In this document: piece after piece, positions 1-64,000 of the stretch | How the letters are laid out: each line of letters begins with the position of its first letter | Position numbering within the stretch: the stretch's first letter is position 1 | Source: Acidobacteriota bacterium | GTDB lineage: Bacteria; Acidobacteriota; JAAYUB01 | Reading direction: 5' to 3' | Assembly (NCBI GenBank): GCA_029565065.1 | Contig: JAKQOW010000024.1 | Coordinates: 1-64,000, forward strand | DNA: 64,000 nucleotides | Notes under the pieces: model-generated | Databases searched by the model: none | Seen by the model: only the letters and a program-made list of their open reading frames with translations | What the model was told of the DNA's origin: nothing | Program-made: the position numbers and the translations under genes

Positions 1-356
1 TTCAACCCGCCGGTGCCCCGGCTGCCTGCGACCACTAGGTCGACGCCCCATTCGCCGGCGCACCGGGCGACTTCCTGGGACGCCCGCCGGCCGAACACGA
101 CGTGGGTGCGGACATCCGTGATCGCCGCTTTGAGCGGGGCCAGGTACCCCGCCATCTGCCCCTCCGCATACGCCGAAAACTCCGCTTTCAGCCGGGTGCA
201 CGCCTCGCTGTCCTCTTCGCTCCAGTCGCCCTCGCAGCAGACGTGCAGGATATCCAGAGCGGCGCCCTGCGCCCGCGCCAGCGACAGCGCATACAGGTAC
301 GCGGTCTGGGCGTGCCGGCTGAAGTCGGTGGCAAAGAGAATCCGCCCGATGGTCAT
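1..356 (-). CDS. Universal stress protein (UspA family), 3' end cut by the window edge
   Basis: Reading leftward from an ATG at 356, about 118 residues are visible. They begin MTIGRILFATDFSRHA, the usual first beta strand of UspA domains with the conserved Asp, and run into VVAGSRGTGG, the start of the G-x2-G nucleotide-binding loop. The rest of that loop lies outside the window. UspA proteins are small cytoplasmic nucleotide-binding proteins tied to stress and energy state; the role here is not known. It is transcribed away from the pyrophosphatase gene across a 107-base gap. The family call is good; the end is missing. Confidence 0.8.
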   Translation of the reverse strand, partial: MTIGRILFATDFSRHAQTAYLYALSLARAQGAALDILHVCCEGDWSEEDSEACTRLKAEFSAYAEGQMAGYLAPLKAAITDVRTHVVFGRRASQEVARCAGEWGVDLVVAGSRGTGGL

Positions 357-377
357 GTTGACACCCCCGGGTTGAGA

Positions 378-407
378 TTGCGATTGTTGATTTCATTTTA
401 CTATAAT
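378..407 (+). promoter_or_regulatory. Probable sigma70 promoter of ppa
   Basis: A perfect TATAAT lies at 402-407, with TTGCGA at 378-383 and an 18-base spacer. It sits 57 bases before the ppa ATG. The -10 is convincing, the -35 is partial. Confidence 0.5.
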
Positions 408-463
408 ACCCTCATCGCCGTGGCGACAAGAACCCGCTACCACCCGGCCGGACAGGAGCCTCC

Positions 464-1030
464 ATGAAGCATCCGTGGTTTGACGTCGGTGTCGGGGAAA
501 ACACACCCAAGGAATTCTTCGCGCTGATCGAGATTCCCAAGGGCTCCAAGAACAAGTACGAGATGGACAAGGCCACCGGCCTGCTGCGGGTGGACCGGGT
601 GCTGTACTCGGCGGTGCACTATCCGGCCAACTACGGCTTCATCCCCAAGTCATACTGCCTCGGCGACGACGACCCCCTCGACGTGCTCGTGCTGGGTCAG
701 GAGCCGGTGCACCCGCTCTCCCTCCTCTACGCCCGCGCCATCGGCGTGATGCAGATGGTGGACGACAAAGAGGAGGACGACAAAATCATCGCCATCCACG
801 CCAACGACCCGGAGTACATGCACTACCGGGACATCGCCGAGCTGCCCGACCACAAGCTGCAGGAGCTGCAGCGCTTCTTCGAGGACTACAAGGCGCTGGA
901 ACACCGCAAGGTCACGGTGGAGCGGTTCATGGGCCGCTTCGATGCCTACCGGATCATCCAGGACAGCCTGCGGGTGTTCGAACAAAAGGAAGCGGAGCTG
1001 CGGGCGCGCTACGGCTGGCCGGCACGGTAA
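464..1030 (+). CDS. ppa: Inorganic pyrophosphatase, family I
   Basis: This 188-residue cytoplasmic enzyme hydrolyses pyrophosphate to two phosphates and pulls biosynthetic reactions forward. It carries the family I signature [10 protein letters not shown] (about residues 66-75) with the Mg-binding aspartates, the N-terminal substrate stretch with E/K residues ([11 protein letters not shown]), and the NYGFIPKSY segment. Length is typical (E. coli 175). The ATG follows an AGGAG element in GACAGGAGCCTCC. It is a single-gene unit. The window also encodes a PPi-type phosphofructokinase, so pyrophosphate here is probably both a waste product and an energy source. Confidence 0.96.
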
Positions 1031-1088
1031 TCATTCCCTCCCGTCAGCCACCCGGTCATCCGGAGGCGCAACCGGCGCCGCCACGGAC

Positions 1089-2708
1089 TCACGCACGGTT
1101 TTCCGGTCCGTCGTCGGCTCGCGGCAGGGTGAAGGTGAAGGTGGAGCCGACGGTCCACTGGCTCTCCACGCTCAACTGGCCACCCATGATCTCCACGAAC
1201 CGGCGCGCAATCGACAGGCCCAGCCCCGTCCCCGACTGGGTGTCGCCGGTCGGGTTTTCCAGTTGCACGAATTCGGTGAAGATCTTGGGCAGATCCTCCG
1301 GCTTGATCCCGATGCCCGTATCCCGAACCGAAACGCTGACGAACGCCGGGTTGTGCTTGGCCAGGCTCGCCGACACGGTGACCTGGCCCTTGCGGGTGAA
1401 CTTGATCCCGTTGCTGACCAGGTTGAGCAGCACCTGCTGAATCCGCCCGGCGTCCCCCAGGACGTCGGGCAGCGGCTCGTCGATGGTCAGGCCGAGCTCG
1501 ATCTGCTTGTTCTTCAGCAGACCCGCGCCGGTGTTGATGACCGTGTGCAGGATGGGCTTGAGGTTGACCCGCTCGACGATGAGCTCGTATTTCCCCGCCT
1601 CGATCTTGGAGATGTCGAGGATGTCGTTGATCAGTCCCAGAAGGTGGCGGGCGCTGTTGTAGATGGTGGTGATGTCGCGGCGCTCGTTTTCGTTGAGCGG
1701 GCCGTAGAGCTCCTGCAGCAGAACCCCGGAGAAGCCGATGATCGAGTTGAGCGGCGTCCGCAGCTCGTGGGACATGCTGGCGAGAAACGCGCTCTTGGCC
1801 CGGTCGGCGGCCTGCGCCTCTCGCACGGCGCCCTGCAGCAGCTCGTTCTTCTCGGCCAGCTCGCGCGTGCGCTCGCGCACCTTCTCCTCCATGTCCAGGT
1901 AGAGGCGGTGCAGCTCGCCGGCGTACTCGTCCTTCTCCTTGATGGTGGTGCGCAGATTCTGGATCATGGAATCAAACGTGCTGGCCAGGCCCGCCAGCTC
2001 GTCGCGGGTGCGCACGGGCGGCACCCGCACATCCAGGTTGCCGGCGCCCACCTGGCGGGCCGCCGCGGCGAGCTCCTTCACGGGACCGGTGATGCCCACG
2101 GCGAAGAAGAACGAGCCGAGGATGCCCAGGAGCACGAACAGCACGGCCGACTGGATCATGCGCGTGGTGACCTGGGCCAGGCTCCGCTCCATCTCCTGGT
2201 AGCCGAAGGTATACCGCAGTGTGTAGCTGTGCTTCCCCCACTCTTCCACGAAGGGGTAGATCACCTCGATGGCCTCGCCATCGGCGTGGACGACATGGTA
2301 ATCGACGCTCTTTTCGATTCCGCGAATCCGGCTCAGGATGTCCGGGTCGGTGATGACGCGGCCCGCCGGATTGTCGGGGGCGACGGACGTCTGCTGGATC
2401 TCCGCCGAGTCGAACAGGATCACCCCGTTGACGTCGATGAGCTCGATCTTGCGGACGTCCTGGCTCAGCACCAGGATATCCAGCAACAGCTCCTTGAACT
2501 TGATAAAGCCGCTGTGGAAGTAGTTGTTGAACGCCTCGACGAGCGGCCGCGACGAGAGCATGGTGTATGCGTCCACTTTTTCGCGGATCTGGTTCTCCAG
2601 AATCTGGCGCTGGATGCGGTAAAACTGGTAGGCGTTGAACGAGAAGATCAGGGTGATGAGCAGGCTCGTGACCAGGATCAGCTTCCAGCGCAGCGAGATG
2701 GAGATCAT
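1089..2708 (-). CDS. Membrane-bound sensor histidine kinase (HAMP-HisKA-HATPase)
   Basis: The 539-residue protein has TM1 at about 9-27, a roughly 155-residue periplasmic sensor region, TM2 at about 186-205, a HAMP domain at about 206-258, a coiled coil at about 260-310, a HisKA domain with SHELRTPLN (phospho-accepting His314), and a HATPase domain with the N box (LLNLVSNGIKF), DTGIGI and GTGLGLSI. All catalytic motifs are present. No response regulator is encoded nearby, so it is an orphan kinase here. It is the last gene of a three-gene operon and its ATG overlaps the stop of the upstream hydrolase gene (ATGA), so the two are translationally coupled. The signal is unknown. Confidence 0.93.
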   Translation of the reverse strand: MISISLRWKLILVTSLLITLIFSFNAYQFYRIQRQILENQIREKVDAYTMLSSRPLVEAFNNYFHSGFIKFKELLLDILVLSQDVRKIELIDVNGVILFDSAEIQQTSVAPDNPAGRVITDPDILSRIRGIEKSVDYHVVHADGEAIEVIYPFVEEWGKHSYTLRYTFGYQEMERSLAQVTTRMIQSAVLFVLLGILGSFFFAVGITGPVKELAAAARQVGAGNLDVRVPPVRTRDELAGLASTFDSMIQNLRTTIKEKDEYAGELHRLYLDMEEKVRERTRELAEKNELLQGAVREAQAADRAKSAFLASMSHELRTPLNSIIGFSGVLLQELYGPLNENERRDITTIYNSARHLLGLINDILDISKIEAGKYELIVERVNLKPILHTVINTGAGLLKNKQIELGLTIDEPLPDVLGDAGRIQQVLLNLVSNGIKFTRKGQVTVSASLAKHNPAFVSVSVRDTGIGIKPEDLPKIFTEFVQLENPTGDTQSGTGLGLSIARRFVEIMGGQLSVESQWTVGSTFTFTLPRADDGPENRA

Positions 2709-3559
2709 GGCGCCGCCCCCGATGGCGGCGGGGTGCCGCCGGCGCCCAGATGGGCCCGCACGAACCGCGCCACCGCCTCACGGTACGCGTCGCCGCCGAC
2801 CAGGAAGATGTTGTTGTGGTCCGCCTCCGGCACCGGAAAGAAATCCTTCGGCGGCGGCGCCAGGCGGAATAACGCCTGGCTCTGGTCGAGGGGCACGATC
2901 GTGTCCTGAGTGCCGTGGATGAACAGTTTGGGCAATTGACAGGCCCGGACATACGCCGACGTGTCCAGCTCCAGCGACGAGAAGAAAAAGAGCACCTGGA
3001 GCAGCGGATTTTCCGCCGCCATCGCCTGAGCGTTGAAGAACGGCGCCTCCAACACCAGGCAACCGGCTTTTTCCCGGCTGGCCAGATAGGCGGCCGGAAC
3101 GTTGCCGATGGAAAATCCCCACAGCACGAGCCGCTCCGGCTCCGGACAGAATTGCGCCCGCACGACCTCCAGTGCGGCCTCACCGTCCCGGTACAGACCC
3201 GCCTCGGTGGGCCGGCCTTCGCTCCGGCCGTAGCCCCGATAATCGGGCAGGAACCAACTCCAGCCCAGGGGCCGCATCCGCTGAACAAATTCCAAACAAT
3301 AGCCGATGTTGCCGCCGTTGCCATGGAAAAACAGCACCACCGGCGCTCCGGGCTCGCCGGCGAAAAACCAGCCGTGCAGCCGCACGCCGTCACGGGTGGT
3401 GAAATTCACATCCTGCGCCGGCAAGCTCAATTGGGCCGGGGTCAGCGGATACTCCTTGTAGGGGAAGAAGACGAAGCGGTTCTGCAGCAGCAGCACGATC
3501 ACCTTGACCAGCAGGAACAGCAGGGCCACGGTCATGCAGATGATGAGGATTTTTTTCAT
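2705..3559 (-). CDS. Membrane-anchored alpha/beta hydrolase
   Basis: The 284-residue protein starts with one membrane segment (about 4-26), followed by a serine hydrolase fold. The oxyanion/HG motif is FFHGNGGN (about 77-84), the nucleophile elbow is GFSIGN (Ser150), the probable acid is Asp219 in HGTQD, and the catalytic His is His248 in EADHNN. This pattern matches the YfhR/Bem46-like hydrolases, whose physiological substrates are mostly unknown. The stop overlaps the histidine kinase ATG and the start overlaps the Nudix stop, each as ATGA. The triad assignment is by position and not tested. Confidence 0.88.
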
Positions 3560-3999
3560 CGGACGAACTCTCGCATCCGGTTTCGATAGTGGGTGAGGAT
3601 CACGGCGTGGTCAAATGCCAGCGGGTCGGGCAGGTCGTCGAGGGCGTACACCGCAGCCGCCGCAGCATCGTCGCCGCCCTGCGGCTGGCCGTCGGCGTCG
3701 CCGACGAACACGACGCTGACGGTGTGGCCCCGCGGATCGCGCTGCGGATCTGAGTAGACGCCCAGCAGCCCGGCCAGCCGGACGCGGAGCCCGGTCTCTT
3801 CCGCTGCCTCGCGCACCGCCGCGCTCTCAACGGTTTCGCCCACGTCCACGAATCCGCCGGGCAGCGCCCAGCCGGGCGGCGGGTTGCGGCGGCGGATGAG
3901 CACGATCCGCCGGGGATCGCCCACCCGAATGACCAGGTCCACGGTCAGCAAGGGAGTCCGGATCGGCACGGCGGCGCTCCTGTGAATTCCATCCGGCAT
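3556..3999 (-). CDS. Nudix hydrolase
   Basis: A 147-residue cytoplasmic protein with a complete Nudix box at about 49-71 (G-x5-E-x7-REAAEETG-L), the Mg-binding motif used to hydrolyse nucleoside diphosphates linked to another group. The surrounding sequence, such as the preceding PPGWALPGG, resembles ADP-ribose pyrophosphatase or NADH pyrophosphatase-like members, but the substrate cannot be read from sequence. It is the first gene of the operon that continues into the hydrolase and kinase. Alternative substrates include oxidised nucleotides. Confidence 0.9.
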
Positions 4000-4037
4000 T
4001 GCCCGGCCGGCGTCGACGCAACTATTGCCTGAGGCTT

Positions 4038-4066
4038 AATATAGCGGAACCACCGGAGTCATGCAA
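4038..4066 (-). promoter_or_regulatory. Sigma70-type promoter of the Nudix-hydrolase-kinase operon
   Basis: On the minus strand TTGCAT (4066-4061) and TATATT (4043-4038) are separated by exactly 17 bases, 38 bases ahead of the Nudix ATG. Confidence 0.6.
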
Positions 4067-4137
4067 CGGCTACTTTCCCGGCTCGCCGCTTTCTGTTACA
4101 ATGCGTTCGCTCAACCTCAGACCCGGATGCCGACCCC

Positions 4138-4902
4138 ATGACCACGGACCGTTCCACCGACAAGTCCACCGTCTCAGTGGTGCTCCCTCTACTCGAATGC
4201 GAGGACACGGTGCTGAACCTGGTGGAGGAAGTCCACCAGCGCATCACGGTCAAGATACCCGGCGCCGAGATCGTCGCCGTAGACGCCGGCAGCCGCGACC
4301 ATACCTGGGGCATCCTGCGCGAGCTGACCACGGCGTATGACGAGCTGAAGATTTACCGCAGCAAGGACCCCATGCCGGTGGGCGGAGCCAGCCTGCGCGG
4401 TTTTCTGGAGGCGACGGGCAAGTTCGTCTTCCACCTGGAGCCCCATTGTCCCTGGCGGGTGGATCTGTTCTGGGACATGGCCCGCCTGCGCGCCAACGCG
4501 GGCCGCGGAGCGGTGTTCGCCGTGCGCGGACCGTCGCTGCGGGGCATGAAGGAAAAGGTGTCCGACCGGTTGTTCCGCGACGAAGCGCTGGACGGTCTGA
4601 CCGTCGACATCCCGGACACCGGCTTTCCGGCCCAGCTCTTCTCCAAGGCCGATTTCGACAAGATCCAGATCCTGATGCCTCCCGACCTGCTCGCCCCCGG
4701 GCTGACGCTTTTCCTGCTGTTCCGTTCCTTCAACCGCGAGGTGCACCTGATGAAGCCGGACGGTCTTCACGAACTGAAGCGCTCCCGGCGGGAACCGCCG
4801 CCCTGCTTCACCTCGCTGGCCGCATTCCGCGACAGCATCCACCAGATCAAGGAAGTCCGGCGCAACCTGGAGCGCATCCAGGGCCTGCTGGATCTGCGCT
4901 GA
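4138..4902 (+). CDS. Glycosyltransferase family 2-like protein lacking the DxD motif
   Basis: The 254-residue soluble protein begins like a GT-A glycosyltransferase: VSVVLPLLECEDTV (about 12-25) and EIVAVDAGSRDHT (about 44-56), matching the nucleotide-sugar fold of family 2 enzymes. Where family 2 members normally carry a DxD metal/sugar-nucleotide motif after the G(K)(F/Y)V strand, this protein reads HLEPHCPW (99-106), with no aspartate pair. It also lacks the membrane helices of dolichol-phosphate mannosyltransferase-like enzymes. It may be inactive, use a different metal ligand, or bind a ligand only. It stands alone between the Nudix operon and the BatD-like gene. A -10-like TACAAT lies at 4097-4102. 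Confidence 0.7.
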   Translation: MTTDRSTDKSTVSVVLPLLECEDTVLNLVEEVHQRITVKIPGAEIVAVDAGSRDHTWGILRELTTAYDELKIYRSKDPMPVGGASLRGFLEATGKFVFHLEPHCPWRVDLFWDMARLRANAGRGAVFAVRGPSLRGMKEKVSDRLFRDEALDGLTVDIPDTGFPAQLFSKADFDKIQILMPPDLLAPGLTLFLLFRSFNREVHLMKPDGLHELKRSRREPPPCFTSLAAFRDSIHQIKEVRRNLERIQGLLDLR

Positions 4903-5025
4903 GTCTCCCCGGCATTTCGCCGGCCGTCAGCTCGGCCGGGATAATGGCCGATCCCATTCCCGGCAGAAGGATGATACAATCCGCTCGAATGCCCCGGTGA
5001 TTCGCCGGGATCTGGCGGGGCGGAG

Positions 5026-6027
5026 ATGCGCACACCTTCCATTGTTTACCGACTCACTCAGCGGACGTTCAACCGGCTGCTGGTCCTCACGCTCGCCGGC
5101 GGCTTGGTGCTGGCGACACCGGCCGCATGGCTTCGGTCGCAGGATCCGGGCGCGCCCCGCGCCGTGGATGCGCGCGTGGCGGCCGCGGCTGGACCGCTGC
5201 TGATCGGGACGCCGTTTGTCGTGGAGATCCGGGTCCAGGCGCCGCCGGCCGGCCGGTGGGTGCTTCCCGAATGCCCGCGGCGTTACGGCGACTTCACGCT
5301 GCGGACCGTTCGCGTGGAATCATCCGGCCGGCCGGGTTATGACGTGATCCGACTGGAGCTGCAGGCGTTCAGAACCGGACGGATTCCGCTACCGGCCGTG
5401 CCGGTTGTCTGGCGCAGCCCATCCGGCGCCGAAATTCCGTTGACGTACCCACCCGGCGAGATCACCGTGGCCGGGCTGTTGCGGGGGGCGGGGCCCTTCG
5501 CCCCCCAGCCGCCCCGGGGCGGCCTGACGGCGCCCGCCGGCGGCTTCCCCGTCTGGTTGTGGATCCTGAGCGGAGCGGTCCTGATCGCTGCCGCCGCCGC
5601 GGGTTGGTGGCTCTGGCGACGAAGCCGGCTGCCGGCGCCGGATTTCGCCTCGCCGCGGGAAGTCAATCTGGCTTACTTCCGGGAGCGGCTGGACCGGGTG
5701 TGGGGCCAGCGCGCCGCCGCCCGTTCCCCCCAGGAGCTGTCGGGCCGGCTGGTGGATGTCTTTCGGGACTTCCTGGCGTGGCGGTTTCGCACCAACCTGC
5801 ACGCCCTGACCACAACCGAGCTCTGCTTGCGGCTCGCCGGCCCGGAGGCGGCCGGACCGGAGGGCATCGAGCCGATCCGGACCGTCCTGGCTGCCGCCGA
5901 CGAGTCACGTTTTTCCTTCACCGCGGCCGACGCCGACGCCCTCGTGGCCGCGTTCGTCGAGATCATGGAGCGACTGGGATCGCGTGATGCCCAACCTGCC
6001 GTCGACACTCAAATTCGCTCAGCCTGA
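5026..6027 (+). CDS. BatD/DUF4381-like membrane protein
   Basis: A 333-residue protein with an N-terminal signal or membrane segment (about 17-37), a beta-rich extracytoplasmic region (about 45-160) resembling the oxygen-tolerance BatD N-terminus, a central membrane helix (about 179-197), and a cytoplasmic helical tail (about 205-320) of the kind seen in DUF4381/BatD proteins. The following VWA gene overlaps its 3' end, the gene order expected of aerotolerance (Bat) loci. No MoxR-type ATPase or BatB/C gene is present. The family call rests on architecture and neighbour, so it is moderate. A TACAAT -10 lies at 4975-4980. Confidence 0.6.
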   Translation: MRTPSIVYRLTQRTFNRLLVLTLAGGLVLATPAAWLRSQDPGAPRAVDARVAAAAGPLLIGTPFVVEIRVQAPPAGRWVLPECPRRYGDFTLRTVRVESSGRPGYDVIRLELQAFRTGRIPLPAVPVVWRSPSGAEIPLTYPPGEITVAGLLRGAGPFAPQPPRGGLTAPAGGFPVWLWILSGAVLIAAAAAGWWLWRRSRLPAPDFASPREVNLAYFRERLDRVWGQRAAARSPQELSGRLVDVFRDFLAWRFRTNLHALTTTELCLRLAGPEAAGPEGIEPIRTVLAAADESRFSFTAADADALVAAFVEIMERLGSRDAQPAVDTQIRSA

Positions 6028-6997
6028 GGGGTGGCTTTGGGCCCTTGCGGCGCTGGCCGTGCTGGTGGTGGTACGCCTGCTCGTCTTCCGCCGGCGCCGC
6101 CCCGGCATCTATTTCCCGGGCGCGGAATGGCTGGCGGCGCACACCGGCCCGGCCCGCCTGCTGCCCCAGCTGGCCAACGGCCTGATCGCGCTGGCCGCGC
6201 TGGCGCTGCTCCTGGCCCTGGGCCGGCCCTACACGGAGACGATCCGCGAGGAGACGGCCGCCGAAGGCGTGGATATCGTCCTCGTGCTGGACATCTCCAC
6301 CTCCATGTCCGCGGAGGATTTCGAGCCCGACAACCGCCTGGCTTCGGCCAAGGCGGTCATCCGGGATTTCATCCGCCGCCGTCCCCACGACCGGCTGGCC
6401 CTCATCACGTTCGCCGCGGACGCCTATGTGGTCTGCCCCCTGACCGCCGATCACTATTCCCTGGAGACCCTGCTGGATTCGGTGGAGCTGATACCCTTCG
6501 ATGCCGACGGCACCGCCATCGGCATGGCGCTGGCCTCGGCGGTCAACCGGCTGCGGGACTCCCCGGCGCGGAGCCGCCTGGCCGTCCTCCTCACCGACGG
6601 CGCCAACAACCGCGGCGAAGTGTCGCCGCTCCAGGCGGCGGAGTTCTGCAAGCGGTTCAACGTCCGCGTGTACACGGCCGGGATCGGCACGGGCGCCGAG
6701 ACCCGCGTGATGGCGCGCGCCCCCGACGGTTCGCCCACCTGGATCCGGACGCGGGTGGACTTCGATCCCCAGGTGCTCACCGAGATCGCCCGCGCCACCG
6801 GCGGCCAGCCCTTCCTCGCATCCGACACGGCCGGTCTGGACCAGGTCTACCGCGAAATCGACCGGATGGAAAAGACCGTGCTCGAAAAACGGCGCCTTCC
6901 GGACCGTCGCGAATTGCTGCCGCTCTGCCTGTGGTTCGCCCTGGGCTGCGTGCTGGCGGCCGCGGCTATGTACAGCCTGGCGCCCGCCTGCATCTGA
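5987..6997 (+). CDS. von Willebrand factor A domain membrane protein (BatA-like)
   Basis: The 336-residue protein has two N-terminal membrane segments (about 15-34 and 58-79), a VWA domain (about 95-290) with an intact MIDAS metal site (DISTSMS from Asp102, then later Thr and LTDGANN), and a C-terminal helix (about 312-333). This is the BatA/BatB layout. It starts inside the end of the BatD-like gene (41-base overlap). ATG 5987 was chosen; GTG 5984 is directly before it and in frame. VWA proteins of this type act with a MoxR ATPase, which is not in the window. Confidence 0.85.
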   Translation: MPNLPSTLKFAQPEGWLWALAALAVLVVVRLLVFRRRRPGIYFPGAEWLAAHTGPARLLPQLANGLIALAALALLLALGRPYTETIREETAAEGVDIVLVLDISTSMSAEDFEPDNRLASAKAVIRDFIRRRPHDRLALITFAADAYVVCPLTADHYSLETLLDSVELIPFDADGTAIGMALASAVNRLRDSPARSRLAVLLTDGANNRGEVSPLQAAEFCKRFNVRVYTAGIGTGAETRVMARAPDGSPTWIRTRVDFDPQVLTEIARATGGQPFLASDTAGLDQVYREIDRMEKTVLEKRRLPDRRELLPLCLWFALGCVLAAAAMYSLAPACI

Positions 6998-7046
6998 TGT
7001 GCTGGCGTCGGCGACAGGGCGCAATTACCATAATAGTTAAATATTC

Positions 7047-7075
7047 TTCCAGGATCACACGACCTGCATTATAAT
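7047..7075 (+). promoter_or_regulatory. Probable promoter of the acyl-CoA mutase gene
   Basis: A perfect TATAAT at 7070-7075 lies in an AT-rich stretch; the hexamer 17 bases upstream (TTCCAG, 7047-7052) is a weak -35. A strong GGAGGAGTGACC ribosome binding site precedes the ATG at 7109. Confidence 0.45.
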
Positions 7076-7108
7076 TTCCTTTTGCCATCTCGCACGGAGG
7101 AGTGACCC

Positions 7109-8698
<1,590 letters not shown>

Positions 8699-8746
8699 CG
8701 GACGGCCGCCCGCACCCCGGACCGCCCGCCAGCCCATGGATTGCGA

Positions 8747-8778
8747 ACAGCCGGCCTTCGGGCCGGCTGTCCATTTTC
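8747..8778 (+). terminator. Rho-independent terminator after the mutase gene
   Basis: A perfect 10-bp stem (8747-8756 with 8761-8770) is closed by a TTCG tetraloop and followed by CCATTTTC. The U-tract is short. Confidence 0.7.
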
Positions 8779-8886
8779 AACCGACCTGATCCCGCTCCCG
8801 GACGCCGGTCCCACGGCGCGGCTTGCCCAAACATCCGGCCGACTCGCCCGTATGATTCATCATCATTCCAGTCATCGGGGGAGACC

Positions 8887-10107
8887 ATGCATGCTGATCC
8901 AAGTTTCCGTCCGCACATCCGGCGACGGGCGCCGGCGGTCGCGCTGGTGCTGCTGATCGTCGGCCTGGGTGTTTTCTGCACCGGAATCCAGGCCGTCGAG
9001 CCCGGGGAGCCTCTGACCATCGGCCGTTACGTCAAGTACTGGTCGAAGGCACTTGGCGAGGAGCGCACCCTCCTCATCACCACCCCCGCCGGTTATGAAC
9101 GCCTCGACCGGCGTCACCCCGTGGTCTACGTCCTTGATGGCGAGGGCAATCACATCCTGGCCGCCGCGGTGACCAATTTTCTGGCCCGCAACAACCAGAT
9201 GCCTCCGGCCATCGTGGTGAGCATCACCAACACAAACCGGACCCGCGATTTCACGCCCACCACAGCAGCCGACCGTCCCGGCTCCGGTGGCGGCGCCAAA
9301 TTCATGGAGTTTTTCAAGACCGAACTGGTCCCGTGGGTGGAGCAGAATTACCGGACGGAGCCGTACCGGATTCTCGTCGGCCACTCGCTGTGCGGCATGT
9401 ATGCGATCTGGACGATGCTCACCGAACCCGACCTGTTCCAGGGCCTGGTCGCCGTCAGCCCCTATGTCATGTGGGACAATGACTATGTGGTGCGTCTGGC
9501 GGCGGAGCGGCTGTCCGCCATGCCGGACACGCGCCGCAGTCTCTTCATCACCCTCGGGAACGAACCCGACTACAAGCCCGCCCTGGGCCGGTTCCTGAAA
9601 CTGATGAAGGAAAAGGCCCCGAAAAGTACGGCGTGCCGTTTTGTCCCGTTGGAAAACGAAACTCACGGCAGTGTCCTGCTGGAAAGCATCCACCGCGGGC
9701 TGGCGGCCATCTACTCCGGCTGGCAGCCTTCCGGCGACCTCCTCACTCTGGGTCTCAAGGGGCTGGAGGATCACTACCGCCAGCTCAGCCGGAAATACGG
9801 GTACACGATCGAGGTGCCCGAGGCCATGCTCAACCAGCTGGGGTATCTGTACCTGCAGCAGCGCAAGGACAGCGACGCGGCGATCACCGTGTTCCGGCGG
9901 AACGTGGAACTGTTCCCCAACTCGGCCAACGTGTACGATTCGCTGGGTGAAGCCCTGGAGCAGACGGGACAGCTGGAAGAGGCGGCAAGGGCCTACCGGG
10001 AGGCGGTGAGCCGGGCGGAGAAAAGTCCAGACGCCAACCTGAACATCTTCCGGCAGAACCTGGCCCGGGCCGAGGCGGCTTGTAAGGAAAAATCCAAAAC
10101 ACCCTGA
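8887..10107 (+). CDS. Secreted esterase (esterase D/IroE-type) with C-terminal TPR repeats
   Basis: The 406-residue protein has a signal peptide or anchor (about 16-36), an alpha/beta hydrolase domain of the putative esterase family (about 45-280) with YVLDGEGN, nucleophile GHSLCG (Ser167), and ETHGSV carrying the likely catalytic His, then a tail of about two TPR units (about 310-385: LGYLYLQQRKDSDAAITVF, YDSLGEALEQTGQLEEAARAY). The same hydrolase plus TPR layout is common in environmental bacteria; substrates range from S-formylglutathione to siderophore esters, so the function is open. The start at 8887 follows GGGGGAGACC. It stands alone behind a terminator. Confidence 0.85.
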   Translation: MHADPSFRPHIRRRAPAVALVLLIVGLGVFCTGIQAVEPGEPLTIGRYVKYWSKALGEERTLLITTPAGYERLDRRHPVVYVLDGEGNHILAAAVTNFLARNNQMPPAIVVSITNTNRTRDFTPTTAADRPGSGGGAKFMEFFKTELVPWVEQNYRTEPYRILVGHSLCGMYAIWTMLTEPDLFQGLVAVSPYVMWDNDYVVRLAAERLSAMPDTRRSLFITLGNEPDYKPALGRFLKLMKEKAPKSTACRFVPLENETHGSVLLESIHRGLAAIYSGWQPSGDLLTLGLKGLEDHYRQLSRKYGYTIEVPEAMLNQLGYLYLQQRKDSDAAITVFRRNVELFPNSANVYDSLGEALEQTGQLEEAARAYREAVSRAEKSPDANLNIFRQNLARAEAACKEKSKTP

Positions 10108-10167
10108 CGGATGCCGTGCGGCCGCCCGCAGCCGGCAGCCACGGCCTGAAGGCGGGTTGGGGATCCG

Positions 10168-11157
10168 TCAGTACGTGGTGCTGTGGGAGGTGTCTTCGTC
10201 CAGTCCGCCGGGCGTGACCAGGACGAAGGGATCAGCGGAGCCTTCCTTGTACAGCACGGTGCGGTTGCGACCGAGTTCCTTGGCCCGGTACATGCACTCG
10301 TCGCTCCGGGCGATGAGTTGCTCGGGCGTGGCCATGGCGGCGGACTTCTCGGCGATGCCGATGCTCACCGTGATGCGGATCTCATGACCATCCTTGCTGG
10401 TGAAGGTGTGCGATTCGATGAGCTTGCGCAGCTTCTCCGCCACGTAGATCGCCTGCATGCCCGAGGTCTCCGCCAGGATGATGATGAACTCCTCGCCGCC
10501 GTACCGGCAGGCGATGTCGGTGGCCCGCAGGTTGGACAGAAGCAGCCGCCCCAGTTCCGACAGCACCTCGCTGCCGGTCAGATGGTCGTACGTGTCGTTG
10601 ACCAGTTTGAAATGATCGAGATCCAGAAAAAGCAGGGTCACCGGTTGCGTCGGCTGCCGGCCCCGGAACAGGAACTCCAGGTGGTTCATCAGGTACTTTC
10701 GATTGTAGAGGCTGGTCAGGTCGTCGAAGGTGATGAGGTGGTAGAGCTTTTCGTGGAACTCGCTCTCATCGGCGTCGGCGAGCTCGAACTTCAGCACGGT
10801 GCCGCCCACCCGGATTTTATCGCCGTTGACCAGCCGCCGCTTCTGGATCCGGTCGCCGTTGACCGACGTGCCGTTGGCGCTCTGCAGGTCGATCACCGTG
10901 ACGTAGGCCGGGGTGGTCTCCAGCAGGCAATGCTTCCGGCTGACCGTCTTGTCGTTCACGCGGATGCTGGCGGTGGAACCGCGGCCCAGCGACATGGCCG
11001 CCGCGGTCAACTTGAAAATCTGGCCCGTATCGTTGCCGTCGATCACGATCAGGGCGGGGATCTTCTGACCTGCCCGGAGTTTGGCCTCCAGCTCCTCGGT
11101 CCGGAGGATCTGGGTGGTCTCATCCAGCGGTCCTGTGGCTTCCTTGCCCTTGTTCAT
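10168..11157 (-). CDS. FHA-GGDEF diguanylate cyclase
   Basis: A 329-residue cytoplasmic protein: FHA domain at about 34-122 (LGRGSTASIRV, SRKHC, NGTSVNG phosphothreonine-binding loops) followed by a GGDEF domain at about 140-320. The active site reads YGGEEF (GGEEF 220-224), and the inhibitory RxxD site (211-214, RATD) is placed five residues upstream, so it should make c-di-GMP and be product-inhibited. The FHA domain suggests control by a phosphorylated partner; a Ser/Thr kinase is encoded at 36.4 kb, a link that is only inference. ATG 11157 was chosen over an in-frame TTG at 11172 because it follows a GAGGG element. Confidence 0.92.
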   Translation of the reverse strand: MNKGKEATGPLDETTQILRTEELEAKLRAGQKIPALIVIDGNDTGQIFKLTAAAMSLGRGSTASIRVNDKTVSRKHCLLETTPAYVTVIDLQSANGTSVNGDRIQKRRLVNGDKIRVGGTVLKFELADADESEFHEKLYHLITFDDLTSLYNRKYLMNHLEFLFRGRQPTQPVTLLFLDLDHFKLVNDTYDHLTGSEVLSELGRLLLSNLRATDIACRYGGEEFIIILAETSGMQAIYVAEKLRKLIESHTFTSKDGHEIRITVSIGIAEKSAAMATPEQLIARSDECMYRAKELGRNRTVLYKEGSADPFVLVTPGGLDEDTSHSTTY

Positions 11158-11180
11158 AGCCCTCAGGTACAAGCAGCCAC

Positions 11181-11209
11181 ATTATATTGAATCCCGAGGA
11201 CCGGTACAA
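11181..11209 (-). promoter_or_regulatory. Sigma70-type promoter of the FHA-GGDEF gene
   Basis: On the minus strand TTGTAC (11209-11204) and a perfect TATAAT (11186-11181) are 17 bases apart. The leader to the ATG at 11157 would be under 20 bases. Confidence 0.65.
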
Positions 11210-11222
11210 GCTCCAAACCGAT

Positions 11223-11274
11223 GGAACAGTTTCGAAAAAAAACAACAACTGTTCCGCTACAAGGAACAGTTTCG
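11223..11274. promoter_or_regulatory. Three GGAACAGTT elements between two divergent promoters
   Basis: GGAACAGTTTCG occurs twice as a direct repeat (11223-11234 and 11263-11274, starts 40 bases apart), with the inverted core AACTGTTCC between them (11247-11255). The right copy ends two bases before the -35 of the radical SAM gene and the left copy starts 14 bases behind the -35 of the FHA-GGDEF gene. This placement is that of an operator cluster for an unknown regulator. I found no other copy elsewhere in the window by eye. Confidence 0.6.
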
Positions 11275-11276
11275 CT

Positions 11277-11305
11277 TTGACTGGGTGATGCGCCGGACCT
11301 ATAAT
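11277..11305 (+). promoter_or_regulatory. Near-consensus sigma70 promoter of the Tes-like radical SAM gene
   Basis: TTGACT at 11277-11282 and a perfect TATAAT at 11300-11305 are separated by 17 bases. Transcription should start near 11312. Confidence 0.8.
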
Positions 11306-11312
11306 CGCCGCC

Positions 11313-11332
11313 GTCGCCGGAGAGCCGGCGAC
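11313..11332 (+). other. Hairpin at the 5' end of the radical SAM transcript
   Basis: GTCGCCGG (11313-11320) pairs perfectly with CCGGCGAC (11325-11332) around an AGAG loop. It begins at the predicted transcription start and may stabilise the mRNA 5' end; it does not cover the ribosome binding region. Confidence 0.45.
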
Positions 11333-11362
11333 GCATTCTCACTTCAGCATGGAGCATCCGTC

Positions 11363-12985
11363 ATGAAAACCAAGACCGCCAAAGAAAAAGCCGCGGCCGC
11401 CCGCCAGACCCTGTGCGGCGCCGAGATCGAGCCCTTCAATCGGGACCTGCCGTACCAGACCGTCTCGCTGTGTCCGGAGTGCAGCCGGAAGATCGACGCC
11501 CGGCTCTTCGAAGAGAACGGCAAGGTGTACATGGAAAAAACGTGCCCCGACCACGGCTACTGCCGCGACTTGATTTTTTCCGATGTGGATATCTACCGGC
11601 AGGCCTTGTCGTGGCACTACGATATCGGCGAGGGGGTTTCCAATCCGGCGGTGGCTAAAGCCGCCTCCTGTCCCGACGATTGCGGCATGTGCGACCTTCA
11701 TATCAGCCACACCGTCCTGTCCAACGTGGACCTGACCAACCGCTGCAACCTGACCTGTCCCGTCTGCTTCGCCAACGCCAACGTCCAGGACTACATCTAC
11801 GAGCCCTCGTTCGAGCAGGTCAAGCAGATGCTGCAGACGCTGCGCGATGAGCGCCCGGTGCACGGCCGGGTGGTGCAGTTCTCCGGCGGCGAACCCACCA
11901 TGCACCCCGACTGGTTCCGGATCCTGACGCTGGCCAACGAGATGAACTTCGCCCATGTCCAGTGCGCCACCAACGGCATCAAGTTCGCCGACCTCGACTT
12001 CGCCATGAAGAGCAAGGAAGCCGGCCTGCACACCCTGTATCTCCAGTTCGACGGTCTCGATCCGAAGCTCTACAAGGAGATCCGCGGCTCCGAAAAGCTC
12101 CTGGACATCAAGCTCAAGGCCATCGAGAACGTCCGCAAGGCCGGCATGAAGATCGTCTACGTGCCCACCATCGTGGGCGGCGTCAACGACGACCAGGTGG
12201 TTCCCATCCTCCAGTTCGCCCTGGACAACATCGACGTCAGCTCCGGCATCAGCTTCCAGCCCGTGGCCCTGACCGGCCGCATCGACGACAAGGAGAGGGA
12301 AAAGCTGCGTTTCACCCTCTCCGACCTGGCGCTGCGCATCAATGAGACCGGCTTCACCACCAAGGCGGACTGGTTCCCACTCTCCTGCACCTCGCCCATC
12401 TCCCAGCTCATCTCCGCCATGCGCGGCGATCCGACCTGCCACATCACCTGCCACCCCACCTGCGGCATCGGCACCTACTTCTTCGTGGACCAGAACAAGA
12501 AACCCACGCCCATCACCCGCTTCGTCAACGTCAAGGGGCTCCTAGACGACATGCAGAAGCAGGCGAAGAGCATGGAGGCCACCACCTGGTTCCGCGGCGC
12601 CTACAAGTTCTTCACCGGCGCCAGCACCCTGGCCAACATGAAGAAGCACTTCATCGCCGACAAGGCGCCCGAGGGACTGTCCTTCACCCGCTTCCTGCAG
12701 ACCCTCGAGGGGATGCTGGACAAGAAGGCCGGCCGCGGCGAGCTGGACGGCACCTACACCTACAAGACGCTGCTCGTGGCCGGGATGCACTTCATGGACA
12801 GCTACAACTACGACATCGACCGCGTCAAGCGGTGCGTCATCCACTACTCGGCACCCGACGGCAAGCTTTATCCCTTCTGCGCGTACAACTCCGGCCTCGT
12901 CTTCCGCGACAAGGTCGAGAAGGAGTTCTCCGTGCCGAAGAGCGAATACAAGAAGCAGCACGGCGGCTGTTCCGACTGCTGCTGA
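11363..12985 (+). CDS. Cysteine-rich radical SAM enzyme, tetraether/membrane-spanning lipid synthase (Tes/MJ0619) family
   Basis: The 540-residue protein has the radical SAM motif CNLTCPVC (Cys128, 132, 135) and a GGE motif (SGGEP). The N-terminus carries SLCPEC (Cys37, 40) and KTCPDHGYC (Cys61, His64, Cys67), then CPDDCGMC (Cys103, 107, 110). More Cys follow in the second half (CTSP, CHITCHPTCG) and the protein ends GGCSDCC. This N-terminal pattern and overall plan match the MJ0619/Tes family. Known family chemistry is radical C-C coupling of lipid tails to make membrane-spanning lipids in archaea; homologues are proposed to do so in bacteria. MJ0619 itself was earlier linked to pterin methylation. 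The bacterial substrate here is inference. ATG 11363 is used; it has its own promoter and terminator. Confidence 0.75.
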   Translation: MKTKTAKEKAAAARQTLCGAEIEPFNRDLPYQTVSLCPECSRKIDARLFEENGKVYMEKTCPDHGYCRDLIFSDVDIYRQALSWHYDIGEGVSNPAVAKAASCPDDCGMCDLHISHTVLSNVDLTNRCNLTCPVCFANANVQDYIYEPSFEQVKQMLQTLRDERPVHGRVVQFSGGEPTMHPDWFRILTLANEMNFAHVQCATNGIKFADLDFAMKSKEAGLHTLYLQFDGLDPKLYKEIRGSEKLLDIKLKAIENVRKAGMKIVYVPTIVGGVNDDQVVPILQFALDNIDVSSGISFQPVALTGRIDDKEREKLRFTLSDLALRINETGFTTKADWFPLSCTSPISQLISAMRGDPTCHITCHPTCGIGTYFFVDQNKKPTPITRFVNVKGLLDDMQKQAKSMEATTWFRGAYKFFTGASTLANMKKHFIADKAPEGLSFTRFLQTLEGMLDKKAGRGELDGTYTYKTLLVAGMHFMDSYNYDIDRVKRCVIHYSAPDGKLYPFCAYNSGLVFRDKVEKEFSVPKSEYKKQHGGCSDCC

Positions 12986-13006
12986 TCCGACCATTGCCCG
13001 AAATCC

Positions 13007-13045
13007 AACGAGTCGCCGCCTGCAAGCGGCGACTCGTCGTTTTTT
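13007..13045 (+). terminator. Strong rho-independent terminator after the radical SAM gene
   Basis: A perfect 12-bp stem (13008-13019 with 13026-13037), a six-base loop and a run of six T (13040-13045). Confidence 0.9.
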
Positions 13046-13145
13046 AGGTCCCGGTGTCTCGCCCGTCCTCTCCGACAGGGCGTTCCTCGGCTCCGAGTCC
13101 CCCGGCGGTGCCTGCGCGTGTATCCTCCCCGAGGAGGAACAACCG

Positions 13146-13174
13146 TTGACAACCCTTCACGTATATTCTACTCT
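13146..13174 (+). promoter_or_regulatory. Possible promoter of the DUF3300-DUF2950 pair
   Basis: A perfect TTGACA at 13146-13151 is followed 17 bases later by TACTCT (13169-13174), a poor -10; TATATT at 13162-13167 is a better -10 but only 10 bases away. The remaining leader to 13281 shows no other feature I can support. Confidence 0.35.
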
Positions 13175-13281
13175 GAGCACAGGAGAACAGCACCCACCTC
13201 CACCAGTTCCCGCCTGTGGCTTTGCCCGAGTTGCTGTCTCTCGGTATTGCCCCTATCCTCCTCAATCCAAGGAGACACCCG

Positions 13282-14604
13282 ATGCACCCATCAACCTTTC
13301 GTCCCTGTTATCCATATCGTTTGGCCCGTTGCGCCCTGGCGATCGCCTGCGTGTTGCTGATCGTGGCCACGCCTGGGGAGGCTCTCGCCCAAAGCAGCCC
13401 GTCTTCATCCGCCCCAGCCGCAGAAGAGGCCCCGAAAATACCCACCGACCAGCTCGATTCCCTGGTGGCGCCGATCGCTTTGTATCCGGATGAAATCCTG
13501 GCCCAGGTTCTGGTGGCTTCGACATACCCGCTGGAAATCATCCAACTCCAGCAGTGGCTGGCGAGGAATCCCGACCTGAAGGACAAGGCGCTCACCGACG
13601 CGCTCATGAAGCAGCCGTGGGATCCCAGCATCCAGGCGCTGGCGGCGATGCCCGACGTGGTGAAGCGGTTGGCCGACGACATCCAGTGGACCACCGACCT
13701 TGGTAACGCGTTTCTGGCCCAGCAGGGCGATGTCATGGAAGCCGTCCAGCGCATGCGGAAGAAGGCGAAGGACAACGGGGCGCTCAAGTCGAACGAGCAG
13801 ATGAAGGTGGAAACCCAGGTGGTCGAGCAAAAAACCGTCATCGTGGTGCAGTCCGCGAGCCCGGAAGTGATCTACGTCCCGACATACAGCCCGGTAGTCG
13901 TGTACGGCCCTCCTGTTTATCCGTATCCGCCGATCTATTACCCCCCACCCCCACCAGCTGGTTACTGGGCGACTGCCGCCATCTCGTTCGGGGTGGGCGT
14001 CGCCGTCGGGGCGGCCTGGGGCCACTGCGGCTGGGGGTGCGCCTGGGGCCACAATGACATCGACATCAACATCAACAACAACTTCAACCGCAACACCAAC
14101 ATCAACAATATCAGCGGCAACCGGGGCGGCGGCAACACCTGGCAGCACAACCCGCAACACCGGGGCGGGGCGCCCTATTCGAACAAGGCCACGGCGAACA
14201 AGTACGGCGGGTCGGCTCGCGGCGATTCCCTGTCCAGCCGGCAGTCCAGCGCCCGCCAGCAAGTCGGCCGGCAGGGTGGCAACATGCCGAGCGCCAGCAA
14301 CCGGGCGTCCGGAAGCGGTGCCGGGGGCCGCGGCGGCAGCCCCGGCGTCAGCAATCGGGCCGGCGGCGGTTCGTCCGGGAGTTTCGGCGGCGCCGGCGCC
14401 AGTAACCGATCCAGCGGCAGTCGCGACAGCATCGGGAGCCGGGAAGCGTCCCGCGGCAGCAGTTCCAGAGGTTCCAGCGCATTCGGATCCGGCGGTTACA
14501 GCGGCAGCAGCGCCCGGGCCAGCAGCTCCCGCGGCGCCTCCAGCATGAGTTCCCGGGGCGGCGGCGGAAGAAGTGGCGGGGGCGGCGGAAGAGGACGGAG
14601 GTGA
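13282..14604 (+). CDS. DUF3300 secreted protein with Gly/Ser/Arg-rich tail
   Basis: A 440-residue protein with a signal peptide (cleavage likely after ALAQ, about residue 37), a conserved helical domain at about 50-225 (TDQLDSLVAPIALYPDEILAQVL is the DUF3300 hallmark; later VIYVPTYSPVVVYG), a Tyr/Pro-rich linker, a short Gly-rich hydrophobic stretch (about 230-255), an Asn-rich segment, and about 150 residues of low-complexity Ser/Gly/Arg. DUF3300 function is unknown. ATG 13282 follows AAGGAGACAC. It is paired with a DUF2950 gene, an association seen in other genomes. Confidence 0.88.
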   Translation: MHPSTFRPCYPYRLARCALAIACVLLIVATPGEALAQSSPSSSAPAAEEAPKIPTDQLDSLVAPIALYPDEILAQVLVASTYPLEIIQLQQWLARNPDLKDKALTDALMKQPWDPSIQALAAMPDVVKRLADDIQWTTDLGNAFLAQQGDVMEAVQRMRKKAKDNGALKSNEQMKVETQVVEQKTVIVVQSASPEVIYVPTYSPVVVYGPPVYPYPPIYYPPPPPAGYWATAAISFGVGVAVGAAWGHCGWGCAWGHNDIDININNNFNRNTNINNISGNRGGGNTWQHNPQHRGGAPYSNKATANKYGGSARGDSLSSRQSSARQQVGRQGGNMPSASNRASGSGAGGRGGSPGVSNRAGGGSSGSFGGAGASNRSSGSRDSIGSREASRGSSSRGSSAFGSGGYSGSSARASSSRGASSMSSRGGGGRSGGGGGRGRR

Positions 14605-14609
14605 TCATC

Positions 14610-15608
14610 ATGTCACGACGAACGACCATACCATCCATGTCCACCGCTCAAGATGGAGCCGGCGCGCAGGCCGCCCTTGTCGGGATTGTTTGTGTCTGTG
14701 CACTGGCGCTGGCGTTTAGCCTTCCGCTGTTCGCCGCCGAACCAAGCCCGACCGCCGCAACGGTCAAGCAGAAGGTGTTCGATACGTCCAGGCAGGCCGC
14801 CGACGCCTTGATCCTGGCGGCGGAGACATTCGACGTGCCCGCCTTGCTGGAGATCCTCGGCGCGGACAGCCGGGAACTGGTGGTCACCGAAGATGAGGTG
14901 CAGGACAAGAACGCCCTCACCGCCTTCGCCGCAAAAGCGCGTGAAAAGAGCACGCTCACTCCGGATCCCAAAAACAAGAAGCAGGTGACTCTTGTGGTCG
15001 GGACCGATGACTGGCCCATGCCGATCCCCATCGTCAAGGAGAAGGGGAAGTGGCGTTTCGACACCAAGGCCGGACGGCAGGAGATCCTCTACCGCCGCAT
15101 CGGCGGGAACGAGCTGGACGCGATCCAGATCTGCCGCGGTTATGTCGAGACGCAACATGAGTACGCGCTCGAGAAACACGGCGACGCCGAGGTCAATCAG
15201 TACGCCCAGCGCATCATCAGCACCCCCGGGAAGAAGGACGGCCTGGCCTGGCGCAACGACGACGGGACCTGGGGCGGCCCGATCGGGGAGAACGTCGCCC
15301 GAGCCATCGAGCAGGGGTATTCCGACCGGACCGCGCCGTATCACGGTTACTTTTTCAAAGTCCTGAAAGGACAAGGCCCGGCCGCACCGCTTGGCGAGAT
15401 GAGCTTTCTCGTCGGGAAAGTGATGATCGGCGGCTTCGCCCTGCTGGCCGCGCCGGCCGAGTACGGCGTCACGGGCGTGATGAGTTTCATGGTGAGCCAC
15501 GACGGCGTGGTCTATCAAAAGGACCTGGGGCCGGACACGCTGAAGGCCTTCCAGGCGATCGAGCTATTCAACCCGGACGAAACCTGGCACCCGGTGCTCG
15601 GAGATTGA
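14610..15608 (+). CDS. DUF2950 secreted protein
   Basis: A 332-residue protein with an N-terminal hydrophobic segment (about 20-42, ending FAAEP, likely signal peptide) and the DUF2950 domain across the rest (FDTSRQAADALILAAETFD, DGTWGGPIGENVARAI, HGYFFKVLKGQGPAAPLG). Function unknown. ATG 14610 was chosen because the perfect ribosome site GGAGGTGAT at 14597-14605 lies just before it; an in-frame GTG at 14601 is inside that site. The upstream stop codon overlaps the ribosome site, so the pair is co-translated. It is probably exported and works with the DUF3300 protein, which is inference. Confidence 0.87.
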   Translation: MSRRTTIPSMSTAQDGAGAQAALVGIVCVCALALAFSLPLFAAEPSPTAATVKQKVFDTSRQAADALILAAETFDVPALLEILGADSRELVVTEDEVQDKNALTAFAAKAREKSTLTPDPKNKKQVTLVVGTDDWPMPIPIVKEKGKWRFDTKAGRQEILYRRIGGNELDAIQICRGYVETQHEYALEKHGDAEVNQYAQRIISTPGKKDGLAWRNDDGTWGGPIGENVARAIEQGYSDRTAPYHGYFFKVLKGQGPAAPLGEMSFLVGKVMIGGFALLAAPAEYGVTGVMSFMVSHDGVVYQKDLGPDTLKAFQAIELFNPDETWHPVLGD

Positions 15609-15631
15609 GGGGGGTCCCTTCGCCATTCGCC

Positions 15632-15667
15632 GGCGGGCTCCCGGTCGGGAGCCCGCCTTCTGTTTCC
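15632..15667 (+). terminator. Terminator after the DUF2950 gene
   Basis: A perfect 11-bp stem (15632-15642 with 15647-15657), GGTC loop, and the tail TTCTGTTTCC. Confidence 0.7.
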
Positions 15668-15714
15668 GGGGTGAAACGCAAACCCCGCCGATTTTTCCTC
15701 CAGCCCGCATCTGC

Positions 15715-15720
15715 TATAAT
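15715..15720 (+). promoter_or_regulatory. -10 element of the tatA-tatC-HAD operon
   Basis: A perfect TATAAT 35 bases before the tatA ATG; no clear -35 is present 17 bases upstream (T-rich run). Confidence 0.45.
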
Positions 15721-15755
15721 GGCGGACGGCATACGGATCTGTCCGGGAGCGCGGC

Positions 15756-16184
15756 ATGAACCTCGGATTGCCTGAAATCCTGATTATCTTCCTGCTGGCG
15801 CTGCTGCTGTTCGGCCCGCGCAAGCTGCCCGAGATCGGCCGGACGGTGGGCAAGTTCATGCATGAGTTCCGCCGGGCCAGCGACGAGCTGAAGACCACCA
15901 TCGAACGCGAGGTCAACCTGGAGGCGGGCGACCTGCGGCCCGACCTGGTCAAATTCAAGCAACAGATCGCCGAGGCCCGCAACGAACTGTCCGACATCCG
16001 CAGTGCGGTGGATCCGTACACGGCCGCGACACCTGCCGGCGGCGCCGCCGCTCAGACAACAACCGCCGAGCCGGCGGCCGCCGAATCTCCCGATGCCCAC
16101 GACCACCTGCTGGAAAAAGCCGTCGCGGAGCATGCCACCGCCGAAATGCCGCCGCCCGGACCGGGCGACGACCTGAAGGGTTGA
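15756..16184 (+). CDS. Twin-arginine translocase subunit TatA/TatB
   Basis: A 142-residue protein with one N-terminal helix (about 5-20), the FGPRKLPEIGR hinge of TatA/B proteins, an amphipathic helix (about 25-70) and an Ala/Pro-rich tail. It builds the protein-conducting oligomer or the substrate receptor in the inner membrane. The length (longer than the usual 60-90 of TatA) and extended helix point to a TatB-like role, but only one A/B gene is present, so it may serve both. The tatC start follows its stop by two bases. Confidence 0.9.
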   Translation: MNLGLPEILIIFLLALLLFGPRKLPEIGRTVGKFMHEFRRASDELKTTIEREVNLEAGDLRPDLVKFKQQIAEARNELSDIRSAVDPYTAATPAGGAAAQTTTAEPAAAESPDAHDHLLEKAVAEHATAEMPPPGPGDDLKG

Positions 16185-16186
16185 CC

Positions 16187-16993
16187 ATGCGCGAACCATC
16201 ATCCGCAGCGGGCGCCGCCAGCGGCCCGGAAATCGGCGAATCGCTGAAACCCATGACCCTGCTGGAGCACCTCGACGAACTCCGGCGCCGCTTGATGCGC
16301 TGCCTGATGGCGGTCGCCGTCGGTTTCGCGGTCTCCTACGCCTATCATGAGGAGATCTTCCAGTGGCTGGCCCTGCCGCTGACCCGTTACCTGCCCGAGG
16401 GCGGGCGCCTGGTCTACCTGAAGCTTCAGGAACCGTTCATGCTGTTCCTCAAGGTGGCCCTGTTCGCGGGCATCTTTCTCGCCGCGCCTTACTTGCTCTA
16501 CCAGCTCTGGCTGTTCATCTCACCCGGGCTCTACCGGCACGAAAAGCGCTACGCCCTGCCGTTCATCGTGTTCGCATCGGCCCTCTTCATCGCCGGCTGC
16601 GCCTTCGCCTACTTCGTCGCCCTGCCGTCGGCCTTCCAGTTCTTCATCGACATGGGCAAGGGTTACACCCCGAACATCGACATCGACTTCTTCTTCGACT
16701 TGGTGTTGTTCATCATCCTGGGAATGGGCGCGGTCTTCCAGCTCCCCATCGTGATCGCCTTCCTGTCCATGATGGGCATGGTCACCCCGCGTTTCCTCAT
16801 CCAGAAATTCCGCCACGCCGTGGTGATCATCTTCATCGTGGCGGCGGTCATCTCGCCCACCACCGACGCCCTCAACCTGGTGATCTTTGCCGGACCGATG
16901 CTCGTGCTTTACGTCCTGAGCATCGGCGTGAGCTGGATCTTTATGCGCCGCCGCGCCAAAACCGGCGCTGTCGACGGCGCGCCCGCGGCGTGA
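16187..16993 (+). CDS. tatC: Twin-arginine translocase subunit TatC
   Basis: A 268-residue inner-membrane protein with six helices. Hallmarks are MTLLEHLDELRRRL near the N-terminus, the conserved glutamate in the KLQEPF segment after the first periplasmic loop, and SPTTDALN before the last helices. It recognises twin-arginine signal peptides together with TatB. ATG 16187 is used; an in-frame TTG (16181) overlaps the tatA stop. It is co-transcribed with tatA and followed 8 bases later by the HAD gene. Confidence 0.96.
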   Translation: MREPSSAAGAASGPEIGESLKPMTLLEHLDELRRRLMRCLMAVAVGFAVSYAYHEEIFQWLALPLTRYLPEGGRLVYLKLQEPFMLFLKVALFAGIFLAAPYLLYQLWLFISPGLYRHEKRYALPFIVFASALFIAGCAFAYFVALPSAFQFFIDMGKGYTPNIDIDFFFDLVLFIILGMGAVFQLPIVIAFLSMMGMVTPRFLIQKFRHAVVIIFIVAAVISPTTDALNLVIFAGPMLVLYVLSIGVSWIFMRRRAKTGAVDGAPAA

Positions 16994-17001
16994 GCCGGTC
17001 C

Positions 17002-17952
17002 ATGGCCCGCCGACGCACCCGCCACTCCGCCAATTCCCGCCCGTCGGCCGACGGCCGGCCGGTGCCGACGATCCGTCTGCTCGCCACCGACCTGGACGGC
17101 ACGCTCCTGGATCGACGGTACACCATCTCCCCCGCCAGTTTTCAGGCGATAGACGACCTGCGGGCTGCCGGTATCCAACTGGTGCCCGCCACGGGCCGCC
17201 AGTACCGCGTGGGCGCCGGCTACGCCTTCGCCCTGGGGCTGGACGGCCTGATGATCTTCCAGAACGGCGCGGTGATCAAGGAACTGGTCAGCCGCCTGCC
17301 CCTGCATTTTCAGGCACTGCCGCCGGCGCTCGTTCCCGTCGTCGCCGCAGCGGGCCGCGCCGCCGGCTGCTCGCCGGTCTTGTTCGGCGATCCGCATGGC
17401 CCGGGCCGGCTGTTTCTGGAGGAGCGTCCCGTGGGCCAGGAGCGCATGCTCCGGTTCCTGGAGTTGAGCCGGACCGCCGTGACCGTGGTGCGCGATCTCG
17501 GGCGGCTCGCCGGCCTGGATGTCCTCCAAGCGATGTTCAGCGGCTCGGTGGCGGACATGCGGCGCCTGGCCGCCTTTTTTCAGGACCGCTTCGGCGACGA
17601 TATCCGGGTGCTGCTCACCGAATACCCCGACCGCGACCTGACGCTGCTGGACGTGATGCATCCCGACGTGAGCAAGGGCACCGCCCTGCGGCGGGTGGCC
17701 CGGGCGCTGGGCATCCCGATGGAGCAGGTGGCCGCGGCCGGGGACAACTTCAACGACCGGGAAATGCTCGAGGCCGCCGCCCTGCCCATGGTCATGGGCA
17801 ACGCCGACCCCGACCTGCGCGCGGCCTTCCCGGCGGCGGTGCTCCCGGACTGCGAGGCCGACGGGCTGGCCTGGGGCATCTGGCGACACGTGCTGGACCG
17901 GCCCGACCGGATCGCCGATTGGTTCCCCGAGCGGACCGAGCCGGCCCCGTGA
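17002..17952 (+). CDS. HAD-superfamily hydrolase (Cof/type IIB)
   Basis: A 316-residue cytoplasmic phosphatase. Motif I is DLDGTLLD (about 30-37), motif II is the Thr of PATGRQ, motif III is the Lys of DVSKGTAL, and motif IV is GDNFNDREML, all intact. A type IIB cap lies between motifs II and III. Cof-type enzymes dephosphorylate sugar phosphates and cofactors such as FMN or PLP; the substrate is not readable. The basic first 25 residues may be an extension. It is the third gene of the tat operon by spacing, with no obvious functional link. Confidence 0.9.
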   Translation: MARRRTRHSANSRPSADGRPVPTIRLLATDLDGTLLDRRYTISPASFQAIDDLRAAGIQLVPATGRQYRVGAGYAFALGLDGLMIFQNGAVIKELVSRLPLHFQALPPALVPVVAAAGRAAGCSPVLFGDPHGPGRLFLEERPVGQERMLRFLELSRTAVTVVRDLGRLAGLDVLQAMFSGSVADMRRLAAFFQDRFGDDIRVLLTEYPDRDLTLLDVMHPDVSKGTALRRVARALGIPMEQVAAAGDNFNDREMLEAAALPMVMGNADPDLRAAFPAAVLPDCEADGLAWGIWRHVLDRPDRIADWFPERTEPAP

Positions 17953-18027
17953 GCCGGGGCCGGATGCGGGATCCGCGGCGTTTTGCAACGATTTGGACCG
18001 GTGTCAACCGGTCCCGGAGCCGAAACG

Positions 18028-19887
18028 ATGGGAAAGATTCGAGTGCTGTCGGACCAATTGATCAACCAGATCGCCGCGGGTGAAATCGTGGAACGGCCGG
18101 CGTCCGTCGTCAAGGAGCTCGTGGAGAATGCGCTCGACGCCGGCGCCGTCCGCATCGATATCGAGGTGGCGCGGGGCGGACGGGAGCGCATCACCATCCG
18201 GGACGACGGCGAGGGGATGAGCCACGAGGACGCCCTGCTCGCCTTCGAGCACCACGCCACGAGCAAGCTGCGCGCGGCCGAGGATCTCGAGCGGATCGCC
18301 TCGCTGGGCTTCCGCGGCGAAGCGCTGCCATCGGTCGCCGCGGTGTCCCGTCTGGCGCTGCGCACGGCGGAACGGAACGCCGGCGGCACCACGGGCGGCA
18401 CGCTCGTGGAGATCCACGGCGGCGTGATCCGCGACGTCCGGCCCATCGCCTGGGCCGGCGGGACCGAACTCGTGGTGCGAGACCTGTTCTTCAACGTCCC
18501 GGCCCGCAAGAAATTCCTCCGCGCTGACACCACCGAGTCCGCCCACATCGCCCGCACCGTCACCCATTACGCCCTGGCGTGGCCGGCGGTCCATTTCACC
18601 CTGCTCAGCGGCACGCGGCGGGTGATTGACGTCCCGCCGGTCCGGTCGCTGGACGAGCGGATTCACCAGCTGTTCGGCGACGAGTTCCTCGCGGACATGA
18701 TTCCGGTGGATGCGCAGGAGGGAGACGTGCGGCTTTCCGGATTCATCTCCGGCCCGCACCAGCGCCGGGCATCCACCGAGGCGCAGTATTTCTTCGTCAA
18801 CGGCCGGATGGTCCGCGACCGCCTGCTGGCCACGGCGTTGTCGCAGGTCTACCGCGGGATCATCCCCGGCGGCACCTACCCGGCGGCGATTCTGTTCGTG
18901 GCGATTTCCGCCACCGAAATCGACGTCAACGTCCATCCGGCCAAGACGGAGATCCGCTTCCGCCAGTCGTGGCAGGTGCAGACGTTCATCCGCCGAACAC
19001 TGGAGACGGCCATCCGAGCCCACCGGCCCTTCGCCAGCCTGGCGGACTGGACGGCGCCGGCGGAGCCGACCGACACTCCGGCCGGCGACGCCCCGACCCG
19101 TGATTCGGACTCGGCCGCCGATGCCGTCCGGCAACGGGTCCACGAAGCGCTGGCGGATTTTTCAACCCGGCCGACGCCGCCGATGGAGCGTCGTTTCGCA
19201 TTCAGCTCCGGCCGGACCGGCGCGCCGGACGCCTCCATGCCGTCGACTGATCGCCGCCCCGAAACCGCGGCGCCGCCGCCGGTGCCCGGCGCCGCGGTGA
19301 CGGACACCGGCAGGTGGCGGGTGCTGGGCCAGTGGCGCGAGAGCTTCATCGTGGCGGTCAGTCCCGATGAACTGCTGGTGGTGGACCAGCATGTGGCCCA
19401 CGAGCGCGTGCTGTACGAGGCGTTCCGGCGTCAGCTCGCTGAGCGGGCGGTGCCCCGGCAGCGCCTGCTGGTGCCGGAGACGCTGGAACTGTCCCCGGCT
19501 CATCGCGAGGAGATGGATCGCGTCGCCGACCAGTTCGCGGCGGCGGGATTCGAGATCGAACCGTTTGGCAGCGGCGGCACCGTGGTGATCAAAGCGGTAC
19601 CGGCCATGGCCAGCCGGGTTGAGGTGGAGCTGCTCGTGCGCGACATTCTCGATCGGCTCGGGGATGTTGGCGCGTCGTTTTCCATCGACGAGGTCCAGCG
19701 GCGGGTGGCCGCGGCACTGGCGTGCCACGCGGCGGTCAAGATCCACACCCCCCTCGAGCCGGAGGCGATGCAGAACCTCGTGGATCGCCTGCTGGCTGCC
19801 GAGGAGCCCACCACCTGCCCCCACGGCCGACCGGTGGTGCTGCGGCTGCACATCCGGGACGTGGAGAAGGGATTCAAACGGGCCTAG
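18028..19887 (+). CDS. mutL: DNA mismatch repair endonuclease MutL
   Basis: A 619-residue protein. The N-terminal GHKL ATPase (about 1-330) shows IAAGEIVERPASVVKELVENALDAG, DDGEGM, TSKL and GFRGEAL. After a Pro/Ala-rich linker (about 340-430) the C-terminal domain carries an endonuclease motif DQHVAHERVLYE (canonical DQHAxxE with Ala to Val), ACHAAVK and CPHGRP, the metal-binding set of MutL proteins that nick DNA. The organism therefore probably uses methyl-independent repair without MutH. MutS is not in the window. ATG 18028 is used. Confidence 0.95.
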   Translation: MGKIRVLSDQLINQIAAGEIVERPASVVKELVENALDAGAVRIDIEVARGGRERITIRDDGEGMSHEDALLAFEHHATSKLRAAEDLERIASLGFRGEALPSVAAVSRLALRTAERNAGGTTGGTLVEIHGGVIRDVRPIAWAGGTELVVRDLFFNVPARKKFLRADTTESAHIARTVTHYALAWPAVHFTLLSGTRRVIDVPPVRSLDERIHQLFGDEFLADMIPVDAQEGDVRLSGFISGPHQRRASTEAQYFFVNGRMVRDRLLATALSQVYRGIIPGGTYPAAILFVAISATEIDVNVHPAKTEIRFRQSWQVQTFIRRTLETAIRAHRPFASLADWTAPAEPTDTPAGDAPTRDSDSAADAVRQRVHEALADFSTRPTPPMERRFAFSSGRTGAPDASMPSTDRRPETAAPPPVPGAAVTDTGRWRVLGQWRESFIVAVSPDELLVVDQHVAHERVLYEAFRRQLAERAVPRQRLLVPETLELSPAHREEMDRVADQFAAAGFEIEPFGSGGTVVIKAVPAMASRVEVELLVRDILDRLGDVGASFSIDEVQRRVAAALACHAAVKIHTPLEPEAMQNLVDRLLAAEEPTTCPHGRPVVLRLHIRDVEKGFKRA

Positions 19888-19903
19888 TCGGCCCGCCCCG
19901 GTT

Positions 19904-20767
19904 TCAGTCGCTGTTCAGGATGAGCGGCAGGCCGTTCTTGCCGGAGCCGATCACCACCACCTTGCTGTTGGCCGACTGGGCCAGCTTCTCGGTGGCCTCG
20001 ATCCCCTTCCACTGGAGCAGCTGCTCGCTGATCCCCTTGGAGACGATGTTCTGGAAGTCGGAGATGCCCTGCGCCTCGATGCGCTTGCGCTCCGCTTCGA
20101 GTTTCTCTTTTTCCAGGACGAACTTCATCCGCTGACTCTCCTGCTCGGCGCGTAGCTTCTCCTCGATGGCCTGGGTGAGCCCGGGCGGCAGACCCACCCG
20201 GCGCAGCGGCGCCGACTCGATGACGACGCCGCGGGGCCCCACGCTGTGGCTGATTTCTTCAGCGATGAGCCGCGACAGGGTTTCGCGCTCGGACGTGTAC
20301 AGCGCCCGCGCCTCGTACCCGGCGGTCACGCCGCGCGCCACGGAACGCACCTGCGGTTCCAGCAGCACCCGGACATAATCGGGTCCGACCGTCCGGTACA
20401 CTTCGGGAGCCTTTTCCATATTCAGATGATACAGCACGCTCACCTCCAGCTGGACGGTAAGCCCTTCCTGGGAGGGAACGTCCAGGACCTCTTTCATCTC
20501 CTGCGTCTTGACGCTGAAGACCAGCACGTTGGCCAGCGGATTGACCAGGTTGATGCCGGCGCGTAGCGGCGTCGGCGACACCGAGCCGAAGAAGTCCACC
20601 ACGCCCACGTGGCCGGCGGGCACCACGGTCACGGCCTGGAACAACATGAGCAGCACGCCGAGCACCAGTGCCCCGATGGCGGCGAGGCGGGGCACGCCGC
20701 CCTGGCGGCCCACCACGCGGAGCGCCACGACAGCCACGATTGCGATCAAAAGGCCCAGAAAAAACAT
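19904..20767 (-). CDS. SPFH/prohibitin-family membrane protein
   Basis: A 287-residue protein with two N-terminal hydrophobic segments (about 2-18 and 27-48) and an SPFH domain (about 45-220: VPAGHVGVVDFFGSV, PLRAGINLVNPL, TVQLEVSVLYHL). A coiled coil follows (about 200-245), and the end is LPLILNSD. It resembles HflC/prohibitin proteins that form ring-shaped membrane scaffolds and modulate proteases such as FtsH. The protease partner is not nearby. Convergent with mutL, 16 bases apart. A GAGGAGG ribosome site precedes the ATG. Confidence 0.9.
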   Translation of the reverse strand: MFFLGLLIAIVAVVALRVVGRQGGVPRLAAIGALVLGVLLMLFQAVTVVPAGHVGVVDFFGSVSPTPLRAGINLVNPLANVLVFSVKTQEMKEVLDVPSQEGLTVQLEVSVLYHLNMEKAPEVYRTVGPDYVRVLLEPQVRSVARGVTAGYEARALYTSERETLSRLIAEEISHSVGPRGVVIESAPLRRVGLPPGLTQAIEEKLRAEQESQRMKFVLEKEKLEAERKRIEAQGISDFQNIVSKGISEQLLQWKGIEATEKLAQSANSKVVVIGSGKNGLPLILNSD

Positions 20768-20912
20768 GGAGCTATCCTCCTCGGTGATGTGTCGATTCCT
20801 GTCGGCACCGGGTCATTGTCCCGTCGACGAACGCTGGTCAATTTGACGGATCAATTCGGCATTTTCCCGATCGTATGGCGGCGGCCGCAAACCGAGACAA
20901 CCGCGCATCCGG

Positions 20913-21665
20913 TCAGGCCACGATGGAATAGCCGCCGTCCACCACGAGGGTTTGGCCGTGAATCATGTCCGCCAGCGGGGTGCACAGGAAATACACCACG
21001 TTGGCGACGTCCTCGGGCGTCGTGAGACGACCGGCCGGCGTGCGCCGGCGGGAGTTGTCCAGGATCTCCTCCCGGCGGGGGAAGTGTTTCAGCGCGTCGG
21101 TTTCCACCACGCCCGCGGAGACGGCGTTCACATTGATCCCGCGCGGCGCCAGTTCCACGGCCAGGTGGCGGACCAGCGATTCCAGGGCCGCCTTCGAAGC
21201 CCCCACCGCCGCGTAATCGGGGATGGCGCGCACCGCTCCCAGGCTGCTCACGGCGATCACCCGCCCGCCGCGATCGCCCATGAGCGGCATGGCGTGCTGG
21301 ATCAGGCCAAGCAGGGCCCCGGCGTTGATGTCCATGGTCCAATGCCAGTGCCGTTCCGTGAGCTCCACCGCCGGTTTGAGGACGCCCGACGCGGCATTGC
21401 TCACCACGATATCCAGGCGCCCGAACTCCGCGCGGATCTTCTCGAAGATGCACTCCAGCTGACCACGATCCGCCACATTGCCCTTGATGGGCACCGCCCG
21501 GACGCCGAACTGTTCGATGGCCTGAGCCGTCTCCAGCGCCGGGGTCTGGCTGCGCAGATAGTTGATGGCCACATGGACGCCTTCCGAGGCCAGCTTCATG
21601 GCGATGGCGCGGCCGATGCCCCGGGAAGCTCCTGTAATCAGAGCGCATTTGTCTGTCAGGTTCAT
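20913..21665 (-). CDS. fabL: Enoyl-ACP reductase FabL-like SDR
   Basis: A 250-residue short-chain dehydrogenase with the NAD(P) motif TGASRGIG, the NAAS/NAG-type strand, and an active site Y-x4-S-K (YAAVGASKAALE). The stretch from that site to the C-terminus (VNAVSAGVVETDALKHFPRREE, PAGRL, DMIHGQTLVVDGG) closely follows the Bacillus FabL enoyl-ACP reductase, more than generic FabG. It would reduce trans-2-enoyl-ACP in the last step of fatty acid elongation. It is downstream of a FabK-like gene, 55 bases apart, on the same strand. A different SDR substrate is possible. Confidence 0.78.
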   Translation of the reverse strand: MNLTDKCALITGASRGIGRAIAMKLASEGVHVAINYLRSQTPALETAQAIEQFGVRAVPIKGNVADRGQLECIFEKIRAEFGRLDIVVSNAASGVLKPAVELTERHWHWTMDINAGALLGLIQHAMPLMGDRGGRVIAVSSLGAVRAIPDYAAVGASKAALESLVRHLAVELAPRGINVNAVSAGVVETDALKHFPRREEILDNSRRRTPAGRLTTPEDVANVVYFLCTPLADMIHGQTLVVDGGYSIVA

Positions 21666-21720
21666 GACTGCTCCTATTGTCCGCAAGATCCGGCCGTTCC
21701 GCCGTCGCTCACGCCCGGTT

Positions 21721-22686
21721 TCAGCCGGCCACCGCCGGCAGGCGGCCGCAGGCCGCCTCGTATTCCGCCAGGAACCGGCGGACGATTTCGCCGGCGGGCA
21801 GGATCTCCCGCACCAGTCCGGCCACCTGTCCGATTTCCAGTTCCCCCTCTTCCAGGTCGCCTTCGGCCATGCCCTGCCGCGCCCGGCCCGTGCCCAACAG
21901 GGTGGCCAGTTCATCCCGGCCGGCCCCGGCCGCTTCGCGCGCCTGCGCCGTCCGGGCAAACGCGTTCTTCAGCAGCCGGACCGGGGTCACCCGCTTCAGG
22001 GTGAGCACCGTGTCGGTATCGGCAGCACCCACCACCGCCGCCTTAAAGGCCGGGTGGGCGGATGATTCCAGGCTGGCGACGAACCGGGTGCCCACCTGTA
22101 CCCCATCGGCTCCGAGCGCCAAGGCGGCGGCCATGGCGCGGCCGTCGCCGATGCCGCCGGCTGCGATCACGGGCACGCGGACCGCGTCCACCACCTGGGG
22201 CACCAGCACCAGCGTGGTCAGCTCATCGACTCCGTTGTGGCCTCCCGCCTCGAATCCCTCCGCCACCACCGCATCCACGCCCGCCGTCTCGCACTTGCAT
22301 GCCAGAGCCACGTTGGGAGCCACGTGGGCCACCACGGCTCCGCCCGCTTTCAGGTCGCCGGTGTACTTTTTCGGGCTGCCGGCCGACGTGATTACAATTC
22401 CCACGCGCTCGTCCAGGCAGACGGCGACAGACTCCGACGCATACTTGTAGAGCAGCGGGATGTTCACGCCGAACGGACGGGTCGTGGCCCGCCGCGCGTT
22501 CCGTATGTGCTCACGCAACAGGTCCGGGCGCAGAGAACCGGCGCCGATCACGCCGAGACCGCCGGCTTCCGAGACGGCCGACGCCAGCTGCCAGCCCGCA
22601 CACCAGACCATCCCCCCCTGGATGATGGGGTGACGGATACCGAACAATTGGGTAATTCGCGTGTCCATGAGCTTGAGTGGTTCCAT
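21721..22686 (-). CDS. fabK: FMN-dependent enoyl-ACP reductase FabK / nitronate monooxygenase family
   Basis: A 321-residue TIM-barrel flavoprotein. Hallmarks: IRHPIIQGGMVW, AGGLGVIGAG, GVNIPL, the DAVVAEGFEAGGHNG motif typical of FabK, and AAGGIGDGRAMAAALALGADGVQVGTRF. FabK reduces enoyl-ACP with FMN and NAD(P)H; close relatives oxidise nitronates. The EAGGHNG motif and the adjacent FabL-like gene favour a role in fatty acid synthesis. ATG 22686 is preferred; an in-frame GTG at 22698 and ATG at 22668 are alternatives. Confidence 0.8.
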   Translation of the reverse strand: MEPLKLMDTRITQLFGIRHPIIQGGMVWCAGWQLASAVSEAGGLGVIGAGSLRPDLLREHIRNARRATTRPFGVNIPLLYKYASESVAVCLDERVGIVITSAGSPKKYTGDLKAGGAVVAHVAPNVALACKCETAGVDAVVAEGFEAGGHNGVDELTTLVLVPQVVDAVRVPVIAAGGIGDGRAMAAALALGADGVQVGTRFVASLESSAHPAFKAAVVGAADTDTVLTLKRVTPVRLLKNAFARTAQAREAAGAGRDELATLLGTGRARQGMAEGDLEEGELEIGQVAGLVREILPAGEIVRRFLAEYEAACGRLPAVAG

Positions 22687-22893
22687 TGTAAACGGCACGT
22701 CTCAATCCGGCAATCTTAGATTCCGCCGATCCCACAGCGGTGCAGTTAAAGTGATTCAGAAGTGTCAGATAATTTTACACAACACTGATAAATGATGCCA
22801 GTATTTTTTACACTTAAATCCCAAATGAAGGACTTTAAAATGCAAAATCTTTTTATTCAATAACATAAAAGGACTTGTTTTCAGGTTTTCAAT

Positions 22894-22909
22894 TGGCAAG
22901 CAACATGCT
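22894..22909 (+). promoter_or_regulatory. Sigma54-like -24/-12 promoter before the ECF sigma gene
   Basis: TGGCAAG-N4-ATGCT matches the sigma54 consensus TGGCACG-N4-TTGCT at nearly every position, with correct GG to GC spacing. It ends 35 bases before the ATG. The region 22745-22880 is markedly AT-rich and could hold an activator or IHF site. Confidence 0.5.
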
Positions 22910-22944
22910 GCTAGAGAGGTGAGCGCAGTGAGAGGAGAAATTCC

Positions 22945-23580
22945 ATGAGCCAAACCGATGCATTCACCGTCCACGGATCGAATGGCAAACAGCGTGTCCC
23001 GGCACCCGTCCGGCCCGCGGAGGCCAGCGGCCAGATCCTCATCTTCGATCCAGAAGATTTCTACCGGCAGCACTATTCCCGGCTCTTCCACGCGGCGCTG
23101 CGGATCCTGCGCGACCGCCACCTGGCCGAAGACGCCGTCCAGGAAGCATTCAAGAACATATTCATGCACCTGAAAGAATTCCGCGGGGAAAGCCGGATGG
23201 AGACCTGGATGACCCGCATCGTCGTCAATGTCTCGCTGGGTTACATCCGCAAGCACAAGGTCCGCCTGAAGGGAGAAGTGGCTCTCGATGCCGGGGAAAC
23301 ACCCCTCACGGCCCAGCTGCCTGATGCCGGCGCCGATCCCTTCACCACCACCCGGCGCCGGGAGCTTCGCCAGATTCTGAACCAAGCCATGGGCCAACTT
23401 CGGGCGATTCACCGCCAGGTCATCTACCTTCACGACATCCAGCAGCACACCCTGGAGGACATCGCCCGGCTGCTGCGAACGCCCATCGGCACCGTCAAGA
23501 GCCGTCTCTTTTACGGCCGCCGCGAATTGCAGCGCATTCTGGAACATTTGACCGCCCGCCAGGCATATCACCTCTTGTGA
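22945..23580 (+). CDS. ECF-type RNA polymerase sigma factor
   Basis: A 211-residue protein with sigma region 2 (about 38-105: FYRQHYSRLFHAALRILRDRHLAEDAVQEAF, then the -10-binding helix to YIRKHK) and region 4 (about 140-200: ALRAIHRQVIYLHDIQQHTLEDIARLLRTPIGTVKSRLFYGRREL). An N-terminal extension of about 35 residues is present. ECF factors direct RNA polymerase to stress or envelope regulons. No anti-sigma factor gene is next to it, which is unusual for the family. It stands between a sigma54-like promoter and a terminator, so it is a single-gene unit. Confidence 0.93.
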   Translation: MSQTDAFTVHGSNGKQRVPAPVRPAEASGQILIFDPEDFYRQHYSRLFHAALRILRDRHLAEDAVQEAFKNIFMHLKEFRGESRMETWMTRIVVNVSLGYIRKHKVRLKGEVALDAGETPLTAQLPDAGADPFTTTRRRELRQILNQAMGQLRAIHRQVIYLHDIQQHTLEDIARLLRTPIGTVKSRLFYGRRELQRILEHLTARQAYHLL

Positions 23581-23607
23581 GGACGTGACGGCACGGCCCA
23601 CCAGGAT

Positions 23608-23637
23608 CCGGATCCCCTCGGGGATCCGGTCTTTTTT
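23608..23637 (+). terminator. Rho-independent terminator after the ECF sigma gene
   Basis: CCGGATCCCC (23608-23617) pairs with GGGGATCCGG (23620-23629), followed by TCTTTTTT. Confidence 0.85.
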
Positions 23638-23667
23638 ATGCGCCCATGCGAGTGGCGCATCGAACGG

Positions 23668-25188
23668 TCAATACCGGTAAAGTATCTTGACGATTTCGTC
23701 GATGACGGCTTTGGGCGCGTCGTTCCCCGGCGGGACGTTGTTGACGATGATGCAAAAAGCCACCAGCCGGTGGGACGCGGTGTGGACATAACCGGCCATG
23801 GAGACCACCGTGGACAGCCGTCCGGTCTTCGCCAGCACGTTGCCGGCGGTGCGGCCGTCCAGCCGGTACTTGAGCGTACCTTCCCGACCGGCTTCAGGAA
23901 GCAGCGTGGCGAAGCGCTCGAAATCGGGCGCCTTGGCGATCAGGCAGAGCCAGTCGGTCATCAACCGCGGCGTCACGAGGTTGCGCCGGCTCAGGCCGGA
24001 GCCGTCCGCCATGGCGATGTTCTGCCGCGGCTCCATAAGCTGCGGCCACAAGCCGTAAACCGCCTGGATGCCGGCCTCGCGATCGTTGCTTTCGGGCGGC
24101 ACCTGGCCGCGAGCCAGGTCGCGCAGCAGGACTTCCGCATAATTGTTGATGCTGCGCTCCATCACCGGCAGCAGGATCTGCTCCAGGGGCCGGCCCTCGA
24201 TCACGGCCAGCCGCGTTCCCGGCTCCGGCGGCGGAGCATCGGGGAGGTAGGGCCGGCGGTACCGCGCTCCGGCTCCGCCGCTCACCGGCACACCCAGCCG
24301 CAGCAGTTCATCCCGGATCCAGCGGGCGGCGGTCAGCGCGGGATCGCTGACGGCCACGCGGAGCACCCGTCTGGACGCTCCGCTCGGAAACCGGCCGCTC
24401 ACGATGAATTCATCGGTGTCGAATGGCTTGTAGACGATGAGATCGTCTGCTCCGGCGCCCCGGGCGGTCACGGCGAGGTTTCGCACTTGGGGCTGGAGAA
24501 AGGCGGGCACCGCCTCGATCTGGGGCGGTTGGCCAGGCTCTCCGGGTGTGATCCGCAACTCCATGATGCCGTCGTTCAGGGCCAGCGCGCTGACCTTGGC
24601 GCCGTACGCCCACTGGAATTCCTCCCAGCTCCAGTCGGGGCCGTACGGCTCGTCGAGCTGGGCGGTGGCGTCACCGATGACGTCGCCCTCGACCTTGCGG
24701 ATCCCCGTCTGCCGGAGCAGTTCCAGGACGAACGACTGCACCGGAAGCGCCGGATCGTCTTCGAAGAAACGGAATGACCACGACGGGTCGCCGCCACCCC
24801 GGATGATCAGCGGGCCGCGCAGGGTGCCGTCCTTGTCCAGACGCCCGGTGGTGGCAATCTCGGTCCGAAAGCGGTGGTCGGGGCCGAACGTCCTCCACGC
24901 CGCGTAGCCGGTGAGGAGCTTTTGGATGGATGCCGGCACGAACAGGCGGCGCTCGTTCCACGCGTAGAGCGAGGTGCCTTTCTGGACATCCATGATCGAC
25001 ACGCCCCAGAATCCGGGCGGATGGCCGGGCCGGTCGAGCACTTTCTTGATCTGTTTGGCGACCTGGGCCCCCGACAGGTGGTCGGCGGCGGAAGCCCCGG
25101 CGGCAACCGGCACCAGGCCCGCCAGCAGCAGCACCAGGAGCAGGCGGGGTCTCCGGCAAGCCACAGTCGGACGCGTCCCGGCCCCCAT
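23668..25188 (-). CDS. dacB: D-alanyl-D-alanine carboxypeptidase/endopeptidase (PBP4, DacB)
   Basis: A 506-residue periplasmic enzyme with a signal peptide (about 14-35) and the three penicillin-binding motifs: SxxK as SIQK (Ser87, Lys90), SxN as SINN, and KTG (LAKTGRLST). The large insert between the first two motifs is typical of S13/PBP4. It trims or cleaves peptidoglycan cross-links. ATG 25188 starts one base after the upstream panC-like stop and has an AGGA ribosome site inside that gene, so it is translationally coupled. It is the last gene of the lptD operon. Confidence 0.93.
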   Translation of the reverse strand: MGAGTRPTVACRRPRLLLVLLLAGLVPVAAGASAADHLSGAQVAKQIKKVLDRPGHPPGFWGVSIMDVQKGTSLYAWNERRLFVPASIQKLLTGYAAWRTFGPDHRFRTEIATTGRLDKDGTLRGPLIIRGGGDPSWSFRFFEDDPALPVQSFVLELLRQTGIRKVEGDVIGDATAQLDEPYGPDWSWEEFQWAYGAKVSALALNDGIMELRITPGEPGQPPQIEAVPAFLQPQVRNLAVTARGAGADDLIVYKPFDTDEFIVSGRFPSGASRRVLRVAVSDPALTAARWIRDELLRLGVPVSGGAGARYRRPYLPDAPPPEPGTRLAVIEGRPLEQILLPVMERSINNYAEVLLRDLARGQVPPESNDREAGIQAVYGLWPQLMEPRQNIAMADGSGLSRRNLVTPRLMTDWLCLIAKAPDFERFATLLPEAGREGTLKYRLDGRTAGNVLAKTGRLSTVVSMAGYVHTASHRLVAFCIIVNNVPPGNDAPKAVIDEIVKILYRY

Positions 25189-25189
25189 C

Positions 25190-26044
25190 TCAATCCTGCT
25201 GAGCATGGAAGATGAAATTGTCCGTGAAACGGAACCGGCCCACGTGGGCCACCACATAGACCAGGGCGTCCCGGGTCACCCGCTCCAGCGGTTCCAGGTT
25301 GCCCGGGTCCAGGATGCCGACAAACCGGACGTGCAGCAGGGGCTCGCGGCCCAGCAGCTCATGCATCCGCTGGATTATCTTGGCTGCTGATTTCTCGCCG
25401 GCCATGAGCTCCTCCCGAGCGGCGCCCAGAGCCTGGCAGACTTTCAGGGCGACGCCCTTTTCGGCGTCGCCGAACAGCCCATGGAACGACGAATATGGCA
25501 GGCCGTTCTCGTCGCGCACGGTGGGACTCAGCACCGGTTCGGTCCGCAGGTCGAGGTCCCGGATCAGCCGTTTCAGAATGAGGAAGTCGAGGTAGTTTTT
25601 CTGCGCCACGAACACAAAATTGGGTCGGAACAGGTTCATGGCCTGAAGATAGACGGTTGCCAGACCGGTCAGGTACTGGTCGGTCTCGATGCCCCGGAAG
25701 CGCTGATCCAGTTTATCGAGGCGCACATGGGTGCGGTGGTCCTGCGGGCGCAGTTCCCCGCGGCCGGGGAAACAGGCATAGTCCACGCCTTCCGCCGCGA
25801 GCAGTTCGATATCTGCCGGGCGTTGTTCCTTGAGGCGGAGCAGCGTCTCGTCGTCCTGGACGAGAGCGGGATTGGCGTAGACCATCACCAGCACGGAATC
25901 GGTCATTTCGCGCGCCTTCCGGATCAGGGCCAGGTGCCCCTCATGCAACAGACCCATGGCAGAGACGAAGCCCAGCTTGGTTTCGCCGGACTGGAAACGC
26001 GCGGCCATCTCCCGAATCTGATTGGGTGATTCCAGGATTTTCAT
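25190..26044 (-). CDS. Pantothenate synthetase-like ligase with altered pantoate pocket
   Basis: The 284-residue protein aligns along its whole length with PanC: MGLLHEGHLAL (adenylation His34, His37), NP of VYANPALV, QK of VAQKNYLDF, and PTVRDENGLPYSS. PanC activates pantoate with ATP and joins it to beta-alanine. Several PanC pocket residues are changed. By comparison with the M. tuberculosis enzyme as I recall it: Gln72 to Leu, Asp161 to Asn, Gln164 to Asp, Arg198 to Phe, and PTMG is SAMG. The ATP site is kept and the pantoate site is not. It may be a diverged PanC or a ligase for another acid. It sits between a deoxynucleoside kinase gene (3-base gap) and dacB. Confidence 0.78.
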   Translation of the reverse strand: MKILESPNQIREMAARFQSGETKLGFVSAMGLLHEGHLALIRKAREMTDSVLVMVYANPALVQDDETLLRLKEQRPADIELLAAEGVDYACFPGRGELRPQDHRTHVRLDKLDQRFRGIETDQYLTGLATVYLQAMNLFRPNFVFVAQKNYLDFLILKRLIRDLDLRTEPVLSPTVRDENGLPYSSFHGLFGDAEKGVALKVCQALGAAREELMAGEKSAAKIIQRMHELLGREPLLHVRFVGILDPGNLEPLERVTRDALVYVVAHVGRFRFTDNFIFHAQQD

Positions 26045-26047
26045 GGA

Positions 26048-26698
26048 TCATCCCCGCGCGGGCGGCGCGTAGTACTGCAGACCCGTCACGTTCTTGAACC
26101 GCAGAAACTTGATGAAATCGTCGGTCTTGGCGCCGGTCACGGTGAAATCGATCTGCTCGGTTTCCAGCACCAGGACCGGGACGCGCGTCCGCTGCTGGTA
26201 CTGGAAAAAGAAGTGCTCATAGGCCTGAATGAGGTCCTTCAGGTAGGACGGCGGAATCCGCCCCTCCATCGGGACGTTGCGCCGCTCGATCCGTTCCAGC
26301 AGAGTGTCGACATCCGCCTTGAGGTAGATGACCAGGTCGGGCTGGATGAGGTAGTCCGACATGGCCTCATACAACTTGTTGTAGATGACCAATTCCTGAT
26401 CGTTGAGGTTCAGACAGGCGAAGAGCTTGTCCTTCTCCAACAAGAAATCCGAGATGACCGGGGCGGGACTGGGGGACTGCCTCGTCAGCTCCCGCATCAG
26501 CGTCCAGCGCTGAGCCAGAAAGAAGAGCTGGGCCTTGAACGCGGCGCCCGGCTGCCCCTCATAGAAGGCGGTGATGTGGGGATTCTCCCACGGCTGGTCC
26601 AACACCGCCCGGCCCTGAAATTCTTCCGCCAATCGCTTGGCCAGGGTGGTTTTCCCCACGCCGATGGGCCCTTCGATGACGAGGTACTTGAAATTCAT
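26048..26698 (-). CDS. Deoxynucleoside kinase
   Basis: A 216-residue P-loop kinase: GPIGVGKTT at about 10-18, DFLLEKDKLFA (the ER/DR-type segment before the lid in dGK/dAK proteins), YLKADVDTLLERIERR (lid arginines), and ending with a KT(D)DF segment. It phosphorylates deoxyribonucleosides to monophosphates for dNTP salvage. Base preference (deoxyguanosine or deoxyadenosine are common in this subfamily) cannot be decided. It lies in the lptD-folK operon; kinase and folK clustering is seen in several phyla. Confidence 0.9.
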   Translation of the reverse strand: MNFKYLVIEGPIGVGKTTLAKRLAEEFQGRAVLDQPWENPHITAFYEGQPGAAFKAQLFFLAQRWTLMRELTRQSPSPAPVISDFLLEKDKLFACLNLNDQELVIYNKLYEAMSDYLIQPDLVIYLKADVDTLLERIERRNVPMEGRIPPSYLKDLIQAYEHFFFQYQQRTRVPVLVLETEQIDFTVTGAKTDDFIKFLRFKNVTGLQYYAPPARG

Positions 26699-26735
26699 AA
26701 CATTAGGAAATATTAGGGTTTAGCCACAGGCCGGA

Positions 26736-27239
26736 TTATAGAGGAAGGCCGGGCCATTTGCAATACCATTCCACGGCATGCCGGTCGTCGCATGCGGCCA
26801 GCAGCTGGGTGACGGTCCGACCGAGCACGGGATGCCGCACGGCGGAAGCGATTTCCGCCAGCGGCACCAGCACGAACCGTCGCCGCGCCATGACGGGGTG
26901 AGGGATGATCAGATCGGGCTCGGCGATCACATCCCGGCCGAACAGGAGGATGTCGATATCGAGCGGCCGGGGCGCGTTGCGTTCGGCCGGCCGCCTTCCC
27001 GCGGCGGCTTCCGCCGACTGGATCAGCGCCAGCAGCTCCCGCGGCTTCAAGCGGGTCAGCAGGCCGGCTGCGGCATTGAGATAGTGGGGCTGGGGCGGTC
27101 CGCCCACGGGTTCGGTCCGGTAGAGCGAGGAGACGGCGGTCACCTTCACCCCGCCGGCGGCCAGGCGAGCCAGTCCCGCCGCCAGACCGGCTGCGCGATC
27201 GCCCAAATTGGCGCCCAGCCCCACCCAGACCGTCCTCAA
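26736..27239 (-). CDS. folK: HPPK, 2-amino-4-hydroxy-6-hydroxymethyldihydropteridine pyrophosphokinase
   Basis: A 167-residue enzyme of folate synthesis that transfers pyrophosphate from ATP to 6-hydroxymethyl-dihydropterin. It begins with GLGANLGDR, contains YRTEPVGGPPQPHYLNA and has the signature RPLDIDILLFG, followed by IPHPVMARRRFVLVPLAEI. The start is most likely TTG 27239, whose bases overlap the lptD stop (TTGA) and which has a GGAG element upstream; a GTG at 27224 would truncate the first strand. The pathway partners FolP and FolB are not in the window. Confidence 0.93.
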   Translation of the reverse strand: MRTVWVGLGANLGDRAAGLAAGLARLAAGGVKVTAVSSLYRTEPVGGPPQPHYLNAAAGLLTRLKPRELLALIQSAEAAAGRRPAERNAPRPLDIDILLFGRDVIAEPDLIIPHPVMARRRFVLVPLAEIASAVRHPVLGRTVTQLLAACDDRHAVEWYCKWPGLPL

Positions 27240-29548
27240 AAGAATCTCCGGCCCAGTTTCTGGAGTGTCCCGAAATCGCCGATACCGCGCAGATACATGG
27301 CGAAACGAATGTCGCCCGAGTCCCGGCGGTTGGCGATGTCGAACTTGGTGTACTCCACCGAAAATCCGATGCAATCAAAGTAGTAGTTGGTGCGGATGTA
27401 GAAATTGTCCAGGTTGCTGTTTTCCAGGTTGTACGAGACATTGGCTTCGATGCTGAAACCCTGGTAAGGCCTGCCCAATCCCACCGAGGCTTGCAGGTAG
27501 TCGTTGTCCACCAGCTGGTCGCCCTCGGTATAGAGGCGCAGGAAGGCCAGCGAAGCGAACAGCCAGTCATGGTTGTACGTCCCGGCGGCGGACCAATCGC
27601 GCAATTCCCCGCGAACCGGATCGTACTCCAGGCGAAGCTGCCCGCTGATGGTCGGCGCCGGATGGACCTGGACGAGCGCCTGGATGGGTGAAAAATCCCG
27701 GGGTTCCCGCGCCGCCGCATAAGGGCTGAATGTATAGTACGGCGCGATCTGGTTGTTGAAGCCCGTCTCAAAGCTGCCATAAAAATCGGGATCAAAAAAA
27801 TACTTCTGGCGAAGGCCCATAGTGACCCATTCCCACGGCCGGTCCCCCCGACGGCTGAAGAACCGCTGTACCACCCAGTATTCCAGTTCATTGGTCCCCA
27901 CGACCGCATCCTGCCAATCAAACTGGATGATGCGGGCAAAATCCTCGACCTCCGAAACCCACCGCCAGGTCACCCCCGTTTCAATGACGTGCTTGACCGG
28001 CACGCCGAAGGGATGGAAGACGCGGAACAGGCGGGGCGCGTCCAGGCGGGCTTCCATGGCCGCGAGGTAGCGCCCGACTCCCGACCGGTCCGCGTCAACG
28101 GCCGTCGCGTCCTCCGGCGGGTCGGACGGGTAACTGCGCGAGTAGTACGTCGCCCGGAGCGCGGGTTCCAGCGACAAGCGGAACGCGCCGAACCGCAGGG
28201 GCACCAGGAGCCGCGGGTACACATCCAGTCGGCTCACCCCCTGCGGCGTGTTGAACTGCATGTCCACGGTGCCGCCGCCGGCGGGATCGGCCTCCTTCCA
28301 GTTGACCTTCTTGAACATGTACGCCGCCGAACTGTCCAAAAACAGATAGGCGGGCCAGGAGCCCAGGGAGCGGCCGATCACGCGGAACGAGGCTTCCGGC
28401 AGGGCGCGCTCCAGCACCTGGAAGTCGTCGAAGTAGTACTGGGTCCGGTTGAATTCCAGATTGACGGAGTAATCCGACCAACTGCGGCTGATAAACCCGC
28501 GCAGCGCCTCGTCCGGACGGACGGCGCCCACAAAATCCGATTCGTATACCTGGCGGAAGACGATATTGGAGACCACGTTGGCGGAGATGGCCCCGTGGAA
28601 ACCCCGGGCGAACAGAAAATAGCCGTCCACGTTGACGGCGTTTCCCCCCTGGTCTTTACGATCGTCGACGGAGTAGCTGGAAAAATTGACATAGGAGAGT
28701 TCCGAAAACCGCCCCCGGAAGGTCGTGCCCAGGCCGAATCCGCGCTCAGTGTAGTAATCCCCCTGCAGGATCAGATCCATGCTCCGACCCAGCGTGAGGT
28801 ATAAGGCGTCGGATAGTTTGTGGCCCTTGTCGTCGGAATAGCCGTATGAGGGGATCATGAAGCCCGACTTGCGCTCCTTCTTCGGCAGGGGAAGCCGGAT
28901 CCAGGGCACGTAGAACGTCGGCACGCCGAACAGCCGGAACACGCCGTGCGTCACCGTGGCTGATTTGTCCTTGACCACCTGGGTCTCCCGGCTGCCCAGG
29001 CTCCAGTGGGGGTGGTCGAACTGACAGGTGGTCACGTTGCCCTGGTGGAAGACGTATTCATCGGGCCCGGTCTGCTCGGCCTCGGCGCAGACCAGACGCA
29101 CAAAATTGTCCGCCACGCCGCGCGTCTTGACGAAGCGACCCTTCCGCTCCGCTACGTTATACTCAAACGACTCGCAGGTCAGCTCCTGCAGTCCGCGCCG
29201 GAAGACGATGCCGCCGTGCGCCGAAATAGTGCGGGTGTTGCTGTCATAGGCGATTTCTTCGCCCCGCACCTCGATATCCCGGTACCGAACAGACACGTCG
29301 CCGCTGGCCCGGAAAACACCACGCTCAGATGTTTGCGCCCGCGAGCGGATGACGACGGGCTCGCCCTCCACCGGAATGACGGTTTCAACGAACGTCGGCT
29401 CATCCGCGGGTGCCGGGGGCTGGGGCGCCGGCGCCGGCTCCTGGGCGCCCAGCGGCGTGCCCGGCAGACACCCGGCCACGATCAGAATCACCAGGAGCAG
29501 CCCTCGGGCGGCCAGCCGATCGCGGATTAACGTTACGGTTGCACTCAT
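27236..29548 (-). CDS. lptD: LPS-assembly outer-membrane protein LptD
   Basis: A 770-residue protein with a signal sequence (about 15-35), an OstA-like beta-jellyroll (about 65-170: VIRSRAQTSERGVFRASGDV, then NTRTISAHGGIVF) and a long C-terminal beta-barrel (about 200-770) ending in an aromatic residue (RRFF). The region VPWIRLPLPKKERKSGFMIPSYGYS is the conserved start of the barrel. With LptE it inserts lipopolysaccharide into the outer leaflet. It heads the operon lptD-folK-dNK-panC-like-dacB and has its own strong promoter. It is the clearest evidence for an LPS-type outer membrane. Confidence 0.93.
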   Translation of the reverse strand: MSATVTLIRDRLAARGLLLVILIVAGCLPGTPLGAQEPAPAPQPPAPADEPTFVETVIPVEGEPVVIRSRAQTSERGVFRASGDVSVRYRDIEVRGEEIAYDSNTRTISAHGGIVFRRGLQELTCESFEYNVAERKGRFVKTRGVADNFVRLVCAEAEQTGPDEYVFHQGNVTTCQFDHPHWSLGSRETQVVKDKSATVTHGVFRLFGVPTFYVPWIRLPLPKKERKSGFMIPSYGYSDDKGHKLSDALYLTLGRSMDLILQGDYYTERGFGLGTTFRGRFSELSYVNFSSYSVDDRKDQGGNAVNVDGYFLFARGFHGAISANVVSNIVFRQVYESDFVGAVRPDEALRGFISRSWSDYSVNLEFNRTQYYFDDFQVLERALPEASFRVIGRSLGSWPAYLFLDSSAAYMFKKVNWKEADPAGGGTVDMQFNTPQGVSRLDVYPRLLVPLRFGAFRLSLEPALRATYYSRSYPSDPPEDATAVDADRSGVGRYLAAMEARLDAPRLFRVFHPFGVPVKHVIETGVTWRWVSEVEDFARIIQFDWQDAVVGTNELEYWVVQRFFSRRGDRPWEWVTMGLRQKYFFDPDFYGSFETGFNNQIAPYYTFSPYAAAREPRDFSPIQALVQVHPAPTISGQLRLEYDPVRGELRDWSAAGTYNHDWLFASLAFLRLYTEGDQLVDNDYLQASVGLGRPYQGFSIEANVSYNLENSNLDNFYIRTNYYFDCIGFSVEYTKFDIANRRDSGDIRFAMYLRGIGDFGTLQKLGRRFF

Positions 29549-29601
29549 GGATTGACTGTCGGGCCGGGGGATGGCGTTGACCTTCGGCAGCGCATTGTGC
29601 C

Positions 29602-29630
29602 ACTATAAAAGTGGGCCCGGTCTTTGTCAA
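29602..29630 (-). promoter_or_regulatory. Sigma70 promoter of the lptD operon
   Basis: On the minus strand a perfect TTGACA (29630-29625) and TATAGT (29607-29602) are 17 bases apart, 53 bases upstream of the lptD ATG. Confidence 0.8.
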
Positions 29631-29652
29631 ATCGGTTTTCTGCCGAAAAAAG

Positions 29653-29683
29653 GTGACAACTTTTCCTACCGGAGCCCGATAAT
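29653..29683 (+). promoter_or_regulatory. Possible promoter of the small-protein pair
   Basis: GTGACA (29653-29658) and GATAAT (29678-29683) with a 19-base spacer, 30 bases before the first gene, which has a strong AAGGAGG ribosome site. Spacing is longer than ideal. Confidence 0.35.
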
Positions 29684-29713
29684 AGTGTCAGATTCGCACA
29701 AGGAGGCGACGCC

Positions 29714-30055
29714 ATGACGGTCCAGAATATCAACAATGTCAGCCAGACCTTCTCCATGCAGGACATTGCCAACATCACCCAGCCCAAGCCCAGCGGCTGG
29801 AGCAAATTCACGTCCATCCTGGGCGGGATTGCCGGCGCGGCATCCTCGTTCATCCCCGGCGCCGGCATCGTCAGCGGCCTGCTCGGGGGTCTCGGCGGCG
29901 GGTCCAGCTCGATCACGGGCGAAGGCAACCAGATGCAGCTCCTTCAGATGCAGTACCAGATCCAGCAGGAAACGCAGATGTTCAACCTCATGACCAACAT
30001 TTCCAAGGACCGGCACGAAGCGTCCATGGCGGCAATCCGGAACATGAAGTCGTAA
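29714..30055 (+). CDS. Small protein of unknown function, amphipathic with Gly-rich hydrophobic centre
   Basis: I do not recognise this 113-residue protein. It has no signal peptide. Residues about 32-62 are a Gly/Ala-rich hydrophobic stretch (ILGGIAGAASSFIPGAGIVS and on) that could form a helical hairpin in a membrane. Residues about 70-112 form a Gln/Met-rich helix (LLQMQYQIQQET, then SKDRHEASMAAIRNMKS). That tail loosely recalls inner-rod or helical subunits of secretion systems, a weak resemblance and not an assignment. A perfect AAGGAGG ribosome site implies good expression. It is followed 24 bases later by another unknown small gene. Confidence 0.75.
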   Translation: MTVQNINNVSQTFSMQDIANITQPKPSGWSKFTSILGGIAGAASSFIPGAGIVSGLLGGLGGGSSSITGEGNQMQLLQMQYQIQQETQMFNLMTNISKDRHEASMAAIRNMKS

Positions 30056-30079
30056 CCGGCGTCGCGATGGATCCGGCCG

Positions 30080-30478
30080 ATGGAAATCAATCCCAAGCAG
30101 AACCTTGAACACCCGTCTTTCGATACGGAGAGCGTGGATTTCGGAAACGGGTGCGATCCCACGGGGCCGGGGATGGCGGCGTCCCCGGCCGTGGACGCCG
30201 AATCTCTCAGGGCCACGCTGTCGGTGACCGATCCCCTGGAGGCGGCGCTTTCCGAGCTGGTCCGCGGAAAGGATCTATCCGACCCGTTGGTTTACAAAGA
30301 GACCGGTCGCCAGGTTTTGCATGAGATCCTGACCAATCTGTTCGGTGACACCCTGATCCAGAGCCTGGATGCCGACGATCTGCTGAACACGTTTCAGGGC
30401 TTTATCCAGGATGATCCGATTCTCAAGGACGTATTCCAGAACTTCCTCAACGATCTGGCCCGGACGGACCCCGCCTAG
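30080..30478 (+). CDS. Small acidic protein of unknown function
   Basis: This 132-residue protein has no family I can name. The first 45 residues look disordered; from about 45 a helical segment follows (SVTDPLEAALSELVRG, ETGRQVLHEILTNLFGD, DADDLLNTFQGFIQD, LKDVFQNFLNDLA), acidic and without Cys after residue 25. No signal peptide or membrane segment is seen. It lies 24 bases after the other small gene and probably shares its transcript; an acidic helical partner or chaperone for that hydrophobic protein is one reading, as inference. Confidence 0.7.
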   Translation: MEINPKQNLEHPSFDTESVDFGNGCDPTGPGMAASPAVDAESLRATLSVTDPLEAALSELVRGKDLSDPLVYKETGRQVLHEILTNLFGDTLIQSLDADDLLNTFQGFIQDDPILKDVFQNFLNDLARTDPA

Positions 30479-30487
30479 TCAATTTAT

Positions 30488-30515
30488 TTGGAAAATTCCA
30501 ACCACATGCTAAAAT
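30488..30515 (+). promoter_or_regulatory. ilvE promoter with an overlapping inverted repeat
   Basis: TTGGAA (30488-30493) can serve as -35 for TAAAAT (30510-30515) with 16 bases between. TTGGAA and TTCCAA (30496-30501) form an inverted repeat around AA covering the -35, an operator-like arrangement. Confidence 0.45.
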
Positions 30516-30554
30516 AACTCCTCATTCGATCATCTTCGTCCGCAGGAGTTTTTT

Positions 30555-31652
30555 ATGGATATCGCCATCGCCCCGCTGACGGATGGGGACCTGAAACCCC
30601 TGTTCACCGACGTGCAGAACCTGGGATTCGGCCGGGTGTTCACGGACCGCATGTTTCTCCTGAATTACGCCGCCGACAAAGGCTGGCACAACCCCCGGAT
30701 CCTGAAATACGGCCCGCTGGCACTGGACCCGGCGACGCTGGTGCTCCACTACGGCCAGGAGATCTTCGAAGGCATGAAGGCGTTCGCCGGCCCGGACGAT
30801 CAGATCATCTTCTTCCGGCCCGAGGAGAATGTCCGGCGCTTCAACCGGTCCGCCCGGCGGCTGTCCATGCCCGAGCTCAACGAACAGGATGCGCTCGACG
30901 CCATCGTGAAACTGGTGACGCTGGAATCCCGCTGGATCCCCCGCCAGCGCGAAGCCGCCCTGTACATCCGCCCCGCCATGATCGCCACGGAAGTGGGTTT
31001 GGGCGTGCGGTCCGCGAAGGAATATCTGTTCTTCATCATCCTGTCGCCCGTGGGCCCCTATTTCAAACAGGGCTTCCGCCCCGTGAATCTGTACGTGTCG
31101 CATAATTACGTTAGAGCCGTCGAGGGTGGGGTGGGCGAGGCCAAGACCGGCGGCAATTATGCCGCCAGCCTGCTGGCCCGTCAGGAGGCCCAGGAGAAAG
31201 GCTACAGTGAAGTGCTCTGGCTCGACGCCAAGGAGCACCGCTATATCGAGGAAGTGGGCGCGATGAACATCTGCTTCGTCATCGACGGCGTGATCACCAC
31301 GCCGCTTTTGAGCGGGGCGATTCTCCACGGCATCACCCGCAAGTCGGTGCTGCAGCTGTCCAGCCACCTGGGTTACACCGTATCGGAGCGCAAGATCGCG
31401 ATTGAAGAAATCGTCGACGGTATCCAGAGCGGGCGGGTGTCCGAAGCCTTCGGCGTCGGCACGGCCGCCAGCATCTCGCCGGTCGGCGGCATCTACTATC
31501 GCGACACCCTCCACGCCATCGGCAAGAACGAAGTGGGTCCTGTGGCCCGAAAGCTCTACGGCGAGCTGCAGGCGATCCAGTATGGCGAGAAAGAAGACGT
31601 GTTCGGCTGGACGCTGCGCGTCCCGATGAAAGCGTCCAAGGGAAAGGCCTGA
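30555..31652 (+). CDS. ilvE: Branched-chain amino acid aminotransferase
   Basis: A 365-residue fold-type IV PLP enzyme. The PLP lysine is Lys197 in GEAKTGGNYA; LHYGQEIFEGMKAF, YIRPAMIATEVGLGV and the EVGAMNICFV segment after YIEE are conserved in BCAT. It interconverts Leu, Ile and Val with their 2-oxo acids. The length and N-terminus fit the longer BCAT class shared with eukaryotes and many bacteria. The ATG follows CAGGAGTTTTTT. It is a single-gene unit between its promoter and a terminator. Confidence 0.95.
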   Translation: MDIAIAPLTDGDLKPLFTDVQNLGFGRVFTDRMFLLNYAADKGWHNPRILKYGPLALDPATLVLHYGQEIFEGMKAFAGPDDQIIFFRPEENVRRFNRSARRLSMPELNEQDALDAIVKLVTLESRWIPRQREAALYIRPAMIATEVGLGVRSAKEYLFFIILSPVGPYFKQGFRPVNLYVSHNYVRAVEGGVGEAKTGGNYAASLLARQEAQEKGYSEVLWLDAKEHRYIEEVGAMNICFVIDGVITTPLLSGAILHGITRKSVLQLSSHLGYTVSERKIAIEEIVDGIQSGRVSEAFGVGTAASISPVGGIYYRDTLHAIGKNEVGPVARKLYGELQAIQYGEKEDVFGWTLRVPMKASKGKA

Positions 31653-31687
31653 GCCCTACTGTCCGTCCGATTTGCCGTTCGTTACCG

Positions 31688-31720
31688 AAACTCGCCGGTT
31701 CACCGGCGAGTTTTCATTCT
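31688..31720 (+). terminator. Terminator after ilvE (may act in both directions)
   Basis: A perfect 11-bp stem (31688-31698 with 31703-31713), TTCA loop, flanked by AAA on the left and TTTTC on the right. Confidence 0.75.
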
Positions 31721-31767
31721 CAGCCTATCGGGCGCGATGTGACGGAGACCTGGACACCCCGGGTCGG

Positions 31768-33081
31768 CTAGCCTTCCGCCCCGTTGAGAGGCGCCGTTCC
31801 TGGCCCGTGATCCAGGCGGCTGACAAAGGTGGCGGTGACGATATCGCCGGTCACGTTGAGGACGGTACGGCCCATGTCCAGCACCCGGTCCACGCCCAGG
31901 ATGATGGCGATGGCGTCAGGCCGGAGATTGACCGTCGCCAACACGATCATGATCATGGGAATGGATCCCCCGGGGATGCCCGCGGTGCCGATGGCCATCA
32001 GCACCGCCAGCAGCACCACCAGCACCTGCTGAGCCAGGGTCAGCTCCACGCCGAACACTTGGGCCAAGAACAACACCGTCACCCCTTCAAACAGAGCGGT
32101 GCCGTTCATGTTCATGGTGGCGCCGAGCGGCAGGACGAAACCGGCGATATCGCTGGGGATCCCCAGGTCCTCGATGCTCACCTTGATCGTCGTGGGGAGG
32201 GTGGCGTTGCTGGAGCTGGTGGAGAAGCCGGTGATCATCACCGGCAGCACCTTCCGCATGAAATCCACCGGATTGCGCCGGGCGACGAGCCAGAGCAGCA
32301 GCGGATATACTCCGAACAGGAAAATCAGATAGCCGCCCAGGACCACCAGGACATACAGGAGGAGTTTCATCAACAGGTCCATGCCGAAACGGGCGGTGAC
32401 GTTGAAGATGAGCGCCAGGACGGCATACGGGGCGATCTGCATGGCGAAACCGACGATCACCATCATGACGTCGGCCACCCCCTCCAGCAGGCTGATGAGG
32501 CCCTGTGCCCGCGGGGCCTGGATGCGGGTCAGCGCCATGCCGACAATGAGGGCGAAGAAGATCACCGCCAGCATGTCCATGTTGACCATGGCCAGCAGGG
32601 GATTCCGGGGCACGACCGCGATCAGGTTCTCGATACCGAACGCGGGTCCGGCTCCGGTTTTCTGCTGGACCTCGCCCTGGTAGGTTTCTAATAGACGGGC
32701 CTGGACGGCCGGATCGAATCCGGACCCGGGCCGGACGATCTGCACGAGGGTCAGTCCCACAGTGGCCGCGAGCATCATCAACACACAGAAACAGAGAAAT
32801 GTCCAGCCACCCAGCCGGCTCAGCCGCTTCAGATCGCCCAGATGGGCGACGCCGGTTGTCAGCGTGCTGAACACGATGGGCACCACCGTCATGAAGAGCA
32901 TGTTCAGGAAGATCCGTCCCAGTGGACCGGTGATGTAGCGAATCACCCATTCCACCCGTTCCTGGACGACCGGATGTTGGGCGCCCAGCAGATTGCAAGC
33001 CACGCCGGCCGCTGCCCCGATCACCAGACCCAGGAAGATCCGGGTGTGCAGCGAGCGGCGGCGGCTGGACTTTTTCTTCAT
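31768..33081 (-). CDS. Dicarboxylate/amino acid:cation symporter (DAACS family)
   Basis: A 437-residue inner-membrane transporter with about eight helices and two re-entrant loops. The serine-rich hairpin reads STSSSNATLPTT, the NMDGT motif is NMNGT (Asp to Asn), followed by TALFEGVTVLFLAQ, and the second hairpin is GTAGIPGGS. The C-terminal helix has VDRVLDMGRTVLNVTGD. Members take up glutamate, aspartate or C4-dicarboxylates with Na+ or H+. The Asp to Asn change sits near a cation site and may alter coupling. It is convergent with ilvE across the terminator. Confidence 0.93.
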   Translation of the reverse strand: MKKKSSRRRSLHTRIFLGLVIGAAAGVACNLLGAQHPVVQERVEWVIRYITGPLGRIFLNMLFMTVVPIVFSTLTTGVAHLGDLKRLSRLGGWTFLCFCVLMMLAATVGLTLVQIVRPGSGFDPAVQARLLETYQGEVQQKTGAGPAFGIENLIAVVPRNPLLAMVNMDMLAVIFFALIVGMALTRIQAPRAQGLISLLEGVADVMMVIVGFAMQIAPYAVLALIFNVTARFGMDLLMKLLLYVLVVLGGYLIFLFGVYPLLLWLVARRNPVDFMRKVLPVMITGFSTSSSNATLPTTIKVSIEDLGIPSDIAGFVLPLGATMNMNGTALFEGVTVLFLAQVFGVELTLAQQVLVVLLAVLMAIGTAGIPGGSIPMIMIVLATVNLRPDAIAIILGVDRVLDMGRTVLNVTGDIVTATFVSRLDHGPGTAPLNGAEG

Positions 33082-33122
33082 GCCGGCAATCCCTTAAATC
33101 CAAGATCTGACGGCCGTTTGGA

Positions 33123-33151
33123 TTGACATTCAATCCGCTCCATTGTACATT
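33123..33151 (+). promoter_or_regulatory. Sigma70 promoter of the ion transporter gene
   Basis: A perfect TTGACA (33123-33128) and TACATT (33146-33151) 17 bases apart, 38 bases before the chosen start. Confidence 0.7.
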
Positions 33152-33188
33152 GAACCCCCGTGGACGTCCACCGGGAACAGGAGCCCGC

Positions 33189-34598
33189 ATGCCCCCCCCC
33201 CGAAATGCTCGGTTCTTCATCCCAATCTGGCTGTTCGCGCTGACGGGTGCGGCCCATGCCTCAACCGCCGACACCGCTGCCCACGCCCGGCATTTTCCGC
33301 TGTGGGTCGTGGCACCGTTCCTCGGGATCCTGATCTCCATCGCCGTGTTCCCGCTGATCAACGCGCACTGGTGGGAGCACAACTACGGCAAGGTCAGCGT
33401 CTTCTGGATCTGCATCACGCTGGTGACCATGCTGCTGGCGCGGCCCGGAGACGTTTCGTTCGCCCACCTGTTCGGCGGCGCCATCATTCACACCAGCGCC
33501 GAGTATGTGTTTTTCATCATCCTGCTGGGCTCGCTGTTCGTGGTCACGGGCGGCATCGTCATCCGCGGCTCGCTCAGCGGGCGGCCGGTCACCAACCTGG
33601 CCATCCTGGGCGCCGGCACCCTGATGGCCAGCTTCATCGGCACCACCGGCGCCGCCATGCTGCTCATCCGGCCGCTCATCAAGTCGATCCGGTGGCGTCA
33701 GCACCGGATGCACGTCATCATCTTTTTCATCTTCCTGGTCTGCAACATCGGCGGCAGCCTGACCCCCATCGGCGATCCGCCCCTGTTCATCGGATTCCTG
33801 CGGGGGGTGCCGTTCCTCTGGACGTTCGCCCTGACGCCCATGTGGGCGATGGCCAGCGGGTTGCTGTTGGGGCTCTTCTATCTGCTGGACACCTTTCTCA
33901 TGAAGCGGGAGACGGGCATCCCGCCGGACATGGAGCAGAAAGGCATCCGCATCGAGGGGCTGGCCAACATCGCCTTGCTGTTGGGTATCGTCGGCACGGT
34001 CCTGTTCAGCGGCCTGGTTAAAATGGGTGAGATCGACTTCGGCCTGGCCACCCTGCAAGGCCAGAATTTCGTCAGCGCCGGCATCATGGTGGGCCTGGCG
34101 CTGGCTTCCCTCGCCTTCACCCCCCGCGCGCTCCGGGAGGAGAACAACTTCAACTTCGCCCCCATCATCGAGGTCGCCCTGCTATTCGTCGGCATTTTCG
34201 CCACGATGATTCCCGCACTGATGGTTTTGAATGCCCGGGGTGCCGAACTCGGCGTGGACTCGGCCTCGAAGTTCTTCTGGGCCACCGGCGCCCTCTCCAG
34301 CTTCCTGGACAACACGCCCACCTACATGAGCTTCCTCGAAACCGCCTGCGGCATGCTGGGCATGACCGTCGCCCAGCTGCTGCAATCGCCCCAGGGCACG
34401 CTCTTCCTGAAGGCCATCTCGGTGGGGGCCGTCTTCATGGGCGCCAACACGTACATCGGCAACGGGCCCAATTTCATGGTCAAGGCCATCGCCGAGCAGG
34501 AAAAGATCAAGATGCCGAGCTTCTTCGGCTACATGGCCTGGTCCGTCTGCATCCTCATCCCCGTCTTCATCCTGGTCGACGTCGTGTTCTTCCTCTGA
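33189..34598 (+). CDS. Ion transporter-superfamily membrane protein, probable Na+/H+ antiporter
   Basis: A 469-residue polytopic protein with about 12 membrane segments. NIGGSLTPIGDPPLFIGFLRGVPF near the middle and SFLDNTPTYMSFLE with GANTYIGNGPNFMVKAI in the second half are the paired motifs of the NhaD/CitM ion transporter superfamily. The DPP and N-P motifs fit sodium:proton antiporters of the NhaD-like group, but citrate or arsenite-type transport cannot be excluded. ATG 33189 was chosen for its AGGAG ribosome site; the frame is open farther upstream but that part overlaps the promoter. It is a single gene. Confidence 0.85.
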   Translation: MPPPRNARFFIPIWLFALTGAAHASTADTAAHARHFPLWVVAPFLGILISIAVFPLINAHWWEHNYGKVSVFWICITLVTMLLARPGDVSFAHLFGGAIIHTSAEYVFFIILLGSLFVVTGGIVIRGSLSGRPVTNLAILGAGTLMASFIGTTGAAMLLIRPLIKSIRWRQHRMHVIIFFIFLVCNIGGSLTPIGDPPLFIGFLRGVPFLWTFALTPMWAMASGLLLGLFYLLDTFLMKRETGIPPDMEQKGIRIEGLANIALLLGIVGTVLFSGLVKMGEIDFGLATLQGQNFVSAGIMVGLALASLAFTPRALREENNFNFAPIIEVALLFVGIFATMIPALMVLNARGAELGVDSASKFFWATGALSSFLDNTPTYMSFLETACGMLGMTVAQLLQSPQGTLFLKAISVGAVFMGANTYIGNGPNFMVKAIAEQEKIKMPSFFGYMAWSVCILIPVFILVDVVFFL

Positions 34599-34621
34599 GC
34601 CCTCCGGGGGCGCACGGCAAC

Positions 34622-34648
34622 AAAAAGGCCGGCCCCAGCGGCCGGCCT
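34622..34648 (-). terminator. Terminator of the PPi-phosphofructokinase gene
   Basis: Read on the minus strand: a 9-bp stem AGGCCGGCC/GGCCGGCCT with a five-base loop, followed by TTTTG. Confidence 0.7.
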
Positions 34649-34673
34649 GACTGGCTTTCCGTCTCCCGCCCGC

Positions 34674-35873
34674 TCATTCCAGGAACCGGTAGGACAGCGC
34701 CTCCTTGAGGTTGTAGAAATCGCTCCCCTTGGGGACGCAGCGCAGGCGAGTCACCAGCGTCTGATCGTCCACCAGATCCTCGAACGCGATGGCCTTGACG
34801 TCGAAATTGTCGGTGACGCTCACCATGTGGCCGAACTGTCTGCGGTCGAACAAAATGTAGGTGCCGAATCCCAGCATGCTGCCCATCACCACGTCGAAGC
34901 TCACCGGCGGCGCCGAGCGGATTTCGTAGCCGATCTGCTTGCCGATCACCTTTTTCATCTTACCGGTTCGCTTTTTGTAAAGCTGGCCGATCTTGTCAGC
35001 CAGAACCTTGGCGATTTCGGCCTTACCGAAGATCACGTTGCCGTGCTTGTCCGTCTCGTGGGGGCGATACCGGTCGGACAGCTTGTCCACAAGGCCTTCG
35101 GCCACACAGATCACTCCCGCAGCCTTGCCCTCACGCTCGCGCAGGATGATCAGGTCCACACATTCCTCCGCGATGGCTTCGACGTCGAATTCGAGTTCGA
35201 TGTCCTCACTGGCGATCATCTTCACCGCCTCGCCGGCAATGCCGGCGGCGTAGGTGAGCCAGCCCGATTTCCGGCCCATCAACTCCACCACAAAATAGCT
35301 ATCGGTGGATTCGGCGTCCGCCTTCAGGTTCAGAATCGCGTTCTTCGTCACCTCGACACCGGTCCAGTACCCGAACGTCCAGGGAATGCCGTAGTAATCG
35401 TTGTCGATCGTCTTGGGGACATGGATCACGGGCATGCCCAGCCGATGGAGATAATTGGCCACCTTCAGGGTGTCGTCGCCGCCGATGGTGATCAGGTAGC
35501 CGATGCCCAGGTGCTCGAAAGCGTCCAGGATGTTCTGCAGACTGCGGGTTTTCTTGGGATCTTTGAGATCCTCCACCGACTGAATCTCCCGGCCCGGATT
35601 GGCCCGGGAGGTGCGCAGAAAGACGCCGCGGATGTTTCGAATTCTGGTTACCGACGTGTCAAAATGGAAATAGTGGACCTTCTCCACTAGCGAGTAGGGA
35701 TTGTACTTTTCAAATTTTTCCAGGTATTCGAAGCCGTTGTAGACGCCGATGACCTGGATGTTCTTGTTCAGGAACGCCAGCACAGCGGACGAGATGACGG
35801 TGTTGGCCGCCGAAGCGGGTCCGCCGGAGAACAGGACGCCCACCTTTTTTCCGTTCTTGTAACCGAGGGACAT
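34674..35873 (-). CDS. 6-phosphofructokinase, pyrophosphate-dependent type
   Basis: A 399-residue cytoplasmic enzyme of glycolysis/gluconeogenesis. The phosphoryl donor loop reads GGDDT (131-135); ATP enzymes have GGDG, and Asp at this place selects pyrophosphate. PKTIDND (153-159) has Lys where ATP enzymes have Gly, also a PPi-type mark. Other PFK motifs are VELMGRKSGWL and GYEIRSAPPV. The reaction is reversible and saves ATP. ATG 35873 was chosen because GGGAGGAG precedes it; an in-frame ATG at 35888 would overlap that site. It has its own promoter and terminator. Confidence 0.93.
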   Translation of the reverse strand: MSLGYKNGKKVGVLFSGGPASAANTVISSAVLAFLNKNIQVIGVYNGFEYLEKFEKYNPYSLVEKVHYFHFDTSVTRIRNIRGVFLRTSRANPGREIQSVEDLKDPKKTRSLQNILDAFEHLGIGYLITIGGDDTLKVANYLHRLGMPVIHVPKTIDNDYYGIPWTFGYWTGVEVTKNAILNLKADAESTDSYFVVELMGRKSGWLTYAAGIAGEAVKMIASEDIELEFDVEAIAEECVDLIILREREGKAAGVICVAEGLVDKLSDRYRPHETDKHGNVIFGKAEIAKVLADKIGQLYKKRTGKMKKVIGKQIGYEIRSAPPVSFDVVMGSMLGFGTYILFDRRQFGHMVSVTDNFDVKAIAFEDLVDDQTLVTRLRCVPKGSDFYNLKEALSYRFLE

Positions 35874-35901
35874 GGGCTCCTCCCGCATTCAAAATGGTGG
35901 C

Positions 35902-35930
35902 ATTTTACTCAAAGCCCCGGACGATGACAA
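35902..35930 (-). promoter_or_regulatory. Sigma70 promoter of the PPi-phosphofructokinase gene
   Basis: On the minus strand TTGTCA (35930-35925) and TAAAAT (35907-35902) are 17 bases apart. Confidence 0.7.
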
Positions 35931-35957
35931 GGCTCACCTGCCCCGTCAAGAAAATAG

Positions 35958-35986
35958 TTTCAATTTGCCGGACCCGACATTACAAT
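35958..35986 (+). promoter_or_regulatory. Possible promoter of the small membrane protein and kinase genes
   Basis: TACAAT at 35981-35986 with a weak -35 (TTTCAA, 35958-35963) at 17-base spacing, 30 bases before the ATG at 36017. Confidence 0.4.
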
Positions 35987-36016
35987 GAACACAATCCGTT
36001 GTCTGTGGAGGGATTC

Positions 36017-36388
36017 ATGAAACTGAACCCCAGGGGTGAATCCAAACTCGGCTGCCTGGTGGCCGTGCTGCTGCTGGTGCTCACCGTGTATTGCGCCATC
36101 CGGTTTGTGCCGCCATATTACAACTCCGTCCAGTTCATCGACGAGACCGAGGCCATGACCACCCGGGCCGCCGTGTACGGTTGGTCGGAAAAAAAGATAC
36201 ACGAGTCCTATCTTGAAGTTGCCGCCAAGTACGACCAACCGGTCACCAAGGATAACATCAAGATTATGAGAACCCGCAACGAACTGTTCGTCGAGATCGA
36301 TTACGTCTTGCCGATCGATCTCGGCTTCTACGTGTACAATCTGGAGCGCAAGGCAAAATACTCGGGGCTCAGCGGCTCGCTCCGCTAG
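36017..36388 (+). CDS. Small bitopic membrane protein (DUF4845-like)
   Basis: A 123-residue protein with one N-terminal membrane helix (about 12-30, CLVAVLLLVLTVYCAIRFVPPYY) and an extracytoplasmic alpha/beta tail of about 90 residues. The plan and the FVPPYY(N) after the helix resemble short DUF4845 proteins, whose function is unknown. GGAGGGATTC precedes the ATG. The Ser/Thr kinase gene starts 4 bases after its stop, so the two are co-transcribed. Confidence 0.75.
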   Translation: MKLNPRGESKLGCLVAVLLLVLTVYCAIRFVPPYYNSVQFIDETEAMTTRAAVYGWSEKKIHESYLEVAAKYDQPVTKDNIKIMRTRNELFVEIDYVLPIDLGFYVYNLERKAKYSGLSGSLR

Positions 36389-36392
36389 GTGC

Positions 36393-37928
36393 ATGCTCAA
36401 CAAGCTGGGCAAATATGAGATTCAAGCTGTACTCGGCCAGGGCGCAATGGGGATCGTCTACCGCGCGTACGACCCCATCCTCAAACGCCCGGTCGCGCTG
36501 AAGACCCTCTCGGGCGATTTCGGCCAAAATCCCGATCTGCTCAAGCGCTTCTACCGCGAGGCGGAAGCGGCGGGCGGCCTCCGGCATTTCAACATTGTCA
36601 CCATCTACGATCTCGGCGAGGAAAACCATACCCCGTTCATCGCCATGGAATTCCTGGAGGGCTCCGATCTCCAGAACGCGATCCAGAAGCAGCAGATTCA
36701 GAGCATCAACCAGGTGCTGCGCATCGCCCGCCAGAGTTGCGAAGCACTGCACTATGCCCACGGGCGCGGCATCGTCCACCGTGACGTGAAGCCGGCCAAC
36801 ATTTTCCTGCTCGAGGACGGCACCGTCAAGATCGTCGATTTCGGCATCGCCCAAATGGCTTCTTCCACCATGACCCGAACCGGCATGGTCATGGGGACGG
36901 TGAGCTACATGTCTCCCGAGCAGGTGCAGGGCCGCAACCTGGACGGGCGTTCCGACCAGTTTTCCATGGGCATCATCGTGTATGAAATGCTCACCGGCGC
37001 CAAGCCGTTCCACGGCAGTAGCATCCCGGAGATATTCTTCAAGATCATGAACGAGGCGCCGGCACCCATCCGCCAGAAATATCCGCATTGTCCACCGGCG
37101 CTCGAAGCGATTCTCCAGCGTTGCCTCATGAAAGACCGGGATCAGCGGTATGCCGATCTGGGCCAGATGGCCCGGGACTTGGAGCGTCTGTTGACCAGCC
37201 TCGGCCGGGAGTTCTCCCTGCAGGAAGCGGTCATGTCCACCGCCGAGCGTTCCGGCCTTCTGTGGCAGGACTCCGTGAACGACATCCAGCGGCTCCTGCA
37301 GGAAGGCCGGATCGATCAGGCCCAGCTCCGGCTCGACGACCTCCGCCGCCAGTGGGGCGACACCGATCCGCTCCTCAACACCCGCCTGGACAGTCTCCAG
37401 GGCGGCATCCGCCTCGCGCAGAACCGGACCGCGGTCCAAAAACAGCTCGACAACATCCAGTCGCTGGCCCGGGACGGGCAGGTCACGCAGGCGGAGCTGA
37501 TGCTGAACCAACTGGAGCAGGAATTCAGCGGACAGGACGAGCTCCTCCAGACCCGCAGCATCATCATCGACGCCAAACGCCGCGGCGAGAAGATCCAGTT
37601 CATTCGTGGCGCCATCTCCAAAGCCAAGGTGTTTCTGGAAGCCGAAAATTTCGATCAGGCCCTCAAGACATTGGAACAGGCCATGCGCGTCTACCCGGAG
37701 GAGAAGGCGCTCCTTAAATTCTACCAGCACACACTGGAGCGGAAAGAACAGTCCGCCCGGAAAACCTTCATCCGTGACACCTGCGCCAAGGTGTCGGCCC
37801 TGCTTAAGGACGGCCAGCTCGAACCCGCGATTCGGACCGTGGAGGCGGCTCTGGAAAATTTCGCGGACGAAGAAGTCTTCCAGAACTTGTACAAAACCCT
37901 CATCGCCCGCAAGCGCGGCGCCCGCTGA
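36393..37928 (+). CDS. Eukaryotic-type Ser/Thr protein kinase with helical repeat tail
   Basis: A 511-residue protein. The kinase domain (about 8-265) is complete: GQGAMGIVYRA (P-loop), VALK (Lys37), HRDVKPAN (Asp131), DFG (149-151), MSPEQ. The tail (about 280-505) is a series of short amphipathic helices (IQRLLQEGRIDQAQLRLDDL, FDQALKTLEQAMRVYPEE, LLKDGQLEPAIRTVEAAL) like TPR units, probably for binding partners. There is no membrane segment, unlike PknB. Such soluble kinases are abundant in Acidobacteriota and Myxococcota. The FHA-GGDEF protein at 10.2 kb could be a target, only as speculation. Confidence 0.93.
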   Translation: MLNKLGKYEIQAVLGQGAMGIVYRAYDPILKRPVALKTLSGDFGQNPDLLKRFYREAEAAGGLRHFNIVTIYDLGEENHTPFIAMEFLEGSDLQNAIQKQQIQSINQVLRIARQSCEALHYAHGRGIVHRDVKPANIFLLEDGTVKIVDFGIAQMASSTMTRTGMVMGTVSYMSPEQVQGRNLDGRSDQFSMGIIVYEMLTGAKPFHGSSIPEIFFKIMNEAPAPIRQKYPHCPPALEAILQRCLMKDRDQRYADLGQMARDLERLLTSLGREFSLQEAVMSTAERSGLLWQDSVNDIQRLLQEGRIDQAQLRLDDLRRQWGDTDPLLNTRLDSLQGGIRLAQNRTAVQKQLDNIQSLARDGQVTQAELMLNQLEQEFSGQDELLQTRSIIIDAKRRGEKIQFIRGAISKAKVFLEAENFDQALKTLEQAMRVYPEEKALLKFYQHTLERKEQSARKTFIRDTCAKVSALLKDGQLEPAIRTVEAALENFADEEVFQNLYKTLIARKRGAR

Positions 37929-37963
37929 GCTTGCCGCCCGCACCCCGATCAGGACAGGATGCC

Positions 37964-38926
37964 ATGATCGAGTCCTCGACCACCGCATGCCACCGGCACG
38001 ATGCGGCCGTCACGCCCACCTTGTCCCGGCCCGCCGCCGCCGGCGTTCGGCTGCTCATTTACAATCCCGCCGCCGGTAACAGCATCCGCCTGAACCAACT
38101 GTCCGCAATCTGCCGGCTGTTCGACGACCGGGGCTGGGCGGTCATCCCACACCCTACCCGCGGTCCGCGCACGGCGGCCGACGTGGTCCGGGAATACAGT
38201 GCGGATATAGATGGTGTCATCGTCCTCGGAGGTGATGGCACCCTGAACGAGGTATTGCCGGCGGTGGTGGGCACCCCGCTGTTTGTGGCCCTCATGCCCG
38301 GCGGTACGGCCAACGCTTTGGCGCACGAGCTGCAACTGCCCCTCCGGCTTGACCGGGCGGTGGATTGCCTGACGGGCGGTTACCTCCGCACAGTCAACGT
38401 CGGGCGCGCCAACGACCGTCCCTTCCTAGCCATGGCCGGCGCGGGTTTCGATGCCCGGATCGTTGAAAGCGTCTCCTCCCGCCTCAAGGGCCGGCTGGGC
38501 CGGCTGGCCTATGTCCTGGAGACGGTCAGACAGCTGCGCCGCTACGACTTTGCACCGATCCGCTTCAGCACGGACGCAGGGGAGTGGGACGCCCCGTTCG
38601 GCGTTGTGTCCAACAGCCGTTGTTACGGTGGCGGCTACATCATGGCCCCCGACGCCTCGCTGGATGAGCCGACGCTCGACCTTTGCCTGTTCTGCTCCCG
38701 CGGCTTCCGTTCCTACCTGCGCTACTTCTACCGCCTGGGGCGAGGCACCCACACCGCCCTGCCGGACGTGATCTACCGCAAAGTCCACCGGGTCCGGCTC
38801 ACCGCGGCCGGTTCCGCCCCGCTTCAGCTTGACGGTGAGACGGCGGGTTCCCTGCCGGCGTCGATCGACTGCCTGCCCGGCGCCCTTCGCCTGGTCTTCC
38901 CCGCGCCGCCCGACGCCGTCATTTAA
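37964..38926 (+). CDS. Diacylglycerol/sphingosine-type lipid kinase
   Basis: A 320-residue cytoplasmic enzyme of the DgkB/YegS family: YNPAAGNS (about 33-40), nucleotide motif VLGGDGTLNEVLPA (GGDGT 89-93), and PGGTANALAHEL. The C-terminal half has the family beta-sandwich, ending in a LDGE motif (PLQLDGETAG). It phosphorylates a lipid alcohol such as diacylglycerol with ATP. The ATG lies 35 bases after the kinase stop, so it may be in that operon. Lipid substrate is not readable. Confidence 0.9.
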   Translation: MIESSTTACHRHDAAVTPTLSRPAAAGVRLLIYNPAAGNSIRLNQLSAICRLFDDRGWAVIPHPTRGPRTAADVVREYSADIDGVIVLGGDGTLNEVLPAVVGTPLFVALMPGGTANALAHELQLPLRLDRAVDCLTGGYLRTVNVGRANDRPFLAMAGAGFDARIVESVSSRLKGRLGRLAYVLETVRQLRRYDFAPIRFSTDAGEWDAPFGVVSNSRCYGGGYIMAPDASLDEPTLDLCLFCSRGFRSYLRYFYRLGRGTHTALPDVIYRKVHRVRLTAAGSAPLQLDGETAGSLPASIDCLPGALRLVFPAPPDAVI

Positions 38927-38930
38927 ACCT

Positions 38931-38959
38931 TTGACAACCCTGCCGGCATCGAATAAGAT
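38931..38959 (+). promoter_or_regulatory. Near-consensus promoter of the antitoxin-like gene
   Basis: A perfect TTGACA (38931-38936) and TAAGAT (38954-38959) 17 bases apart, 29 bases before the ATG. Confidence 0.75.
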
Positions 38960-38988
38960 CGAACCATATTGGATCAGAGGTTGCAGCC

Positions 38989-39237
38989 ATGCGCGCCACC
39001 GTGAGTATCGATGAATCCCTTCTGCAGGAATTGCTGGCGGTCTGCCAGGGGGACGATTATTCCGAAGCCATCAAGAAAGCTCTCAAGGAATACGTCACCT
39101 GGAAAAAGTGGGAGCGGATTCTGACATTCGGCCATCGGGTCGAGTGGGACTTCGACGTTCTGCCACGGTTGGACCGTTTCAATTTGCGGAATTGCGGCGC
39201 GATCTGCAAACGCACGTTCAGCAAGAAAACCAAATAG
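38989..39237 (+). CDS. Orphan ribbon-helix-helix antitoxin-like protein (VapB type)
   Basis: An 82-residue basic protein. MRATVSIDESLLQELLAVCQGDDYSEAIKKALKEYV fits the short RHH/VapB N-terminus (DUF2191-like): a beta strand followed by two helices for operator binding. The C-terminal 35 residues (W-K-K-W, then VEWDFDVLPRLDRF) would be the toxin-binding tail. No PIN-domain or other toxin follows; the next gene, 10 bases on, is convergent. It has its own strong promoter, so it is probably expressed as a free-standing regulator or remnant. Confidence 0.65.
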   Translation: MRATVSIDESLLQELLAVCQGDDYSEAIKKALKEYVTWKKWERILTFGHRVEWDFDVLPRLDRFNLRNCGAICKRTFSKKTK

Positions 39238-39247
39238 ACTATCCGGT

Positions 39248-39784
39248 CTAAACATCACCCAAGCGACATAACAGCCGTTCCAGTTCGCCCGGCAGATCCC
39301 GGGTGAAGATTGGGCCTGCAGCCGGCCCGTCGGTGGCGGGCCTCTCACCCGGCGGGAACGCGGTCAGCAGGCTGGCCCAGGTGCTGTCGGCCAGGATCAA
39401 CTTGGGAGCCATTCCCTTGTTCTGCAGCTCCCACACCAGGCTGAATTCCAGCAGCGTGCCCGTGCCGCCGGGCAGGACCACGTATAGATCACCCAGGGTC
39501 GCCAGGTGGGCCAGGCGTTCAAACAGGTCCGCCGTCTCAATCCGGCGACTCAGAAATTGATTGGGTGGCGCGTAGTCGAAGGTCCGGACGGTGATGCCGA
39601 CCACCTCCCCGCCCGCCTCGCGGGCGCCACGGGCGGCCGCCTCCATGGTGCCGCCGTACCCCCCGTTGACCAGTTCGCATCCGTGGCGCGCGACACAGGC
39701 GCCCACGGCGTGAGCGGTCTCGTAAGCCGCCGAGCCGGGCCGGACCCGCGAGCTGCCGAACACCGTCACCCGCCGGATCGCCAT
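39248..39784 (-). CDS. LOG-family protein (TIGR00725-like)
   Basis: A 178-residue Rossmann-like protein with the LOG/SLOG motifs NGGYGGTMEAAARGA (about 40-54) and LPGGTGTLLEFSLVWE (about 104-119, PGGxGTxxE). Members include cytokinin nucleotide phosphoribohydrolases, which cut the N-glycosidic bond of nucleotide monophosphates, and proteins of unknown role. It is 3 bases downstream of the ElbB gene and surely co-transcribed with it. Confidence 0.85.
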   Translation of the reverse strand: MAIRRVTVFGSSRVRPGSAAYETAHAVGACVARHGCELVNGGYGGTMEAAARGAREAGGEVVGITVRTFDYAPPNQFLSRRIETADLFERLAHLATLGDLYVVLPGGTGTLLEFSLVWELQNKGMAPKLILADSTWASLLTAFPPGERPATDGPAAGPIFTRDLPGELERLLCRLGDV

Positions 39785-39787
39785 GGC

Positions 39788-40453
39788 TTAACCGATGAGT
39801 TTCAGCAGGGTCGCCACCGCCCCGTCGATGCCGTCCGCCACTTCGGAGATCCGCTGGGCCAGCATGTAAGCCGGCGTGGACACCACCTTGTGCTCGCGGT
39901 CCACCACGCATTCCCGCACCGGGCATTCGACGTGGACGCCACCCATGGCGACGATCGCGCCGGCGGTGCCCGCATCCGTGCCGATGGTCAGCCGGGCGGC
40001 GATCCGCTCCTGCCCAAGCACGCGGGCCAGCACGGCCGGTGCGATGCAGATGGCGCCGATGGGCTTGCCGGCGGCGCGCACCTCCCGGATCAGCCGGACC
40101 ACCTCGGGATGCACCGCGCAGTCCGGCCCCTTGAACGCGAAGTCACTCAGGTTCTTGGCCGCGCCGTATCCACCGGGCAGTACCAGCGCGTCGAGGTCGG
40201 CCGCGCGGACTCCGCTGATGTCGCGGATGGCGCCGCGGGCGATCCGGGCCGATTCCACCAGCACATTCCGCCGCTCCCCGGCGCTCACATCGCCCCGCAC
40301 GTGATCGACGACGTGCGCCTGGTCGGACGCCGGTGCCATGCAGACCACCTCGGCGCCCCGCCGGTCCAGGGCCAGCAGCGTGAGCACCGCTTCGTGAATT
40401 TCCGAGCCGTCGAACACGCCGCAACCGGACAACACCACTCCCACTTTCGGCAT
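39788..40453 (-). CDS. elbB: ElbB-type glyoxalase (DJ-1/PfpI superfamily)
   Basis: A 221-residue protein of the class I glutamine amidotransferase-like fold. GVVLSGCGVFDGSEIHEAV at the start, LPGGYGAAKNLSDFAFKG and the nucleophile elbow AICIAPAVLA (Cys) match ElbB, reported to have glyoxalase-like activity and linked by name to isoprenoid synthesis. ATG 40453 overlaps a GAGGAGGTGAG ribosome site and is preferred to GTG 40459. A LOG-family gene follows directly. Confidence 0.9.
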   Translation of the reverse strand: MPKVGVVLSGCGVFDGSEIHEAVLTLLALDRRGAEVVCMAPASDQAHVVDHVRGDVSAGERRNVLVESARIARGAIRDISGVRAADLDALVLPGGYGAAKNLSDFAFKGPDCAVHPEVVRLIREVRAAGKPIGAICIAPAVLARVLGQERIAARLTIGTDAGTAGAIVAMGGVHVECPVRECVVDREHKVVSTPAYMLAQRISEVADGIDGAVATLLKLIG

Positions 40454-40525
40454 ACTCACCTCCTCGGATCTTGACCGCCGCCGGGCCGGTCCGCACGCCG
40501 ACGGTTCGCTATCCCATCCATCGGT

Positions 40526-42112
40526 TCACGGGTGGACCGCGGGGGACCGCCAACTGAACCGGCTGAACTCCAGCCGGCTGTCACGGCGCGGCTCCCACCT
40601 CAGCGCGGCGTCATATCCGTAGATGTTGGGATTGATCGTCAGCGGAATCACGGGACACTCCTCCAGAGCCAGGCGCTGGATGGCGGTGAGCATCTCCAGC
40701 CGGGCGGCCGGATCCATGAGAGTCCGGCTTTCACTGATCCATCCGTCGAGCCGGGCATGACTGAAGCGGCTGGTGTTGAAGGCGCCCGGTTTCTCCCGTC
40801 CCCGGGCGTCACGTGTGTACAGGCACGATTCAAAGAAGTCGCTCAGATCCCCGCTCGTGCATGACCAGCCAAAAATCACCGCTTGGGGCGGATTGGATGA
40901 AAACATGCGCTGATAGAGATCCTCCCAGGCCAGGTACCGGAAACGAACCCGGATGCCTGCCTCGGCCAGGTTGTCCCGGATCCCTTCGCCCAGATTCTGG
41001 ATCGAGGAATACACGTACAGTTCCATGGCGAAGCCGTCGGGATAGCCCGCCGTCTGCAGCAGGCGGCGGGCGGCAGCCACATCGCGTGACGGGACCGCCA
41101 TCCGCTCGTCATAGCCGAACACCTCGGGCGGCGCATACTGGTAGGCTGGCTGGGCCCGGCCGTCCTCAAACCGGGCAGCGATCGCCGGGCGATCCAGTGC
41201 GAGCTGGACGGCCTGCCGGACCTCCCGCAGAAACAGGGGATTGCGCGTCGGCCAGCGGGAGTCAGGCATGAATTCGCCCGTGTACAGACTGAGCATCATG
41301 ACGGTCAGGCTGTTCTCGGCCAGAACCACGGTGTCGGGTCGACCCGCCAGGGCGCCGGCATCCGACCAGTTCAGCGTGCGCGCCAGGTCCACGTCCCGGG
41401 CACTCAGGGCTTCGGCGCGTTTTTTCTCGTCGGGGATTCCCACCATCTCGATTTCCCCAACCTCCGGCGCGGGCCCCCAGTAATCGGCAAACCGCCGGAG
41501 CACGAACCGGTTGTCGGCAGTCCAGCCGTCCAGCCGGTAGGGACCGGTGCCCACCGGCCGGGTGGCCAGAGACGGCTGCGCCATGGACTCGGCCTTCGGG
41601 ACGATGAAGGCAAATGCCAGCTTGTTGAGCAGGATGGGATCCGGTTCGGCCGTCTCCACCACCACCGACTCCGACCCGGCGGTGGCGACCGATTTCACGC
41701 TGGCGAAATAACCGCTGACCAGTGAATCCTCGTGGAAGACCGCCCGCTGGAGTGAGTAGGCAACATCGGCCGCTCGGAGCGGACGGCCGTCGTGGAAGCG
41801 CACCCCGCGGCGGATTCGGAAGATCCAGTGCAGCGGGTCGGGATTGGACCAGGATTCCGCCAAACCAGGCTGGAGCCGCAGCAGGCGGTCGAAACGGACC
41901 AACCCTTCATAAATGTTGCAGAGTACCGCCCAGGTGGCACTCTCATCATGCGCGTGCGGATCGAATGTCATCAGCCGTCCTTCGACGGCCACCCGCACGG
42001 GGCGATCGGCTGGCGATTCGGCCGGCGTGTGGCGCGACTGCCAGAACAACCAGGCCGCAACGGCCAATCCGGCAACGGCGGCAAATCCGACGATGATCCG
42101 TCTTCGGGTCAT
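40526..42112 (-). CDS. Periplasmic oligopeptide-type solute-binding protein (SBP family 5)
   Basis: A 528-residue protein with a membrane anchor or signal (about 8-24) and the SBP_bac_5 fold: TFDPHAHDESATWAVLCNIYEGLVRFD, WIFRIRRGVRFHDGRPLRAADVAYSL (family signature), GTGPYRLDGW and a C-terminal lobe ending in IPLTINPNIYGYD. Relatives bind peptides or other small solutes for ABC importers. No permease or ATPase gene is nearby, so it is an orphan. ATG 42112 (MTRRR before the helix) is preferred over a GTG at 42139. Confidence 0.9.
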   Translation of the reverse strand: MTRRRIIVGFAAVAGLAVAAWLFWQSRHTPAESPADRPVRVAVEGRLMTFDPHAHDESATWAVLCNIYEGLVRFDRLLRLQPGLAESWSNPDPLHWIFRIRRGVRFHDGRPLRAADVAYSLQRAVFHEDSLVSGYFASVKSVATAGSESVVVETAEPDPILLNKLAFAFIVPKAESMAQPSLATRPVGTGPYRLDGWTADNRFVLRRFADYWGPAPEVGEIEMVGIPDEKKRAEALSARDVDLARTLNWSDAGALAGRPDTVVLAENSLTVMMLSLYTGEFMPDSRWPTRNPLFLREVRQAVQLALDRPAIAARFEDGRAQPAYQYAPPEVFGYDERMAVPSRDVAAARRLLQTAGYPDGFAMELYVYSSIQNLGEGIRDNLAEAGIRVRFRYLAWEDLYQRMFSSNPPQAVIFGWSCTSGDLSDFFESCLYTRDARGREKPGAFNTSRFSHARLDGWISESRTLMDPAARLEMLTAIQRLALEECPVIPLTINPNIYGYDAALRWEPRRDSRLEFSRFSWRSPAVHP

Positions 42113-42192
42113 TCGATATCCGCTCCTCAGGCCCGTCACATCCGGTCTGAAATCCGGCTGCCGGGTCCGACCGATGGGTGCTGGACTGTTTC

Positions 42193-42221
42193 ATCATACT
42201 GCATCGCCTCTTGGATGACAA
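42193..42221 (-). promoter_or_regulatory. Sigma70 promoter of the solute-binding protein gene
   Basis: On the minus strand TTGTCA (42221-42216) and TATGAT (42198-42193) are 17 bases apart. Confidence 0.65.
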
Positions 42222-42261
42222 TGCGCTCCCGACGGATGCCATTCGGCTGCCCACGGTTCGT

Positions 42262-42290
42262 TTGACCACCGGCGGGGAGCCGGATACAAT
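42262..42290 (+). promoter_or_regulatory. Sigma70 promoter of the L,D-transpeptidase gene
   Basis: TTGACC (42262-42267) and TACAAT (42285-42290) are 17 bases apart. It is divergent from the solute-binding protein promoter 40 bases away. Confidence 0.7.
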
Positions 42291-42369
42291 CAGCTGCCGC
42301 GCCTTTCAAGCCGGCGACCGCAATCCGGCGCCGGCGGATCGACAAGCGGATGCGCGGCGGAGGTTCCAA

Positions 42370-43173
42370 GTGACTGCATCGACCCGCCCAGCAGGACACG
42401 CCTCGGGCTCGGCGTGGACACGCCGAACCTTGGTGCTCCTTGCCGCCGGGATCGGCGCGCTGGCCGCCCTGGGTCAGGAGGAGGGGTTTCGCACCCGCCA
42501 ACTCCGCTACCCCCGAGTACGGGCGGCCGCAGCGGCCCGGGCGGCCGTCCTCGAACAGCGCTTTGACAGCCGCGGTGTCGCCTATCCGCCGCGCGCGGTA
42601 TACCTCCGGGTCTTTAAGGAAGAGCAACTGCTGGAGCTGTGGGCCGGCGCCGGCGCCCGCGGCCCGTTCGCGCACGTGGCGGACTACCCGTTTTGCGCCA
42701 CGTCCGGCGGGCCGGGTCCAAAACGGCGGCAAGGAGATGGCCAGATACCCGAGGGATTCTACGTCATCGATCGATTCAATCCTGCCAGCCGGTTCCATCT
42801 ATCGCTGGGCTTGGACTATCCCAACCTGAGCGACCGCCGTCTCGGCGTGCCCGGTAATCTGGGAGGTGACATCTTCATCCACGGCGGCTGTGCCACCATC
42901 GGCTGCATCCCGCTGACCGACAGCGGCATCGAAGAAGTCTATCTTGCCGCTGTTGAAGCCATCGCAGCGGGGCAGCGGGCCATTCCGGTGCACATCTACC
43001 CTGCCCGGCTGGACGCGGAAGGGTTCGACCGGCTGGCGGCACGGTTCGCCCATCGTTCCGACCTGCTGGAGTTTTGGCGGGAGATCCGGCCCGCCTTTGC
43101 ATACTTCGAGGCCCACCAGCGTATACCCGTCATCCGGGTGGATGAGTCGGGGCACTACCGGATCCAGCCGTAG
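42370..43173 (+). CDS. L,D-transpeptidase of the YafK/ErfK type
   Basis: A 267-residue protein with a signal or anchor segment (about 19-35) and a YkuD-like catalytic domain. The active site is FIHGGCATIGCIPL: the H-x-G-C pattern of the YafK branch, with the second Cys (GC-IP) as nucleophile. YafK-type enzymes act on peptidoglycan or on the lipoprotein link to it. GTG 42370 was chosen since GGAGG lies 6 bases before it and the upstream part of the frame precedes or overlaps the promoter. FeoB follows on the same strand with its own promoter. Confidence 0.87.
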   Translation: MTASTRPAGHASGSAWTRRTLVLLAAGIGALAALGQEEGFRTRQLRYPRVRAAAAARAAVLEQRFDSRGVAYPPRAVYLRVFKEEQLLELWAGAGARGPFAHVADYPFCATSGGPGPKRRQGDGQIPEGFYVIDRFNPASRFHLSLGLDYPNLSDRRLGVPGNLGGDIFIHGGCATIGCIPLTDSGIEEVYLAAVEAIAAGQRAIPVHIYPARLDAEGFDRLAARFAHRSDLLEFWREIRPAFAYFEAHQRIPVIRVDESGHYRIQP

Positions 43174-43190
43174 TTTCGGGGAACAATCGG

Positions 43191-43219
43191 TTGAGTTAGG
43201 GGCCCCCGGCGCCTATAAT
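43191..43219 (+). promoter_or_regulatory. feoB promoter with DtxR-like half-sites in the spacer
   Basis: TTGAGT (43191-43196) and a perfect TATAAT (43214-43219) are 17 bases apart. TTAGG (43196-43200) and CCTAT (43212-43216) face each other inside it, resembling the outer arms of the DtxR box TTAGG-N9-CCTAA, but with N11 and one mismatch. Confidence 0.6.
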
Positions 43220-43251
43220 CGCACGTTTCACGTCTCGGATACCGGAGCCAG

Positions 43252-45504
43252 ATGCCCGAATCCAGCCGGAACACTCGTACGATCGTCCTTGTCGGCAACC
43301 CCAATGTCGGCAAATCGGTGATCTTCAGCCAGATCACCGGCAAGTACGCGGTCGTCTCCAACTACCCCGGCACCACGGTGGAAGTCTCGCGCTGCCATCT
43401 GCGGATCGACGGTCAACCCTATGAGATCATCGATACACCGGGCGTGAACAGCCTGGTGCCCCAGTCCGAGGACGAGAAAGTCACCCGGGACGTGATTCTG
43501 GCCTCTCGGCCGGACGCGATCGTCCAGATCGGTGATGCCAAGAACCTGCGGCGCACCCTGTTCCTGACCCTGCAGCTGGCCGAGTTCGGCATCCCCATGG
43601 TCCTCAACCTGAACATGATCGACGATTGCCAGGCCCGCGGCATTGAGATCGACACAGCCGGTCTCGCGGCGTGGCTCGGCATTCCCGTCAACACGTCCAT
43701 TGCCACCATGGGCGTGGGCATCCACCAGTTGCTCCGGCTCATTCCGAAGGCCACCCCACCCCGGCACCCCGGCGGATTCGATCCCCGTCTCACTGATCCG
43801 GCCCTGGCGCTGCTTCCCGCGACGGTCCCGCCCGCGCTGGGCGTGGAGTGGCTGGTCAACGCCGAGGCGGCCGACCCCAGCGCCCTGCGCGCCCTGGTCA
43901 CCCCGGACCAGATGGCCCGTTTGAAGGCGTTCGCCGACGATCTGAATCAACACGCGACGATCAATCCGCGCACCCATTTCGACATCGTGCGGAACCGGCT
44001 GCTGGACGCCTGGATCCCCCGGCTCAAGACGCAGCACGCCGCAGCCGCCGGCGGCCGGCCGGCGACGCTGGGTTATCGGACCAGCCTGATGCTCCTGGGC
44101 ATTGGGGCGGCCGTGCACCTGGCCCACTGGTTCCTGCCGCTCTTCGGGCTGGCGTCGCCGATCCAGCGGATCGGCCGGATCCTGGCGACCCTCGGCCCGG
44201 CCGACGCCGCATCCACCGGCTGGGCCAACCGGCTGTTCACGTCGACCGACGGCCCGGGCCTCCTCGTCGGCGAATTCGGTCTGTTGCACCCGCTGCTGAC
44301 CGTCACCCTGTTCCAACTGCTGCCGGTCGTTCTACCGCTGTTTTATCTGCTGAAGCGGCATCCTCAATTCGCCATGGATCTGGACCGGCAGTCACGCCGT
44401 CCGGTCGTTGGTCTGGGCGTTCTGGCCGTCTGCCTGAGCGTGGTCTATCTGTTTGTGGGTGTGATCGGCGCCCAGATTCTGGTGGGCTTCATGGAAGACC
44501 GCCTGTTCGGCGACGTGCTCAATCCGGTGATGGCCCGCATGATCGGCTGGCTCCCGTCCGCCTTTGTGCAGGATCTGATCTCCGGATCCTATGGGCTCTG
44601 GTCCATGGGATTGACCTACGCGATCGCCATCGTGCTGCCCATCGTCGGCGCATTCTTTGTGGCGTTCGGCTTCCTGGAAGACAGCGGCTACCTGCCCCGA
44701 CTGGCCATCCTCGTCAACCAGGTCTTCCGGCGCATCGGGCTCAACGGCAAGGCGGTCCTGCCCATGGTGCTCGGCCTCGGCTGCGGCACTATGGCCACCA
44801 TGACCGCTCGCATCCTCAATTCACCCAAGGAGCGACTGATCGCCACCCTCTTGCTGGCCCTGGGCATACCCTGCTCGGCCCAGCTCGGCGTGATCCTGGG
44901 CGTTGTCGCCGGCGTCTCCCCGCTGGTGCCGCTGGTGCTGGCCGCCGTTGTCACCGGCCAGATGCTGCTGGTGGGCTTTCTGGCCAGCCGGATTCTGCCC
45001 GGGGAGCGCAGCGACTTCGTGCTGGAATTGCCGTCCATCCGCTATCCGGTCTGGAAAAACATTCTCACCAAGACCCGACTGCGCGTCGTCTGGTTCCTGC
45101 TGGAGGCGGTCCCCCTGTTCCTGTTGGGCACGCTGCTCCTTTTCGTCATGGATCGCCTGGGTTGGCTGCAGGGACTGATCGTCGCCGTCCGGCCGGTCGT
45201 GCAGCATTTTCTCGGCCTGCCTCCCGACGCGGCCCAGGTTTTCGTCATGGGGCTGATCCGGCGCGATTACGGCGCCGTCGGTTTGTTCGACATGGTGCAG
45301 CACGGCGCGCTGACCGCCAACCAGCTGGCCGTCGCGCTGGTCGTGCTCACGCTCTTCGTCCCCTGCGTGGCGAATATCTTTGTCATCTTCAAGGAACAGG
45401 GCTGGAAGCGGGCGGCGGCCATCGTCACCTTTGTGATCGCATTTGCGATCGTGTCGGGGGGTCTGGTGCACGGGCTCCTGCGCCTGCTGCACATCACGCT
45501 GTGA
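43252..45504 (+). CDS. feoB: Ferrous iron transport protein FeoB
   Basis: A 750-residue inner-membrane Fe(II) transporter. The N-terminal G domain has G1 GNPNVGKS (15-22), G3 DTPG (61-64) and G4 NMID (121-124). After a helical linker the membrane part has about ten segments with the LEDSGYLPR gate motif and GLGCGTMATM, GIPCSAQLG. An Ala/Gly-rich insert of about 60 residues separates the first membrane helix from the next. The regulator gene with a FeoA domain starts 10 bases downstream, so FeoA function is probably supplied by that fusion. Confidence 0.96.
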   Translation: MPESSRNTRTIVLVGNPNVGKSVIFSQITGKYAVVSNYPGTTVEVSRCHLRIDGQPYEIIDTPGVNSLVPQSEDEKVTRDVILASRPDAIVQIGDAKNLRRTLFLTLQLAEFGIPMVLNLNMIDDCQARGIEIDTAGLAAWLGIPVNTSIATMGVGIHQLLRLIPKATPPRHPGGFDPRLTDPALALLPATVPPALGVEWLVNAEAADPSALRALVTPDQMARLKAFADDLNQHATINPRTHFDIVRNRLLDAWIPRLKTQHAAAAGGRPATLGYRTSLMLLGIGAAVHLAHWFLPLFGLASPIQRIGRILATLGPADAASTGWANRLFTSTDGPGLLVGEFGLLHPLLTVTLFQLLPVVLPLFYLLKRHPQFAMDLDRQSRRPVVGLGVLAVCLSVVYLFVGVIGAQILVGFMEDRLFGDVLNPVMARMIGWLPSAFVQDLISGSYGLWSMGLTYAIAIVLPIVGAFFVAFGFLEDSGYLPRLAILVNQVFRRIGLNGKAVLPMVLGLGCGTMATMTARILNSPKERLIATLLLALGIPCSAQLGVILGVVAGVSPLVPLVLAAVVTGQMLLVGFLASRILPGERSDFVLELPSIRYPVWKNILTKTRLRVVWFLLEAVPLFLLGTLLLFVMDRLGWLQGLIVAVRPVVQHFLGLPPDAAQVFVMGLIRRDYGAVGLFDMVQHGALTANQLAVALVVLTLFVPCVANIFVIFKEQGWKRAAAIVTFVIAFAIVSGGLVHGLLRLLHITL

Positions 45505-45514
45505 GGTTCACGCC

Positions 45515-46174
45515 ATGCGTCAGGAACTGATCGACGAATGCCTCGAACGCATCTGGGTGCTGGCGGAAGCGGGCACGGTGAGCCCCGGCGCCTTGCTGGC
45601 CCGTCATCCGCATTTCTTGACCGAAGAGAACCTGCAGGAATTGCGGGATCTGGAGCTCGTGGATCTGTCGCCCGGCCAGGTGAGCCTGACGGCGATTGGC
45701 CGGACCAAGGCGCGTGAAATTGTCCGCAGCCACCGCCTGGCTGAGCGCCTGCTGGTGGACGTCCTCGGCATGGATGACCGTCGGATCGAGGAGGAGGCCT
45801 GCACCTTCGAGCACAATCTCACTCCCGGCATCGTGGATTCGATCTGCACCCTGCTGGGCCACCCCCGCTACTGCCCCCATCAGAAACCGATTCCCGACGG
45901 CGAGTGCTGCCGGCGGGAACTCGACTCAGTGGCCGCGCTGGTCACCGCCCTGTCGGCGCTGCGCGTCGGCGAGACGGCCACCGTCGCCTACTTGAATTCC
46001 ACGAATTATCCCCGGATCAAGAAACTCTACGCCTTCGGCATCGTGCCGGGAGTGGCGGTGGAACTGCTCCAGCGGTCCCCGGCCTATGTGCTCAAGGTAG
46101 AGGAAACCCAGGTGGCAATGGAATCGTGTCTGGCAGCGGATATCTTCGTCCGTCGCTGCCCGAACGGCCGCTAG
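45515..46174 (+). CDS. DtxR/MntR-type metalloregulator fused to a FeoA domain
   Basis: A 219-residue protein: an N-terminal winged-helix-like region (about 1-65), a DtxR dimer/metal region (about 66-130: HRLAERLLVDVLGMDDRRIEEEACTFEH, GIVDSICTLLGHPRYCPH, with the Glu, Cys and His ligands usual for the family), and a C-terminal FeoA/SH3-like domain (about 140-212). DtxR proteins repress iron uptake genes when Fe(II) is bound. The DNA-binding half is less typical than the metal half. It is co-transcribed with feoB, so autoregulation through the promoter at 43191 is likely but inferred. Its stop shares CTAG with the opposing gene. Confidence 0.85.
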   Translation: MRQELIDECLERIWVLAEAGTVSPGALLARHPHFLTEENLQELRDLELVDLSPGQVSLTAIGRTKAREIVRSHRLAERLLVDVLGMDDRRIEEEACTFEHNLTPGIVDSICTLLGHPRYCPHQKPIPDGECCRRELDSVAALVTALSALRVGETATVAYLNSTNYPRIKKLYAFGIVPGVAVELLQRSPAYVLKVEETQVAMESCLAADIFVRRCPNGR

Positions 46175-49100
46175 TCGATCTGGGCCTTATCCAGAATCCT
46201 GAAGAACGCATCCACCAGCTCGGCATCGAACAAACGGCCGCGCCCGGCCTGGATCTCGGCCCGCGCCTGCTCCGCCGCCAGTCGAGGCCGGAACGGCCTG
46301 TCGGTGGCCAGCGCGCGGAAGACATCGAGGATTCCCAGGATCATGGCTTCGACAGGAATCTCGTCTTTCTTCAGGTGCCAGGGATAGCCGCTGCCGTCCC
46401 ACCGTTCGTGGTGGAACTTGACGAACGAGAGGACGGGCACAAAGATCTTGTGGGCTCGGAGGATATCCTGGACCGCCGTGTTGACGTGGCCCATGACGAC
46501 CTGTTTTTCCGCGGGGGTCAGCTCGCGGGGCGCGTGCAGGACGGACTGAGGTATCGCGAACTTTCCGAGGTCGTAAACTTTCGCCGCCAGCAGCAGCGCC
46601 CGCTGCTTCTGGCCGTTCATCTCGAGCGCCTCGCCCATCTGCCGCGCCAGGTCGGGCACGGCCACAGCCAGGGCGGGCGGATCGCCGGGGTAGTCCAGGC
46701 GCAGCAGCAGCCGAGCCAGCACATTCCCCAGGGCCAGGTCGTTGCAACCCATTTCCGTCAGCCGGCTGATGACGGTGTTCAGAGCCGCCACCGCGTGCGG
46801 TCCCGACTCGCCGGAGGCGCCGGTGATCTCACGGTATAACGCGGTGAGATCGACTTCCACCGTCTTGCCGGAGACATTCAGGGTTTCTTCGGCCGGCATC
46901 TGGATGGCCGAGCCGCTGTCCCGGGACTGCACCAGCGTTTGCTGGCAGGCCGCCACCAACTGCCGCGCCGATTGCCCATGCTGCGGAAAGGCGGTGACAG
47001 CCACATTGAGTGACAGGCCGTACTCCTGTAGCTTGGGGTGCCGCCGGAACGCTTCGCTGAGGCGCCGGCCGGCGGCCAGCGCGTCGGTCAGCGGCGTGCG
47101 CGGCATGAGCAGGGCAAAGGTGTCGCCCACCCAGCGCGCCGGGGTGTCGCTGGTCCGCGCCAGAGTCCGGATCAATTCCGCCACAATCTTGACGGCATGG
47201 TCGCCGGTGGCGAAGCCCTGGGTGTCGTTGAGACGGGCGAGGCCGTTCATGTCGGCGAGCAGAAACGCCATGGGTTCCCGGGTACGGATGTGTCCGGCCA
47301 GCTCCTGTTCCAGCCGCTCCACCAGCAGCCGGCGGCTGAAGAGCCGTGTCTCCGGATCCGTCACGGCCGACTGGTCGATCCGGTCCCGCAGGCGCAGGTT
47401 GGTCAGCGCCAGACCGATGAGGGGTGCCAGATTGGACAGAAACTGGAGGTCCTGGCTGGACAGCGAGTTTTCGCCTGTTTTCTCAACTTCGACAGCACCC
47501 AGCAGTTCGTCGTTCACCACCACCGGCACCGCGAGCCGGCTGGCGGGCAGGGATCCGGTTTCGGTGCAGTACGGGTCCCGCATGGTGTTGGTCGCCAGAT
47601 AACCGGACTTGATCTCGCACGCGTGCGCCACCACCGTCTGGGTGTCCAGCGAGATCCGCACCACCGACCGCTGGCCGGTGTCCGAGTCACGTTCAAACGC
47701 AACCAGCTCCTGTGTTTCGGGATCGTGCAGGTAGATCCGGCAGAGGTCGTAATAGAACTTCTCCACCAATCCCTGGCCGATGTCGATGAGCATGTCCTCG
47801 CGGCCGGCGGCTTGTCCGCTGACCTCGCCGATGCCGGCGAAGGCTTCCCATTCGGCGAGCTTGCGCACAGCCGCCGTCTGCACGGCACACCGGTGGACGG
47901 TGAATCCGAGGGCGGCCTGCACCGCGTTCAGGCTGGCCATTTGCTCGGCGCCGAAATGGCCCGGCTTCTTGCTGCCCAGCACCAGTGCGCCGAACGGCGG
48001 CATGTTGTCGGCTTCCGCCAGCGGCAGCACCAGCAGGGACCGCAGATTGTTCTGAATGTAATACGGCGTGTCGGCCAAGGTTTCGCCGGAATCCTCCTGT
48101 TCCTTGAGCGTGCTCTTCATGATGATGCTGCGCCGGCCCATCGCCCGGCCCAGCAGCGTGTTCGCGCTGGGGATCATCAGGCCACGGTTGATGGTCATGG
48201 AATCCAGGGCGCGGAGGTCAGCCAGCTCGAGCAAGGAGCCGGCGGTTGACGTGCGGAACAGCAGCAGACAGTCGTTGCCCACCACCTGGCGCACCGCCGC
48301 CTGGATGGCGTTCATGGCCGCGTCCAGATCCATGGCCGTGTTGAGTCGGGCCAGCAGGTCCACCGTGGTGCGCCCTACCTGGCCGTCCCGCTGCTGATTC
48401 TGGATGCGGGCGGCGAGTTCCTTCTTCTCCGATTGGGCTTCCTCCAACTTCAGGACGCTCCAGATGGCGCCGGCCGCCGCCTGGCGCAGCGTCTGGATGA
48501 ATTCCCGCTCATCCTCCAGGAGTTCCCGCTGGAGAAACACCCAGGCGCAGTACGACGTGTCGAAACCGTCCTCGTGGAAGAGGGGTGCATACACCTCGTG
48601 GGGATTACCCGAAACCGGCACGGACAACTCGCCGGTCACGCTCCGATACGAATGCGCGGACACGGCGGCCACCTGCAGGTCCCGGCCGGTCAGGCATTGT
48701 TTCAGCCCGTAGAGGCTGTCGGTGGCGAACTCCTCCTTGACCTGTTCGGGTGCGCCCGGACTGCAGAAGCCGGCCCGATCGCCCTGCACCCGGATCACCT
48801 CCACTTGCGCCCCCGGCAGGCCTTCCAGCAGGCCAGTGCGCGTTTCCATGAGGATGCCCCGCAACGTCCGCGCCGTCGCCAGCCGCTCGATGGCATCCTG
48901 GAGCCGACGCCGGTTGTGCAGAATGGCCTTGGTCTTATCATGCAGGGTGATGAACGGATTGACCGGGATGCCGAGCATCCCCAGATAGACCGCCATGGAC
49001 AGGAAGAACACGACGGTGAGCCCGAGGAGCACGGGATTATCGCGGGGCAGCCAGGGTTCGAGGGGCATCAGCCGCTGCACCGCCAGACCGATCATGAGCA

Positions 49101-49488
49101 CCAGGAAGAACAGGGTCGTGCCAGCCAGCAACTTGAAACTCCGGGCGAAGAAACAACCCACATAGAACACCGTGCCGAACAGAATGACCAAATCGAGGTC
49201 GTGGCGAACCGTGGCCAGCGACAGCCCGAGTATGAAAAATATATAGTCGCCCACCGCCATGACCACCAGGCGGATGTTGGCCTTGGCATAGCTGTCGGGC
49301 AGCAGGAGGATCACGCCGAGCACCAGCTGGAAGAATCCCACCAGGATGATGTCGCCGACGGACACCCCGGCGTGGAGCCGGAGAAACAGCATGAAGCTCA
49401 CGAACCAGACCAACCGGCTGGCCCAGAGCCACCCCCGGTGGTGGATGCTCTCGCGAAAAACACTTTCCAGTCTGGGAAAGTCAACCAT
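46171..49488 (-). CDS. Multi-domain membrane sensor with degenerate GGDEF and HD-GYP domains
   Basis: An 1105-residue protein: five or six N-terminal helices (about 20-180), three GAF-like domains (about 195-345, 375-530, 550-690), a GGDEF-like domain (about 700-850) and an HD-GYP-like domain (about 930-1100). The GGDEF site reads RWVGDTF (Gly to Val, Glu to Thr). In the HD domain the HD pair is YD (KVYDLGKFAIP) and the later DxxxAL aspartate is Arg (LDVFRALATDRPF), while HHERWDGSGYP is intact. Neither domain looks able to make or cut c-di-GMP; binding or allosteric roles remain possible. Single gene, convergent with the DtxR-FeoA gene. Confidence 0.88.
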   Translation of the reverse strand: MVDFPRLESVFRESIHHRGWLWASRLVWFVSFMLFLRLHAGVSVGDIILVGFFQLVLGVILLLPDSYAKANIRLVVMAVGDYIFFILGLSLATVRHDLDLVILFGTVFYVGCFFARSFKLLAGTTLFFLVLMIGLAVQRLMPLEPWLPRDNPVLLGLTVVFFLSMAVYLGMLGIPVNPFITLHDKTKAILHNRRRLQDAIERLATARTLRGILMETRTGLLEGLPGAQVEVIRVQGDRAGFCSPGAPEQVKEEFATDSLYGLKQCLTGRDLQVAAVSAHSYRSVTGELSVPVSGNPHEVYAPLFHEDGFDTSYCAWVFLQRELLEDEREFIQTLRQAAAGAIWSVLKLEEAQSEKKELAARIQNQQRDGQVGRTTVDLLARLNTAMDLDAAMNAIQAAVRQVVGNDCLLLFRTSTAGSLLELADLRALDSMTINRGLMIPSANTLLGRAMGRRSIIMKSTLKEQEDSGETLADTPYYIQNNLRSLLVLPLAEADNMPPFGALVLGSKKPGHFGAEQMASLNAVQAALGFTVHRCAVQTAAVRKLAEWEAFAGIGEVSGQAAGREDMLIDIGQGLVEKFYYDLCRIYLHDPETQELVAFERDSDTGQRSVVRISLDTQTVVAHACEIKSGYLATNTMRDPYCTETGSLPASRLAVPVVVNDELLGAVEVEKTGENSLSSQDLQFLSNLAPLIGLALTNLRLRDRIDQSAVTDPETRLFSRRLLVERLEQELAGHIRTREPMAFLLADMNGLARLNDTQGFATGDHAVKIVAELIRTLARTSDTPARWVGDTFALLMPRTPLTDALAAGRRLSEAFRRHPKLQEYGLSLNVAVTAFPQHGQSARQLVAACQQTLVQSRDSGSAIQMPAEETLNVSGKTVEVDLTALYREITGASGESGPHAVAALNTVISRLTEMGCNDLALGNVLARLLLRLDYPGDPPALAVAVPDLARQMGEALEMNGQKQRALLLAAKVYDLGKFAIPQSVLHAPRELTPAEKQVVMGHVNTAVQDILRAHKIFVPVLSFVKFHHERWDGSGYPWHLKKDEIPVEAMILGILDVFRALATDRPFRPRLAAEQARAEIQAGRGRLFDAELVDAFFRILDKAQID

Positions 49489-49586
49489 CGGCGCTCCCTT
49501 TCACCCCTGAGATGCGGCGGTCGTGTGGTTGAAAAGTATCACAAATTTTTGTCAGGCACAAGCCATTGCAGGAAGTGATTCCGCCT

Positions 49587-49615
49587 TTGACGCGGCCGCG
49601 GACAGATGGCACAAT
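49587..49615 (+). promoter_or_regulatory. Probable promoter of the unknown membrane protein gene
   Basis: TTGACG (49587-49592) and CACAAT (49610-49615) are 17 bases apart, 27 bases before the ATG. Confidence 0.5.
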
Positions 49616-49642
49616 AGTCCGAATTCAACCGGAGGACACCGG

Positions 49643-50461
49643 ATGCAGAAAACCGTGCTGTGGGTGACCGCCTTCATCGTCACGCTCTCGCTGGCCGTGT
49701 ACCAGCGGATGACCGGGCCGACTTATCCGTTGAAAGGTTCCCAGAATGCGGGCGGCGCAGCGATCACCTATCGGTTCGACCGGACGTGCGACGACCCGGG
49801 TGACCAGGAGGTCACGATCCACGTGAGCGGAGCCCGCGAGGTGTCCGGCCGCGTCCTCTGGCGCCGGGCAAGCACCGGCGAGGGGTGGTCGGCCGCTCCC
49901 ATGTCCCGGATCCAGGACAACCTGACCGGCTTCCTGCCTCACCAACCGCCCGCAGGCAAATTGAGCTATTATGTGGAACTCCGGCTCGACGGCCAGACGG
50001 TCAAGCTGCCCGCCCAGCCCGTGACCACGCGGTTCAAGGGCGCCGTGCCCGTGTACTGGCTGTATCCGCACGTGATCTGCATGTTCACCGCTCTGCTGCT
50101 GGCGGTCCGGATCGGCCTGGCCCTGATCTTCCGGGAGCCTGTCGCCAAGATGGTGGGCGTGTCGTTCTGGTTCATGCTGATCGGCGGCCTGATCCTGGGT
50201 CCCATCGTCCAGCAGTACGCGTTCGGAGCCTTCTGGACCGGCATCCCCTTCGGCTGGGACCTGACCGACAACAAGACGCTCTTCGCGTTCATCGCCTGGG
50301 CAGCCGCCTACGCGCTGACCCGCCGCGAGGGCCGCGGCGTCCTGGCCACCGCCCTGGCGGTGGCGATCACGCTGGCCGTTTACCTCATCCCCCACAGCGT
50401 GTGGGGCACCCAGTACGACTACAGTCGCGGCCGGATCACTGCCGGGCCTTCCAATCCGTGA
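49643..50461 (+). CDS. Uncharacterised polytopic membrane protein
   Basis: I do not recognise a named family. The 272-residue protein has an N-terminal helix (about 4-20), a 110-residue extracytoplasmic beta-rich domain (about 30-140, with WRRASTGEGW and YYVELRLDGQ), and four C-terminal helices (about 145-165, 175-195, 212-228, 233-252). Between helices it carries FGAFWTGIPFGWDLTDNKTL, rich in aromatics. GGAGGACACC precedes the ATG. It has its own promoter and no same-strand partner. Confidence 0.8.
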   Translation: MQKTVLWVTAFIVTLSLAVYQRMTGPTYPLKGSQNAGGAAITYRFDRTCDDPGDQEVTIHVSGAREVSGRVLWRRASTGEGWSAAPMSRIQDNLTGFLPHQPPAGKLSYYVELRLDGQTVKLPAQPVTTRFKGAVPVYWLYPHVICMFTALLLAVRIGLALIFREPVAKMVGVSFWFMLIGGLILGPIVQQYAFGAFWTGIPFGWDLTDNKTLFAFIAWAAAYALTRREGRGVLATALAVAITLAVYLIPHSVWGTQYDYSRGRITAGPSNP

Positions 50462-50483
50462 CCGCCACGGACGGGTGCCGCCC

Positions 50484-52955
50484 TCAGCGCGCGTCCGTGG
50501 TGCAGAGCACATCCTCGAAACCGCACAGCAGCACCCGTTTCGGCTTCTTGGGCAGCATCACATCGATCTCCGGGCTGGTGCTGTTGCCGTTGAGCACCAC
50601 CGTGCCCAGGCGCCGCAAATTGCCGTCAAAATCGATGTAGATGGGCACGCGCATCACAAAATCGCCGTCGACCTGGCTCTGCGTCACCTTGCAGAGCAGC
50701 CGGGTTTTGCCCCCGTCGGCCGGCTCCAGGCGATAATCCAGCTTGTAGTCGGGCAGGGCGGTGCCGTAGACCCACTGGTCGAAGAACCAGTCCATCCGTC
50801 CGTTGCCCGCCAGGTTCAGTTCCGGGATCATGTGCTTCTCCACCGCCCGCTTGAAGTCATCGGTGGAGACGTTCTGGTGGAAGTGGGTCTGGACGAAGTC
50901 GCGCATCATCGCCGAGAAGCGCTGGTCGCCGGTCTTGGGATCCCACATCATCATGCGCAGCATGTGCAGGATGGCCGCTCCCTTGGAGTAGATGATCTGG
51001 TAGGTGGCCGAGCCGGTCCTGGCCGTGTTGAGCCGGTAGCCCATGGTCACGCTGCCCAGTTCCAGCGGGCGGCGGCCCTTGTCGTTTTTCTGGGTGACAT
51101 CCCTGCGGATCTCCTCCCAGTACTCGACGAATTTCTCGTTCTTGTAGGCAACCTGGGCGAAGAGCGAGGCGGACAACACCGCGATCCCCTCGCTCAGCCA
51201 CTGGTCGCGGTAGGAGTCCCAACCGATGGCATGACCCCACCACTGGTGCGACACCTCGTGGGCCGCCACGTATTTGAAGAAGGAGGACGCTCCGGCCATG
51301 CCGAGCTGGGCCCGGTAGGTGCTGTCGAGAAACGCGGTGATGGGCATGTACACCAGCATGGGCCAGGCCTGTCCGAAGGAGGGATACGGCTGCTGGGTCA
51401 TGGCCAGGCGGCCATAGGGGAGAGGTCCGAACATATCGGTGTACAGCTGCATGGAGAGCTGGGCTTCCGCCCGCGCCTTGTCCATGAGCTTGGTGGTGTC
51501 CATGTTGCCCAGGGTGGTCCCGGTGGACTCGCCGGTCTGCCGCTCGTACTCCTGGATGCTCTTGATCATGCCCTGGATGTCGTCGGGGAGGAATTTGTTG
51601 GCGTACGTCTCGATGCAGTAATGGATCTTGTCGTCGTTCACCACGGTCTTCTTGAACCGGCCGTAGTTGAAACCGGCCACCGCCAGCGGGATGTCCGATT
51701 TCCAGCGGGTGACCAGTTCGTTCCCCTCCCGGGCCTCCCCCAGCGGTTGGCCGGTGGCGACCATGACGAGTTCCTTCGGATTCCGCAGGGTCAGCTCAAA
51801 AGTGGCCCGGTCGCCGAAGCCGTTGCCGGGGTACCAGTTCTCCCGCGCCACCAGCGTGAAGTTGCCGCCGCCCAGGTCCTGCACGGCGTCGTCGCCGGCG
51901 TACTCGAACGTGAGGTGATAGGCATCGCCCTGCTTGAGACCTTCCGGCAGGATCACGCCGAAATTGGCGTCCTCGTCCTTGTCCTCCTGTACGAACTGAA
52001 GCTCACGGCCCTGGGCGTCGGTCACGCGGGTCACCCGCAGCTTGGGAAAGAGGTCCAGCGGCAGGACGCGCACCCCGCCGGCGAGCGCCCGGAAGCGGGC
52101 GGTGACTTTCGCCCGGAGGTTCTTGTCCCGGGCCGTGGCGTCGATCTGGTAGTGCTCCATGTCCACGAGCCGCAGATCCACTTTCACCGGTGCCTGACCC
52201 GTGTAGCGGTCCCGACGCTGCTCGGACACCCAGATGCCGAGGTTCCCCTCCGACAGCGCGGCGAGCACCACTTCTTCCGGCGCCACGTACGGTGCGCCGA
52301 GGGGGTCGACGAGGAAGAGCAGGTCGCCGTACTGCTTCCCCTCACAGAAGGCGTGGAAATAGCCGCCGTGGCCGGGCCAGAGGAGATCGGTCAGCAGCCG
52401 CAGCTCGAGGTTGTACTCGAGAAAGGCCGCGGCCAGGTTGGGATTGATATACTGGCGGCCCTCGCGGAAGAGTTTCCGGGCCGATTTCCAGGCGTCGGCA
52501 GCCCGACTGTCCACGGAGCCGGGCTGGGGTTTGTCGAAACGGCTGAGGTCGTCGAGCGTGCCGTCGGTGAACCGGATCACCATCCGGGTGAACGTGTCGC
52601 TGAAGGTGCGGGAGTTCGCGAGCCAGCCCAGGTGCCGCTGTTCCACCGCCAGGTGCGGTTTCACCTCGATCCGACCGTCGCCGAGGAAGACGATGCCGGT
52701 GATCCGCCCGTCCACGCTCTGGGCCAGGTGGCAGCGGCCGTTGTCGAACGTGATCGTGGCGACATCCCGCTGCAGGGTCAGGTTCTCCACCTGGATCGAT
52801 TCACCGGACAGCTCCAGCGCGCGCAGTTGCGCATAGACCGGCTCGGAGTTGGCGTTGGCTGGTTTCGGCTCCTCGGCCCGGACCGGTGACGCCGCCGCCA
52901 GGACGGCGGCCATCAGGAGGCCGATCAAGAAAACGGTCTGACGACTCATCCGCAT
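50484..52955 (-). CDS. Secreted M1-family zinc aminopeptidase
   Basis: An 823-residue protein with a signal peptide (about 8-27), a long N-terminal region (about 30-290) without clear match, and an M1 core. Zinc ligands are in HEVSHQWWGH (near residue 566) with the third ligand in WLSEG about 20 residues later; the usual GxMEN exopeptidase loop is not obvious, which leaves exo- or endopeptidase activity open. The C-terminal region is beta-rich. It would degrade peptides in the periplasm. The ATG at 52955 follows GGGAGGGTC. Single gene between nadE and the unknown membrane protein. Confidence 0.87.
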   Translation of the reverse strand: MRMSRQTVFLIGLLMAAVLAAASPVRAEEPKPANANSEPVYAQLRALELSGESIQVENLTLQRDVATITFDNGRCHLAQSVDGRITGIVFLGDGRIEVKPHLAVEQRHLGWLANSRTFSDTFTRMVIRFTDGTLDDLSRFDKPQPGSVDSRAADAWKSARKLFREGRQYINPNLAAAFLEYNLELRLLTDLLWPGHGGYFHAFCEGKQYGDLLFLVDPLGAPYVAPEEVVLAALSEGNLGIWVSEQRRDRYTGQAPVKVDLRLVDMEHYQIDATARDKNLRAKVTARFRALAGGVRVLPLDLFPKLRVTRVTDAQGRELQFVQEDKDEDANFGVILPEGLKQGDAYHLTFEYAGDDAVQDLGGGNFTLVARENWYPGNGFGDRATFELTLRNPKELVMVATGQPLGEAREGNELVTRWKSDIPLAVAGFNYGRFKKTVVNDDKIHYCIETYANKFLPDDIQGMIKSIQEYERQTGESTGTTLGNMDTTKLMDKARAEAQLSMQLYTDMFGPLPYGRLAMTQQPYPSFGQAWPMLVYMPITAFLDSTYRAQLGMAGASSFFKYVAAHEVSHQWWGHAIGWDSYRDQWLSEGIAVLSASLFAQVAYKNEKFVEYWEEIRRDVTQKNDKGRRPLELGSVTMGYRLNTARTGSATYQIIYSKGAAILHMLRMMMWDPKTGDQRFSAMMRDFVQTHFHQNVSTDDFKRAVEKHMIPELNLAGNGRMDWFFDQWVYGTALPDYKLDYRLEPADGGKTRLLCKVTQSQVDGDFVMRVPIYIDFDGNLRRLGTVVLNGNSTSPEIDVMLPKKPKRVLLCGFEDVLCTTDAR

Positions 52956-53041
52956 GACCCTCCCCAGGGTTGGAATGGGTCAAGGATAAACCAGTGTCGC
53001 GATGAAATAAACAGGAATGTCCGACCGGGCCGGCGGCCCGC

Positions 53042-54682
53042 TCAGTACGTGAAGCGGTGCACGATGGGCAGCCGGCGCCCGAGCCCGAAGGCCTTGCCGG
53101 TGACTTTCAGGCCGGGAGGCGCCTGGCGCCGCTTGTACTCGTTCCGGTCCACCATGCCCACGATCCGATCCACCAGCGCGGTGTCGAATCCCCGCTCGAT
53201 GATCTCGCGGCGGGATTGTTGCTCCTCGATGTACAGCCGGAGCACCGCGTCTAGGACGTCGTACGGCGGCAGTTCGTCCTGGTCGGTCTGGTTCGGCCGC
53301 AGCTCGGCCGACGGCGCCTTGGTGAGCGTGGATTCGGGGATGACGGGACGGGCCCGGTTGATCCAGCGGCAGACCTCGTACACCTGCGTCTTCAGCAGGT
53401 CGGAGATGACGGCCAGCCCGCCGCACATGTCGCCGTACAGGGTGGAATAACCCACCGCCAGCTCCGACTTGTTGCCGGTGCTCAACACCATCGACCCGAA
53501 CTTGTTGGAAAACGCCATCAGCAGGTTGCCGCGGATGCGGGCCTGCAGGTTTTCCTCGGTGGTGTCGAAGCGGCGGCCGGCGAACAGTGTCCGGAGCTGC
53601 TGCAGGTAGCTGTCGTACACGGCGGCAATGGGGATGGTCTCCAGCCGGATGCCCAGGTTGCACGCCAGCGCCTCGGCGTCGGCCAGCGACGCGGGCGCGC
53701 TGTACATCGACGGCATGGCAATGCCGGTGACGTTTTCCGGCCCCAGCGCTTCCGCCGCGATGCAGGCCACCAGCGCCGAGTCCACGCCGCCGCTGAGGCC
53801 GATCACCACCTGGTGAAATCCGCACTTGCGCGTGTAGTCCCGGGTTCCCAGCACCAGCGCCCGGTAGATCTGCTCGGCCGGTTCCATCACCGCTTCGGGC
53901 GGGGCCGCCGGCGGCAGCGTCAGGTCCGCCACCACGAGGTCTTCCTCGAAGGCGCGCCCCTGGGCCACCAGCTCACCCCCGGCCGCGGCGATCAAGGAGC
54001 CGCCGTCGAAGACGATTTCATCATACCCGCCCACCTGGTTGACCAGGAGGACGGGAACGCCGTACTTGCCCGCCGCATGGGTGACGATCCGGCGGCGCAG
54101 CCCGGGCTTGCCCAGGGTGAACGGGGAAGCGTTGATGTTGATGAAGAGATCGGTCCCCTGGCCGGCCATGTCCTCCACGGGGTCGTACCGGTACATACGC
54201 TGCGGAAAAAGTTGCGCGTCGTTCCAGAAATCCTCGCAGATGGTGAGCGCGATCCGCCGGTCCCGATACGCCACCAGGCCGAGCGCCCGGCTGCTCGGCT
54301 CGAAGTGGCGGGCCTCATCGAACACGTCATAAGTGGGGAGCAGGCACTTGTGCGTGGTGTGCAGGATCTGGCCGTCGGCCACGAGCGCAGCCGAGTTGAA
54401 CAGCGGCTTCCCGGAGCCGCTCTCGTTCCGGCTGACGTACCCCACCACGGCGGCGATGCCACGGACGTCGCGCTTGAACCGCTGGAGAATCTCGAGGTTC
54501 TTGTCCACGAAGCTGCGCTTCTCCAGCAGATCCTTGGGCGGATAGCCCGCGAAGGTCAGCTCGGGGAACACGACCAGGTCGGCGCCGGCGGCCCGCGCCC
54601 GCCCCAGCCAGTCCTGGACGATGCGCAGGTTCTGCTCGAAGTCACCCACCACGGTGTTGATCTGGGCCAGCGCGACTTTCAT
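53042..54682 (-). CDS. nadE: Glutamine-dependent NAD+ synthetase
   Basis: A 546-residue two-domain enzyme. The N-terminal nitrilase-type glutaminase (about 1-260) has VFPELTFAGYPPKDLL (Glu), the catalytic Lys in HKCLLPTYDVFDE, and the Cys in TICEDFW. The C-terminal synthetase (about 280-546) has the P-loop LSGGVDSAL, STGNKSELAVGY and the TKAPSAEL motif. It converts nicotinate adenine dinucleotide to NAD+ using glutamine nitrogen. It is the third gene of the pncB-pncA-nadE operon, 19 bases after pncA. Confidence 0.96.
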   Translation of the reverse strand: MKVALAQINTVVGDFEQNLRIVQDWLGRARAAGADLVVFPELTFAGYPPKDLLEKRSFVDKNLEILQRFKRDVRGIAAVVGYVSRNESGSGKPLFNSAALVADGQILHTTHKCLLPTYDVFDEARHFEPSSRALGLVAYRDRRIALTICEDFWNDAQLFPQRMYRYDPVEDMAGQGTDLFININASPFTLGKPGLRRRIVTHAAGKYGVPVLLVNQVGGYDEIVFDGGSLIAAAGGELVAQGRAFEEDLVVADLTLPPAAPPEAVMEPAEQIYRALVLGTRDYTRKCGFHQVVIGLSGGVDSALVACIAAEALGPENVTGIAMPSMYSAPASLADAEALACNLGIRLETIPIAAVYDSYLQQLRTLFAGRRFDTTEENLQARIRGNLLMAFSNKFGSMVLSTGNKSELAVGYSTLYGDMCGGLAVISDLLKTQVYEVCRWINRARPVIPESTLTKAPSAELRPNQTDQDELPPYDVLDAVLRLYIEEQQSRREIIERGFDTALVDRIVGMVDRNEYKRRQAPPGLKVTGKAFGLGRRLPIVHRFTY

Positions 54683-54701
54683 GCGTTTTCTCCGTCCGAG
54701 T

Positions 54702-55304
54702 TCAGTCCGTCCCGAACTGCCGCATCACCTCGGCGGCCGAACGCAACACTGCCCCGCGGGCCTGCATTTCGGCCAGGGCGGCGGCTCCGGCTGCTGGGTC
54801 CAGGGGCCGGATGGCATCGGTCACCAGGGTCACCGCGTAGTTACGGGCCAGCAGGTCCAGCACGTCGGCGCGCACGCAGCACTCGGTGGCCACGCCGTAC
54901 ACGACACAACGCCGGATCCCCAGGCGGCGCACCACGTCCTCGGCGTGCACGTTGTCGAACATGCTGAACGCCTGCTTCTCCAGGATGATCTGGTCGGCAT
55001 CCTCCCAGTGGGCGCCCCCCGGCTCGTTCGGCAGGACAATGTGCCGCGGCAGCAGGGTCTGGGGAATTTTCTGGCCGCCCCGGGTTCCGCGGACGCAGTG
55101 CGCCGGGTAGCGCGCGAATTCCGGATCGTCCGGCGCGTGAGCGTCCAGGGTGGCTACGACGGGGATGCCCCGCGCCACCGCGAAACGGGTGAGTGTCTCC
55201 AGCGTCTCCACGATCTCCGTCGCGCCCGGCACGTACAGGGCGCCGTCCGCGTCCATGAAGTCGCGTTGGGTATCCACATCCACGAAAAAGGCGGGAGCGA
55301 TCAT
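54702..55304 (-). CDS. pncA: Nicotinamidase
   Basis: A 200-residue isochorismatase-fold amidase with the catalytic set Asp (VDVDTQRDFM), Lys (ILEKQAFSMFDN) and Cys (GVATECCVRA), and a metal-binding DAHAPDDPEF segment. It releases ammonia from nicotinamide to give nicotinate for PncB. Its ATG overlaps the pncB stop (ATGA), which couples the two enzymes of consecutive steps. Confidence 0.93.
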   Translation of the reverse strand: MIAPAFFVDVDTQRDFMDADGALYVPGATEIVETLETLTRFAVARGIPVVATLDAHAPDDPEFARYPAHCVRGTRGGQKIPQTLLPRHIVLPNEPGGAHWEDADQIILEKQAFSMFDNVHAEDVVRRLGIRRCVVYGVATECCVRADVLDLLARNYAVTLVTDAIRPLDPAAGAAALAEMQARGAVLRSAAEVMRQFGTD

Positions 55305-56719
55305 GGCAGGTCACCTCCTGCCTCTTTGGATGATCCGGCTGCGTGTTCGGATCGCACCACCTGTCGCAGGCGCTCCAGGGCGGGACTGAGCGTGACCGGG
55401 AAGCGGGCCGCCTGGCGCAGCTCCCGGCACGGCTCAGGCAGCTTCGCCAGGCTGGTCCGGGCGCGGTCCTGAATCGTCGGGAGGGGCTCCGGCGCCGATA
55501 ACCGGCGGCCGTCCGCCATGACCGGAGCCAGCAGCCGCTCGCTCCCCGGGAAGATGGCGTCGTCAACATCCCGCAGGCCGATGACGTCGTGGGTCCAGCT
55601 CCCGTCCGCCCCGTGCCGGTAGACCTGCTTCCGGCCGGGCAGGGTCTCCTTGTGGGCGCTGTACTTGGCTTTGGGCAGGAACCGGCCGTCGACGCCGGTC
55701 ATCGCCACCAGCTTGTACACGCCGCCGATGGATGGCGCGTCCGGGGACAGCACCAGCTCGGTGCCTACGCCGAACGCGTCAATGGGTGCGCCGCGGCGGA
55801 GCAGGTCGTCGATGATGTACTCGTTGAGATCGGAGCTGGCCAGGATCTTCGTTTCCGCCAGCCCCCGCTCGTCCAGGATCCGGCGGACCCGGACGCTCTC
55901 GGCATGCAGATCGCCGCTGTCGATGCGCACCCCGCGGACAGCTGGTCCCAGTTCGGCCGCGCGGGCCGCACCGACCGCTACGTCGTAAGTGTCGATCAGC
56001 AGCACCGCCGAGTCGGGGAACACCTCGGCATAGCGGCGGAAGCTCTCGGCCTCGTCCGCGAACGCCATGATCCAGGAGTGCGCCTGCGTGCCGTAGGTGG
56101 GAATGTCCGCATGGAGCCCGGCGGCCGTGTTCGACGTGCCGACGCAGCCGCCGATGAAGGCAGCCCGCGCCGCCAGCACGCCCGCCTCGGGCCCGTGCGC
56201 GCGCCGGGTGCCGAAGTCGATCACCGCGCGGCCGCGGGCGGCCTGCGCGACCCGCGACGCCTTGGTGGCGATCAGGGTCTGGAAATTGATCATGGCCAGC
56301 AGGTAGGTCTCCACGAGCTGGGCCTCGACGAGCGGGGCGGTCACCTGGAGGATGGGCTCGTCGGCGAAGATTGGGGTCCCTTCCGGCGCGGCCCACACGT
56401 CGCCAGTGAAGCGGAGCTCACGGAGAAACTCAAAGAACGCCGCCGGCACGTGGGCGAACGACGGGTGGCGCCGCAGGTAGTCGATCTCCGCACCCGCGAA
56501 GCGCAGCGTCTCGAGATACGCCAGCGCCTGGGCGGCGCCGGCACACAGCAAGTACGACCGGCACGGCGCCAGCCGCCGGGCGAAGAGTTCGAAGCTGGCC
56601 GGCCGGTTGAGGTCGTGGACAAAGTAGCCGGCGGCCATGGTGAGCTGGTACAGGTCGGTCATCAACGCCTGATGGTGGCGGGGCACATAGTCGCGGGGCT
56701 GACAATCGGCGGTGCCCAT
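55301..56719 (-). CDS. pncB: Nicotinate phosphoribosyltransferase
   Basis: A 472-residue enzyme: ALMTDLYQLTMAAGYF near the N-terminus, DFGTRRAHG (catalytic/phosphate loop), GGCVGTSNTAAG, VRIDSGDL, and FGVGTELVLSPDAP are the NAPRTase motifs. It joins nicotinate to PRPP, giving nicotinate mononucleotide. The start MGTADCQP (56719) was preferred because the open frame upstream runs through the promoter. It heads the NAD salvage operon; NadD for the middle step is not in the window. Confidence 0.94.
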   Translation of the reverse strand: MGTADCQPRDYVPRHHQALMTDLYQLTMAAGYFVHDLNRPASFELFARRLAPCRSYLLCAGAAQALAYLETLRFAGAEIDYLRRHPSFAHVPAAFFEFLRELRFTGDVWAAPEGTPIFADEPILQVTAPLVEAQLVETYLLAMINFQTLIATKASRVAQAARGRAVIDFGTRRAHGPEAGVLAARAAFIGGCVGTSNTAAGLHADIPTYGTQAHSWIMAFADEAESFRRYAEVFPDSAVLLIDTYDVAVGAARAAELGPAVRGVRIDSGDLHAESVRVRRILDERGLAETKILASSDLNEYIIDDLLRRGAPIDAFGVGTELVLSPDAPSIGGVYKLVAMTGVDGRFLPKAKYSAHKETLPGRKQVYRHGADGSWTHDVIGLRDVDDAIFPGSERLLAPVMADGRRLSAPEPLPTIQDRARTSLAKLPEPCRELRQAARFPVTLSPALERLRQVVRSEHAAGSSKEAGGDLP

Positions 56720-56772
56720 GCGTTCACTCGTCGGACTGGCGGGAGGATGGCCCTCGGGCGGGCTTGGGGTTG

Positions 56773-56800
56773 AGTATACCCGAACGCCTGCAGTTGTCAA
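56773..56800 (-). promoter_or_regulatory. Sigma70 promoter of pncB-pncA-nadE
   Basis: On the minus strand a perfect TTGACA (56800-56795) and TATACT (56778-56773) are 16 bases apart. The leader is about 45 bases, too short for a known NAD riboswitch. Confidence 0.75.
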
Positions 56801-56922
56801 CGCTCCCCGCCCCGTGGACCGCCTGACACACCTGCCGCCGCCGCCCCGGCGGTGATACAATAGCGCGGATCCGCCCCGGCGCCGACGCCCCGGCGGACCG
56901 GCCGCCGCGAGGAATTCGACCC

Positions 56923-59457
56923 ATGCAGCCGCTCGAGTCCTACTTCACCCCCGACAGCGCCGCCGCGCTCCGCCGGATGATCCAGGAGAACGGGGGCCAT
57001 GAGATTTTCTGCGTCGCCACGCTCGACGGTGCCAACCGGGTGGCCACGCTGCGCGTGGTGGCCCGGGGCAACGCCAACAGCGTACCGGCGGTCCTTGAGG
57101 CGGCGGCGCCCGGCATGGTGGCCATCCACAACCATCCATCCGGCGACCTGACGCCTTCGGCCAACGACATCAACCTGGCCGGCGACCTGGGCGCCGCGGG
57201 CGTCGCCTCCTACATCGTCGACAACGCCGTCGGTCGCCTCCACGTGCTCGTGGAGCCCATGGCCGCCCGCGAGGTCCACGCCATCGAGGCCGATCCCTTG
57301 CTGGACCAGTTCGAAGCGGCGGGACGGCTGGCCGGACGGCTCCCCGGCTTCGAGGTGCGGCCGCAGCAGGTGCGGATGGTGCGCGAGGTGATCCGCATCC
57401 TCAATGAGGCCAAGATCGGACTCATCGAGGCGGGGACGGGCGTGGGCAAGTCGCTCGCCTATCTCATACCGGCGGTCCACTGGGCCCTGGCCAACCACCA
57501 GCGGATCGTGGTGTCCACCAACACGATCAACCTTCAGGAGCAACTCATCCACAAGGACATCCCGTTCCTCCAGACCGGGCTGGGCCTGGAGTTCGCCGCG
57601 GTGCTCATGAAGGGACGGGGCAACTATTTGTGCCGGCGGCGGGCCGAGGACGCCCGACGCGAGCCGGCCCTGCTGGCCCGCGAGGACACCGCCGCCGAAC
57701 TCCGACTCCTCCTCGAGTGGATGGAGCGGACGGCCGACGGTTCGCTCAGCGACCTGGCGTTCGAACCCTCGGAGGAGGTCTGGGAGAGCGTCCAGTGCGA
57801 GGCGGACAGCTGCAACCGCGCCCGCTGCCCGTTCTTTTCGCACTGCTTCTTCTACCAGGCCCGTCGCGACGCTGCCCGGGCCCAGCTCATCGTCACCAAC
57901 CACCACTTGCTCATGGCCGACCTGGCCATCAAAGGCACCGGCGGCCGGAACGGCGTGCTGCCCGTGTTTCACAAGCTCATCGTGGACGAAGCACACCACC
58001 TGGAGAACGTGGCCACCGCCTACCTCGGCGCCACCGTGACGCCGTTCTCGTTCTACCGCAGCCTCGGCCGGCTGCAGAGCCACCGGGCCGATGATCGGGG
58101 TCTGGTCCCGTCCATCGGCCGCCGGCTCTACGCGCACATGAACCCGGAGAACCAGAAGCCGGTGGCGCGCGTCCATGCCCAGATCACGGGGCCGTTCACC
58201 GACGCCCGGCGCACGTTTCGCGAGCGTCTGGCCGCCGCGTTCGAGGCGATGGCCCACAACATCCTGTCCGGTGAGGCGCTGGCTCTGGCGCCGGGCGAGG
58301 ACTTCAAGAAGCGGATCGCGCCCGCGGTGGAGGCTTCACCCCTCTGGCAGGAGGCCGTCCTGCCGGCGGTGGCCGAGCTGCTGGCGGCCGGCGAGCAGTT
58401 CCAGGAAGCCGCCCAGGAGCTGCTCAAGCGGATCTACGCCCTGGACGCAGACACGCTGGATAAAATCCAGAGCCCGCTGCTCGACGTTGAGGCGCTGCTG
58501 CTGCGCCTCAAGGAACTGCAGCTGGTCCTGGCCGATTTCCGCGAAGGCCAGCCAAACACCTGCCGCTGGCTGGAACTCCGGCGCCGGCGTGATCACTACC
58601 TGGTCGCGTTCTGCCAGGCGCCTCTCGACGTGGCCCCCCGGCTCAAGGAGCTGGTGTTCGACGCTTACGACTCCGTGCTGCTGACCTCGGCCACGCTGTC
58701 GATCGACCGCACCTTTGACTTCATCAAGCGGCGCACCGGCCTGGACGGCGTGGCGCCCGAGCGGCTGATCGACGCCGTGCTCGACTCGCCGTTCGACTTC
58801 GCCAACCGCGTGCTCATGGGCATCCCCATGGACCTGCCCGATCCGGCTGCCGGCGCCTTCGCCGATCGGCTGGCCTGGCTGGTCCGGGAGACCGTGACGT
58901 TGACGGGCGGGCGGGCGTTCGTGCTGTTCACCTCCTACTCCCTGCTCCGCCGGGTGCACCAACAGCTGGAGCTCCCCCTCCTCCAGGCCGGCTGCACCTG
59001 TCTGCGGCAGGGCCAGCTCAACCGGCACCAGCTCCTGGAGGCGTTCAAGTCCCAGCCCCGCGCCGTACTCTTCGCCACTGACAGCTTTTGGGAGGGTGTC
59101 GATGTGCGCGGCGAAGCGCTCCAGTGCGTCATCATCACCAAGCTACCCTTCCACGTTCCCACCGAACCCATCGTCGAGGCGCGGCTGGAGCAGATCCAGG
59201 CCGCCGGCGGCCAGCCCTTTATCGACTACACCGTCCCCCAGGCCGTCATCAAGCTGAAGCAAGGTTTCGGCCGTCTCATCCGGTCGCATGCGGACTGGGG
59301 CCTGGTGGTGATGTGCGACCGTCGCCTGCTGACCAAACCCTATGGCCGGATCTTCCTGTCGAGTCTGCCGCCGGGCCGGGTCCTGCCCGCGCCGGCGGAT
59401 GCCCTGTTGGCCGAAATGCGCCGCTTCCGCGACCGCTTCACCGCGCCGGCCGAGTGA
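56923..59457 (+). CDS. JAMM (RadC-like) domain fused to a DinG/XPD-type helicase
   Basis: An 844-residue protein. Residues about 1-120 form a RadC/JAB-like domain with a full JAMM metal motif: HNHPSGD (His69, His71), then PSAND (Ser79, Asp82). From about 140 it is a superfamily 2 iron-sulfur helicase: EAGTGVGKS (Walker A, about 168-176), four cysteines in QCEADSCNRARCPFFSHC, DEAHH, TSATLS, ATDSFWEGVDV and QGFGRLIRS. DinG enzymes unwind DNA 5' to 3' and resolve R-loops and G-quadruplexes. The JAMM partner suggests a zinc protease or a DNA/protein recognition module. A TACAAT -10 lies at 56856-56861. Confidence 0.9.
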   Translation: MQPLESYFTPDSAAALRRMIQENGGHEIFCVATLDGANRVATLRVVARGNANSVPAVLEAAAPGMVAIHNHPSGDLTPSANDINLAGDLGAAGVASYIVDNAVGRLHVLVEPMAAREVHAIEADPLLDQFEAAGRLAGRLPGFEVRPQQVRMVREVIRILNEAKIGLIEAGTGVGKSLAYLIPAVHWALANHQRIVVSTNTINLQEQLIHKDIPFLQTGLGLEFAAVLMKGRGNYLCRRRAEDARREPALLAREDTAAELRLLLEWMERTADGSLSDLAFEPSEEVWESVQCEADSCNRARCPFFSHCFFYQARRDAARAQLIVTNHHLLMADLAIKGTGGRNGVLPVFHKLIVDEAHHLENVATAYLGATVTPFSFYRSLGRLQSHRADDRGLVPSIGRRLYAHMNPENQKPVARVHAQITGPFTDARRTFRERLAAAFEAMAHNILSGEALALAPGEDFKKRIAPAVEASPLWQEAVLPAVAELLAAGEQFQEAAQELLKRIYALDADTLDKIQSPLLDVEALLLRLKELQLVLADFREGQPNTCRWLELRRRRDHYLVAFCQAPLDVAPRLKELVFDAYDSVLLTSATLSIDRTFDFIKRRTGLDGVAPERLIDAVLDSPFDFANRVLMGIPMDLPDPAAGAFADRLAWLVRETVTLTGGRAFVLFTSYSLLRRVHQQLELPLLQAGCTCLRQGQLNRHQLLEAFKSQPRAVLFATDSFWEGVDVRGEALQCVIITKLPFHVPTEPIVEARLEQIQAAGGQPFIDYTVPQAVIKLKQGFGRLIRSHADWGLVVMCDRRLLTKPYGRIFLSSLPPGRVLPAPADALLAEMRRFRDRFTAPAE

Positions 59458-59529
59458 ACCGGTCGGACTATCCAACGCCCGGTGCGCTCTGATACAATGA
59501 ATCAGTCCGAAATGCTTCCGGAGGGTCCC

Positions 59530-60087
59530 GTGAATTCCATCTACCCCGAATACCCCGGCGAATACCTGGCGGAGATCCTGCTCGACGCGGACGCCATCCA
59601 GAAGCGGATCGCCGAACTGGCCGCCCAGCTCAGCCGCGAATACGCCGGCAAAAATCCGTTGCTGGTCTGCATCCTCAAGGGCGCCACGCCCTTCCACTCC
59701 GACCTGATCCGGCACATGGACATCCCGCTGGCGGTGGACTTCATCGCGGTGGCCAGTTACGGCGACTCCACCAAGTCCACCGGCGAAGTCAAACTGATCA
59801 AGGACCTCGACAAGTCGGTGACCGGCCAGCACGTGATTATTGTCGAGGACATCGTGGACACCGGCCTCACCCTCAACTACTTGAAGAACCTGCTGGCCAA
59901 CCGGGAGCCGGCCGACATCCGGATCTGCGCACTGCTCAGCAAGCCGGCCCGGCGGCTCATCGACGTGACCGTCGATTACCTGGGCTTCGACATCCCCGAC
60001 GAATTCGTGATCGGTTATGGGCTGGACTACGCGGAGCGGTACCGCAATCTGCCTTACATCGGCGTCCTTCGGCTGGGCGTCCAGTAG
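59530..60087 (+). CDS. hpt: Hypoxanthine phosphoribosyltransferase
   Basis: A 185-residue purine salvage enzyme that converts hypoxanthine or guanine with PRPP to IMP or GMP. Motifs: LLVCILKGATPFHSDLIR, SYGDSTKSTGEV (flexible loop), the PRPP motif VIIVEDIVDTGLTL, and the purine-binding region LLSKPARR...DYLGFDIPDEFVIGYGLDY. GTG 59530 was chosen: GGAGGG lies 6 bases before it, while the in-frame ATG at 59497 is inside a TACAAT -10 element (59493-59498). Length fits E. coli Hpt (178). Confidence 0.93.
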   Translation: MNSIYPEYPGEYLAEILLDADAIQKRIAELAAQLSREYAGKNPLLVCILKGATPFHSDLIRHMDIPLAVDFIAVASYGDSTKSTGEVKLIKDLDKSVTGQHVIIVEDIVDTGLTLNYLKNLLANREPADIRICALLSKPARRLIDVTVDYLGFDIPDEFVIGYGLDYAERYRNLPYIGVLRLGVQ

Positions 60088-60121
60088 CTTCCAGCCGGCC
60101 CCACAGGAGCATAGCACCGGC

Positions 60122-60580
60122 ATGAAGTGTCCCTACTGCAACCAGAGCGGCGATAAAGTGGTGGACTCGCGCGAGAGCAAGGAAGCGACCAGCATCCGCC
60201 GCCGTCGCGAGTGTCTGTTTTGCGGCAAGCGCTTCACCACCTACGAGCGCATCATGGAAAGCCCCCTGCTGGTCGTCAAGAAGGACGGACGGCGCGAGGA
60301 GTTCGACCGAAACAAGATCATGACCGGCCTGCTCAAAGCCTTCCAGAAGCGCCCGGTGGCGCTGACAGACCTGGAGCGGATCGCCGACGAGATCGAGACG
60401 TACGTCCAGGAGAACCCGGAGAAGGAAGTTTCCACCGCCGAGATCGGCCAGATGCTCATGCGCAAGATCCACCGGTTGGACAAGGTGGCCTACGTCCGGT
60501 TCGCCTCCGTCTATCGGGAGTTCAAGGACGTGTCGGAGTTTTTGCAGGAGATCAGCGAGCTGTTCGACGCCAAGGGTTAG
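60122..60580 (+). CDS. nrdR: Ribonucleotide reductase transcriptional repressor NrdR
   Basis: A 152-residue regulator with an N-terminal zinc ribbon (CPYC at 3-6 and CLFC at about 31-34), the RESKEATSIRRRRECL DNA-binding segment, and an ATP-cone (about 49-140: VVKKDGRREEFDRNKIM). It senses ATP/dATP and represses nrd genes. Its targets are outside the window. It lies 34 bases after hpt, so purine salvage and dNTP control are in one unit. Confidence 0.97.
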   Translation: MKCPYCNQSGDKVVDSRESKEATSIRRRRECLFCGKRFTTYERIMESPLLVVKKDGRREEFDRNKIMTGLLKAFQKRPVALTDLERIADEIETYVQENPEKEVSTAEIGQMLMRKIHRLDKVAYVRFASVYREFKDVSEFLQEISELFDAKG

Positions 60581-60590
60581 CGAGGCGGGT

Positions 60591-61031
60591 ATGGGCAACA
60601 AACCGAAGCGCGGCAAACATCCCGGCCTGAACATGAACGACCTGTTCTTGCCCGGTTGTCCGGGGGCGCTCGGCGCCGAGCAGTGGTTCCCACCCCTGGA
60701 TCTGGGCGAGACCGACACCCACGTCATCGTCCGGCTGGAAGTTGCCGGGGTCCCCGCCGGTGATCTCCGCGTCACCCTCCGCGATGATGTCCTCACCGTG
60801 ACCGGGCTGAAGCGGGAACCCCAGTTCACCGACGAGGAGAAGATCCGCTTCATCTGCCTGGAGCGCGGCTACGGCCCGTTTCAGAAAACGGTGGAGTTGC
60901 AGTGGGTGATCGATCCGAAGAAATCCGAAGCGGTGCTGGAGAACGGTGTCCTGACCATCACCCTGGTCAAACGCCCGGAACAGCGCGGCACCGTGTACGA
61001 GATTCCCGTCCACGCCCGGACCGAGGCGTAG
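60591..61031 (+). CDS. Small heat shock protein (Hsp20/alpha-crystallin)
   Basis: A 146-residue holdase. The alpha-crystallin domain runs from about 35 to 140: PPLDLGETDTHVIVRLEVAGV at the start and the A-x-x-x-G-V-L motif (AVLENGVLTITL) near the end. It binds unfolding proteins without ATP. The gene follows nrdR by 10 bases and precedes lon by 30 bases, a holdase next to a protease. Confidence 0.92.
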   Translation: MGNKPKRGKHPGLNMNDLFLPGCPGALGAEQWFPPLDLGETDTHVIVRLEVAGVPAGDLRVTLRDDVLTVTGLKREPQFTDEEKIRFICLERGYGPFQKTVELQWVIDPKKSEAVLENGVLTITLVKRPEQRGTVYEIPVHARTEA

Positions 61032-61061
61032 CTCTCACCCCACCAAGGAGAACACCGAGTC

Positions 61062-63494
61062 ATGGACCAGGACAAGCCGGACATCCAGGACACCCCCGTC
61101 GACCTCGAGGAACGACCAGCGGACGGCCAGATTCAGATCCCCGAGGTGCTGCCGGTGCTGCCGCTCCGCGATATCGTGGTGTTTCCGTTCATGATCGTCC
61201 CGTTGTATGTCAGCCGGCCCAACTCCATCGCGGCGGTGGACTACGCTCTGTCCCAGAACCGGATGATCCTGCTGGTGGCCCAGAAAAACGCCCAGGATGA
61301 GGACCCCGGCGCCGACGACATCTACCGGATGGGGACCGTGGGCATCATCATGCGGATGCTCAAGCTTCCCGACGGCCGGCTGCGCATCCTCGTCCAGGGG
61401 GTCATGCGGGCCAAGATCGAGAGCATGGACTTCAGCGGGCCGTTCATCGCCGCATCGGTCCAGGCCCTGCGGGAGCCCGAGGCGCAGGCCACCACCATCA
61501 AGGCCGAGGCGCTGGTGCGCAACATCAAGAGCGCCATGGAGCAGGCCAACCAGCTTGGCAAGAACATCGCCGCCGAGATCATGGTCATCATCTCCAACCT
61601 GGACGATCCCGGGCGGCTGGCCGACATCGTCGCCGCCAATCTGGACCTGAAGGTGAAGGTCGCCCAGGACGTGCTGTCGCAGATCCACACGGTGCGGCGG
61701 CTGCAGCGGGTGCACGAGCTGCTCAAGCGGGAGATCGAGCTGCTGGAGGTCCAGCAGCAGATCAACTCCCAGGCCAAGGACGAGATCGACAAATCCCAGA
61801 AGGAGTACTTCCTTCGTCAGCAGCTTAAGGCGATCCAGGACGAGCTGAACGAGGGGAACGAGTTCGCCCAGGAGATCAAGCAGTACCGGGAGAAGGCCGC
61901 CGCGGCCAAGATGCCCGTCGACGCCTTCGAGGAGGTGGATCGCCAGATCGGCCGGCTCGAGAAGATGCACCCCGAGTCCGCCGAGGCCGCCACCATGCGC
62001 ACCTGGCTCGACTGGGTGGTCAACCTGCCGTGGAGCAAACGCACCCGCGATAACCTGAACCTGGCCAAGGCGCAGAAGATCCTGGACCAGGACCACTACG
62101 ACCTGGAGAAGATCAAGGAGCGCATCGTCGAGCACCTGGCCGTGCGGAAGATCTCCGAGAGCAACCGCGGCCCGATCCTGTGCTTCGTCGGGCCGCCGGG
62201 CGTTGGGAAGACGTCGCTGGGACGGTCCATCGCCCGGGCGCTGGGCCGGCAGTTCGTGCGGCTGTCGCTGGGCGGCGTGCATGACGAAGCCGAGATCCGC
62301 GGCCACCGGCGCACCTACGTCGGCGCCATGCCGGGCCGGATTATCCAGGGGATCCACCAGGCCGGGACCAACAATCCGGTGTTCATGATGGACGAGGTGG
62401 ACAAGATCGGCGCCGACTTCCGCGGCGATCCGTCGTCGGCGCTCCTCGAGGTGCTGGACCCCGAGCAGAACTTCTCGTTCCGTGACAATTATCTGGGGGT
62501 TGCGTTCGACCTGTCCAACGTGCTCTTCATCACCACCGCCAACATCCTGGACACGGTCCAGCCAGCCTTCCTCGACCGGATGGAGGTCATCCATCTCAGC
62601 GGGTACTCCGAGCAGGAAAAACTCCATATCGCCCGCCGCTTTCTCATCCCGAAGCAGCTCAAGGAGCACGGGCTGAACAAGACGGATCTGGCGTTCACCG
62701 ACGGCGCCTTGCTCGCCATCATCAATGGCTACACCCGCGAGGCGGGCCTGCGCAACCTGGAGCGGGAGATCGCCCGGATCTGCCGCAAGGTCGCCCGGCG
62801 GGTGGCCGAGGGGAAACGGAAGGAGGTGCGCATCACGCCGCGAGTGCTGGCGACGTACCTCGGACCGGAACGGATCCCGCGCGAAAAACTGCTGAAGGAA
62901 AATCGCACGGGCATCGTCACCGGCCTGGCCTGGACGCCCACCGGCGGCGACGTCCTGTTCGTGGAGGCCATTTCCATGAAGGGGAAAGGCAACCTGATGC
63001 TCACCGGCATGCTGGGCGAGGTGATGCAGGAGTCGGCCAAGGCCGCCCACAGCTTCGCCCGCGCCTACGCCAGCCAGTTCGGCATCGCCGACACTTTCTT
63101 CGAGGAGCGGGACATCCACATTCACGTGCCCGAAGGAGCCATCCCCAAGGACGGACCGTCGGCGGGCGTGGCCATGGCCACCGCTCTGGTGTCGGTCTGC
63201 ACCGGCAATCCGGTGCGCCGCGACTTGGCCATGACCGGCGAGATCACCCTCCGGGGCGACGTGCTCCCCATCGGCGGCGTCAAGGAGAAGATCCTGGCTG
63301 CGCGGCGGGCGGACATCTTCAAGGTGATCCTTCCCTCCCCCAACCGCAAGGACGTGGAAGACCTGCCGGAGTTCGCCCGCGCCGGGATGAAGTTCATCTA
63401 CGTCGACGGCGTGCGCGACGTCCTCAATCACGCCTTGCAGAACGCCCCGAAGCGGGCTGCACCAAAAGCCAAACCCGGCGGGAAGCGCCCGTGA
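61062..63494 (+). CDS. lon: ATP-dependent Lon protease
   Basis: An 810-residue protease. The N-terminal substrate-recognition domain (about 28-225, [21 protein letters not shown]) is followed by a coiled coil, an AAA+ module (Walker [12 protein letters not shown] near 376-386, Walker [12 protein letters not shown]), and a C-terminal protease domain with the Ser-Lys dyad (Ser in [17 protein letters not shown] near residue 700, Lys 43 residues on in [10 protein letters not shown]). It degrades misfolded and regulatory proteins in the cytoplasm. AAGGAG precedes the ATG. thiL starts in an overlapping GTGA. Confidence 0.97.
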
Positions 63495-64000
63495 AGCGGC
63501 TCTCCGAGGAGGCACTCATCCGCTGGATCGCCGCCGGCGGCAATGACCTCCCGCCCTTCCTGCGCCGCGGCATCGGTGACGACTGCGCCGTCTGCCGCCC
63601 GGCGCCCGGCACCGAGCTGGTGGTTACCACCGATTTGTTGGTGGAAGACCGGCACTTCCGCCTCACCACCTCACCCCTCGCCGACCTCGGCTGGAAAGTG
63701 GGCGCCGCCAATCTCAGCGACATCGCCGCCATGGGCGCCCGCCCGGTTGCGTTCTTCCTGTCGGCGGCCTTCCCGCCGGACCGTCAGGCGGAATTCAAAG
63801 CCATCATGAGCGGCCTGCGGGCGATCCTCCGTTGGGCGGCGACCCCGCTTGCAGGGGGCGACCTGTCAGCAGCCGACCGCTTCCTGTTCTGCGCCACGGT
63901 GATCGGCGAGGCGCCCGCCGGCGGTGCCCTGCTCCGCTCCGGCGCCCGGCCCGGTGACATGGTCTACATTACCGGCGAGCCGGGCCACTCGGCCGCCGGG
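63491..64000 (+). CDS. thiL: Thiamine-monophosphate kinase, 3' end cut by the window edge
   Basis: The first 170 codons are visible, starting at a GTG that overlaps the lon stop (GTGA). Motifs of the PurM-like kinase fold are present: GIGDDCAV, TTDLLVEDRHF, GAANLSDIAAMGARP and GGDLSAAD, which bind Mg-ATP. ThiL phosphorylates thiamine monophosphate to the active diphosphate. No other thi gene is in the window. The frame runs out at base 64000. Confidence 0.93.
   Translation, partial: MKRLSEEALIRWIAAGGNDLPPFLRRGIGDDCAVCRPAPGTELVVTTDLLVEDRHFRLTTSPLADLGWKVGAANLSDIAAMGARPVAFFLSAAFPPDRQAEFKAIMSGLRAILRWAATPLAGGDLSAADRFLFCATVIGEAPAGGALLRSGARPGDMVYITGEPGHSAAG

Follow-up and report, generated by a model that had tools for sequence, protein, structure and literature searches.

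A tetraether synthase (Tes) family protein in an acidobacterial genome and its association with Ger-like genes

Introduction

The closest described system to the protein examined here is MJ0619 of Methanocaldococcus jannaschii (PDB 7tol and 7tom), the archaeal tetraether synthase (Tes), for which metal ligands and a mechanism are reported (PMC9433317). Bacterial Tes homologues and their role in forming brGDGTs have already been proposed in print, with 456 homologues reported in PMC8941075 and 281 MAGs in PMC11868695; in these two papers bacterial Tes activity is undemonstrated. Ca. Solibacter usitatus is described as a brGDGT maker with Tes and PlsAR homologues (PMC10087280), iso-diabolic diglycerol tetraesters are reported for Ca. 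Koribacter (PMC13274423), and some Halobacteria are described in PMC8941075 as possessing Tes with GDGTs unreported. Mss (Thermotoga, Bacillota), likened to Tes here by its published description, is a radical SAM enzyme that couples the tails of bacterial lipids, with Mss models reported to superpose on Tes (PMC13274423).

The window analysed here, a 64,000-nucleotide stretch from an Acidobacteriota bacterium (GCA_029565065.1, contig JAKQOW010000024.1), encodes a Tes that is ~41% identical to MJ0619 over nearly the whole length and shares its four metal sites and its fold. Relative to MJ0619, the window Tes has an N-terminal extension of ~28 residues, minor insertions in the region from about 405 to 460, and a CSDCC tail, and its host is a bacterium in which no match to GGGP synthase was found. 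The Tes proteins of Solibacter usitatus and Koribacter versatilis, compared by published description, are also from Acidobacteriota, with 40–42% identity to an archaeal Tes and a proposed role in brGDGT synthesis (PMC8941075, PMC10087280), and sequences of the Solibacter type in our tree (Bryobacterales, Solibacteraceae SbA3) group in a clade of their own, 55–58% identical to the window protein. Solibacter is said to possess two Tes homologues, whereas the window genome possesses one. A commoner acidobacterial paralogue, here termed group B, combines a radical SAM domain with an HMPTM zinc ribbon as the window Tes does, but is about 640–850 residues long as called, mostly 35–39% identical, and placed in a clade of its own, with no match of that level in the window genome.

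The new elements of this study are the adjacency and co-occurrence of Tes and Ger, an operator-like array at tes, the distinction of the window Tes from the group B paralogue, and acidobacterial gene clusters in which Tes accompanies archaeal lipid genes. For the adjacency and co-occurrence, the operator, and these clusters, no prior report was found in searches of open-licence PMC papers by listing and opening lines of abstracts.

Results

Gene and family assignment

The open reading frame at 11363-12985 encodes a protein of the Tes (tetraether synthase/MJ0619) family, confirming the reading given in the first-pass annotation of this DNA.

11363..12985, + strand: tes, encoding a 540-residue radical SAM tetraether-synthase-family protein (NF045702, PDB 7tol, model superposition).
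27236-29548, - strand: LptD-like protein for LPS assembly at the outer membrane, coded by 27239-29548 (PF19838, cut-off 22.5; partial match of 36.7 bits over residues 205-277).

The frame is open over 11081-12985 (+), with the tes start ATG at 11363, a GGAG ending 8 nt before it, and the stop TGA at 12983-12985. The protein scores 570 bits against the NCBIfam Tes equivalog model NF045702 (cut-off 450) and 89 bits against the radical SAM family PF04055, with the GDGT-MAS structure of MJ0619 (PDB 7tol) as its best solved relative (E = 1e-130). The orthologue in a sister species is 93% identical and the copy in another family member (G003) 78% identical, with Tes matches over the cut-off in all four family genomes searched. 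The window genome, labelled G000 in comparisons with others, holds a single Tes of this type, termed Tes-A below, its next match scoring 41 bits. No model named Mss is among the family matches listed for the window protein. A stray archaeal contig was considered as the source of tes and rejected, given these four matches and the recurrence of the neighbouring gene families near tes in G001 and G003. The neighbours themselves (GGDEF-FHA, DUF3300, DUF2950, and methylmalonyl-CoA mutase) give no hint of a pathway. The partial match of the LptD-like protein upholds an earlier remark on the presence of LptD, and fits a two-membrane cell.

Metal sites and modelled structure

Alignment to MJ0619, using the ligands described in PMC9433317, places four metal sites along the protein, together with a C-terminal tail.

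11471..11554, + strand: rubredoxin-like iron site, C37, C40, C61, and H64 (MJ0619 C9, C12, C33, and H36).
11669..11701, + strand: N-terminal auxiliary [4Fe-4S] site, C103, C107, C110, and H113 (MJ0619 C73, C77, C80, and a conserved His).
11744..11767, + strand: radical SAM cluster CX3CX2C, C128, C132, and C135 (PF04055 and alignment).
12461..12880, + strand: C-terminal auxiliary [4Fe-4S] site, C367, C491, and C506, with the labile Met M475 (MJ0619 C338, C455, C470, and M439; alignment).
12968..12982, + strand: Cys-rich C-terminal tail CSDCC, without counterpart in the MJ0619 sequence used and with pLDDT under 50.

The cysteine motifs picked out in the first-pass annotation are present as described and fall on these sites, with SLCPEC supplying C37 and C40, KTCPDHGYC supplying C61 and H64, and CPDDCGMC supplying C103, C107, and C110, whilst C67 is without counterpart among the MJ0619 ligands. 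The rubredoxin-like region also matches the HMPTM zinc ribbon PF23545 (67 bits). The conserved histidine corresponding to H113 would be H83 of MJ0619, and C338, C455, and C470 of MJ0619 are the probable ligands of its C-terminal cluster, as judged from their conservation. Tyr495 aligns with Y459 of MJ0619, M439 and Y459 being taken from PMC9433317. Of the 28 MJ0619 positions mapped, 26 are identical in the window protein; the exceptions are C456 (V492 here) and S271 (A302 here), the latter touching adenine through its backbone. The alignments show identity to MJ0619 at the C-C-C-H rubredoxin site, the C-C-C-H N-terminal auxiliary site, the CX3CX2C motif, and the C-terminal auxiliary site with its Met. 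All ligand positions, including C367, M475, C491, and C506, are invariant in an alignment of 39 sequences, comprising the window protein and 38 homologues of 41–78% identity.

An AlphaFold2 model built from this alignment has a mean pLDDT of 86.8 and a pTM of 0.88, and superposes on 7tol with a Z score of 49.6 and an RMSD of 2.0 Å over 476 aligned of 493 residues (model range 28-539), the next fold being MoaA with a Z score of 21.3. The check that had been proposed for the auxiliary-cluster cysteines against Tes therefore comes out in favour of the family assignment, with the ligands aligning with those of MJ0619 and the modelled fold matching nearly end to end.

Cys-rich tails (CSDCC, GGCC, GCC, and the like) occur in 16 of 115 Tes sequences, duplicates included, all of these being bacterial and none archaeal; the tail of the window protein is disordered in the model.

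Phylogeny and distribution

In a quick IQ-TREE search of 105 sequences, with archaeal sampling mostly from Thermoplasmatota, the window protein falls in a 13-member Acidobacteriota clade (SH-aLRT 100) within a 95-member Tes clade (100). The phylogenetic check suggested in the first-pass annotation likewise comes out in favour of the Tes assignment. The larger clade includes a 30-member archaeal-type group (100) containing MJ0619, along with other Acidobacteriota (Terriglobia, Bryobacterales), Planctomycetota, Myxococcota, Nitrospirota, and Latescibacterota. The outgroup consisted of ten group B paralogues, which are longer acidobacterial proteins and form their own clade, apart from the window protein and archaeal Tes. 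Of 133 matches, 16 duplicates or fragments had been removed earlier, and 14 of the 119 prepared rows were then removed as short or near-duplicate, leaving the 105 used.

Among 297 genomes of the phylum, 165 have a Tes-family match at 1e-60 and 34 have a protein of the Tes-A type, defined by a cut-off set by us (E at most 1e-110). Two group B proteins score 328 and 343 bits against the Tes model, below its cut-off of 450, and on these sequence comparisons the window Tes is distinct from the commoner group B paralogue.

In three genomes (G264, G073, and G120; loci L140, L138, and L139) Tes-A and a group B paralogue lie 0.2 to 6 kb apart, an arrangement that suggests joint action or a tandem origin.

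Transcription signals

The region around tes contains an operator-like array, a promoter-like site, and a terminator.

11223..11271, + strand: operator-like array of GGAACAGTT, AACTGTTCC, and GGAACAGTT, in steps of 24 and 16 bp, conserved in members of the order.
11277..11305, + strand: sigma-70-like promoter TTGACT-17-TATAAT, 11 of 12 positions matching (1 site found, 0.3 expected).
13008..13037, + strand: intrinsic terminator with a 12-bp stem followed by a T-run, 22 nt after the stop codon.

As 2 terminator-like sites were found in the region against 2.0 expected from shuffled sequences, the weight given to the terminator rests on its position and stem length. Together with the promoter-like site, it indicates that tes is probably a single-gene transcription unit.

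The array was compared in the five order members with an upstream region (G000, G001, G003, G056, and G068), the contig of G002 starting inside tes, and its end lies exactly 5 bp upstream of the -35 element in all five. The layout in G001 and G003 is that of the window genome, the middle site being off by one in each. In G056 and G068, of another family, the array is extended: 41 bp separate the 24-bp pair from the 16-bp pair, and a variant half-site, GGTACACTA, lies in the interval. When the palindrome is searched with up to 3 mismatches, the tes promoter is the best site of the genome in each of the five (0 to 2 mismatches), the runner-up trailing by three mismatches in the window genome and by one in each of the other four. 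At up to 3 mismatches, 22 sites are found in six genomes against 12 for a reversed control, 5 of the 22 being tes promoters. The exact core CTGTTCC-N7/8-GGAACAG is found in 5 of 18 genomes, recovering the tes promoters of G000, G001, and G003 and missing those of G056 and G068, with one further site each in G000 (C127, N8), G073, and G062. A second palindrome site, at 2 mismatches, is present in G001, G003, and G068 alike, and one recurring sequence is shared by G000, G001, and G002. Neither the core search in 18 genomes nor the palindrome search in six gives convincing further tes-operator sites, though the result is not a clean zero, and half-sites are absent upstream of the ger pair (see below) in G000 and G001. 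A dedicated regulator acting at the putative tes operator is the simplest reading of this pattern.

Ger-like genes in the window genome and beside Tes

The window genome holds exactly one PF09989 gene, on a contig (C90) other than that of tes.

C90:2669-5767: ger-like gene with two PF01869 stretches and PF09989 (DUF2229), followed by a partner gene (domain search of the window genome).

Two PF01869 activation domains with PF09989 are the domain make-up expected of Ger, validated Ger being reported to have two activation domains and to be inseparable by sequence from plasmalogen-forming PlsA (PMC13274423). This gene and its partner are likely to constitute a two-gene Ger/PlsA-like ester-to-ether reductase, and are 53–54% identical to a pair in a planctomycete locus (L111), where a Ger-like protein (two PF01869 stretches and PF09989) and a ~440-residue partner are encoded directly upstream of Tes. 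The same pair is recognised by similarity in L128, another Planctomycetota locus, with two further reading frames separating Ger from its partner; L112 has a fused Ger/partner version beside Tes, and L118 has the partner alone directly upstream of Tes. Within Acidobacteriota, Tes, Ger, and the partner are consecutive on one strand in G202, the Tes of which belongs to the sister group of the window clade, and L072, from Bryobacterales, has a piece of Ger where the contig breaks off, oriented divergently from Tes. These Tes-adjacent relatives lie at ~48–57% identity (40% for the fused L112 version). Among 44 named bacterial Tes loci, with flanks of 0 to 10 kb, a Ger or partner gene is clear in five (L072, L111, L112, L118, and L128), and L108 has a Ger/partner-like neighbour at 27% identity only, which makes adjacency the exception.

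A second radical SAM protein follows Tes in L111 (12058-13536), L115, L118, and L128, planctomycete where named, and in L111 it has a SPASM domain. Its layout resembles that described for the cross-linking enzyme Gms (PMC11186832), and by this analogy Ger, Tes, and the Gms-like gene may form one tetraether cluster in those loci.

Co-occurrence of Tes and Ger

A close Ger type, defined by at least 52% identity and present in 20 genomes, occurs in 15 of the 34 Tes-A genomes and 5 of the 263 others (297 phylum genomes; Fisher 3e-12, relatedness ignored), and at genus level in 11 of 19 compared with 4 of 147 (Fisher 2e-9, again ignoring relatedness). Inclusion of G036, which lies outside the Tes-A set in the main counts (best E 1.2e-71), gives 16 of 35. 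All 20 close-Ger genomes hold some Tes-family protein. Within one family, among the genomes listed, close Ger is found in 3 of 3 Tes-A genomes and in 1 of 28 others (p = 9e-4). With a looser cut (1e-100, any identity) Ger is found in 21 of the 34 Tes-A genomes compared with 32 of the 263 others. The close type is absent from 19 of the 34 Tes-A genomes, and any match at 1e-100 from 13.

A search at 1e-60, run on 34 of the 44 bacterial and 8 of the 36 other named loci (42 out of 80 in total), found Ger-like matches in 28 of the 34 named bacterial Tes genomes, the two weakest being 33% identical, and in none of the eight archaeal. L125, titled 'bacterium', was not counted as bacterial, its match being like that of the archaeal row L126. 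In a small replicate of 294 Planctomycetota genomes, six have a Tes-family match and three Tes-A; a Ger-like gene is present in all three Tes-A genomes compared with 67 of the 294 overall (p = 0.011, two of the three having entered via loci already selected for this study). At 17 archaeal Tes loci there is a nearby gene of one FAD-reductase family, the tested member of which is geranylgeranyl-reductase-like. With Ger accompanying bacterial Tes and the FAD-reductase archaeal Tes, each domain therefore tends to pair Tes with its own tail- or linkage-modifying gene.

Archaeal-type lipid genes in other Acidobacteriota

Two genomes from two other Acidobacteriota families (G263 and G295) encode a Tes that belongs to the MJ0619-type clade. 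The genes after it specify GGGP synthase (PF01884) and a UbiA prenyltransferase, and a geranylgeranyl reductase fused to a ferredoxin lies nearby, joined in G295 by LytB/IspH and polyprenyl synthase.

L214 (G263:C2:329000-348000), 4839-9801: gene set of G263.
L218/L219 (G295:C18): gene set of G295.

The two sets are 50–63% identical to each other. Archaeal contamination is disfavoured by their contigs (553 and 135 kb respectively), on which genes for outer-membrane barrels or TonB receptors are found. Judged by gene content, these appear to be archaeal-type isoprenoid tetraether sets in bacteria. Archaeal lipid genes are known from FCB-group bacteria, where tetraether capacity was described as not judgeable at the time (PMC7852524).

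Discussion

The family assignment, the ligands, the fold, the neighbours in some relatives, the co-occurrence, and the conservation of the operator are observed here; the activity, substrate, and product of the window Tes are inferred. At a probability of roughly two in three, it is a bacterial Tes that couples tails, likely iso-branched, and acts with a Ger-like reductase encoded elsewhere in the genome to give brGDGT-type lipids or their ester/ether intermediates. The suggestion in the first-pass annotation that this genome may make membrane-spanning lipids is strengthened by the Ger-like genes for ether formation, which co-occur with Tes and in some relatives lie next to it.

The mechanism reported for MJ0619, taken with the conservation of its ligands, leads us to propose the same chemistry for the window Tes. 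The radical SAM cluster would generate a 5'-deoxyadenosyl radical that abstracts a hydrogen from the CH3 end of a lipid tail. The C-terminal auxiliary [4Fe-4S] cluster would hold the tail radical pending attack by a further SAM-generated radical, formed on another tail, to give an inert C(sp3)-C(sp3) bond, thereby turning two phospholipids into one membrane-spanning lipid. As no match to PcrB/GGGP synthase is found in G000-G003, archaeal isoprenoid ethers are unlikely substrates, and an archaeal-type isoprenoid substrate in the window genome was set aside. In this acidobacterium the most probable tails are fatty acyl or alkyl chains with iso branches, carried by glycerol lipids of bacterial type, iso-branched tails being natural candidates because their ends resemble phytanyl ends, as argued in PMC8941075. 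The Ger/PlsA-like reductase would turn the ester bonds into ethers, the expected products being brGDGT-type lipids or ester/ether intermediates, and tes would probably be transcribed alone, under its own conserved operator. The brGDGTs of Ca. Solibacter usitatus, with its Tes and PlsAR homologues (PMC10087280), speak for this reading. Counting against it are the placement of tes and ger on different contigs, the absence of tes half-sites upstream of ger, the Tes-A genomes without a Ger match and the genomes with a Ger match but no Tes-A, the rarity of adjacency, the likeness of Ger to PlsA (PMC13274423), and the Halobacteria with Tes and unreported GDGTs (PMC8941075).

The Tes might instead couple ester-bound iso-fatty acids only, yielding iso-diabolic-acid tetraesters, with the Ger-like pair making plasmalogens on other lipids. 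This is unlikely, yet it has points in its favour: the Tes of Ca. Koribacter, which among bacterial Tes comes nearest the archaeal query at 42% identity (PMC8941075), belongs to an organism reported with iso-diabolic tetraesters (PMC13274423), MJ0619 binds ester phosphatidic acid (PMC9433317), and the plasmalogen option draws on the sequence likeness of Ger and PlsA noted above (PMC13274423). However, Ger adjoins Tes in Planctomycetota and in two acidobacterial lineages, co-occurs with it strongly, and has in the window genome the two PF01869 stretches of validated Ger (PMC13274423), all of which speak against an ester-only product. It is more doubtful still that Tes joins both tails of one phospholipid into a macrocycle or cross-links other hydrocarbon chains. 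MJ0619 yields both macrocyclic archaeol and GDGT (PMC9433317), and the presence of another Tes branch (L077 and L109) in an MMPL/acyltransferase/LolA/ketosynthase cluster suggests that Tes substrates may vary, but no such cluster lies beside the window tes, and Tes goes with Ger as expected for brGDGTs.

Least probable is a divergent radical SAM enzyme with some other job, such as a TrsS-like, MoaA-like, or pterin-methylating protein. The window protein does score 325 bits against the model of the TrsS radical SAM (seleno)protein and 73 bits against that of MoaA, but these values lie far below the respective cut-offs of 490 and 284, whereas the Tes score exceeds its own, and both identities were rejected; the predicted fold is likewise much closer to Tes than to MoaA. 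The separate clade of 'MJ0619-type pterin enzymes' anticipated in the first-pass annotation falls away, MJ0619 being the tetraether synthase itself and its pterin-methylase annotation having been judged incorrect (PMC9433317).

The proposed coupling of probably iso-branched tails by Tes, with Ger encoded elsewhere in the genome, can be extended to a broader proposal, which we put forward tentatively and regard as having the odds somewhat against it. Under this proposal Tes-A and the split Ger-A would form a dedicated, regulated brGDGT pathway, with Tes-A as the condensing enzyme that has long been sought in Acidobacteriota for membrane-spanning ether lipids, the more widespread group B as the iso-diabolic-acid enzyme, and the Tes family elsewhere in the phylum working with a GGGP synthase, a prenyltransferase, and a geranylgeranyl reductase of archaeal type. 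One bacterial phylum would then straddle both sides of the lipid divide.

brGDGTs are widely used as soil and sediment thermometers, and their makers and the enzymes involved are still argued over. The window genome is a candidate maker of these 'orphan' lipids, and Tes-A with Ger-A offers a testable two-gene marker for likely brGDGT producers. The putative operator provides a handle on lipid switching, and bears on why brGDGT make-up tracks environment, whilst the occurrence of tes in a two-membrane cell makes it possible to ask directly in which of the two membranes such lipids reside.

The branch represented by L077 (6382-17754) and L109 (6243-17886), labelled Deltaproteobacteria and belonging to Myxococcota by lineage, has its Tes within a cluster that comprises an MMPL exporter, a lipid A-type acyltransferase, LolA, an ABC transporter, an acyl carrier protein, and a ketosynthase, identified through Pfam for most genes of L077 and by similarity for L109. 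Its gene content suggests that the substrate of Tes in these two loci may be a specialised lipid destined for the outer membrane.
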